Shown piece after piece: positions 1 to 37,744 of a stretch of DNA of 37,744 nucleotides. The position numbers were made by a program, and so were the translations under genes. Location of the stretch: positions 1 to 37,744 of the forward strand of contig CABZNY010000012.1 of the NCBI GenBank assembly GCA_902527265.1, in the 5' to 3' direction. This stretch comes from an uncultured Pelagibacteraceae bacterium. GTDB taxonomy: Bacteria; Pseudomonadota; Alphaproteobacteria; Pelagibacterales; Pelagibacteraceae. The notes beneath the pieces are model-generated. The model had not been told where the DNA came from. It did no database searches and was given only the letters and a program-made list of their open reading frames with translations. Each line of letters opens with the position of its first letter. The first letter of the stretch is position 1.

Positions 1-120
1 TTTTGTTTTAAAGGAGGGCGTATTGGATAATATTTTGAGTCTATTCTTTAAATAATCATTTGGCCTTTTTATAACTCTTTTCCAATCTAAATGGCTAGAT
101 ATTACATTAGCCTTTATCAT
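1..120 (-). CDS. ybeY: Endoribonuclease YbeY, N-terminal fragment (cut by window edge)
   Basis: An open frame starts with ATG at 120-118 and runs off the left edge, giving 40 residues beginning MIKANVISSHLDWKRVIK. Its ATG overlaps the phoH stop (ATGA, 117-120), so translation is probably coupled. YbeY is a zinc-dependent endoribonuclease acting in 16S rRNA 3'-end maturation and ribosome quality control. Its catalytic histidines lie near the C terminus, outside this window. The assignment rests mainly on position: miaB-phoH-ybeY is a strongly conserved order in alphaproteobacteria. The visible residues alone would not prove the family. Confidence 0.72.
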   Translation of the reverse strand, partial: MIKANVISSHLDWKRVIKRPNDYLKNRLKILSNTPSFKTK

Positions 121-1124
121 TCGTTAGAGCTGTGATCAGAATATGCCTTAACAATTTTTGATACCAGTGGATGTCTAACCACATCTTTATGATCAAAATC
201 AACTACTGAAATTTCTTTCAAATGTCCAAGCAATTTTTTTGATCTATGTAGTCCCGAAAGGGATTTATTTGGCAGATCAATTTGTGAAGGATCTCCATTG
301 ATCACTATCTTTGAATTTTCTCCTATTCTAGTTAAAAACATTTTTATTTGCGTATCAGTTGCGTTTTGTGCTTCATCAAGAATTGCAAACGAGTTTTTTA
401 AAGTTCTACCTCTCATAAATGCTAGTGGAGCTATTTCAATATCACCAACTTCAATTTTTTTTTGTATTTTTTCAAAATCTAATAAATCATACAAAGAATC
501 GTATAATGGTCTTAAATATGGGTCAACTTTCTCTCTCATATCACCAGGTAAAAATCCAAGTCTTTCTCCAGCTTCAACAGCAGGTCTTGATAAAATAATT
601 CTTTCTATTTTTTTGTCTAATAACATTGTTAATGCTATGGCAACTGCTAAAAAAGTTTTACCAGTTCCAGCTGGGCCAGCTGAAATAATTATGTCAGATT
701 CCCTTAAAGCTCTCACATAATCCTTCTGCCTTTCAGACCTTGGTATTACAGATTTTTTTGGAGTTTTAATTATATATTCTACTTTTTTTTCAGTATTATT
801 TTTTTCGTCAATCATAAATTCGTTTATGGAGGAAATTATATCTTTTTTTTCGATTGTTCCATTATTTAAAAACTGTTCAGTCAAAAATTGTATAGCATTT
901 TTGATCAAATTATTTTTTTCTGGATCACTTTTTACTAGGATAGAATTCCCTCTAGAATATAAGCTGGTGTTTGTAATTTTCTCTAATTCCTTTAAATTAT
1001 TATTAAACTCACCTGCTACACCAAGTAACAAATCATTATTTTGAAATATTATACTTAAAGTATTATTTTCAGAATATACATATTTTAATTCAGAAGTAAT
1101 ATTTTTTTTGATTAAGTTAGTCAA
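117..1124 (-). CDS. phoH: PhoH family ATPase (PhoH-like protein)
   Basis: The 335-residue protein has a variable N-terminal part of about 120 residues (the KH-like/linker region of PhoH-L proteins). The PhoH ATPase core follows, with Walker A GPAGTGKT at residues 150-157 and Walker B ILDEAQN at about 248-254. PhoH-like proteins are cytoplasmic P-loop ATPases often linked to RNA metabolism; the biochemical role is not settled. The start is TTG at 1124-1122, one base after the miaB stop (1128-1126). No ATG occurs before residue 104, so TTG is the best start. The gene sits inside the tsaB-fur-miaB-phoH-ybeY run and overlaps ybeY by four bases, suggesting one transcript. Confidence 0.95.
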   Translation of the reverse strand: MTNLIKKNITSELKYVYSENNTLSIIFQNNDLLLGVAGEFNNNLKELEKITNTSLYSRGNSILVKSDPEKNNLIKNAIQFLTEQFLNNGTIEKKDIISSINEFMIDEKNNTEKKVEYIIKTPKKSVIPRSERQKDYVRALRESDIIISAGPAGTGKTFLAVAIALTMLLDKKIERIILSRPAVEAGERLGFLPGDMREKVDPYLRPLYDSLYDLLDFEKIQKKIEVGDIEIAPLAFMRGRTLKNSFAILDEAQNATDTQIKMFLTRIGENSKIVINGDPSQIDLPNKSLSGLHRSKKLLGHLKEISVVDFDHKDVVRHPLVSKIVKAYSDHSSNE

Positions 1125-1125
1125 T

Positions 1126-2460
1126 TTAAGCAGCTTCCATTTTTTTATTTAATAGACCAAATAAAGTATTCTGATTACTAGTTTGAACTTTTACTTTTAC
1201 CACTTTGCCAATAAGATTTTCATTTCCATCAAAAATTACAGGTGAAATATATTTATTTCTTCCAAATAATTTATTTTGTTTTTCCATTTTATTTTCAACA
1301 AGTACATTAATTGTATTATTTTCCAATGATTTATTGATTTCTATTTGATTATTAAATAATTCCTCTTGAATTAATGTCAGTCTCTCTTTGGCAATATTTT
1401 TTTCAATCATTTCTAATTTTGCAGCTTTTGTTCCAGGTCTAGGACTAAAAATAAAAGAAAAAGAATTTATAAATTTAATTTTTTTTATCAGTTCGAATGT
1501 ATCTTCAAAATCCTTTTGAGTTTCTCCAGGATAACCAATAATGAAATCGCTAGAAAATTCTATCTCTGCATTGATTTTCTTTAATTTTTCATAAACTTTT
1601 AAATAATCATCAACAGTATGTTTTCTGTTCATTAACTCTAAAATCTTATTTGAACCACTTTGAATGGGTAAATGAACAAATGGCATTAATTTATTACAAT
1701 AAGAATAACAATTAATTAGATCATCTGTCATATCTCTTGGATGCGAAGTCGTATATCTAATTCTTTCTAATTCTGAAAATTGGTCTAAATGTTTTATTAG
1801 ATTAGATATTCTAAACTCTTTAAAGTTTTCTTTGTATGAGTAAGCATTAACATTTTGACCAAGTAATATAATTTCTTTTGCACCGTTTTCTATTAATTGT
1901 TCTGCTTCTGCTATGATATTGTTGAATGGTCTAGAATACTCAGGTCCTCTTGTATATGGTACTACACAAAAATGACAAAACTTATCGCATCCCTCTTGAA
2001 TAGTTAAGAAAGCAGATATTTTGTTATCATTGTTTTTTATTTGATCAAAATATCCAAACTTTGAAATAGTATCAAATTCTGTTTCCTCTTGTTTTAAATT
2101 TGCAATATGATTTTTTAACAATTCATTAACTTTGTGATATGATTGAGGACCTAATACAATATCTATATATGGCTCCCTCTTCACCATTTCTTCATTTTCA
2201 GCCTGTGCAACACAACCTGTAACTACCATTATTGGTTTTTTTTTATCTCTATATAGTTTTTTAACTCTACCAATTTCATGGTAAACTTTTTCTTTAGCTT
2301 TATCACGAATGTGACACGTGTTTAAAATATAACAATCTGCATTAGATTGATTTGTAGTCTTTGTAAAACCCAACTTACTTACAGAATCATAGATTCTATT
2401 TGAATCATACTCATTCATTTGGCAACCAAAAGTTTTTATGAAGATTTTTCCATTTAGCAT
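1126..2460 (-). CDS. miaB: tRNA-2-methylthio-N6-dimethylallyladenosine synthase MiaB
   Basis: The radical-SAM methylthiotransferase MiaB adds the 2-methylthio group to i6A37 of tRNAs reading UNN codons. The 444-residue length is typical. The N-terminal UPF0004 domain carries the auxiliary [4Fe-4S] cysteines C13 (in FGCQMNEYDS), C49 and C83. The radical-SAM triad CDKFCHFC is at C158, C162 and C165. A TRAM domain forms the C-terminal 65 or so residues. The phoH start lies one base beyond the stop. fur lies 37 bases upstream and is probably in the same transcript. Confidence 0.97.
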   Translation of the reverse strand: MLNGKIFIKTFGCQMNEYDSNRIYDSVSKLGFTKTTNQSNADCYILNTCHIRDKAKEKVYHEIGRVKKLYRDKKKPIMVVTGCVAQAENEEMVKREPYIDIVLGPQSYHKVNELLKNHIANLKQEETEFDTISKFGYFDQIKNNDNKISAFLTIQEGCDKFCHFCVVPYTRGPEYSRPFNNIIAEAEQLIENGAKEIILLGQNVNAYSYKENFKEFRISNLIKHLDQFSELERIRYTTSHPRDMTDDLINCYSYCNKLMPFVHLPIQSGSNKILELMNRKHTVDDYLKVYEKLKKINAEIEFSSDFIIGYPGETQKDFEDTFELIKKIKFINSFSFIFSPRPGTKAAKLEMIEKNIAKERLTLIQEELFNNQIEINKSLENNTINVLVENKMEKQNKLFGRNKYISPVIFDGNENLIGKVVKVKVQTSNQNTLFGLLNKKMEAA

Positions 2461-2497
2461 ATTTTAGCTTTTAAAAAAATTCTAAAGTATCTATCAT

Positions 2498-2923
2498 TTA
2501 CTTTTTTTTAATTCCATAAAGCTCTAATTTATGATCTACTAAGTTATATCCATACTTTTCTGCAACTTTTTTTTGTAATTTTTCTATTTCTTCATCAACA
2601 AACTCAATAATTTCTCCTGATTTAATATCAATAAGATGATCGTGATGACTTTCAACTAATGTTTCATATCTTGCTTTTCCACCTTTAAAATCGTGCTTAG
2701 TCAATATGCCAGATTCCTCAAAAAGCTTAACTGTTCTATAAACTGTAGCGATACTTATCTTTGAATCTAGCTTAGAAACTCTTTGATATAATTCATCGAC
2801 ATCAGGATGATCAGACTCACCATAAACTTCTTTTGACTCAGATAAAACTTTAGCAATTATTTTTCTTTGATCAGTGAGTTTAACACCTTTCTTCAGGCAA
2901 ATTTGTTCTATAGTTTCACTCAT
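2498..2923 (-). CDS. fur: Fur-family metal-responsive repressor (Fur/Mur type)
   Basis: A 141-residue Fur-family regulator with an N-terminal winged helix (about residues 15-85, including ATVYRTVKLFEESG) and a C-terminal dimerisation/metal domain with HHDH at 93-96. The CxxC structural zinc motif of E. coli Fur is absent: the segment after HHDHLI reads DIKSG, and the only cysteine is C9. This fits alphaproteobacterial Fur/Mur proteins, which may sense manganese as well as iron. Which metal is sensed cannot be read from sequence. tsaB ends 8 bases upstream and miaB begins 37 bases downstream. I saw no convincing Fur box nearby. Confidence 0.93.
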   Translation of the reverse strand: MSETIEQICLKKGVKLTDQRKIIAKVLSESKEVYGESDHPDVDELYQRVSKLDSKISIATVYRTVKLFEESGILTKHDFKGGKARYETLVESHHDHLIDIKSGEIIEFVDEEIEKLQKKVAEKYGYNLVDHKLELYGIKKK

Positions 2924-2931
2924 AGTTTATT

Positions 2932-3297
2932 CTAACTTGAATATACAGGTTTTATCAAACTTTTATTTTTATCCAATTTTATTAAATTTTTATAATTTTT
3001 ATTAATTAAATCATGCGATTTAAATCCAATTAAAGACGCACTGTTTGCCAAACAAATAGCTTTGGCTACAGATAAGGAAATTCTGAGACTGGTAAATTTA
3101 CCAGGTCCCAAATTGACAAATATTCTATGAATATCACTTATTTTAATTTTTTTTATATTCAAAAATTTCAAAAGTAGTTTCATAAAATTATCAAAGTTTT
3201 CTCTACTGTTTATATGTTTGCTAGTATATGATTGTTTATCAGCGATGATCACAAAAACAATTTCTTCCTTAGCCGCATCAATTATCAAATTTATCAT
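2932..3297 (-). CDS. tsaB: TsaB-like protein (t6A tRNA modification), short form
   Basis: TsaB is the inactive Kae1-like partner that supports TsaD in making t6A37 of ANN-decoding tRNAs. Residues 1-8 (MINLIIDA) match the family's first strand. GPGKFTSLRIS at about 64-74 matches the GPGSFTGLRIG signature. The protein ends at 121 residues (...KPVYSS), against roughly 200-230 in most bacteria, so most of the second ASKHA lobe is missing. The stop is eight bases from the fur ATG, and rimI, which often follows tsaB, is not there. The ATG at 3297 fits the family start well. The 5' end overlaps the signal-peptide region of the divergent deacetylase. Confidence 0.85.
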   Translation of the reverse strand: MINLIIDAAKEEIVFVIIADKQSYTSKHINSRENFDNFMKLLLKFLNIKKIKISDIHRIFVNLGPGKFTSLRISLSVAKAICLANSASLIGFKSHDLINKNYKNLIKLDKNKSLIKPVYSS

Positions 3298-4297
3298 TAT
3301 TTTCTTATTTTTTTTAAATGCTTACGCAGATCCTGTAAACAAAAAATATGAACCTAAAGAAAAGGGAATTTTAGCCTTGATGTATCATAGATTTGAAGAA
3401 AATAAATATCCTTCTACCAATATAAAAATTGACGTATTTCAAGAACATTTAAATATTATCAGAGAAAATAATTTTTCTTTTTTAAATCCGAAAAACTTTG
3501 AATCAGAGTTTAATAAAGTAAGTGAAGAAAAAAAAATTTTACTTACTATTGATGATGCATTCTCTTCTTTTTATTTAAATGCATGGCCAATTCTAAAAAA
3601 AGACAAGATCCCTTTCATTTTATTTGTTTCAACAGAGGCTGTAGGTAATAAAGGTTATATGAATTGGGATGAAATTATAGAGATATCAAATGAAGATTTT
3701 GTATTTATAGGAAATCACTCACATTCACATGAATACTTAGTAAAATATAATTTTGAAAAATTTGAAAAAGATATTCTTAAATCAGTAAAAATATTTGAGA
3801 AAAATCTTGGCTATAATTCTGAGTTTTTTTCATATCCGTTCGGAGAGTATAGTTTAGAACAAAAAAAATATATTACTGAAAAATTTGACTATGCTTTTGG
3901 TCAACATTCAGGAGTTATAGATTTAAATAAAGATAAATATGAGTTACCTAGATTTCCAATAAATGAGAAATATGGAGACCTTGAAAGATTTAAATTTTTA
4001 ATTAATCTTTTGCCAATTCAATATAAAGTTATAACTCCAGAAGAAAAATTTTTGGAAGATACTAACAATCCACCTAAACTAGTAATAGAATTTTTTAATG
4101 ATCAACCTGAAATTAATAAAATAAATTGCTTTTCAAATGAAGGTGGTGATTGGAAAAACTCTAAACTAAATTATAAAAAAGATAAAATTGAAGTTATATT
4201 TACTGAAAAATTTTTACCAAGAAGAGGGAGAATTAATTGTTCAATGCAAGATAAAGATGGATGGAGATGGTTTGGAACTCAATTTACTCTAAATTAG
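3245..4297 (+). CDS. Secreted polysaccharide deacetylase family protein
   Basis: A predicted exported NodB-type (CE4) deacetylase. Numbering from the ATG at 3245, a signal peptide spans residues 1-28 (hydrophobic stretch from K15, cleavage near NAYA|DP). The metal-binding TIDD is at 101-104, HSHSH at 158-162 and SYPFG at 196-200. A C-terminal domain of about 100 residues has no recognised family. Likely substrates are N- or O-acetylated glycans in the periplasm or envelope; the exact one is unknown. The ATG at 3245 places the first 53 bases inside the opposite tsaB gene. ATT at 3281 would give a very regular signal peptide and still overlap by 17 bases. The 3' end overlaps the convergent bax gene by nine bases. 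Confidence 0.85.
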   Translation: MITKTISSLAASIIKFIIIFLFFLNAYADPVNKKYEPKEKGILALMYHRFEENKYPSTNIKIDVFQEHLNIIRENNFSFLNPKNFESEFNKVSEEKKILLTIDDAFSSFYLNAWPILKKDKIPFILFVSTEAVGNKGYMNWDEIIEISNEDFVFIGNHSHSHEYLVKYNFEKFEKDILKSVKIFEKNLGYNSEFFSYPFGEYSLEQKKYITEKFDYAFGQHSGVIDLNKDKYELPRFPINEKYGDLERFKFLINLLPIQYKVITPEEKFLEDTNNPPKLVIEFFNDQPEINKINCFSNEGGDWKNSKLNYKKDKIEVIFTEKFLPRRGRINCSMQDKDGWRWFGTQFTLN

Positions 4298-5371
4298 ATT
4301 CTTCATTTTTAAACTTGTTGGTAAAATATCTACATCGTCAAAATCAGTTAAAGAATTCTGATTAATAATTTTTTTAAGAACTTCTGTATACTTTTTACCA
4401 GTTTCAGCATATTTTTCTAAAAAATTAACTAGTTTTAAACTGTCTAACTTTTCATCATTATCTCTTTGAATTGCTCGCTCTATCCTAAATTCTTTATAGC
4501 TAGAATGTGTATTTAAATTTCTTTGATAAGCTCGTACAGAAGCTTTCAAAATTTTAAACTTTGCGACTTTGTGTTTTTTATCTTTTTCAACTTCTAAAGG
4601 CTTAATACCTTCACCAGACCAAGTCCACTGCCCAAATAATGCATTACCTTCTTGTGCAAATCTCGAACTTCCCCAACCAGTTTCTTTTGCAGCTTGAGCT
4701 ATTGCTAATGAAACTGGAATTTCATCCATTCTTATTTTAAGTTTTGCTAAATCATTATTTTTAATACCATACTGTTTAAATTTAAGTTCAACCCAAGCTT
4801 TATCACGTGATGAGGTATTATTTTTATTTAAAATTTCAAAAAGTTTTTTTCTATCAAATCTTATTTTAAGATTTTCTTCAATAATCAATGGTAGTACAAT
4901 TTTAATAAATAGTTTTTTTCTTTTTTTAGGACTTTCAATATTTTTTAGTTCTTTAGGAAGCTTTGTTAATTGATTGCCTGCATTGACTAATTTAGTTTTT
5001 TTAACAGTATCGAGATCATATCCATTATCTCTAAATAGTTCTTCAATTGTTGAGGCACTCAATCTTTGAGGATCTTTATCCTCTTCATCTTTACCGAAAA
5101 CATCAATGTCTTCGAAAATATTCCATGAAAATCTATTTTTTATAGTATCTTTTATTATTTTATTTTTTTTATTCTGCTTATCTAATATTTCCTCAAAACT
5201 TTGTTTTGAGGAATTAAGGACAACTTCATTTGATTTAAAATTATTTTTAATAAAACTAACTAAATTTGGTAAAATTGAGAATACTAAAATTATAGCTAAA
5301 CTTGTTAACAAAGTTTTAAAGAAATTTAGATTACTATTATCTTGTTTTTTCCTAAAACTTTTTTTTTTCAT
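4289..5371 (-). CDS. bax: Bax-like glucosaminidase (membrane-anchored)
   Basis: A 360-residue protein with a Lys/Arg-rich N terminus, one membrane segment (about residues 20-41) and a C-terminal glucosaminidase domain of the Bax/FlgJ type. AIAQAAKETGWGSSRFAQE includes the probable catalytic Glu230 and is followed by GNALFGQW at 242-249, matching the ESGWGTSR...NLWG pattern of the family. The predicted role is cleavage of peptidoglycan glycan strands in the periplasm while tethered to the inner membrane. Residues 45-110 are charged and probably disordered. nfuA ends 36 bases upstream, so the gene may belong to the murJ-trpS-nfuA run. The convergent deacetylase overlaps it by nine bases. Confidence 0.86.
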   Translation of the reverse strand: MKKKSFRKKQDNSNLNFFKTLLTSLAIILVFSILPNLVSFIKNNFKSNEVVLNSSKQSFEEILDKQNKKNKIIKDTIKNRFSWNIFEDIDVFGKDEEDKDPQRLSASTIEELFRDNGYDLDTVKKTKLVNAGNQLTKLPKELKNIESPKKRKKLFIKIVLPLIIEENLKIRFDRKKLFEILNKNNTSSRDKAWVELKFKQYGIKNNDLAKLKIRMDEIPVSLAIAQAAKETGWGSSRFAQEGNALFGQWTWSGEGIKPLEVEKDKKHKVAKFKILKASVRAYQRNLNTHSSYKEFRIERAIQRDNDEKLDSLKLVNFLEKYAETGKKYTEVLKKIINQNSLTDFDDVDILPTSLKMKNLI

Positions 5372-5407
5372 AACTATTTCTAATTCTTATAATTGATAGA
5401 AGTGATA

Positions 5408-5950
5408 TTATACAGCTAAAACTTCTTTAACTTCTGGAATGTAATGACAAAGTAGGTTTTGAACACCTTGTTTTAAAGTTAAAGTTGAAGAGGGGCATCC
5501 AGAACAACTACCTTTTAACATAACTGTAACTTTTCCATCTTTAAATTCTTTAAATGTTATATCTCCACCATCTCTCGCTACAGCTGGCCTAATTTTAGTT
5601 TCTAATATTTTAATAATTTTATTTTCAATTTCACTATAATCATTGCTATCGGTTAATTCTGACTTTTTATTTATAATAAACTCATTACCTTCATCATAGA
5701 ATTCGTTTAAATGTGAAATAACAATATGCTTTATATTTTCCCATTTTTCATCTTGAATTTTATTTATTGATATAAAATCCTCACTCAAAAATATTCCTGA
5801 AACACCATTAATTGATAAAATATTTTTTAATAAAGGAATTTCTGTTTGGTTCACATTTAAAAATTCGTAGGGTCCATCGTTTGATACCCTTTTACCTGGA
5901 AGGAATTTAAGAGAATTTGGGTTTGGAGTTTCCTGAGTTCGAATAAACAT
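5408..5950 (-). CDS. nfuA: Fe-S cluster carrier NfuA/NifU-like protein
   Basis: A two-domain Fe-S scaffold/carrier of 180 residues. The N-terminal Nfu_N domain (from about residue 2, FIRTQETPNPNSLKFLPG) is followed by a C-terminal NifU domain (about 110-178). CSGC at C149 and C152 provides the cluster ligands of a dimer. It should deliver [4Fe-4S] clusters to apoproteins; candidates in this window include MiaB and Nth. It sits between trpS (38-base gap) and bax (36-base gap) on the same strand, as in many alphaproteobacteria, where murJ-trpS-nfuA-tsaB is a recurring order. Confidence 0.95.
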   Translation of the reverse strand: MFIRTQETPNPNSLKFLPGKRVSNDGPYEFLNVNQTEIPLLKNILSINGVSGIFLSEDFISINKIQDEKWENIKHIVISHLNEFYDEGNEFIINKKSELTDSNDYSEIENKIIKILETKIRPAVARDGGDITFKEFKDGKVTVMLKGSCSGCPSSTLTLKQGVQNLLCHYIPEVKEVLAV

Positions 5951-5988
5951 ACTTCTTATATAGCTATAAATTCTTAAATTTAAAGAAT

Positions 5989-6990
5989 TTAAAATCCTAT
6001 TATTTTCTTCATTTCTTTTATTTTTTTTCCTGCGATTTCTTCAGCCTTATTTGCTCCTTCTACAAGAACTTTATCTAAATAATTTCGATCATTGACTAAT
6101 TTTTTTATCTCATCGGAAATTGGGGAAATTTTACTTGATAAAACTTCTGCTAATTGACTTTTTAGATCTGAAAAATTTTTTCCACCAAATTCATCTAAAG
6201 TTTTATCTAAAGTTTGATTTAAAACACTAGAATATATTCCAAGTAAATTTTCAGCTTCTGGCCTATCTTTTAATTTGTGTTCTTCATTAGGAAGAGAAAA
6301 AGAGTCTGTTTTAGCTTTTTTAATTTTATTTATAATTTCGTCTTTTGTATCTGTTAAATTAATTCTACTAAGATCTGATAGATCTGATTTACTCATTTTT
6401 TTTAAACCGTCTTTTAAACTCATTATTCTTGAAAAATCTTTTTTTATTAATGGTTCTGGTACCTTTAAAAAATCTTCACAGTCAAAATCTTTATTAAATT
6501 TTTGAGCTATGTCTCTTGTTAATTCTAAATGCTGTTTCTGATCTTCTCCAACAGGCACATGTGTAGTATCATAAAGTAATATATCACTAGCCATTAATAT
6601 AGGATAAATATACAAACCAACTGAAGCCTTTTCCTTATCCTTTCCAGCTTTTTCTTTAAATTGTGTCATTCTATTTAGCCAACCCATTGGAGCCATACAA
6701 CTCAAAATCCATGAGCCCTCTGCATGTGCATGAACTTTTGATTGATTAAAAATAATACTTTTACTTGGATCAATGCCGCTTGCTATAAATGTTGCAGTTG
6801 TTTCACGAATATTATTCTTTAATTGATCTTTATCTTGCTTAACAGTAATTGCATGTAAATCTACAACACAAAAAATACATTCATTTTGATTATCATTATT
6901 TAAATCTACAAAATTTTTAATAGCTCCAAGGTAGTTACCTAAATGAAGATTGCCAGTAGGCTGAACACCAGAGAATATTTTTTTGGACAT
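5989..6990 (-). CDS. trpS: Tryptophan--tRNA ligase
   Basis: Class I aminoacyl-tRNA synthetase charging tRNA-Trp. The 333-residue length is usual for bacterial TrpRS. The HIGH-type signature is HLGN at residues 16-19 (in [13 protein letters not shown]), and KMSKS is at 198-202. [15 protein letters not shown] at about 148-162 is a characteristic TrpRS stretch. murJ ends only three bases upstream, so the two are very likely co-transcribed. Confidence 0.98.
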
Positions 6991-6993
6991 TTT

Positions 6994-8523
6994 TTAATAC
7001 TTTAAATTAATATCTGAAATTTTAAAGGCTTTTATAATAATTGAAATTCCAATGTATGAAACAAAAGTTGATAAAACAATTAAAACAATAAAAATAAATT
7101 TATAATTATTTACATAAACTAATGAGCTTTCTAAAAGATTTATCAAAAAATAAAATATGAAAATTGCAATTATATTTGAGAAAATAATTTTTGATATTTG
7201 AATAATAAAATTTGAACTAAATTTAAAGTAATTTTTATTAATTACGAAAATTAATAAGATAATTCCATTAAACCATGAGGAGATTGTAGTTGCGATTGGT
7301 ATTATAATAAATCCAACCTTTGAAAAAAACATCAGACTAATTATGATATTTAAAATTACAGAAATCAAAGAATATTTAAATGGTGTTTTAGTATTATTTC
7401 TTGCAAACAAAAAGGTTGAAAATATTTTGATCAAAGAAAATGCTGGAAGCCCAAAAGAAAAATAAAATAAAGCTTTTGCAGAATTACTAACACTTACCTT
7501 GTCGAAAGAACCATATCCAAATAAAGCAGATGTTATTTGCTCTGAACCAACGATTAGAGCAAGTGATGCCGGTAAACTTAAAAATAAACTCAATTCTAAA
7601 GCTTTATTTTGTAGTTCTCTCGTTTTTAACGAGTTATTGCTTTTAATATGTCGACTAAGGTTTGGGAGTATTACTGTACCTATTGCAATACCAGCAATTG
7701 CTAAATTTATTTGATAAATTCTATCAGCATAATACAAATATGAAACAGCGCTTGCTTGAAATGAAGCAATAATTGTTCCGACTAAGATATTTATTTGGGT
7801 TACACCTGATGAAAATATGCTTGGTAAAAGTTTACTAAAAAAGTTTTTGACTTTCTTATTTATTTTTAAATTAAAATTTATGTTTATTACAAAATATTTT
7901 TTAACAAATATTAATAAAAAAATAAATTGAATAAGGCCAGCAAAGGTGACTACATATGATAAGTAATAAACCAAATTATCATTTAAATTTTCAGCATATG
8001 ACAGACAAATTATTAACATTATATTAAGAATAATTGGCGCTGCAGCAGCTGCTGCAAATTTATTATGAGAGTTTAAAATTGCTGAAAAAAATGATCCAAG
8101 GCTAATAAAAAATAAGAATGGAAATGTAATTCTAGTTAAATCAATTGCGATATTTAATTTTTGTGGGTCATTTGAAAAACCTGGTGCAATTATTTTAATA
8201 AATGCTGGCATGAATATTTCAATTATTAGGATTGTAAAGAACAACCCCAACAACAATAAATTAAAAATCGTATTTGCAAATGTGTTTGCTTTTTTTTTTC
8301 CTTTAAGAAGTTCTGAAGAATAAGATGGAACAAATGCAGCATTAAAAGTTCCCTCTGAAAATAATCTTCTAAAAGTATTTGGAATTCTAAAAGCTACAAA
8401 AAAGGCATCTGCTAAAGGTCCTGAACCAAGATATATTGCTATAAAAAAGTCTCTTACGTAACCTAGAACCCTACTAAGCAAAACAAATAGACTAAATGTG
8501 CTTGTTGACTTAATGAGGTTCAT
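6994..8523 (-). CDS. murJ: Lipid II flippase MurJ (MviN)
   Basis: A 509-residue polytopic inner-membrane protein of the MOP superfamily, with about 14 hydrophobic segments. The N terminus has the MurJ pattern: FSLFVLLSRVLGYVRD and then DAFFVAFRIPNTFRR. MurJ flips the peptidoglycan precursor lipid II to the periplasmic face. This is the first gene of a minus-strand run (murJ-trpS-nfuA-bax). Its ATG is separated from the divergent maeB by 49 AT-rich bases that must hold both promoters. Confidence 0.97.
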   Translation of the reverse strand: MNLIKSTSTFSLFVLLSRVLGYVRDFFIAIYLGSGPLADAFFVAFRIPNTFRRLFSEGTFNAAFVPSYSSELLKGKKKANTFANTIFNLLLLGLFFTILIIEIFMPAFIKIIAPGFSNDPQKLNIAIDLTRITFPFLFFISLGSFFSAILNSHNKFAAAAAAPIILNIMLIICLSYAENLNDNLVYYLSYVVTFAGLIQFIFLLIFVKKYFVININFNLKINKKVKNFFSKLLPSIFSSGVTQINILVGTIIASFQASAVSYLYYADRIYQINLAIAGIAIGTVILPNLSRHIKSNNSLKTRELQNKALELSLFLSLPASLALIVGSEQITSALFGYGSFDKVSVSNSAKALFYFSFGLPAFSLIKIFSTFLFARNNTKTPFKYSLISVILNIIISLMFFSKVGFIIIPIATTISSWFNGIILLIFVINKNYFKFSSNFIIQISKIIFSNIIAIFIFYFLINLLESSLVYVNNYKFIFIVLIVLSTFVSYIGISIIIKAFKISDINLKY

Positions 8524-8572
8524 AAATCATATTAGTCCTAAATTTACCTTAATAGTATATTTAATTTAGCTA

Positions 8573-10861
8573 ATGAAAAAAAACAAAATTGAACATTATT
8601 CAGATAAAGAGGCTCTAGAATTTCACAATTCAAATAAATCTGGCAAGATTGAGATAAATTCATCAAAACCAATGACATCAAAGAGGGACTTGGCTTTAGC
8701 ATATTCTCCGGGTGTTGCAGTACCAGTTAAAGAAATTTATAGGAACCCTGAAAAAGCATACGATTATACAACTAAGGGCAACTTAGTTGCCGTAATTAGT
8801 AATGGATCAGCAATTTTAGGATTAGGAAACTTAGGAGCAATTGCATCAAAACCTGTAATGGAAGGTAAAGCAGTATTATTTAAAAGATTTGCAGATATAG
8901 ATGCTATTGATTTAGAAATTGATAGCAAAGATCCCAAGGAAATAATTAATAGTATAAAAAATTTTGCTGTCAGTTTTGGAGGTATTAATCTTGAAGATAT
9001 TGCTGCCCCAGAATGTTTTATAATTGAGGAAAATTTAAAAAAAATACTTGATATACCTGTATTCCATGATGACCAACACGGAACAGCAATAATAACCACA
9101 GCAGCACTCATTAATTCAATACATATTACAAAAAAAAAAATTTCTAAAATAAAGGTTGTTGTAAATGGTGCTGGAGCATCTGCAATGGCTTGCTCAGATC
9201 TATTTTTAAAATTAGGAGTAAAAAAAAATAATTTAACGATGATAGATAGTAAAGGAGTAATTAGTTTTGATAGAAAAGGATTGAGCAAGTGGAAATTAAA
9301 GTACGCAAAAAAAACAAAAAGTAAAACTTTAAGTGATGCGTTAAAAAATGCAGATGTTTTTTTAGGATTATCGTCAGCTGGAATTCTAAAAAAAGAAATG
9401 ATTAAACAAATGGCAAAAAACCCAATTATATTTGCATGCGCTAACCCTGATCCAGAAATTTTGCCAGAAGAAGCTTATAAAATTAGAAAAGATGCAATAA
9501 TAGCAACTGGTAGATCAGATTACGCAAATCAAGTTAATAATTTAATTGGTTTTCCTTATATATTTAGAGGGGCACTAGATGTAAGGGCAAAAACAATAAA
9601 TGAAGAAATGAAGATTTCTGCAGCTAATGCAATTGCTAAATTAGCTAGAGAAAGAGTTCCTGATGAAGTTGCAGCAGCAATGGGAGGAGACAGACCTAAG
9701 TATGGAAAAGACTATATTATTCCATCTACATTTGATCCAAGACTCATAAGTGTAATCCCAGTAGCAGTAGCAAAAGCTGCAATTAAAACTGGAGTTGCTA
9801 GAAAAAAAATAGAAAATTTTAATTTATACTCAGAACAATTAAAACAAAGATTAGATCCCTCAGTAACTATTCTGCAAGGGATAAATTCTAAGGTCAAAAA
9901 AAATCAAAAAACTGTTGTGTTTGCTGATGGTGAAGATGAAAATACACTTAAAGCTGCAATCGCATTTAAAAATGGTGGCTTGGGAACTCCAATAATTGTT
10001 GCAAAAGAGAATGTGGTCAAACAAAGACTAAAAGAAATTGGGTATGGAGAAAACTTAGATATAAAAATTGTTAATTCTACTGACAAAAAATTGAGAGCAA
10101 AATATGTAAAATTTCTTTTTAAGAAGTTGCATAGAGATCAAGGTTTACTAGAGAGAGATTGTGATAGAATGATAAGAAATGATAGAGTTATTTGGTCATC
10201 ATGTATGGTTGAATGTGGAGATGCAGATGCAATGGTAACAGGCAACACTAGAAGATATTCTCAGTCATTAGAAAAAATTAAAAAAGTTATTCCACCAAGA
10301 GAGGGAGAAATAATGTTTGGATTAAATATGGTAGTTAACAAGGGTAAAACAGTTTTTATTGGAGATACGTCAGTAAATGAATATCCTTCCTCTGAGGAAT
10401 TAGCTAATATAGCAATTTCGTCAGCAAGAGTTGTGAGATTATTTGGATTTGATCCTAAAGTTGCTTTTTTATCTCATTCAACATTTGGTCAACCAATAAC
10501 TAGTAGAACTAAACATATAAGAGATGCTGTTGAAATATTAAAAGATCGAAAAGTAGATTTTAAGTTTGATGGTGACATGCAGCCTGATGTAGCCCTTAAT
10601 GACGAATATTCTGATTTATATCCATTTTCAGAAATAGTAGGAAATGCAAATATTTTAATAATGCCGGGTCAACATAGTGCAGCAATTTCTTATAAAATTA
10701 TGAAAACATTAGGGGGAGCTAAAGTTATTGGTCCTTTATTAATTGGTCTTGCTCAACCCATAGAAATTGCACCTTTGAGATCTTCTACTTCCGAAATATT
10801 AGATTTAGCATCTGTTGCTGCTTATTCGGCTGGGGTAATTAAATACCAAAAAACAAAATAA
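8573..10861 (+). CDS. maeB: NADP-type malic enzyme fused to phosphotransacetylase-like domain (MaeB)
   Basis: A 762-residue protein of MaeB architecture: malic enzyme in residues 1 to about 430 and a phosphate acetyl/butyryltransferase-like domain in about 430-760. Visible malic-enzyme motifs are LALAYSPGVAVP with catalytic Tyr44, FHDDQHGTA, and the nucleotide-binding VVVNGAGASAMA. The enzyme decarboxylates malate oxidatively to pyruvate. In this family the C-terminal domain is usually regulatory (acetyl-CoA response) rather than catalytic. It stands alone on the plus strand and converges with the BON lipoprotein gene across 8 bases. Confidence 0.96.
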   Translation: MKKNKIEHYSDKEALEFHNSNKSGKIEINSSKPMTSKRDLALAYSPGVAVPVKEIYRNPEKAYDYTTKGNLVAVISNGSAILGLGNLGAIASKPVMEGKAVLFKRFADIDAIDLEIDSKDPKEIINSIKNFAVSFGGINLEDIAAPECFIIEENLKKILDIPVFHDDQHGTAIITTAALINSIHITKKKISKIKVVVNGAGASAMACSDLFLKLGVKKNNLTMIDSKGVISFDRKGLSKWKLKYAKKTKSKTLSDALKNADVFLGLSSAGILKKEMIKQMAKNPIIFACANPDPEILPEEAYKIRKDAIIATGRSDYANQVNNLIGFPYIFRGALDVRAKTINEEMKISAANAIAKLARERVPDEVAAAMGGDRPKYGKDYIIPSTFDPRLISVIPVAVAKAAIKTGVARKKIENFNLYSEQLKQRLDPSVTILQGINSKVKKNQKTVVFADGEDENTLKAAIAFKNGGLGTPIIVAKENVVKQRLKEIGYGENLDIKIVNSTDKKLRAKYVKFLFKKLHRDQGLLERDCDRMIRNDRVIWSSCMVECGDADAMVTGNTRRYSQSLEKIKKVIPPREGEIMFGLNMVVNKGKTVFIGDTSVNEYPSSEELANIAISSARVVRLFGFDPKVAFLSHSTFGQPITSRTKHIRDAVEILKDRKVDFKFDGDMQPDVALNDEYSDLYPFSEIVGNANILIMPGQHSAAISYKIMKTLGGAKVIGPLLIGLAQPIEIAPLRSSTSEILDLASVAAYSAGVIKYQKTK

Positions 10862-10869
10862 TATATTTT

Positions 10870-11463
10870 TTATTTTTTAATAACTCTCAAATCATCAACT
10901 AAAAAAATACTTGTGATTACATCTTCAACATCTAAAATTTGTTTAGCCTCTTTAACAACCTCATCTCTCTCAGTTTTATTCTGTGCTATACCATAAATAT
11001 AAATTTTCTTTTTATAAGTATCAATATTGTAGTTAACAGCTTTAATTTTCTTACTGGTTATAAGTGCTGTCCTTAATTGTGAGGTTATAAGAAGATCTTT
11101 TGCAGATCTTTTAAAATCAAACTTTTCTTTAATTTGTAAGTCATTCTTAACTGACCTAGCTCCCTTAACTTCCCAGGCTAATTTTGTAATTTTAAGTTTA
11201 TCTTCAACAGATTTAACTTTTCCTGTAAGAAAAATTCGTCCATCAAGAATTTTTGTTTTTACAGATATAATATAACCCTTATCTTCTGACACTAATTTCG
11301 CTCTTAGGTTTTGCTGCATTAATGAGTCATCTATTTGAGTACCTAAGCTTCTTGGATCTAATGCAATTGAAACTCCAGTTCCTAAAACTCCGGTTGAAGA
11401 ATAACCTACACATCCTGATAGTATTATAAAAATGAACAATAAGAAGATTTTTTTAATTTTCAT
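10870..11463 (-). CDS. BON-domain outer-membrane lipoprotein (DolP/YraP-like)
   Basis: A 197-residue lipoprotein. The signal peptide ends in the lipobox LSGC with Cys18, and two BON domains follow (about residues 45-112 and 118-190). BON domains bind phospholipids. The dual-BON lipoprotein DolP (YraP) of enterobacteria supports outer-membrane integrity. Its ATG lies inside the end of rsmI (11-base overlap), so the two are translated from one message. In E. coli, yraP lies a few genes from yraL (rsmI) and lpoA, which supports the comparison. Orthology with DolP is inferred from architecture and neighbours. Confidence 0.85.
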   Translation of the reverse strand: MKIKKIFLLFIFIILSGCVGYSSTGVLGTGVSIALDPRSLGTQIDDSLMQQNLRAKLVSEDKGYIISVKTKILDGRIFLTGKVKSVEDKLKITKLAWEVKGARSVKNDLQIKEKFDFKRSAKDLLITSQLRTALITSKKIKAVNYNIDTYKKKIYIYGIAQNKTERDEVVKEAKQILDVEDVITSIFLVDDLRVIKK

Positions 11464-12304
11464 TCTTAATTTTAAGGCAATAATTATAAATAAGTTTTTT
11501 AGAAATTTTTCTATCCCCTGAGACTTTTTTTACAATATCTTTAATAGACATTTTTTTAAATAGTTGATTTACTTTTTTCTTATCTGATTCTTCTAGTTCT
11601 TTAAAACTTAATTTTTCTTCTTTTATTTCTGAAATAACCACAGTAATTTCACCTTTTCTTGAGAAATTTATATTTGATAATTCTTTTACTGAAGTTCTGA
11701 TATATTCTTCATGATACTTTGTAATTTCTCTACAAATTATTATATCTCTATTCAAAAAAAAATCTTTTATGTCATCAATTCTTTTATTTAGTTTATTTGG
11801 GGATATAAAAAATACAATTGAACCTTCTATTGATGACAAGTATTTAAATAATTTTTTAATTTGGTTTTGTTTTTCTGGAAGAAATCCACAAAAATAAAAG
11901 GAATCAGAAAAACCGCTTATTGAAATTGATGCACTTACAGCAGATGAGCCTGGGACTGGGAATACATCAATTCTGTTTTTTACACATTCTTTGACAAGTA
12001 CTTTTCCAGGATCTGAAACTGCTGGCGTTCCTGCGTCTGAAACTAAGGATACTATTTTTTTATTTAAGAGAAGTTCCAAAACTTTTTCTAAATTTTTTTT
12101 TTCATTAAATTTATGATTTGAAATAAGTTTATTGTCTATCTCGAACTTCTGAAGAATTTTTTTTGTAATTCTTGTATCCTCACATAAAATTAAATCACTT
12201 TCTTGAAGGATTTTAATAGCTCTAAAAGAAATATCACCCATATTTCCAATAGGTGTAGCAACACAATATAGCCCAGGTTTAAGTTTATTGTTGTTTATAT
12301 TCAT
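11453..12304 (-). CDS. rsmI: 16S rRNA (cytidine1402-2'-O)-methyltransferase RsmI
   Basis: A SAM-dependent methyltransferase of the tetrapyrrole-methylase fold that 2'-O-methylates C1402 in the 30S decoding centre. Family motifs are LYCVATPIGNMGDISFRA near residue 12, LCEDTR near 38, and SDAGTPAVSDPG at about 89-100. The 283-residue length is typical. It overlaps the downstream BON lipoprotein by 11 bases. It starts divergently from the LpoA-like gene, with 36 very AT-rich bases between them. Confidence 0.96.
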   Translation of the reverse strand: MNINNNKLKPGLYCVATPIGNMGDISFRAIKILQESDLILCEDTRITKKILQKFEIDNKLISNHKFNEKKNLEKVLELLLNKKIVSLVSDAGTPAVSDPGKVLVKECVKNRIDVFPVPGSSAVSASISISGFSDSFYFCGFLPEKQNQIKKLFKYLSSIEGSIVFFISPNKLNKRIDDIKDFFLNRDIIICREITKYHEEYIRTSVKELSNINFSRKGEITVVISEIKEEKLSFKELEESDKKKVNQLFKKMSIKDIVKKVSGDRKISKKLIYNYCLKIKNEN

Positions 12305-12340
12305 ATGAATTATTTATTTAAATATATTATTAAAACTTAA

Positions 12341-13492
12341 ATGAAAACTTTTATTAAATTGCTAATAGTTTCTTCAATTTCTATGTGTATTTTTAGTCAG
12401 AACTTACATGCTTTAGAAAAAATTAAGATTGGATTAATTGTTCCTTTGAGCGGTGATAATTTTCTTATCGGTGAAAGAATAATAAAATCGATTAGAATGG
12501 CTGTAAATAAAATAAATGACGAGCGAATTGAGATAATTCCAAAAGATACAAAATCAAATCCTATTGATGCACTAAGAGTATCTAAAGAATTATATAAAGA
12601 GGGAGTAAAAATAATAATTGGACCAGTCTTTAACGAAAGTACTAAATACCTTGATGATCTAGAAGATGTAACATTTATATCTTTTACAAATAAATTGATT
12701 GATAATCCAAATAACGTAATCAGTGCTGGAGTAAATGCCATTTCACAATTACACACAATAAAAAAATTCAATGAAATAAATAATTTATCAAAAAGTATTT
12801 TTTTAATCCCAAGATCTCAATTTAAAAAAGAAATAGAGTTTGCAATAATTAAAACAAATATTGAACACAAAGAAGTTTTTTTTTATGATAGAGAACCAAC
12901 TAAACTTACTAAACAAATTGAAGAATTAACAAAATATCAAATAAGAAAAAACAATCTCAAAGATGAAATTAAAAGGCTAGAAAATTTGTCATTTAAAGAC
13001 AAAGAAAAAAAAATAGAAAATTTAAAGAAAAGAGACACACTAGGGAAAATTAATTTTGACTCAGTTGTTATAGCTGATTTTGACGAAAACTTAAAAAGTG
13101 TTGCTACATCTCTACTATATACTGATGTATCTTCAAAAAGAATTTCTTATATAACATTAAATCAGTGGTTTGATGAAAGTCTTTTAAAAGAAAATTCACT
13201 GCATCCTATATATTTTCCTTCAATAAATAAAAATAATTACGAATTATTTATGAATGATTTTAAAAATACTTATGGTTTTAATGGAGATCAACTTTCATTT
13301 CTAAGTTACGATTTAGTAGGATTGGTATATTTTTTAATCTATGAAAATAATTTTCAAATTTCTAAAAAAATATTTTATAAAAAAAATATATTTAAAGGAA
13401 AAATCGGGGTTTTTGAAATAAGTAAAAATACTATTACTCATCAACTAAACTTCTATAGTATTGAAAATAATAAATTTAAAAAAATTTTCTAA
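12341..13492 (+). CDS. Periplasmic binding-fold protein, LpoA-like (penicillin-binding protein activator type)
   Basis: A 383-residue exported protein. The signal peptide covers about residues 1-24 with cleavage after LHA; there is no lipobox, so it is probably soluble rather than lipidated. The mature part begins KIKIGLIVPLSGDNFLIG, the first strand of type-I periplasmic binding proteins. IIIGPVFNEST near residue 90 fits the same fold. In alphaproteobacteria, proteins of this family beside rsmI are annotated as penicillin-binding-protein activators. A transporter binding protein is the alternative, but no permease or ATPase gene is nearby, so I favour the LpoA-like role. A charged coiled segment (about 185-225) is unusual. 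The 3' end overlaps rdgB by 17 bases. Confidence 0.72.
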   Translation: MKTFIKLLIVSSISMCIFSQNLHALEKIKIGLIVPLSGDNFLIGERIIKSIRMAVNKINDERIEIIPKDTKSNPIDALRVSKELYKEGVKIIIGPVFNESTKYLDDLEDVTFISFTNKLIDNPNNVISAGVNAISQLHTIKKFNEINNLSKSIFLIPRSQFKKEIEFAIIKTNIEHKEVFFYDREPTKLTKQIEELTKYQIRKNNLKDEIKRLENLSFKDKEKKIENLKKRDTLGKINFDSVVIADFDENLKSVATSLLYTDVSSKRISYITLNQWFDESLLKENSLHPIYFPSINKNNYELFMNDFKNTYGFNGDQLSFLSYDLVGLVYFLIYENNFQISKKIFYKKNIFKGKIGVFEISKNTITHQLNFYSIENNKFKKIF

Positions 13493-14078
13493 TTTTTTTA
13501 AATGCATTTGAACGATGATCTATTTTATATTTTTTAATCGGTTCCATCTCGCCAAAAGTTAATTTTTTTCCTTCTGGAATAAAAATTGGGTCATATCCAA
13601 AACCATTTTTTCCTTTTTTCAAATTAGAGATACGCCCCTCTACTTTACCAATTTTACTTATAAACTTACCATTTGGCCAAAAGATAGTAAGAACACAAAT
13701 AAATCTGGCACTCAATTTTTTTTTTTTCCAATTTTTATCTATTTTAGAAATTTCTCTATAAACTTTTTTTATAGCTAAATTAAAATTTCTTTTTTTTCCT
13801 GACCAATCTGCTGAATATACTCCAGGTGCTTTGTCTAAAATATCAATCTCTATACCTGAATCATCTGACATACAGATTTTATTTGTTTTCTCTGAAAAAT
13901 ATTTTGCTTTTAAAAGAGAGTTTTGCTTAAATGTGGTTCCAGTTTCTTTTGGACTAGGTATTTTAAAATTCAAATTTGAGTAAATTTTTAGACTTTTGGG
14001 TAAAAGATCTGCTATTTCTTTAAGTTTTCCTTTATTATTTGATCCAATGAATATCTCTTTAATTTTTTTTTTAGGCAT
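13476..14078 (-). CDS. rdgB: XTP/dITP diphosphohydrolase (RdgB/HAM1)
   Basis: A house-cleaning pyrophosphatase that removes ITP, XTP and their deoxy forms. The 200-residue sequence shows the family start IGSNNKGKLKEI (11-22), the catalytic SDDSGIEID with Asp72/73, APGVYSADWSG, and GFGYDPIFIPEG near 158. It is monocistronic on the minus strand here. Its end overlaps the end of the LpoA-like gene by 17 bases, and its start is 35 bases from the divergent grpE. Confidence 0.96.
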   Translation of the reverse strand: MPKKKIKEIFIGSNNKGKLKEIADLLPKSLKIYSNLNFKIPSPKETGTTFKQNSLLKAKYFSEKTNKICMSDDSGIEIDILDKAPGVYSADWSGKKRNFNLAIKKVYREISKIDKNWKKKKLSARFICVLTIFWPNGKFISKIGKVEGRISNLKKGKNGFGYDPIFIPEGKKLTFGEMEPIKKYKIDHRSNAFKKIRKFF

Positions 14079-14113
14079 CTAGAAATTATACTTTTTCTTA
14101 CCATATACACAAT

Positions 14114-14770
14114 ATGGACAAAGAAGAATTAAAAGAAAATATAGATAAAAATACTTCCGACGAGGATGAGTTAAATACTCAAGCTACTGAAAATCACAAT
14201 GAAGATCAAGATAGTGAAGATAAAAATTTAGAATACGAGAAAAAAGAAAAAGAAGATGAAAAGCTGTCCCCAGAGGAAGAATTAGAGACACTCAAAGATA
14301 AACTAGCTAGAACATTTGCAGAAATGGAAAATCAGAGACGAAGATTTGAAAAAGAAAAAGAGGACGCATATGAATATGGTGGATATTCTTTTGCAAAAGA
14401 GGCATTAAACTTATTAGATAATCTTGAGAGATCAAAGGCCGTATTAGAGAGCGACGAAAAGCTAAAAGATACAGATGCACTTAAAAAAATTGTAGAACAT
14501 TTAGATATTATAAACAACGATATGCTTTCAATATTCAAAAAAAATAATATCGAACCTGTAAAATCAATTAATGAAAAGCTAGACCCCAATCTTCATCAAG
14601 CAATGTTAGAAATTGAGGATGAAACAAAAGAACCTGGAACAATTGTTCAAGAAATACAAAAAGGATTTATGATGAAAGACAGATTATTGAGACCCGCTTT
14701 AGTTGCTGTTTCTAAGAAAATTGTTAAGGAAGAACAGAAAGAAGATAAAAAAGATGAAAAAAACCAATAA
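14114..14770 (+). CDS. grpE: Nucleotide exchange factor GrpE
   Basis: The ADP/ATP exchange factor for DnaK, 218 residues. Residues 1 to about 58 are strongly acidic and probably disordered. A long helical dimerisation region follows (LETLKDKLARTFAEMENQRRRFEKEK), then the globular beta domain ending near KGFMMKDRLLRPALVAVSKK. The C-terminal tail is Lys/Glu rich. It is first in the grpE-dnaK-dnaJ series. The 75-base spacer to dnaK carries a perfect 8-bp inverted repeat. No hrcA gene or full CIRCE element is seen. Confidence 0.96.
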   Translation: MDKEELKENIDKNTSDEDELNTQATENHNEDQDSEDKNLEYEKKEKEDEKLSPEEELETLKDKLARTFAEMENQRRRFEKEKEDAYEYGGYSFAKEALNLLDNLERSKAVLESDEKLKDTDALKKIVEHLDIINNDMLSIFKKNNIEPVKSINEKLDPNLHQAMLEIEDETKEPGTIVQEIQKGFMMKDRLLRPALVAVSKKIVKEEQKEDKKDEKNQ

Positions 14771-14772
14771 AA

Positions 14773-14804
14773 ACAACCATAATTTAAATTTTATAGATGG
14801 TTGT
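14773..14804 (+). other. Inverted repeat (hairpin) in the grpE-dnaK spacer
   Basis: ACAACCAT (14773-14780) and ATGGTTGT (14797-14804) are perfectly complementary and enclose a 16-base AT-rich loop. The hairpin begins two bases after the grpE stop and is not followed by a T-run, so it does not look like a simple terminator. It could protect or punctuate the message between grpE and dnaK. The function is inferred; only the complementarity is seen. Confidence 0.45.
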
Positions 14805-14832
14805 AGTCTAAAAATTAGCACTTATATGTCGA

Positions 14833-14838
14833 AGAGGT
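14833..14838 (+). promoter_or_regulatory. Strong Shine-Dalgarno site of dnaK
   Basis: AGAGGT lies seven bases before the dnaK ATG at 14846. Most genes in this window lack a recognisable Shine-Dalgarno. This site and the porin site are among the clearest, which agrees with high expression of both products. Confidence 0.7.
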
Positions 14839-14845
14839 ATTAATT

Positions 14846-16765
14846 ATGAGTAAAGTAATAGGAATAGATTTAGGAACAACTAACTCTTGTGTAGCAGTAA
14901 TGGAAGGTACACAGGCTAAAGTTTTAGAAAATGCTGAAGGAGCAAGAACAACTCCTTCTGTAGTTGCATTTTCAGATAATGATGAAAAATTAATTGGACA
15001 ACCTGCAAAGAGACAAGCAGTAACCAATCCAGAAAACACAATATTTGCTGTCAAAAGATTAATTGGAAGAAATTTTGACGATCCTTCTGTAAAAAAAGAT
15101 GTTGAGACTGCACCCTTTAAGATCGTTAATTCTGACAAAGGAGACGCATGGATAGAAGCTAAAGGTAACAAATATTCGCCATCTCAGATTTCTGCTTTTA
15201 CACTTCAGAAAATGAAAGAGACTGCTGAAAAATATTTAGGCCAAGAAGTTTCTCAAGCTGTAATAACTGTTCCAGCTTATTTTAATGATGCACAAAGACA
15301 AGCTACAAAAGATGCTGGGAAAATTGCGGGATTAGAAGTTTTAAGAATTATTAATGAACCGACAGCAGCGGCACTTGCTTATGGGTTAGACAAAAAAGCA
15401 AATAGCAAAATTGCAGTTTATGATTTAGGTGGAGGTACTTTTGATGTGTCCATCCTAGAATTAGGCGACGGAGTGTTTGAAGTTAAATCTACAAATGGAG
15501 ATACTTTTTTAGGTGGTGAAGATTTTGATAATACTATTGTTGATTACTTATTAGCTGAATTTAAGAAAGAAAATGGTATTGATTTAAAATCGGATAAATT
15601 AGCATTACAAAGACTTAAGGAAGCTGCAGAAAAAGCTAAAATTGAATTATCATCCGCTGCTCAAACTGAAATAAATTTACCATTTATTACTGCAGATAAA
15701 ACTGGTCCAAAACACATTAATATGAAGATGACTAGAGCTAAACTTGAAGCTCTTGTCGAAGATCTTATTTCTAGAACTATTCCACCATGCGAAACAGCTC
15801 TTAAAGATGCTGGCTTAAGTGCAAGTGAAATTGATGAAATCATACTTGTTGGTGGAATGACCAGAATGCCAAAAGTAATAGAAGAAGTTAAAAATTTCTT
15901 TGGAAAAGAACCAAACAAATCTGTAAATCCTGATGAGGTTGTTGCAATGGGTGCAGCTATTCAAGCAGGTGTTTTACAGGGAGATGTCAAAGACGTATTA
16001 TTGTTAGATGTTACACCACTATCGCTTGGAATAGAAACTTTAGGTGGAGTTTCAACTAAATTGATAGAGAAAAATACAACCATACCAACTAAAAAAAGTC
16101 AGGTTTTCTCTACAGCAGAAGACAACCAGCCTGCAGTTTCGATTAGAGTTTTACAAGGTGAAAGAGATATGGCCTCTGACAATAAGGTTTTAGGCAATTT
16201 TGAACTAGTAGGTATAGCTCCAGCTCCAAGAGGGGTTCCTCAAATTGAAGTTACGTTTGATATCGATGCAAACGGAATTGTAAATGTATCTGCGAAAGAT
16301 AAGGGGACTGGCAAAGAACAAAAAATTCAAATTCAGGCATCTGGTGGCTTAAGTGATGATGAAATAAATCAAATGGTTAAGGATGCTGAGACAAATAAAG
16401 AAGCTGACAAAAAGAAAAGAGAAGCTGTAGATGCAAGAAATCAGGCTGACACTCTACTTCACTCTACTGAAAAAAACTTAAAAGAGCATGGTGGTAAAGT
16501 TTCTGATGCAGACAAAAAAGCTATTGAAGATGCATCAGCTAATGTAAGAAATGCATTAAAAGGAACTGATGTTGAAGAAATTAAAAAGAAAACTCAAGAT
16601 TTGGTTCAAGCTTCGATGAAACTAGGCGAAGCTATTTACAAATCACAACAAAGTACAAAACCTGGTGATGCTCCTAAAGATGCAAAGGATGAAGGGAAAA
16701 AAGACGACAATGTTGTTGATGCAGACTTTGAAGAAGTAAAAGACGATAAAGAAAAAAGCGCCTAA
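14846..16765 (+). CDS. dnaK: Chaperone protein DnaK (Hsp70)
   Basis: The 639-residue Hsp70 has the ATPase domain signatures [14 protein letters not shown] (from residue 5), [15 protein letters not shown]-type phosphate loop (here [16 protein letters not shown]) and [11 protein letters not shown]. The substrate-binding domain and helical lid follow, and the acidic tail ends [17 protein letters not shown]. It folds and rescues client proteins with GrpE and DnaJ, encoded on either side. A strong Shine-Dalgarno precedes it, and dnaJ starts 28 bases after its stop. Confidence 0.99.
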
Positions 16766-16793
16766 ACTATCAACCATTTGTCTATAACTAGTT

Positions 16794-17924
16794 ATGGCAA
16801 AAAGAGATTACTACGATGTATTGGGTGTAGAAAAAAGCGCGGGTCCAGACCAAATAAAAGCAGCCTATAGAAAACAAGCAGTAAAATATCACCCAGATAA
16901 AAATAAAGGTGATAAAGGAGCTGAAGAAAAATTTAAAGAAGCTTCTGAAGCTTATCATGTTTTATCAAATTCAGAGAGAAAACAAAATTACGATAACTTT
17001 GGACATGCTGCATTTGAAAATGGTGGTGGAGGTGGACGAGGTGGTTTTGGAAACTTTGACTTTTCTGGATCTTTTTCAGATATTTTTGAGGATTTTTTTA
17101 GTGAAGGCTTTGGTGGTGGTGGGAGAAGATCAAGAAGATCTAATAACCGTGGCTCTGATTTAAGATATGACCTGTCTATAAGTCTAGAAGAAGCTTATGC
17201 CGGAAAAAAACAAGATATTAAATTCTCAACATCTGATAGATGCGATACTTGTAGTGGTTCAGGATCTAAACCAGGTCAAAGTGCAAGCACATGTTCTATG
17301 TGTGGTGGTCACGGACAAGTTCGTTCTAGCCAGGGTTTTTTTACTGTGCAGCAAACTTGCCCTCAATGTGCCGGTTCTGGTGAACAAATAACTAATCCCT
17401 GCACGAGTTGTGGTGGTCAAGGTAAAAAACAAGCAAGCAAGAGACTTTCTGTAACTATTCCAAAAGGAGTAGACGATGGAACTAGAATTAGATTATCTGG
17501 CAAAGGGGAAGCAGGTTCCAGGGGAGCTAGTAATGGTGATCTTTATTTATTTATAAATGTAAATTCTCATGGACTTTTCAAAAGATCTGAAGAGAATTTA
17601 TTTTTTGAATGTCCAATTTCTATCGCAGATGCAGCACTTGGAACTGAATTAAAGATACCAACAATAGACGGTGGAAAAGCTAAGATAAAAATCCCAGCTG
17701 GAACACAAAGTGGTAAACAATTTAGACTCAGAGAAAAAGGAATGCCTTTAATGAGAGGTAATGACTATGGAGATCTATACGTCCAAGTAAATACTGAAGT
17801 ACCAGTATCTTTAAATAAGGAACAAAAAGAATTACTTGAGAAATTTAGAGAAATTGAAAATGAGAAGTCAAATCCAAGTATTAAAAAATTTTTTAAAAAA
17901 GCAAAAAGTTTTTGGAAAAATTAG
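16794..17924 (+). CDS. dnaJ: Chaperone protein DnaJ (Hsp40, type I)
   Basis: A full type-I Hsp40 of 376 residues. The J domain (residues 5-70) has HPD at 33-35, and a Gly/Phe-rich linker covers about 76-112. The four zinc-binding CxxCxGxG repeats start at C150, C167, C189 and C203, followed by the C-terminal substrate-binding beta domains. It stimulates DnaK ATPase and delivers clients. The stop at 17922-17924 is immediately followed by the ATG of a small membrane ORF, so the transcript probably continues. Confidence 0.99.
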   Translation: MAKRDYYDVLGVEKSAGPDQIKAAYRKQAVKYHPDKNKGDKGAEEKFKEASEAYHVLSNSERKQNYDNFGHAAFENGGGGGRGGFGNFDFSGSFSDIFEDFFSEGFGGGGRRSRRSNNRGSDLRYDLSISLEEAYAGKKQDIKFSTSDRCDTCSGSGSKPGQSASTCSMCGGHGQVRSSQGFFTVQQTCPQCAGSGEQITNPCTSCGGQGKKQASKRLSVTIPKGVDDGTRIRLSGKGEAGSRGASNGDLYLFINVNSHGLFKRSEENLFFECPISIADAALGTELKIPTIDGGKAKIKIPAGTQSGKQFRLREKGMPLMRGNDYGDLYVQVNTEVPVSLNKEQKELLEKFREIENEKSNPSIKKFFKKAKSFWKN

Positions 17925-18026
17925 ATGAAAAAAAAAATTAAGTATTTTATTTTTGCAGCTATTTACATATTAGCGATTATTGTTCTAGGTGCTTATTTCT
18001 ATAAAGAAGGAATTGGTATAATATAA
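17925..18026 (+). CDS. Small single-span membrane protein (33 aa), unknown function
   Basis: An ATG directly abutting the dnaJ stop opens a 33-codon frame: MKKKIKYFIFAAIYILAI at the start, ending GAYFYKEGIGII. It has a lysine-rich N terminus and one hydrophobic segment (about residues 7-27), so it should sit in the inner membrane with N-in topology. It fills the gap between dnaJ and the GT41 gene (TTG five bases after its stop), with no other use for that DNA. I do not recognise a family. Position and hydrophobic pattern support a real gene, but proof needs expression or conservation data. Confidence 0.55.
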   Translation: MKKKIKYFIFAAIYILAIIVLGAYFYKEGIGII

Positions 18027-18031
18027 TCAAG

Positions 18032-19963
18032 TTGGAAGATTTAAAAAAAAAAATTGCTAAAGGATTAGACCTTCACAAAAAAGGTAAAATCGATGAGTGT
18101 TTAAAGTATTATCACCAAGCTCTCATGATAGATAACGAAAACCCCCAACTGTTATTTTTAATTGGTACAGCATATTTGCAAAAAAATAATTTCATAAACT
18201 CAATAACTTATTTTGAAAAAACAATAGATTTAGATCGTAATAATTTAGGTGCTTATAATAATTTAGGTGGAGCACTTCAAAATTTAAAAAAATATGAGAA
18301 TGCAATTGATATTTATAAAAAGTTATTATTAATTAAACCAAATTTTTCTGATGGATATAATAATATTGGTACATGTTTAGTTCATTTAAAAGATTATAAT
18401 AACGCCATTAAAAACTTTGAAAAAGCTATATCATTAAATCCAAAAGATTATGTTGCATATAATAATATAGGATTAATTGAAAAAGAATTTTCTAATTATA
18501 ATAAAGCATTGGAAAATTTTAAAAAATCAGTCGAAATAAATGAAAATTATTATTTAGCATTAAACAACTTAGGTAATACTTATCTAGAAATAAAAAACTA
18601 TGAATTAGCAAAAAAATATTTCAAAAAATTATACGAGATCTATCCAAATTATGAATTTATTTTGGGAAAATTAATCTATTCTAAGATGTTTCTGTGTGAA
18701 TGGCATGAGCTTAATTTTTTAGTAGATCAAATGAAAACAGCTTTAGACGAAAACAAAAAAGTTATTGCACCATTTATTCTCTTAGCTTTAATTGATAGTC
18801 CTGAATTACAACTTAAAAGTTCAAAAATTTTTTCTAAGAACAAACTAGTAAACACAAAAGTTAATTCTAAAAGTAAGAAAGAAAGTGGAAAAAAAATAAA
18901 AATTGGATATTTCTCGCCTGATTTTAGAAATCACCCTGTGCTTCATTTGATAGAGGATATTTTTAAATATCATGATAAGTCAAAATTTGATGTTTATGCA
19001 TTTTCGTTAGAACCAAACAAAAATGATTATATGACAGATAAAATAAAGCCATATTTTACGGAATTTTTAGAGATTAAAAATTTATCAAATACATCTATTT
19101 TTGAGTTAGCTCATAAAATTGGACTTGATATAGTTATAGATCTTTGTGGATATACAGCTCTTAATAGAGCAGAAATTTTTTCTAACAGATTGGCCCCAGT
19201 TCAGATAAATTTTCTTGGTTATCCAGGAACAATGGGTGCAGAATACATTGACTATATCATAGCAGATAGAGATATAATTCCAGAAAATGAAAAAAAAAAT
19301 TATTCTGAGGATATTGTTTATCTACCAAATTGCTACCAACCTAATACTGAATTTAAAAATATTACAAAAGATAATTTGAGAAAAGTAGATTATAATATTC
19401 CAGAAAATAAAATTGTTTATTGTAATTTTGGGCCAAGTTATAAAATTACTCCAAAAATATTTGATCTTTGGATGGATATTTTAAAAGAGGTTCCAAATAG
19501 TATTCTGTGGTTATTAGAAACTAATATATCAACCTCAAAAAATATTATAAAAGAAGCAATTAAAAGAAATATTTCTGAGGAAAGAATTTTATTTGGAAAA
19601 TATCTACCTCATGAGCAACATTTAAAAAGGATTTCTTTAGGAGATATTTTTTTAGATACATATCCATACAATGCACACACAACAGCTAGTGACTCTATTA
19701 AAGTAGGTGTTCCGATCATTACTTTAAAAGGAAGATGTTTTGCATCGAGGGTTTGCTCTAGTATTTTAAAACAGGCGAAAATGGAGGAATTAATCACTAA
19801 ATCCTTCAAAGAGTTTAAGGATAAAGCAATTAATTTAGGGAAAAATGAACAAAAATTAATAAACATTAAGGATCAAATTAAAAAAAATTCTCTTAATTCA
19901 TCTCTCTTCAAACCAGAAAAATTCACAAAAAATTTAGAGGAAATATATATGAGATTAATTTAA
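18032..19963 (+). CDS. TPR-repeat protein with O-GlcNAc-transferase-like (GT41/SPINDLY) domain
   Basis: A 643-residue protein. Residues 4 to about 205 form six tetratricopeptide repeats rich in YNN/LG patterns. Residues 290-640 are a GT41 glycosyltransferase domain. Recognisable GT41 elements are SPDFRNHP at 294-301 (His301 matches the conserved catalytic-region His), INFLGYPGTMGAEYIDY at 392-408, YKITP at 470-474 (Lys matching the UDP-binding Lys) and LDTYPYNAHTTASDS at 541-555. It should transfer a sugar from a nucleotide donor to proteins docked on the TPRs; donor and targets are unknown. The TTG at 18032 is chosen because the first TPR begins there and the next ATG codon is about 31 codons in. 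No signal peptide, so cytoplasmic. It may be read through from dnaJ. Confidence 0.88.
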   Translation: MEDLKKKIAKGLDLHKKGKIDECLKYYHQALMIDNENPQLLFLIGTAYLQKNNFINSITYFEKTIDLDRNNLGAYNNLGGALQNLKKYENAIDIYKKLLLIKPNFSDGYNNIGTCLVHLKDYNNAIKNFEKAISLNPKDYVAYNNIGLIEKEFSNYNKALENFKKSVEINENYYLALNNLGNTYLEIKNYELAKKYFKKLYEIYPNYEFILGKLIYSKMFLCEWHELNFLVDQMKTALDENKKVIAPFILLALIDSPELQLKSSKIFSKNKLVNTKVNSKSKKESGKKIKIGYFSPDFRNHPVLHLIEDIFKYHDKSKFDVYAFSLEPNKNDYMTDKIKPYFTEFLEIKNLSNTSIFELAHKIGLDIVIDLCGYTALNRAEIFSNRLAPVQINFLGYPGTMGAEYIDYIIADRDIIPENEKKNYSEDIVYLPNCYQPNTEFKNITKDNLRKVDYNIPENKIVYCNFGPSYKITPKIFDLWMDILKEVPNSILWLLETNISTSKNIIKEAIKRNISEERILFGKYLPHEQHLKRISLGDIFLDTYPYNAHTTASDSIKVGVPIITLKGRCFASRVCSSILKQAKMEELITKSFKEFKDKAINLGKNEQKLINIKDQIKKNSLNSSLFKPEKFTKNLEEIYMRLI

Positions 19964-19991
19964 ATAATTTTAGAATCTTGTAATTATTTTT

Positions 19992-20720
19992 TCATCTTGC
20001 TAATTTAATGAAAACATCTCCCATACCGCCTTGAACCTGATCCAGCGGTGCACTATTTCTTAATTCACAATAAGCTCCAGTAAATTCATTTTTATCTATA
20101 GCTGTAATACTTTGTTCATTGCATTTAGATGAATTATGGAAAAGACCAATGACAAGTCTGTTATTTATTGAAACTACTTGGTTATTATCTAAATCATCTC
20201 CAATGCAGAAATAATTTCTATTTACTTCTCTAGGAAAATCTTTTTTCCCACATGGGTTTTTGATAGTTAAGACTGAAAACTCTTTTTCTCCATCTAAGAA
20301 TTTATACTTCATGTTTTTGACTTGAGAATATTTCATTAAATCACATGAACATGGAAAACAGCATTTATAGTAAAAACCGCATATTTTTTCTCCATTTTCC
20401 TCACTTTTTAAATATACAAAATCTGGATTACTATTTGGAGATATTAACGAACCTGAAACTGCGCAATATAATTTATTATATTCTATAAAGTCTTGATAAG
20501 TAATTTTTTTATCTAAAATATGTTTAAAAAATTTTGGACCAGCTGCATTTCTGTTTTGATCAGGAAAAATCTCAATCCAATCTTTTACAAGATCCTCATA
20601 GTAATTAAAGTCTTTTGAATATAATGGTTTTGCAAAACAAAAAGTAGTAATTAGCGAAAATATAAAAATAGTTTTTAGAATTTTAATTTTTTTACGAAAT
20701 ATATCTAGATTTTCTATCAT
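19992..20720 (-). CDS. Secreted cysteine-rich protein of unknown function
   Basis: A 242-residue protein with a basic N terminus and hydrophobic signal sequence (about residues 11-35, cleavage after CFA or LYS). The mature part holds ten cysteines (86, 114, 120, 121, 124, 126, 157, 172, 200, 218), including the dense motif KCCFPCSC at 119-126. The C terminus contains GGMGDVFIKLAR. This suggests a disulfide-rich or metal-binding exported protein. I do not recognise a named family. Its ATG lies one base after the stop of the CRTAC1-like gene, so the pair is almost certainly co-transcribed and probably works together outside the cytoplasm. Confidence 0.8.
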   Translation of the reverse strand: MIENLDIFRKKIKILKTIFIFSLITTFCFAKPLYSKDFNYYEDLVKDWIEIFPDQNRNAAGPKFFKHILDKKITYQDFIEYNKLYCAVSGSLISPNSNPDFVYLKSEENGEKICGFYYKCCFPCSCDLMKYSQVKNMKYKFLDGEKEFSVLTIKNPCGKKDFPREVNRNYFCIGDDLDNNQVVSINNRLVIGLFHNSSKCNEQSITAIDKNEFTGAYCELRNSAPLDQVQGGMGDVFIKLAR

Positions 20721-20721
20721 A

Positions 20722-22158
20722 TTATTTCTGTCTAATTTCTATGGTTTTGTTAAAATCATTTATATTAAATGTTTCTGATAATCCATTAGTCCAAATGACT
20801 TCTATAGATATATTTTTTTCACCTTCTCTTATACCATAGTGAGCAACAGGCTCCATTTGACATAAATATCCTGAACCAGCATCTACAGTTTTAGCATGTG
20901 TTCTAAGATTAGAACTTAAGATTACAGTTGCTCCTCTTGCAGGTGCTCCATAATTATTTAAAGGTTTAATTCTTACATAATTAAAATCTTTCCTTATATC
21001 TGCTTTATACATAGTTAGTGGCTGCATACCGGACTCTCCATGTGAAACTAATAATTCCAAAATTCCATCATCATCTATATCAGCAACAGCTGCACCTGTT
21101 CCTAAACCATTAAACTCATAAGCATTTTGAATTTTTATCTCTTCAAAAAATCCATTTTCTTTAATCTTGAATAATTTATTTGGCTCACCAATATTATTCA
21201 TGAATATCTCGTCATAACCATCGTTATCAAAGTCTGCTGATATTACTGTTCTAATTCTAGTAGGAATATTATAAGTCGGAGTAGCGATATCTTTAAATTT
21301 GTTATCTTCTAATACAAAAGCCCTATGATAGCCGTTCCAATTGGATGTAACTATATCTAATCTCCCTCTATATAGTATATCTGACAAAGTTGTACCTCTT
21401 CCATTCTCAAATTGATCATCAACTTTATAATCGTTAGCTATATCCTGAAAGAAGCCATCAGAATTATAATATAAAAAATTTTTACCTCTTTCGTTTGCAG
21501 CAAATATGTCAGTTTTTCCAGATAAAATATTCCCTGCAACTACAGCTCTACCGCCAGTTATTTTATCAATTTTCAGCTGTTCTGCTAAATCTAATATTTG
21601 TCCAGAACTTTGTTCATAAAATCTAGTCGGACCTCCATAATTGGCAACATATATGCCATATTTTCCATCACCATTTCTATCCACACAAACAACAGACCTG
21701 CCAGCAGTTAAGTTTAAATTTTTTTTATTAATTCCTTTTTCAAATAAATCAATAAAACCATCACTAGTGTTATCAATCAATCTATCTGAATATTTTTTTT
21801 CTCCACTATAGGTATCGGTATTTAAAAAATAAATTTCTTCGAATCCATCTTGGTCAATATCACAAGCAGCAACTCCAATTGTTTTTCTTTTAGCATCATC
21901 AAAGATTTCATTTTTATTAATATTTATAAGTTTCCCATTTTGGTAAGACAACGCTAAGTTTGAAAAACCAAACCCAGTAACGACAAATTCAAATTTATTA
22001 TCTTGATTTATATCAGTAACAGACACACCATAACTCAGTCTAAAATCATTATTATCAATTAGAGATGTTATATCTTTAAAAAAGTCAGCTTTAGATTGAT
22101 TGATAAACACGAAAAAAATAAAAACCAAAAATAATTTTAAAAGGTATTTAATAACCAT
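20722..22158 (-). CDS. CRTAC1-like secreted beta-propeller protein (FG-GAP/VCBS repeats + ASPIC/UnbV domain)
   Basis: A 478-residue exported protein starting at the ATG at 22158-22156. That start gives a clean signal peptide (MVIKYLLKLFLVFIFFVF..., cleavage after KA). A longer frame to 22269 would run through the divergent dapB start and lacks export features. The body has FG-GAP/VCBS repeats with calcium-loop motifs DINQDNKFE, DIDQDGFEE, DRNGDGKYG, DFDNDGYDE and DIDDDGILE, consistent with a seven-bladed propeller. The C-terminal ASPIC/UnbV domain contains YGAPARGATVIL and DAGSGYLCQMEPVAHYG, closely resembling animal cartilage acidic protein 1. Its biochemical role in bacteria is not established. 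It forms an operon with the cysteine-rich protein downstream (1-base gap). Confidence 0.9.
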   Translation of the reverse strand: MVIKYLLKLFLVFIFFVFINQSKADFFKDITSLIDNNDFRLSYGVSVTDINQDNKFEFVVTGFGFSNLALSYQNGKLININKNEIFDDAKRKTIGVAACDIDQDGFEEIYFLNTDTYSGEKKYSDRLIDNTSDGFIDLFEKGINKKNLNLTAGRSVVCVDRNGDGKYGIYVANYGGPTRFYEQSSGQILDLAEQLKIDKITGGRAVVAGNILSGKTDIFAANERGKNFLYYNSDGFFQDIANDYKVDDQFENGRGTTLSDILYRGRLDIVTSNWNGYHRAFVLEDNKFKDIATPTYNIPTRIRTVISADFDNDGYDEIFMNNIGEPNKLFKIKENGFFEEIKIQNAYEFNGLGTGAAVADIDDDGILELLVSHGESGMQPLTMYKADIRKDFNYVRIKPLNNYGAPARGATVILSSNLRTHAKTVDAGSGYLCQMEPVAHYGIREGEKNISIEVIWTNGLSETFNINDFNKTIEIRQK

Positions 22159-22199
22159 AATTGTTGTATATTGTTGAAAAAATATATTAAAATAATTTA

Positions 22200-22976
22200 A
22201 TGAGCAAAGTAAATTTAGCGATATCTGGTTGCATGGGACGAATGGGCCAAGAACTGGTAAAATCATCAAGGGTTGATAAAAATTTTAAACTAACAACACT
22301 TACAGAAAATAGATTAATAAAAAAAAAAATTTCTGGTATTAAACCTAGTTTTAATAATGAAAATTCCTTCAAAAATGTTGATTTAATTATAGATTTTACT
22401 GTCCCTAATTGTACTTTTGAAATTCTTAAAATTGCATCAAAGCTTAATAAAAGAGTTGTTATTGGTACAACTGGATTTACCAAAAAAGAGGAAAGTCTTA
22501 TTAAAAAGTTTTCAAAGAAAATTCCAATACTAAAAGCTGGAAACATGAGCTTGGGCATAAATTTGTTAATGTATTTAACTGAAATAGCATCTAAATCATT
22601 GGGAAATAATTTTTTAAGTAAAGTATATGAAGTTCATCATAAACATAAAATAGACTATCCATCTGGAACAGCGTTAATGTTGGGTAAAGGGATTGCTGTT
22701 GGCAAAGATAAAGATTTTTACAATTTATTTGGAAAAAAATATCTAAATAGAAAAAGTTTTCCTTATGGAAAAAAAATAAATTTTAACTCAATACGAAAAG
22801 GTAAAACAGTTGGTGAGCACGAAGTCAAATTTTCAAGTGGCAAAGAAATTATTACATTAAATCATGAAGCATTTGATAGGACTTTATACAGTGAAGGAGC
22901 TTTGACAGCTGGAAAATGGTTAATGAAAAAAAAACCTGGTCTATATTCTATGCGTGATGTTTTAAATTTTAAATGA
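22200..22976 (+). CDS. dapB: 4-hydroxy-tetrahydrodipicolinate reductase
   Basis: The NAD(P)H-dependent DapB step of the diaminopimelate/lysine pathway, which feeds peptidoglycan and lysine synthesis. The 258-residue sequence has the nucleotide-binding GCMGRMG at 10-16, IGTTGF at 88-93, and the active-site EVHHKHKIDYPSGTA at 144-158 with His146/147 and Lys150. The next gene, nth, overlaps it by four bases (ATGA). The start is 41 bases from the divergent CRTAC1-like gene. Confidence 0.98.
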   Translation: MSKVNLAISGCMGRMGQELVKSSRVDKNFKLTTLTENRLIKKKISGIKPSFNNENSFKNVDLIIDFTVPNCTFEILKIASKLNKRVVIGTTGFTKKEESLIKKFSKKIPILKAGNMSLGINLLMYLTEIASKSLGNNFLSKVYEVHHKHKIDYPSGTALMLGKGIAVGKDKDFYNLFGKKYLNRKSFPYGKKINFNSIRKGKTVGEHEVKFSSGKEIITLNHEAFDRTLYSEGALTAGKWLMKKKPGLYSMRDVLNFK

Positions 22977-23626
22977 GTGAGGAGCAAAGAGCAAAAATTG
23001 TTCTTCGAATTTTAAACAAAATATATCCAAAGACACCAATACCTCTTAAGCACAGAAATATTTTTACTTTACTAGTCTCTGTTTTATTATCTGCACAGTG
23101 CACAGACGTAAACGTTAACAATGTTACAAAAAATGTTTATCCAAAATACAATAAACCTGAACACTTTGTTAAGTTAGGAAGAAAAAAAATTGAAAAACTA
23201 ATAAGAAGTATTGGTATTTTTAGAATTAAAGCAAAAAGTGTTTATAATTTATCAAAAACTTTAGTTGAAAAATATAAAGGGAAAGTTCCAAAAACCTTTG
23301 AACAACTTGAAGATTTACCGGGTGTTGGACATAAAACAGCAAGTGTAGTGATGTCTCAAGGTTTTGGATATGCTGCTTTTCCAGTAGACACTCATATACA
23401 TAGGCTGGCACAAAGGTGGGGTTTAACTAATGGAAAGAATGTAGTCCAAACCGAAGAAGATCTTAAAAGACTATTTCCTAAAAAATATTGGAATAAGTTA
23501 CATCTTCAAATTATTTACTATGGAAGAGAATACTGCAAGGCAAGAGAATGCTATGGTTTATCTTGTAAAATCTGTACTAGTTGTTATCCTAAGAGAAAAA
23601 AACCAGTTATAACCAAGAAAGCATAA
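22973..23626 (+). CDS. nth: Endonuclease III (DNA glycosylase/AP lyase)
   Basis: A base-excision repair enzyme for oxidised pyrimidines, 217 residues. The helix-hairpin-helix LEDLPGVGHKTAS (112-124) provides catalytic Lys121, and PVDTHIHRL carries catalytic Asp139. The C-terminal cluster loop has cysteines at 188, 193, 198, 201 and 204. This spacing (Cx4Cx4Cx2Cx2C) does not fit the canonical Cx6Cx2Cx5C, so the [4Fe-4S] loop is unusual. Translation is probably coupled to dapB (ATGA overlap); the kinase gene follows after three bases. Confidence 0.96.
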   Translation: MSEEQRAKIVLRILNKIYPKTPIPLKHRNIFTLLVSVLLSAQCTDVNVNNVTKNVYPKYNKPEHFVKLGRKKIEKLIRSIGIFRIKAKSVYNLSKTLVEKYKGKVPKTFEQLEDLPGVGHKTASVVMSQGFGYAAFPVDTHIHRLAQRWGLTNGKNVVQTEEDLKRLFPKKYWNKLHLQIIYYGREYCKARECYGLSCKICTSCYPKRKKPVITKKA

Positions 23627-23629
23627 ATA

Positions 23630-24559
23630 ATGAAAATATTAGGAATTGGAAATGCAATTGTAGATGTAATTTGTAAAGTAGAAGACGATTTTATAACTAA
23701 AAATAATCTGACTAAAAGTACGATGAAATTAATTTTTGATGACAAAGAATTTAAAGATTTACTATCTAATCTGAAAATAGAAAAAACTGTTTCAGGTGGT
23801 TCTGTTGCTAATTCAATTGTTGGATTATCTCAACTTGGAAATGAAGTTGGATTTATAGGTAAAGTAAATGATGATGATCTTGGTGGAAAATACGAAGATG
23901 GTTTGAAACAGGAGAGTGTTAAATATATTTATTCAAAAAAAAAAGAAGAGTTACCAACTGGAACTTGTTTAATATTAGTTACACCCGACTCTGAAAGAAC
24001 AATGTGTACTTTTTTAGGAACTGCAGGTAAAATAAATGAAAATGATGTTAGTTCGGATGCAATAAAACAAAGTGAAACAATACTTCTAGAAGGTTATCTT
24101 TGGGATGAAGGAGAACCCAAAAAAGCTTTTGAAAAAGCAATTCAGAGTGCAAAAAAAGTTGCTATGTCATTATCGGATCAATTTTGTGTTGATAGACATA
24201 AGCCTCACTTCTTAGATTTAGTTAAAAATAAATTAGATATAACTTTTGCCAATGAACAAGAAATAATGTCTCTGATAGATGCAAAATCTTTTGATGAAGT
24301 AATTAATTTCTCTAAATCGCTTGGCAAAATAATTGTTTTAACAAGAGGTGAAAAAGGTGCAGTTGCAATTAGTGGAGATGAGGTTGCTGAATGTGGAATA
24401 AAAGAAGGTCTTAAAATTGTTGATTTAACTGGTGCTGGTGATCTTTTTGCGGCAGGCTTTTTACATGGTCATGTGAATAAAATGTCACTGAAAGAAAGCT
24501 TGGATAAAGGGACTGAAATGTCCTCTAAAGTTATACAACAAATTGGGGCAAGACTTTAA
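23630..24559 (+). CDS. PfkB-family carbohydrate/nucleoside kinase (adenosine kinase-like)
   Basis: A 309-residue ribokinase-superfamily kinase. The N terminus LGIGNAIVDVICKVEDDF and the early motif GGSVANSIVGLSQLG match the alphaproteobacterial PfkB group often labelled adenosine kinase. The C-terminal signature DLTGAGDLFAAGFLHG carries the catalytic base Asp271. The substrate (adenosine, ribose or fructose) cannot be settled from sequence. It follows nth by three bases and is the last gene of the dapB-nth-kinase run. It converges with the ArfA-like ORF across only three bases. Confidence 0.9.
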   Translation: MKILGIGNAIVDVICKVEDDFITKNNLTKSTMKLIFDDKEFKDLLSNLKIEKTVSGGSVANSIVGLSQLGNEVGFIGKVNDDDLGGKYEDGLKQESVKYIYSKKKEELPTGTCLILVTPDSERTMCTFLGTAGKINENDVSSDAIKQSETILLEGYLWDEGEPKKAFEKAIQSAKKVAMSLSDQFCVDRHKPHFLDLVKNKLDITFANEQEIMSLIDAKSFDEVINFSKSLGKIIVLTRGEKGAVAISGDEVAECGIKEGLKIVDLTGAGDLFAAGFLHGHVNKMSLKESLDKGTEMSSKVIQQIGARL

Positions 24560-24562
24560 AAA

Positions 24563-24670
24563 TTATTTTTTTTTTCTTTTAAAGCTACCTTTCCCTTTTT
24601 TAGGTTTAACAACACGAGTTTTATATTTTGGTGATAATAGATTTTTTGCAATTAGATTTTTTTTTTTCAT
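24563..24670 (-). CDS. ArfA-like ribosome-rescue peptide (35 aa), candidate
   Basis: The ATG at 24670-24668 overlaps the stop of the upstream OmpR-type gene by one base (TAATG), and the frame closes at TAA 24565-24563. The product starts MKKKNLIAKNLLSPKYKTRV and ends KPKKGKGSFKRKKK. The block LLSPKYKTRV-VKPKKGKGSF matches the core of E. coli ArfA ([21 protein letters not shown]), which enters the empty mRNA channel of stalled ribosomes and recruits RF2. The ArfA C-terminal extension is absent. The match covers about 25 residues, so homology is likely but not proven. The one-base stop/start overlap supports real translation. It could otherwise be a short basic RNA- or ribosome-binding peptide. 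Confidence 0.68.
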   Translation of the reverse strand: MKKKNLIAKNLLSPKYKTRVVKPKKGKGSFKRKKK

Positions 24671-25221
24671 TAAATAATATAACCAGACTTTAAACTCTTA
24701 ATAAAAGTTTTATCGTTAAATATATTATTAATTTTTTTTCTTAGTCTATAGATATGTGTTTCAACTGTGTGGGTTTCTAATTTTGAATTATGACCCCACA
24801 CCTCGGTTTGCAATTTACTTATATTTACGGGCTTTTTGGCATTATTTAAAAATATTAAAATATTTGCCTCTCTTTCTGTTAAATTTAAACTAATTTCATT
24901 TTTATGCATTCTTCTTGAATTTAAATTTAATTTATAATTCCCCAAGTTGATTTCAGATTGTTGACTATATTTTTTCTTTAAAAATTTAATATTAATGTTT
25001 TCAATTAATTTATTTATATCAACTGGAAGTTTATTAACAATGATTTGTTCTTCCACATCTTTTTTTTTATCCGATATTATAAGATAATTTTCTAACGAAT
25101 TAAAGTTAAGTTCTTTTAATTTATTTATTTTAATTAAATTAAAGTTTAAATAATTTTCAATTTCACTTAGAATTTCGTATAAAACTTTAAAATCGTAAAT
25201 TACTAAAGTTTGATTATTCAT
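24670..25221 (-). CDS. OmpR/PhoB-type winged-helix regulator with degenerate receiver
   Basis: A 183-residue protein from the ATG at 25221-25219; an upstream in-frame TTG (25242) would overlap the divergent gene. The C-terminal 90 or so residues are a PhoB-like DNA-binding domain: INLGNYKLNLNSRRM, LNLTEREANILIFL, VWGHNSKLETHTVETHIYRLRKKI, and SLKSGYII. The N-terminal 80 residues look like a shortened receiver, with YLIISDKKK where the phospho-Asp strand is expected, and without a clear Lys-Pro switch motif. Control by phosphorylation is therefore doubtful. No histidine kinase is adjacent. The stop overlaps the ArfA-like ATG. Confidence 0.82.
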   Translation of the reverse strand: MNNQTLVIYDFKVLYEILSEIENYLNFNLIKINKLKELNFNSLENYLIISDKKKDVEEQIIVNKLPVDINKLIENINIKFLKKKYSQQSEINLGNYKLNLNSRRMHKNEISLNLTEREANILIFLNNAKKPVNISKLQTEVWGHNSKLETHTVETHIYRLRKKINNIFNDKTFIKSLKSGYII

Positions 25222-25226
25222 ATATA

Positions 25227-25733
25227 ATGCAGAATATGACAATTATATTAAAAAATAAAGTGACACTTCTTTTTGATGATTTTACTTTTAAATGCTCGAT
25301 CGGTAAGAAAGGATTAGTTAAAGATAAGATTGAGGGTGATAAAAAAACGCCTATTGGTGTATTTTCACTAGGAAATTTATACTATAGAAAAGATCGCAAT
25401 GTTAGACCATCTACTAAATTAAAATGTATTCCAATCAAAAAAGATATGGGGTGGTGCGATGATGTTAGAAGTAAAAAAAATTATAACAAAATAATTAAAA
25501 TTAAAAAAAAGAATGTTCGTTATGAAAAATTATTTAGAAAAGATTACAAATATGATTTTTTAATCCCAATTAATTATAACACAAAAAAAACAATAATTGG
25601 TAGAGGTAGTGCAATTTTTATCCACCTAACAAAAAAGTTGAAACCAACATTAGGTTGTGTAGCGCTCAAACAAAAAGACTTTTTAATATTATTAAAACTT
25701 ATAAATAAAAATACAAAAATTAAATTAAACTAA
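25227..25733 (+). CDS. L,D-transpeptidase (YkuD)-family protein
   Basis: A 168-residue single-domain YkuD-like protein. The catalytic pattern is GSAIFIHLTKKLKPTLGCVAL with His133 and Cys144, and GDKKTPIGVFSLG at about 38-50 is the other family block. L,D-transpeptidases crosslink peptidoglycan stems or attach proteins to them. No signal peptide or membrane segment is visible from the ATG at 25227 or the alternative at 25236, so export is unexplained. The family also has members lacking obvious signals. The start is five bases from the divergent regulator's ATG. The 3' end overlaps yggS by four bases. Confidence 0.85.
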   Translation: MQNMTIILKNKVTLLFDDFTFKCSIGKKGLVKDKIEGDKKTPIGVFSLGNLYYRKDRNVRPSTKLKCIPIKKDMGWCDDVRSKKNYNKIIKIKKKNVRYEKLFRKDYKYDFLIPINYNTKKTIIGRGSAIFIHLTKKLKPTLGCVALKQKDFLILLKLINKNTKIKLN

Positions 25734-26392
25734 TTTCGTTGGCCAAAAATATTAGAACCAATTCTTAAATATGTTGCTTGAAAATCTATAGCGCTTAAAT
25801 AATCCGAGGACATTCCCATACTTAAATCTGTTAATTTTATTTTTTTATTTAATTCATTCATTTCAGAGAAGTATTTAGTAGAGTCTTCATCAAAGGGTGG
25901 AATACACATTGTACCTACTATATCGAGGCCCAAACTCTTAGAAAAATTGTAAAAATCTGTAAGATCATTCTTTAATATTCCTGATTTTTGATTTTCCTCA
26001 CCAAGGTTTATTTGAATAAATATTTTTGGTTTTACACTTTGTTTATTTTGTTCATCTGCAATTTTTTTGGCCAGTTTTTCACTGTCTAAAGAATGAATAA
26101 AATCAAAAATTTTAACTGCAAATTTAACTTTGTTTGTCTGTAGCTTACCAATTAAATGTAATTTTAATTTATTATTTTTGTTTTTGATTTCTGTCCATTT
26201 TTCTACTGCCTCCTGAACTTTATTTTCTCCAAAATCTATATGACCATAATTTATTAATGGTAATATATGTTCTATTTTAAAAGTTTTTGAAACTGCAATT
26301 ATTTTAGGTATTCTATTTTTTTCTTTCAATTCTAATAATTTAGATTTGATTGAAGCTTGAATAGATAATAAATTTTGAATAGTAAAATGCAT
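25730..26392 (-). CDS. yggS: YggS-family pyridoxal-phosphate homeostasis protein
   Basis: A 220-residue PLP-binding protein (PLPBP/YggS), single alanine-racemase-like barrel. The ATG at 26392-26390 gives the normal start MHFTIQNLLSIQ. A longer frame to 26506 is antisense to the divergent gene. Lys36 in IIAVSKTF is the PLP Schiff-base lysine. FGENKVQEA, HLIGKLQTNK, LSMGMSSDY and LRIGSNIFGQR are family signatures. It buffers free PLP and amino-acid/keto-acid pools rather than catalysing a known reaction. Its start codon directly abuts the divergent ThiE-like start within ATGCAT. Confidence 0.96.
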   Translation of the reverse strand: MHFTIQNLLSIQASIKSKLLELKEKNRIPKIIAVSKTFKIEHILPLINYGHIDFGENKVQEAVEKWTEIKNKNNKLKLHLIGKLQTNKVKFAVKIFDFIHSLDSEKLAKKIADEQNKQSVKPKIFIQINLGEENQKSGILKNDLTDFYNFSKSLGLDIVGTMCIPPFDEDSTKYFSEMNELNKKIKLTDLSMGMSSDYLSAIDFQATYLRIGSNIFGQRN

Positions 26393-26932
26393 AAAATAGA
26401 TTTCAAAAAATATTACTTTATAGAAAAATTTAATAAAAGTAACATTGATAAACAAGACAAAAATACTACAATTATATACAGAAATTATAAAAAGAAATAT
26501 GATCAAAGTGAAATTTTAAAATTTAAAAATTTTTGCAAAAAAAGAGGACTTAAATTTTTTCTTTCAAATAATATTAAATTATCAATCAAATTAGATTTAG
26601 ACGGTGCTTATATCCCTTCATTTAACAATGAATATTCTCATCTTAGTTATTTAATGAAAAATGACTTCATGCTTATAGGATCAGCTCATAATTTAAAGGA
26701 AATTAGAGTTAAGGAAAAACAGAAGGTTAAAAAAATTTTTATTTCATCAATATTTAAAGAAAACAAAAACTTCTTAGGTTTAAATAGATTTAAAATAGTC
26801 TCTAATCTCTCAAGAATTAAAGTTATAGCTTTAGGGGGTATCTCAAAAAATAATAAAAAAATGATTAAACTTACAAAGTCAGTTGGCTTTGCAGGAATAT
26901 CATATTTTGAAAACAAAAAAAAAGGCCCCTAA
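26387..26932 (+). CDS. ThiE/TenI-like (thiamine phosphate synthase superfamily) protein, divergent
   Basis: A 181-residue protein from the ATG at 26387; an upstream TTG at 26375 is less likely. It has a TIM-barrel pattern of the ThiE/TenI superfamily: LKFFLSNN, LDLDGAYIPS, FMLIGSAHNLKEI, KIFISSIFKENKNFLGL and VIALGGISKNNKKMI. Several canonical ThiE ligands (for example the GQxD and GP.F.T segments) are altered, so thiamine-phosphate synthase activity is uncertain. In alphaproteobacteria a ThiE-like gene often sits beside yggS and before DUF3576-leuS, which supports the family call. Its last codons lie inside the terminator hairpin. Confidence 0.75.
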   Translation: MHKIDFKKYYFIEKFNKSNIDKQDKNTTIIYRNYKKKYDQSEILKFKNFCKKRGLKFFLSNNIKLSIKLDLDGAYIPSFNNEYSHLSYLMKNDFMLIGSAHNLKEIRVKEKQKVKKIFISSIFKENKNFLGLNRFKIVSNLSRIKVIALGGISKNNKKMIKLTKSVGFAGISYFENKKKGP

Positions 26933-26946
26933 AAAGAGGCCTTTTT
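26919..26946. terminator. Bidirectional Rho-independent terminator
   Basis: AAAAAGGCC (26919-26927) pairs with GGCCTTTTT (26938-26946) around a 10-base loop. Each strand has a GC core with a T-run on its 3' side, so it can stop transcription both from the ThiE-like gene and from the convergent porin gene. The ThiE-like stop codon TAA (26930-26932) sits in the loop. It is the clearest intrinsic terminator in the window. Confidence 0.88.
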
Positions 26947-26968
26947 ATTAAGTATTTTAAACTTCTAA

Positions 26969-27904
26969 TTAAAACGCAAATTTGAAGTTTATTTCGTAAG
27001 CACTGTTATCAGCAGTAGATGTTCCAGCTACGTTATCCATATTTCCGTACGTACCTGAGATAGTCATACCACCTGAAGTATGTGAGAAACTAACAGCAGT
27101 TGCTTCTTGATCATCTTTTGCAGTTGCTTCGTAGTCAATGTTTGATGTATTTAATGATACTGATAGATCATCACTTACTGCATAAGATACACCAAAAGCT
27201 GTGAAATCTTCGTCAGAAGTACCTGTACCGAAATCAGTTTCGTTTACTTGATAACCAACTGACAATGCACCAGCTGTATAAATTGCAGCTGCCATTGATA
27301 CGTCAGCTGAATTCGAAGCATCATTATTTTCACCCATAGCTGCATAAACAGTTAGACCTTCAACACCAGTATATTGTATACCATAGTCAACTGATCCATC
27401 TACAGCACCAGTAGTGTGAGAAGGAACGTATGAAGCTTTAATTGCTACTCCATCCATTAATGTGTAGTCATACGTGAAAATGTTATGAGTTATTGCTGAA
27501 CCATTAGCTGGAGTATCTGGAGTTCCTGCATATCCTGCACCCCATGATTCTTCGTTAGCTGATGGAGTTAAGTCATCCCAAACACCCATTACTGAAGTAC
27601 TACTTCCTCCAACGAATGTTAGTTTACCCATGTCTCCTGTATCAATTGCTAGGGCGTTAAAACCAACACCTGCGCTACCGTCAAGCTCAACGCTATGAGT
27701 AACAGTAAAACCGTTATCCATTTCACCGCTTGCAGAGAAACTAATTGAATCAGACATTGACCAACCATTACCTTTGTTACCGTTATCGGCACCAGCTAAT
27801 GTAATTTGGCTAGTAGCTGACATTGAGAAGTCTGCAGCTTGCGCTGAAGATGCTACTAATGCAGTACCTAATGCTGTCAATCCTACTTTTTTTAGATTGT
27901 TCAT
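26969..27904 (-). CDS. Outer-membrane porin (general porin family)
   Basis: A 311-residue precursor with signal peptide MNNLKKVGLTALGTALVASSAQA and predicted cleavage before ADFSM. The mature protein is rich in Gly, Ser, Thr and Asp, with alternating beta-strand patterns. It ends YEINFKFAF, with the C-terminal Phe required for BAM-dependent outer-membrane insertion. This fits a trimeric 16-strand-type porin, probably the main diffusion channel. Codon usage and composition look different from the Lys/Asn-rich neighbours, consistent with high expression. It has its own promoter region, a good Shine-Dalgarno and a strong terminator. Confidence 0.93.
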   Translation of the reverse strand: MNNLKKVGLTALGTALVASSAQAADFSMSATSQITLAGADNGNKGNGWSMSDSISFSASGEMDNGFTVTHSVELDGSAGVGFNALAIDTGDMGKLTFVGGSSTSVMGVWDDLTPSANEESWGAGYAGTPDTPANGSAITHNIFTYDYTLMDGVAIKASYVPSHTTGAVDGSVDYGIQYTGVEGLTVYAAMGENNDASNSADVSMAAAIYTAGALSVGYQVNETDFGTGTSDEDFTAFGVSYAVSDDLSVSLNTSNIDYEATAKDDQEATAVSFSHTSGGMTISGTYGNMDNVAGTSTADNSAYEINFKFAF

Positions 27905-27910
27905 ATTATT

Positions 27911-27916
27911 ACCTTT
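27911..27916 (-). promoter_or_regulatory. Shine-Dalgarno site of the porin gene
   Basis: On the minus strand AAAGGT is followed by AATAAT and then the porin ATG (27904-27902). The spacing of six bases is good, and the site stands out in a window with few recognisable Shine-Dalgarno sequences. Confidence 0.7.
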
Positions 27917-27923
27917 CGTTAAT

Positions 27924-27954
27924 TGTTTAATATTAAACAGTGAATATTTATCAA
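27924..27954 (-). promoter_or_regulatory. Putative porin promoter with overlapping 16-bp palindrome
   Basis: Reading the minus strand, TTGATA (27954-27949) and TATTAA (27932-27927), 16 bases apart, resemble -35 and -10 boxes. A perfect palindrome TGTTTAATATTAAACA occupies 27924-27939 and covers the -10 region, so it could be an operator. The predicted transcript would have a short leader of about 16 bases containing the Shine-Dalgarno. The boxes are weak matches in AT-rich DNA; the palindrome is directly visible. Confidence 0.45.
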
Positions 27955-28124
27955 TAAATTAGGATTATTTTCTTTAATTATGAATATTATTTGTAAATTT
28001 TAAAGAAGTGTTGCATATTTACATCACCTATAATTGTTGTTTTATGGGTATTATTTAAGAAATGTTAAAAATATCCTTTTAATTTTTGCATTTTTTAAAA
28101 TAAAACAATCTATTAGATAAATTT

Positions 28125-28688
28125 ATGGCATTTTTAAAAAAATTAGCACTTTTCCTCATAATAGGACTTACTCTAGTTTCATTGATATCTTGTGAGGGTA
28201 TGCCTGGAGGAGATGCTCGAGAAAATCCACCTGATCCTGATTTGAGGGTAAAGAAAAATCTTGAAGAAGGAAGAGGTTTTAGACTGCAGAATGCTTTCAA
28301 AAATAATAAAGGTGGAGACTTTATGTTTGCAAGTTCAAATGAACTTTGGAGAGCTTCTTTGGATATAATAGATTTTATGCCTCTATCATCTGTAAATTAT
28401 AGCGGAGGTATTATTGTAACAGATTGGTATTCAGATGGAAAAAATCTTAATGAGGCCGTTAAAATCTCCATAAGATTCTTATCAAATGAAGTAAGGGCGG
28501 ATGCACTCGATATTAAGATTTTTTATAAAAAATGTAATCAAATGGCATCTTGTGAAGTCACACAAAAAAAAGGTTCACTTTTAGTTGAACTAAAAAGGGA
28601 AATTTTAAGTAAAGCTACAATTTATAAAAAAGAGAAAAAAGACAAGAATTTTAAAGAGTACAAAGGTTCGAAGAAACTGTCTAATTAA
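28125..28688 (+). CDS. DUF3576-type lipoprotein
   Basis: A 187-residue lipoprotein. The signal peptide (residues 1-22) ends with LISC and Cys23 would be lipidated. The conserved DUF3576 part includes GRGFRLQNAF-like text, SSNELWRASLDIIDFMPLSSVNYSGGIIVTDWY, and a lysine-rich tail. The family is found in alphaproteobacteria beside leuS-lptE-holA, exactly as here. Its function is unknown; the link to lptE suggests an outer-membrane or envelope role. leuS starts 19 bases after the stop. Confidence 0.88.
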   Translation: MAFLKKLALFLIIGLTLVSLISCEGMPGGDARENPPDPDLRVKKNLEEGRGFRLQNAFKNNKGGDFMFASSNELWRASLDIIDFMPLSSVNYSGGIIVTDWYSDGKNLNEAVKISIRFLSNEVRADALDIKIFYKKCNQMASCEVTQKKGSLLVELKREILSKATIYKKEKKDKNFKEYKGSKKLSN

Positions 28689-28707
28689 CCCATTAAATAA
28701 AATTTAA

Positions 28708-31260
28708 GTGAATTCCGAAAGATATAATTTTAAAACTGTTGAGATTAAATGGCAAAAGAAATGGGCTGAAAATCGTTTATTTTCCTCAAAAATAGATCAT
28801 TCTAAAGAAAAATTTTATTGTCTTGAAATGTTTCCATACCCATCAGGAAAAATCCATATGGGACATGTAAGAAATTATACAATTGGTGATGTTTTATCGA
28901 GATATAAAACATTAAAAGGATTTAATGTTCTTCACCCCATGGGCTGGGATGCTTTTGGAATGCCAGCAGAAAATGCAGCTAGGGAAAACAATTTAGATCC
29001 AAAAGAATGGACAAATAAAAATATATCTACAATGAAAGAACAATTAAAAAGACTTGGACTTTCTATTGATTGGGAAAGAGAAATATCAACCTGTTCTGAA
29101 GAATATTATAAACACCAACAATTATTTTTTTTGGAGCTTTTTGAAAAGGGGCTAGTTTACAGAAAAGAAAATTATGTTAATTGGGACCCAGTAGATCAAA
29201 CTGTACTTGCGAATGAACAAGTCATTGATGGTAAGGGCTGGAGATCAGGCGCTGTTGTAGAACGAAAAAAACTAAATCAGTGGTTTTTTAACATTTCTAA
29301 GTTTTCTCAGGAACTTCTTGATGGGTTGGATAAATTAAAACAGTGGCCTAACAAAGTAAAGGTAATGCAAAAGAACTGGATTGGCAAATCATTTGGTTGT
29401 GAGATTGCATTTAAAACTGAAGGTGATTTACCTGTTAAAGAAATCAAATGCTTTACAACAAGACCTGACACATTGTTTGGTTTTTCTTTTTTAGCATTAT
29501 CTGTAGATCATGAAATTTCAAAATTCTTTTCCGAAGATTTGAAATTTCAAGAATTTAAAAAAGAATGTTCAAAAACGGGAACTACAGAGGAAGCAATTGC
29601 TATTGGTGAAAAAATAGGTTTTAAAACTAACCTTATGGCTATAAATCCTTTAAATCCATCACAAAAAGTACCAGTTTTCTTCGCTAATTTTGTATTAATG
29701 GATTATGGGTTTGGCGCTGTATTTGGATGTCCAGCACATGATCAAAGAGATTATGATTTTGCCAAAAAATATGATCTCAATATAAAAACTGTAGTAAGAC
29801 CTGAAGAACAAGATGACAAGTTTATTGTTGAAAAAGAGGCTTATTCAGGATCTGGAGTTATAATAAATTCTGAATTTTTAAATGGACTAAGAGTTCCTGA
29901 AGAATCAATTATAAAAACAATCGAAATATTAGAAGAAAAAAATATTGGCAAAAAGAAAATTAATTTTAGATTAAAAGATTGGGGTGTGTCTAGACAAAGA
30001 TATTGGGGATGTCCAATTCCTGTTGCCTATGATGAAAATGGAAGCGTAACAGCTATACCAAAGAAAGATTTACCAGTTACACTTCCAGAGAAAGTAGATT
30101 TAAATTCAAAAGGGAATCCGTTAGATTTTAAAGAAGATTGGAAGAATGTAATAATAAATGGAAAGAAATTTACAAGAGAAACAGATACTTTAGACACATT
30201 TGTATGCTCCTCATGGTATTATCTTAGATTCTGTTCACCAACAGAAAGTGAATATGGATTTAAAAAAGAAGATATTGATTATTGGATGCCAGTAGACCAA
30301 TATATAGGTGGTGTTGAACATGCAATCTTACACTTGCTTTATTCCCGTTTTTTTATGAAAGCTATTGGATATAAAAATCAAAATTTTAAATTTGATGAAC
30401 CATTTGAAGGTCTATTTACACAGGGAATGGTTTGTCATGAAACATATAAAGATCAGAATAATAATTGGTTAAGTCCTGATCAAATAGTATTAACTGGTGA
30501 CAAATATCATAAAAAAGATGAGCCAGAAAATATTGTGAAAATTGGACCATCAGAGTCAATGTCTAAATCAAAAAAAAATGTGATTGATCCAGAAAATATA
30601 ATGAATAGTTATGGAGCTGATGCTGTAAGATTGTTTATCTTGTCTGATAGCCCACCAGAAAAAGATGTTCAATGGTCCGAGCAGGGTATGAACGCATCTT
30701 ATAAATTTTTACAAAAGTTATGGACACTTCACAATAAAGTAAAAGTCAAAATACAAAATAATTTGGACTTGGCTGGATCTGAAAAGGACTTAGAAAATTT
30801 TACGAACCATATGATTAGTAAGATAACAAATAATCTTGAAAATTTTAGTTACAATGTAATTATTGCAAATATTTATGAAACATATAACTTTTTAAATAAA
30901 GAAATTGAAAAAGAAATTGATTCTAAGAAGCTTAAAGAAAACTACATAAAAATATTAATTTTGTTTTCGCCTGCAATCCCACATTTTTCATCAGAGTGTT
31001 TTGAAGATTTAGGATATAATGATGAAGTACAATGGCCTAAAGCCAATTTAAGCTTCGTAAATAAAGATAAAATAGATTATGTTGTTCAAATTAATGGAAA
31101 AAAAAGAGCTATTTTAAATGATAATAGAGACATTGATCAAGAAAGTCTTTTACTGAAGATAAAATCAAATAAGATAGTATCAAAGTATATAAAAGATAAG
31201 TCAATTAACAAGGTTATATTTGTTAAAAATAGATTAATTAACTTATTAACACATGAGTAA
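28708..31260 (+). CDS. leuS: Leucine--tRNA ligase
   Basis: A class I synthetase of 850 residues, normal for bacterial LeuRS, with the CP1 editing domain inserted. HIGH is HMGH at 50-53 in [15 protein letters not shown]. The KMSKS loop reads SMSKS (residues 617-621), with Ser in place of the first Lys. The start is GTG at 28708, chosen because [16 protein letters not shown] aligns with the usual LeuRS N terminus. lptE begins within its last eight bases, so leuS-lptE-holA are translated from one message. Confidence 0.98.
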
Positions 31261-31729
31261 TTTTTTTATGCGATATCTAGCTGTTTTTTCTTTAATAATG
31301 CTCTCGGCCTGCTCATATAAACCTATATTTTCTGAAAATAATTATAATTTTGAAATAAACACAATAATATTTAGTGGAGAAAAATATATTAATAGAATTA
31401 TTAAAAATAAGCTTGATTTAATTAAGAAAGAAGAAGAACAAGGTAAAAAAAAATATAATCTTTTAATAAATTCAAATAAAAAAAAATTAATTGTTTCTAA
31501 AGATTCAAAAGGCGATCCTCTTAAATTTGATCTAATCGTTACAACATATTATGAAATTAATTATGAAGAAGAACTATTATTTAAAAAAGTAGTTATAAAA
31601 AATAAAGTTTATAATAATGACGTAGATAAATTTAAGCTAGAGCAAAACGAAAAAATAATTTTAGAAAATTTATCTGAAAAAATTAGTGAAACTATAATTT
31701 CATCAATATTAAATTTGGATGATAATTAA
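31253..31729 (+). CDS. lptE: LPS-assembly lipoprotein LptE
   Basis: A 158-residue lipoprotein with lipobox LSAC (Cys20) followed by SYKPIF, typical of LptE. LptE plugs LptD in the outer membrane and helps insert lipopolysaccharide. Sequence conservation of the family is low, so the call also relies on the alphaproteobacterial order leuS-lptE-holA. Its start overlaps leuS by eight bases and its end overlaps holA by 11. An internal ATG at residue 6 is an alternative start. Confidence 0.88.
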
Positions 31730-32696
31730 AAATTTTGAAATAAATAAATTCAATAAATCTAATTCTAATTTTCATTTAATTTATGGCATCAATGAGGGCA
31801 TAAAGCAAGATTTGATAAATAATATTTATTTAAAAGGGTATGAAGGAGATATTTTTAAGTATGAGGAGCGAGAAGTTTTAGATAATATTGATGAGTTTAT
31901 TTCAAATTTATTAACAAAGTCATTGTTTAGTAATAAAAAAATAATCATCATTTCAAGAGCTACAGATAAACTACATACTTTGATTAATGATTTGTTTGAT
32001 AGAGAAATTTCAGAAACAAAAATTATCATCAAATCTTCAGTTTTGGAAAAAAAATCAAAACTTAGGAATTTATTTGAAAAAGAAGATCAACTAATTTGCA
32101 CACCTGTTTATGAAGATGACTCGATAGCGTTAAATTTCGTTATTCAAAATTTTTTGAAAGTAAATAATTTAAGTTTATCACAAGAGATTAAAAACATCCT
32201 CATAGAAAGATCAAAGGGAGATAGGATTAATTTAAAAAATGAATTATCTAAATTAAAAAATTTGTCATTAAGTAAAAGTAAAATAAGTTTAGAGGATGTA
32301 AATAAACTCTCAAACCTTGCAGAAAATTATAGTGTGTTTGAATTATCGGATAACTATTTAGCTAAAAATTCTAAGAAAGTATCTAACATACTTAATGAGA
32401 ATAATTATTCATCTGAAGACTGTATTCTAATTATAAGAACAATATTAAATAAATCTAAAAGGCTTTTAAAAATACGAAATGAAATTGATAAAAATACTAA
32501 TATTGATCAAGCAATTTCTAGCTTTAAACCACCTATATTTTGGAAAGAAAAAGATATTGTTAAAAAACAAGCTCAATCGTGGTCAACTAATGAAGTAAAA
32601 GAAATCATATTTAAAATAAATGACTTGGAAGCTTTAGTTAAAAAAAATAGCACAAATTCAATGCTTTTTGTCTCTAATTTTGTAAGTAATTACTAG
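31719..32696 (+). CDS. holA: DNA polymerase III subunit delta
   Basis: The clamp-loader delta subunit opens the beta clamp. The 325-residue length is usual. FHLIYGINEGIKQDLINNI near the start, SLFSNKKIIII near residue 70, and the domain III region around ALVKKN fit HolA. The start ATG lies within lptE (11-base overlap). The 3' end overlaps the convergent parB by four bases, leaving no room for a separate terminator between the operons. Confidence 0.93.
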   Translation: MIIKNFEINKFNKSNSNFHLIYGINEGIKQDLINNIYLKGYEGDIFKYEEREVLDNIDEFISNLLTKSLFSNKKIIIISRATDKLHTLINDLFDREISETKIIIKSSVLEKKSKLRNLFEKEDQLICTPVYEDDSIALNFVIQNFLKVNNLSLSQEIKNILIERSKGDRINLKNELSKLKNLSLSKSKISLEDVNKLSNLAENYSVFELSDNYLAKNSKKVSNILNENNYSSEDCILIIRTILNKSKRLLKIRNEIDKNTNIDQAISSFKPPIFWKEKDIVKKQAQSWSTNEVKEIIFKINDLEALVKKNSTNSMLFVSNFVSNY

Positions 32697-33544
32697 TAAT
32701 TTTGCTTAATAATAGTTGCCAATCTGTCAAGCTGGTCGGCCTCTTTATATTCTAAGGTAATAGTTCCAGAATTATTTCTTTTATTTTTAACAAAAACTCT
32801 CATTCCAATTTTATCTGTTAACTCCTCTTCAAGACTTACAATATTTGGATCTTTTTTCTTTGAAGAACTATTGGAACTAGATTTCAACATTCTTACCAAA
32901 TTTTCAGTTTGTCTAACTGATAATTTTTTTGAAATAATTTTCTTTGCTAAAAGAATTGCATTGTCTAATCCGACTAAAATTTTTGCATGTCCTTGAGATA
33001 ATTTTTCATCAATTATAAATTCTATAATTTCTTGGGGAAGGGATAAAAGTCGTAAACAATTTGAGATATGAGCTCGACTCTTGCCTATAAATTTAGAGAC
33101 TTTATCCTGGTCGTAACTGAATTCATCAATTAATCTTTTATAACCTTCAGCCTCCTCGATTGGATTTAAATCTTTTCTTTGAACATTTTCGACAATGGCA
33201 AATTCTAATGATTTAAGATTATCAGCATTAATTATAATTACTGGAACTTCATGAAGCCCTGCATATTGGGCTGCCTGCCATCTTCTTTCTCCAGCTATTA
33301 TTTCAAATTTACCCTCTTCATATGAAGATGGTCTTACTATGATAGGTTGGATAATTCCTCGCTCTCTTATAGAGTTAGTTAATTCCTCTAAACTAACTTC
33401 GTCAAATTTTTTTCTAGGTTGATACTTGTTTCTAATTAAAGAACTTATTGAGATATTTTTTTTGTCGTCGATTTGTTCACTATCCCCTATTAAGGAAGAT
33501 AGCCCTCTTCCAAGTCCTTTTTTTGATTTAAACGGATTAATCAT
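32693..33544 (-). CDS. parB: Chromosome-partitioning protein ParB
   Basis: A CTP-dependent DNA-sliding clamp that loads at parS. The N-terminal KKGLGRGLSSLIGD (8-21) contacts ParA. GERRWQAA (85-92) and ENVQRKDLNPIEEA (119-132) are the CTP-binding motifs. The helix-turn-helix at about 145-170 (VSKFIGKSRAHISNCLRLLSLP) reads parS, and a C-terminal dimerisation domain follows. The 283-residue length is normal. It overlaps parA by four bases. Two parS sites lie about 1.4 and 1.7 kb upstream of its start, in rsmG and mnmG. Confidence 0.98.
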   Translation of the reverse strand: MINPFKSKKGLGRGLSSLIGDSEQIDDKKNISISSLIRNKYQPRKKFDEVSLEELTNSIRERGIIQPIIVRPSSYEEGKFEIIAGERRWQAAQYAGLHEVPVIIINADNLKSLEFAIVENVQRKDLNPIEEAEGYKRLIDEFSYDQDKVSKFIGKSRAHISNCLRLLSLPQEIIEFIIDEKLSQGHAKILVGLDNAILLAKKIISKKLSVRQTENLVRMLKSSSNSSSKKKDPNIVSLEEELTDKIGMRVFVKNKRNNSGTITLEYKEADQLDRLATIIKQNY

Positions 33545-34341
33545 GCTGCACTCTCCACTTGTTTATCTTGGTTTAAAAATTCTTCTGTAAAATTTAAGTA
33601 TGCTTTGCTGCCTGGACAAGTTTTGTCATAAATAAGAACTGGTACACCATGTGAGGGCGCCTCTGATAGTCTGACATTTCTTGGTACTGCTGTAATGTAA
33701 ACTTTATCTTTAAAATAGTTCCTTGCTTCTGTTTCTACCTCTCCTGATAATTTATTTCTCTTATCATACATAGTTAAAAGTATTCCTCTTATGTCTAAAG
33801 ATGGATTTAAGTTTGACTTTATCCTCTCAATTGTTTTCATAAGCTGAGTGAGACCTTCTAAAGCAAAAAATTCTGTCTGAAGTGGTACCACTAGTGCATC
33901 GGATGCTACCAATGCCATAATTGTAAGCAGACTTAAAGACGGAGGGCAATCAATTATGATATAGTCATATAATGGCTCAGAATTGTTTAAAATCAGGGTT
34001 AATTCTTCTTTCAATTTAAAGGCTCGACGACTATCGCCTGCTGTTTCCACCTCAAGTCCAGACAAATCAACATTTGAAGATATCAAATCTAAATTTTTAA
34101 AGCTTGTAGACTGTATTACCTCTGAAATTTTTCTATTTCCATTCAATACATTGTAAATTGTTTGATCGGAACTTGTGGTGTTGGATAATCCAAGACCTGT
34201 TGTAGCATTACCTTGTGGATCAAGATCAACTATAAGAATTTTTTTTCCCTTCATCGATAAACCAGCAGCGAGATTGATGACAGTGGTTGTCTTACCGACT
34301 CCTCCTTTTTGGTTTATAACTGAAATAATTTTTCTATTCAT
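33541..34341 (-). CDS. parA: Chromosome-partitioning ATPase ParA (Soj)
   Basis: A deviant-Walker ATPase of 266 residues that drives ParB-parS complexes along the nucleoid. KGGVGKTT at 12-19 includes the signature lysine, DLDPQGNATTGLG begins at 39, and YIIIDCPPSLSLLT is the Walker B region. The order rsmG-parA-parB is conserved near many bacterial origins. It overlaps rsmG by eight bases and parB by four, indicating one transcript. Confidence 0.98.
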   Translation of the reverse strand: MNRKIISVINQKGGVGKTTTVINLAAGLSMKGKKILIVDLDPQGNATTGLGLSNTTSSDQTIYNVLNGNRKISEVIQSTSFKNLDLISSNVDLSGLEVETAGDSRRAFKLKEELTLILNNSEPLYDYIIIDCPPSLSLLTIMALVASDALVVPLQTEFFALEGLTQLMKTIERIKSNLNPSLDIRGILLTMYDKRNKLSGEVETEARNYFKDKVYITAVPRNVRLSEAPSHGVPVLIYDKTCPGSKAYLNFTEEFLNQDKQVESAA

Positions 34342-34978
34342 ATTTTTTTTTTAAATTTGAAATTTTTACTACTGATGACTCTTCACTTGTAAGACTTTTC
34401 ATTTCCTCTAAGTCAAATTTCCATTTCATGGAGACATCTTTTAAAATTTTTTTTCCACTTTTTCCTAAATACATGACTATGTATTTAAAATTTTTGAAAT
34501 TCTTTGTGGCTATATTAAAAATCACTGGCAATGGTTTAAATGCTCGACAAATTATTACGTCAGTAACTAAGTTTTTCTCCTCAAAAATATTTTTTTGATA
34601 AATTTTAGCTTCTAATTTAAATTTTTTTGCCATCTCTTTTAGGAAATTGCTTTTATGATAACTCTTTTCATAAAAAATTAGCTTAAAACCTTGCTTTTTA
34701 GGTTTCATCAAAATACCCAAAACTATACTAGGAAGCCCAGCACCAGAGCCAAGGTCAGTGCATACACCTATATCATTTTTATCAATAAAATCAATAGTTT
34801 GTGCACTATCATATATATGCCTTGTATTTATTGACTTTTCTGTGCTTGAACTTATCAAATTTATTTTCTTATTTGTACTTAAAATTGATTTTGAGTAGTC
34901 CTCTAGCTCCTTAATTGTTTCACGTGAAACATTTGGAAGGTGAATTTTATCAGTTTTAATTATTTTCGAATCAATCAA
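34334..34978 (-). CDS. rsmG: 16S rRNA (guanine527-N7)-methyltransferase RsmG
   Basis: RsmG (GidB) methylates G527 in the 530 loop of 16S rRNA. The 214-residue protein carries [10 protein letters not shown] at 75-84 as the SAM-binding motif and the usual N-terminal NVSRET (16-21). The start is TTG at 34978-34976, overlapping the mnmG stop as TTGA; no nearby ATG precedes NVSRET. Its NVSRET codons form a perfect parS site. It overlaps parA downstream. Confidence 0.96.
34916..34931. other. parS centromere site (perfect 16-bp match), inside rsmG
   Basis: TGTTTCACGTGAAACA is present exactly, matching the canonical ParB-binding parS palindrome of bacteria. It lies in the 5' part of rsmG, where the minus-strand codons read Val-Ser-Arg-Glu-Thr. 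parA and parB follow directly, so this should be the main ParB nucleation site of the chromosome and suggests the replication origin is close. Confidence 0.96.
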
Positions 34979-36846
34979 GCTATATGCTTAATAGACTTTC
35001 TTTTGACATGAGACAACAAAATATATACTGCTGCTGGAGTTATCCCGTCTATTCTGAGTGCTTGACCAAGTGTTTTTGGCTTTACTTCCTTAAATTTTGA
35101 CTTAACTTCATTTGATAATCCAGAAAATTGGTCATAATCTATATTTTCTGGTATTTTAAGATTTTCATCTCTTTTATATGCTAAAATATCTGCATCTTGC
35201 TTCTTCAAATATCCTTTATAATGAGCTTTAATCTCAATTTGCTCATCGATTTCACGTGAAACATATTTAATTTCTGGCCAAATTTCCCTAATTTTAATCA
35301 TATTAACTGACTTTTGGCTCAATATTTCTAATGCATTTCTTTTAACCCCATCTTTAGCAATATTAATTCCAAATTTAGATGCTTTTGAGGGGGAAATTAG
35401 AGAATTTTCCATTTTTTTAAGACTTTTTTCCAATTTAGAAGCTTTCTCTTTATATATAATTTTTCTCTCATCTAGCACAAGTCCAATATCAATTCCTTTT
35501 TGAGTTAATCTAAGATCAGCATTATCGGATCTCAAAGATAGCCTATATTCTGCTCTTGAAGTGAACATTCTATACGGCTCTGCAACTCCTTTTGTCACTA
35601 AATCATCTATCATAACTCCAATATAAGCCTCTGATCTATCCAAAATAAATGGTCCTTTATTTTTAATAGAGAGAGCAGCATTTATTCCAGCTATCAACCC
35701 TTGTGCTGCAGCTTCTTCATAGCCTGTTGTTCCATTTATTTGTCCTGCAAGGTAAAGATTTTTAATTTTTTTTGTCTCTAAAGTTAAGAATAGCTCCCGT
35801 GGGTCCACAAAATCGTACTCTATTGCGTATCCAGGCCTTAAAATCTTAACATTTTCTAAACCATTGATATTGTTGCATATTTCTTGCTGTATTTCAGCAG
35901 GTAGAGAAGTTGAAATACCATTAGGGTAGATAGTTTTATCGTTTAGACCCTCTGGCTCCAAAAATATTTGATGCTTATGCTTATCAGCAAATTTAACAAT
36001 TTTATCTTCTATTGAGGGACAGTATCTTGGGCCAACGCCTTGGATACTTCCAGAGTACATAGCACTACTTTTTATATTTTTAGAAATAATATCATGCACT
36101 GCTTGATTGGTATAAGTCATCCTACATGAAATTTGTTTATTGATATTTTTTTTTGTAAGGAAAGAAAAAAAATATGGATGTTCATCTGCAAACTGTTCTT
36201 CGAGTTTTTCGAAATTAATTGTCGTTGCATCCAATCTTGGAGGTGTTCCTGTTTTTAATCTTCCTATTTTAAAATTATATTTTTCTAACTGCTCACTTAA
36301 TCCTGTTGAAGGTTTTTCATTAAATCTTCCAGCAGGTGTTTTTTCTTCACCAATGTGAATTAAACCATTTAAAAAAGTTCCAGTTGTTAGGATTACTTTA
36401 GATGTTAGTACTTTATTACCTTCTTGTGTTATAAAACCGATTATATTGTTTTTTTCAAAAATAAACTCTATTACAGGATCAGAAAAAATGCTTAAATTAC
36501 AGTAATTTACAAGTTTTTCTTGCATATATTTCTTGTATAATGATCTATCACTTTGTGTACGGGGCCCACGCACTGCAGGGCCTCTGCTTCTATTCAATAA
36601 TCGAAATTGTATTCCTGATTTATCTGCAACTTCGCCCATTACGCCATCTAGTGCATCTATCTCTCTAACAAGATGACCTTTACCCAATCCCCCTATAGCT
36701 GGATTACATGACATCTCACCAATAGTATCAAATTTATGTGTAAATAGGGCTGTATTTACTCCCAATCTCGCAGATGCTGCTGCAGCTTCACAGCCAGCAT
36801 GCCCACCGCCAATTACAACTACATCAAATGATAACTCTTTCTTCAT
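34975..36846 (-). CDS. mnmG: tRNA uridine 5-carboxymethylaminomethyl modification enzyme MnmG
   Basis: The FAD-dependent MnmG (GidA) works with MnmE to place cmnm5 or nm5 on U34 of wobble tRNAs. The 623-residue protein has the dinucleotide motif GGGHAGCE at 13-20, the GidA signatures GPRGPRTQ-like (here [17 protein letters not shown]) and [14 protein letters not shown], and [20 protein letters not shown] before the C-terminal helical domain. It overlaps rsmG (TTGA) and follows mnmE by 76 bases. Near its 3' end it carries a second parS-like site. Confidence 0.98.
35248..35263. other. Second parS site (14/16), inside mnmG
   Basis: GATTTCACGTGAAACA matches parS at 14 of 16 positions, with the 12-base core TTTCACGTGAAA intact; only the two outermost bases of one arm differ. 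On the minus strand its codons read Val-Ser-Arg-Glu-Ile in MnmG. It lies 317 bases from the start of the perfect site. ParB binding is inferred from the intact core and the location. Confidence 0.82.
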
Positions 36847-36922
36847 AGCTTTAATTTATTATTGATCTTAAAATTTACAAGGAAACACTTAAAAATGTCT
36901 AAAAATCAAGTATATTCAGTAC

Positions 36923-37744
36923 TTATTTGCCTATACAAAAATCGTTAAAAATAGACCCTAATATTTCTTCAACATCTACTTTACCAACAATCATTCCTAA
37001 ATGTCTGGTTGCCAATCTTAAATCTTCTGCAGCTTTATCAAAATCTTCTTGGGAGTTTTTTTCCTCGAATTTGATTAAATTTTGAACACAAGCTTCTAAA
37101 CTTTGTCTATGTCTTTCTCTCGTAATTAAAGTTTCGTTTGAACTAATAAATTTATTTTTTAGTTTATCTTTAATTCTATTTATTAACTCATCTAAGTTTG
37201 TTTCATTTTTAACTGATAAAAAAATTGGATTAAACTTTTCAATTTGTTGATTAATATCTTTAAAACCAAGATCTATTTTATTAATTACAATTATTGATTT
37301 TTCACTAACCAAATCGTTCAAAAATCCAGTAAAATTAACACTTTTTGGCTCAATTACTATTATGTTTAAATCAGCATCCTCAGCACGTTTAAGGGCTAAT
37401 TTAATTCCTTTTTTTTCTATCTCATCTTGAGATTTTCTAATCCCAGCACTATCAGAAATCACAACAGGATAACCATCTAAATTTAAATGAGCTTCGATAA
37501 CGTCTCTTGTCGTTCCTGCAATTTCTGAAACAATAGCTACATCACGATCGGAAAGATAATTAAGCAAAGAAGATTTTCCTGCATTGGCTGGCCCTATAAT
37601 TGCGATCTTAAAACCTTCTCTAATTCTTTCTCCAACTCTTTGATCGTTCAAAATTTTTTCAACCTCTTTTCTTATTTTTTCAGAATCATTTTTAATATTT
37701 TTAATTACATCGGCAGGAAGATCCTCCTCTGGAAAATCAATTTT
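36923..37744 (-). CDS. mnmE: tRNA modification GTPase MnmE, C-terminal part (cut by window edge)
   Basis: The frame is open to the right edge; about 274 codons are visible and the N-terminal folate-binding domain is outside. The segment starts KIDFPEEDLP, a typical MnmE stretch, followed by helical domain, the inserted G domain with GPANAGKS (P-loop), DSAG and NKID, and the C-terminal CIGK, whose cysteine is required for tRNA modification. The TTG near 37651 is an internal Leu codon, not a start. MnmE pairs with MnmG, encoded next. Confidence 0.97.
   Translation of the reverse strand, partial: KIDFPEEDLPADVIKNIKNDSEKIRKEVEKILNDQRVGERIREGFKIAIIGPANAGKSSLLNYLSDRDVAIVSEIAGTTRDVIEAHLNLDGYPVVISDSAGIRKSQDEIEKKGIKLALKRAEDADLNIIVIEPKSVNFTGFLNDLVSEKSIIVINKIDLGFKDINQQIEKFNPIFLSVKNETNLDELINRIKDKLKNKFISSNETLITRERHRQSLEACVQNLIKFEEKNSQEDFDKAAEDLRLATRHLGMIVGKVDVEEILGSIFNDFCIGK

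Follow-up and report, generated by a model that had tools for sequence, protein, structure and literature searches.

Does a reading frame of 35 codons, lying between the genes of a winged-helix regulator and a kinase in a streamlined alphaproteobacterium, encode a ribosome-rescue factor of the ArfA type that has been stripped to its core? ArfA, which frees stalled ribosomes, has mostly been met in the relatives of E. coli, and the question arises in the window analysed here, a stretch of 37,744 nucleotides from an uncultured member of the Pelagibacteraceae. The frame runs from ATG to TAA on the reverse strand (24563..24670, (-)) and encodes MKKKNLIAKNLLSPKYKTRVVKPKKGKGSFKRKKK; a sequence-only reading had taken it for a reduced ArfA with a normal stop codon and no C-terminal extension. 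The frame is a real, conserved and minimal ArfA variant without the non-stop switch, and with good confidence we regard its product as a genuine ribosome-rescue factor of the ArfA family, cut to its functional core, which would recruit RF2, act as a back-up to tmRNA and be expressed without gating.

Family membership and conserved residues

An hmmscan of the peptide against Pfam returned ArfA (PF03889) with 32.6 bits and an E-value of 5.4e-8 over profile positions 12-42 of 44, which lies above the curated cut-off of 25.5 bits and bears out both the family assignment made from the letters and the HMM check that had been proposed for it. PF03889 was the sole Pfam family to match, so that no other basic-peptide family scored higher, and a search of the peptide against NCBIfam gave no match. 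The PF03889 match is unique in its own genome, and across 14 control genomes E. coli alone has one. A sequence search of the PDB gave six matches at E<=10, all of them ArfA chains and the best being E. coli ArfA (E 0.0013); residues 3-35 of the peptide pair with residues 12-44 of chain 5h5u_3, which is 72 residues long, and all three alignments inspected are gapless. The family relationship extends to the SAR11 relatives, as PF03889 matches all 35 proteins of the SAR11 alignment A1 at E<=1. A profile-profile comparison of SAR11 ArfA with 17 ArfA sequences from outside the Alphaproteobacteria, which are taken for gammaproteobacterial and make up 17 of the 26 such ArfA genes in a sample of the phylum, gave a probability of 97.1 and an E-value of 5.6e-11 with both halves of the protein covered, and none of 200 column shuffles reached its score (51.3 against a shuffled maximum of 18.1).

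The residues tell the same family apart into a conserved and a divergent part. Across 132 SAR11 loci, read in two sets of 52 and 80 and comprising 114 distinct copies, the positions that are invariant in the 17 non-SAR11 proteins (N14, F25, K34 G35 K36 G37 and R41) are occupied in every distinct copy by N, Y or F (Y in 109, F in five), KGKG and R. Compared with ArfA (YhdL, PF03889) of gamma- and betaproteobacteria, SAR11 thus shares N14, F25 (as Y/F), KGKG, S38, Y39 (as F/Y) and R41, all without a gap. The KKGKGS codons (24584..24601, (-)), whose conservation had been put forward as a check, are invariant in 114 of 114 distinct copies; the corresponding segment of E. coli ArfA is reported to sit in the empty mRNA channel (PMC5378476, PMC6299226, both available in part). 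The SAR11 protein ends at the equivalent of E. coli residue 44, short of the KH motif, and the window peptide closes on KRKKK, with neither a KH motif nor any histidine. With 35 aa it compares with 52-55 mature residues of ArfA in the accessible text of one report (PMC6299226), and an E. coli ArfA truncated to 40 residues is described as inactive in the available part of another (PMC8012679). Relative to the classical protein and gene, SAR11 ArfA lacks the C-terminal extension, the KH motif and the hairpin inside the ORF, and does not keep L19, L24 and A18.

These last differences bear on the release factor. E. coli ArfA binds RF2 through a patch made up of L19, L24 and F25, and the substitution A18T inactivates the protein, according to the part of the source that is available (PMC5378476). 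In SAR11 just F25 of this hydrophobic patch is retained, as Y/F: the equivalent of L19 is D in 80 copies, E in 18 and N in 13 (111 of 114), that of L24 is K in 107 and R in seven (114 of 114), and that of A18 is K in 106 of 114. On the side of the partner, the RF2 of one relative (G125; L291, aligned to E. coli RF2) has the equivalents of V198, F217 and W319 all present, and that of a second (G012) carries isoleucine at 198 and keeps the equivalents of F217 and W319; in the window's own genome, which is 84.7% complete, a single release factor was found, which is without SPF, and no RF2. Homology makes the use of RF2 by SAR11 ArfA likely, but no other step leaves as much room for doubt, since two of the contact residues, L19 and L24, have changed. 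The protein most likely binds ribosomes stalled at the end of an mRNA that lacks a stop codon, where its basic KKGKGSFKRKKK tail would enter the empty mRNA channel and the protein would recruit and open RF2, leading to release of the nascent chain.

An ArfT-like protein, that is a short, stop-terminated factor using RF1 and RF2 and resembling ArfA in its tail only, would account for part of this pattern. Francisella ArfT, as characterised in the accessible text of its description (PMC6299226), has 40 aa and a basic tail, is made from an mRNA that escapes the arfA-type cut ahead of its stop codon, works with RF1 or RF2 and occurs where ArfA and ArfB are absent; SAR11 ArfA agrees with this description in its short length, in a message that runs through to the stop codon and in the weak conservation of the RF2 patch. 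However, the ArfT tail reads KKGGSTNKK and its residue at the position of F25 is non-hydrophobic, whereas SAR11 keeps KKGKGS and Y/F in 114 of 114 copies and scores to PF03889, a comparison in which ArfT is represented by its description; we hold the ArfT-like reading to be unlikely. A still poorer prospect is a small basic protein that binds ribosomes or RNA, retains the tail for the mRNA channel and recruits no release factor, such as a hibernation or inhibitory factor. The tail is indeed the best conserved part of the protein and the RF2-contact region does diverge from E. coli, but the RF2-facing half has N5 and L11 invariant, A8 in 113 of 114 copies and Y or F at position 16 in all 114, the profile match spans both halves, and the gene is present where ArfB is undetected (see below), which together make a non-recruiting binder very improbable. 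Among the known factors, Bacillus BrfA resembles the predicted SAR11 ArfA in its RF2-dependent rescue and a basic tail placed in the mRNA channel (PMC6881298, in part) and differs from it in its N-terminal helices, its KH motif and an mRNA terminated before the stop codon; the available portions of the two reports describe BrfA as being without sequence homology to ArfA (PMC8012679, PMC6881298).

Conservation and surroundings of the gene

Matches to PF03889 at E<=1e-3 were found in 73 of 101 genomes of the genus (14 of 16 among those at least 90% complete), 45 of the 101 being over the curated cut-off, and in 119 of 197 genomes of the Pelagibacterales (112 of 149 at the same completeness; 64 of 197 over the cut-off). 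Their distribution within the order is sharply divided, with 119 of 144 Pelagibacteraceae genomes and 0 of 53 genomes of the sister family matched. Further afield, PF03889 was detected in 10 of 385 genomes of an alphaproteobacterial sample, three of these being SAR11, and in 27 of 299 genomes of the phylum sample, while a wider profile (A2) matched in 32 of 372 alphaproteobacterial genomes, of which three are SAR11 and some of the others doubtful. A scan of GTDB contigs with a SAR11 profile recovered at least 432 relatives among at least 597 pattern hits, and every one of the 80 relatives kept belongs to Pelagibacteraceae or Candidatus Pelagibacter, which assigns the window to SAR11.

The frame is maintained as a protein-coding gene. 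An in-frame stop codon is present in 132 of 132 SAR11 loci, in agreement with the normal stop codon first read in the window, and the chosen rule assigned a start codon in 131 of 132, giving proteins of 34-42 aa with 35 aa in 75 of them. Over a core of 28 codons in the 114 distinct copies, differences fall on codon positions 1, 2 and 3 in proportions of 27, 16 and 57%, and 971 pairs at >=80% identity, which are not independent of one another, yield pN 0.074, pS 0.498 and dN/dS 0.096. SAR11 arfA is under purifying selection, and the loss of the frame in relatives that would have spoken against the gene did not occur. A spurious frame in a lysine-rich, AT-rich gap, as might be suspected from the K-rich peptide, the AT-rich stretch and the runs of A10 (24566-24575, (-)) and A11 (24657-24667, (-)) at its two ends, can be set aside with near certainty, since frame, stop codon and junction are kept over 132 loci, dN/dS is low, the Pfam match is a curated one and the shuffles fail; a chance or low-complexity match is ruled out by the control genomes, the 0 of 200 shuffles and the same dN/dS. 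The two runs were also considered as conserved slippage sites, which they probably are not: 18 of 51 SAR11 loci have a run of 11-12 at the start, and 12 of 52 have one of 10 at the end. Shorter in many relatives, the runs are probably just AAA lysine codons.

In the window the ATG of arfA lies on the stop codon of the upstream gene, as had been noticed, the two sharing one base (24670) within a TAATG junction (24668..24672, (-)). The upstream gene encodes an OmpR/PhoB-type winged-helix regulator of 182 aa from its ATG (24670..25218, (-); PF00486, 48.2 bits), which an earlier TTG start would extend to 190 aa. On the other side arfA fills the gap to a convergent gene for a PfkB-family kinase (23630..24559, (+); PF00294, 150 bits), again as first read, with 3 bp between the two stop codons. 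Among 124 loci with an assigned start and an upstream ORF, the junction is a 4-nt overlap in 58, a 1-nt overlap in 30 and a spacing of 0 in nine, counts that depend on the rule-based choice of start codon. In the two SAR11 sets a convergent kinase gene was found at 50 of 52 and 78 of 80 loci, and the regulator gene occupies the upstream position at 46 of 52 and 77 of 80. The coupling to a winged-helix gene that had been proposed is thus conserved at most SAR11 loci and is not obligatory: the regulator was not matched in six of 52 loci (one at a contig end) and three of 80, five of the six have a larger upstream ORF of 485-490 aa instead, and an obligatory arfA-regulator pair was accordingly rejected.

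The regulator itself has the DNA-binding Trans_reg_C domain (PF00486) as its single Pfam match, no receiver domain being found by Pfam. An AlphaFold2 model (mean pLDDT 85.3, pTM 0.57) was matched by Foldseek to OmpR/PhoB response regulators, the best being PmrA with an E-value of 1.5e-8 and a low whole-chain TM-score of 0.43. Judging from this model, the upstream protein is a regulator whose N-terminal domain has been shortened; a tie between it and ribosome rescue that goes beyond co-translation would be speculation.

Expression control and the rescue context

Classical arfA carries a terminator/RNase III hairpin ahead of its stop codon, which leads to tagging by tmRNA, and its product accumulates when trans-translation is overwhelmed (PMC3989581, available in part). 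The presence of such a switch was assessed from the best 45-nt hairpin within 140 nt after the KGKGS codons. Of 21 control ArfA loci from outside the Alphaproteobacteria, five were unmatched by the motif expression and 16 were scored, and all 16 fall below z = -2, with medians of -25.6 kcal/mol and z = -5.2. By comparison, one of 26 SAR11 loci (every second of the 52) does so, with a median of -6.5 and a median z of -0.2; a hidden 3' hairpin or non-stop regulation, sought against these positive controls, was thus not found in SAR11. Since the E. coli-type hairpin is missing and an in-frame stop codon is present in 132 of 132 loci, the SAR11 gene is classed as a variant and not as an E. coli-type arfA. 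With an ordinary stop codon and no hairpin of the termination or RNase III type, trans-translation should not shut the gene off, and arfA is probably expressed constantly, or as its operon partner permits, through translational coupling to the regulator gene. On these sequence criteria the reduced, core-only ArfA proposed for a streamlined alphaproteobacterium appears to stand, its family, core, stop codon and missing extension all being conserved. Elsewhere in the class a hairpin precedes the stop codon in four of seven other ArfA-like genes of alphaproteobacteria (L062, L064, L065 and L066), so that classical gated arfA seems to be present there sporadically.

None of the 197 Pelagibacterales genomes has the rescue factor ArfB (NF006718) over its cut-off, and two of the 14 controls do. 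Hits below the cut-off occur in 194 of the 197; among the matches listed these cover 33-36 profile residues, mostly in frames of about 350 aa and in some down to 145 aa, and the four places inspected (two in G125, one each in G000 and G012) proved to encode GGQ release factors, 346-367 aa in length. ArfB as a real back-up was rejected on these grounds, and the SAR11 lineage seems to have lost this factor, which is the usual one in its class. Alphaproteobacterial tmRNA was detected at E<=1e-3 in 52 of 61 genomes, 48 being over the cut-off, and in 18 of 18 among those at least 90% complete; in the window's own genome (84.7% complete) there is a weak tmRNA match and none over the cut-off. Where ArfB is undetectable, SAR11 ArfA would be the sole detected back-up to tmRNA.

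As far as its available text goes, an earlier survey recorded arfA in 0 and arfB in 2,022 of 2,376 Alphaproteobacteria (Callan et al. 2024; PMC11633108); it used nucleotide profiles, which a short AT-rich gene could escape, or so we infer. No description of a SAR11 ArfA was found among the papers listed by text searches of the open-licence literature, where one relevant paper, in its accessible part, names an ArfA of the pelagiphage HTVC027P (PMC12753301).

Look-alikes, phage relatives and wider meaning

Many SAR11 genomes without a PF03889 match carry a different short ORF, with an N..AK.L pattern and a lysine-rich tail and without KGKGS; it was found in 28 of 43 tested, out of 78 such genomes in the order sample. 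A profile of these KGKGS-less relatives (A6, one of whose ten rows is a KGKGS form) gave one match each in 26 of 41 genomes (13 of 22 in the genus, 13 of 18 in the sister family, 0 of 1 elsewhere), and look-alikes in G129 and G151 complete the 28 of 43. On 46 ArfA-bearing genomes the same profile found the arfA locus itself (41) or nothing (five), hence a second gene in 0 of 46, and Fisher's test of 0/46 against 26/41 returned p = 6e-12, a value overstated by the relatedness of the genomes. The look-alikes whose surroundings were read (among L095-L099 and L295-L320) sit at loci other than that of arfA. Nine genomes of the genus have neither arfA nor a look-alike, four of them being listed as 99% complete. 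In four SAR11 genomes with this listed completeness (G127, G130, G131 and G135) a PF03889 match, a look-alike and ArfB over the cut-off are all missing; they would rely either on trans-translation alone or on an unknown factor.

In profile-profile comparison the look-alike set A4 matches SAR11 ArfA with a probability of 97.2, the alignment leaving out GKG, and non-SAR11 ArfA with a probability of 83.5, which is biased upward as the profile that gathered A4 already held ArfA-like rows. Some look-alikes approach DUF7230 (PF23876, cut-off 27 bits), a family without KGKGS and of unknown function: the best SAR11 score equals the cut-off at 27.0 bits and one other alphaproteobacterium reaches 42.8, while further look-alikes score 16.8-22.1 bits or fail to match, the G126 type and one sister-family type being unmatched. 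DUF7230 is touched by one of the 35 SAR11 ArfA proteins (E 0.11) and gave no match to the window protein; in the phylum sample PF23876 occurs in one of 249 genomes.

Relatives of the gene also occur on contigs of marine phages; a scan of viral contigs returned at least 250 of them among at least 600 pattern hits. All 80 viral loci kept (IMG/VR contigs L180-L259) have a short ORF with a KKGKGS-type motif, preceded by NPxA in 69 and by the longer NP[IVM]A[KR]x[VL]RTPK[YF] in 43; 15 of 79 fall below z = -2 in the hairpin measure, and in L221 alone does the hairpin precede the stop codon. Neighbouring genes are clearly viral on three of five contigs probed, with a clamp loader and a translation repressor on L190, an endolysin and a tail fibre on L182, and an exonuclease and a helicase loader on L236; on L241 and on L248 a single neighbour was probed, and neither gave a match. 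A tblastn search with one phage homologue led to Pelagibacter phage HTVC027P, Roseobacter phage CRP-212 and Caulobacter phage Cr30, the ArfA-like ORFs of these named phages being, in order of locus number, L260:15768-15944, L350:1171-1323 and L351:1477-1614, while tblastn of the 35-aa peptides against phages gave no match, perhaps through low-complexity masking. The Cr30 ORF, which extends over the end of one annotated gene, has no annotation of its own; less certain is that of CRP-212, which falls within an annotated gene but in a different frame. Gp30 of HTVC027P has the same arrangement as SAR11 ArfA (NPVAKEVRTPKYK...KPKKGRGSFKR) and is named ArfA in the accessible part of its source (PMC12753301); at 58 aa it has an N-terminal extension, and it scores 20.2 bits to PF03889, under the cut-off.

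The copies in phages suggest that viruses may supply ribosome rescue. Tentatively, and with somewhat more doubt than conviction, ArfA may be seen as a single branch within a wider family of very small factors that recruit release factors, replaced ArfB in SAR11 and are carried by many marine phages; in SAR11 the KKGKGS form and the KGKGS-less form, the latter at unrelated loci and grading into DUF7230, would stand in for each other. If this were true, the DUF7230 family would gain a role in ribosome rescue, and phages would use their own copies to prevent the blocking of host ribosomes as mRNAs are cleaved in the course of infection.

SAR11 is counted among the most abundant cell groups of the ocean in the available part of one report (PMC12753301). 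In 119 of the 144 genomes of this family the core of ArfA is present, with ArfB undetected, and it stands there without the tmRNA-controlled switch that underlies the stand-by role of ArfA. The lineage is an experiment of nature on how little of ArfA suffices, on whether the use of RF2 depends on L19 and L24, and on whether a rescue factor held as a back-up needs to be gated.
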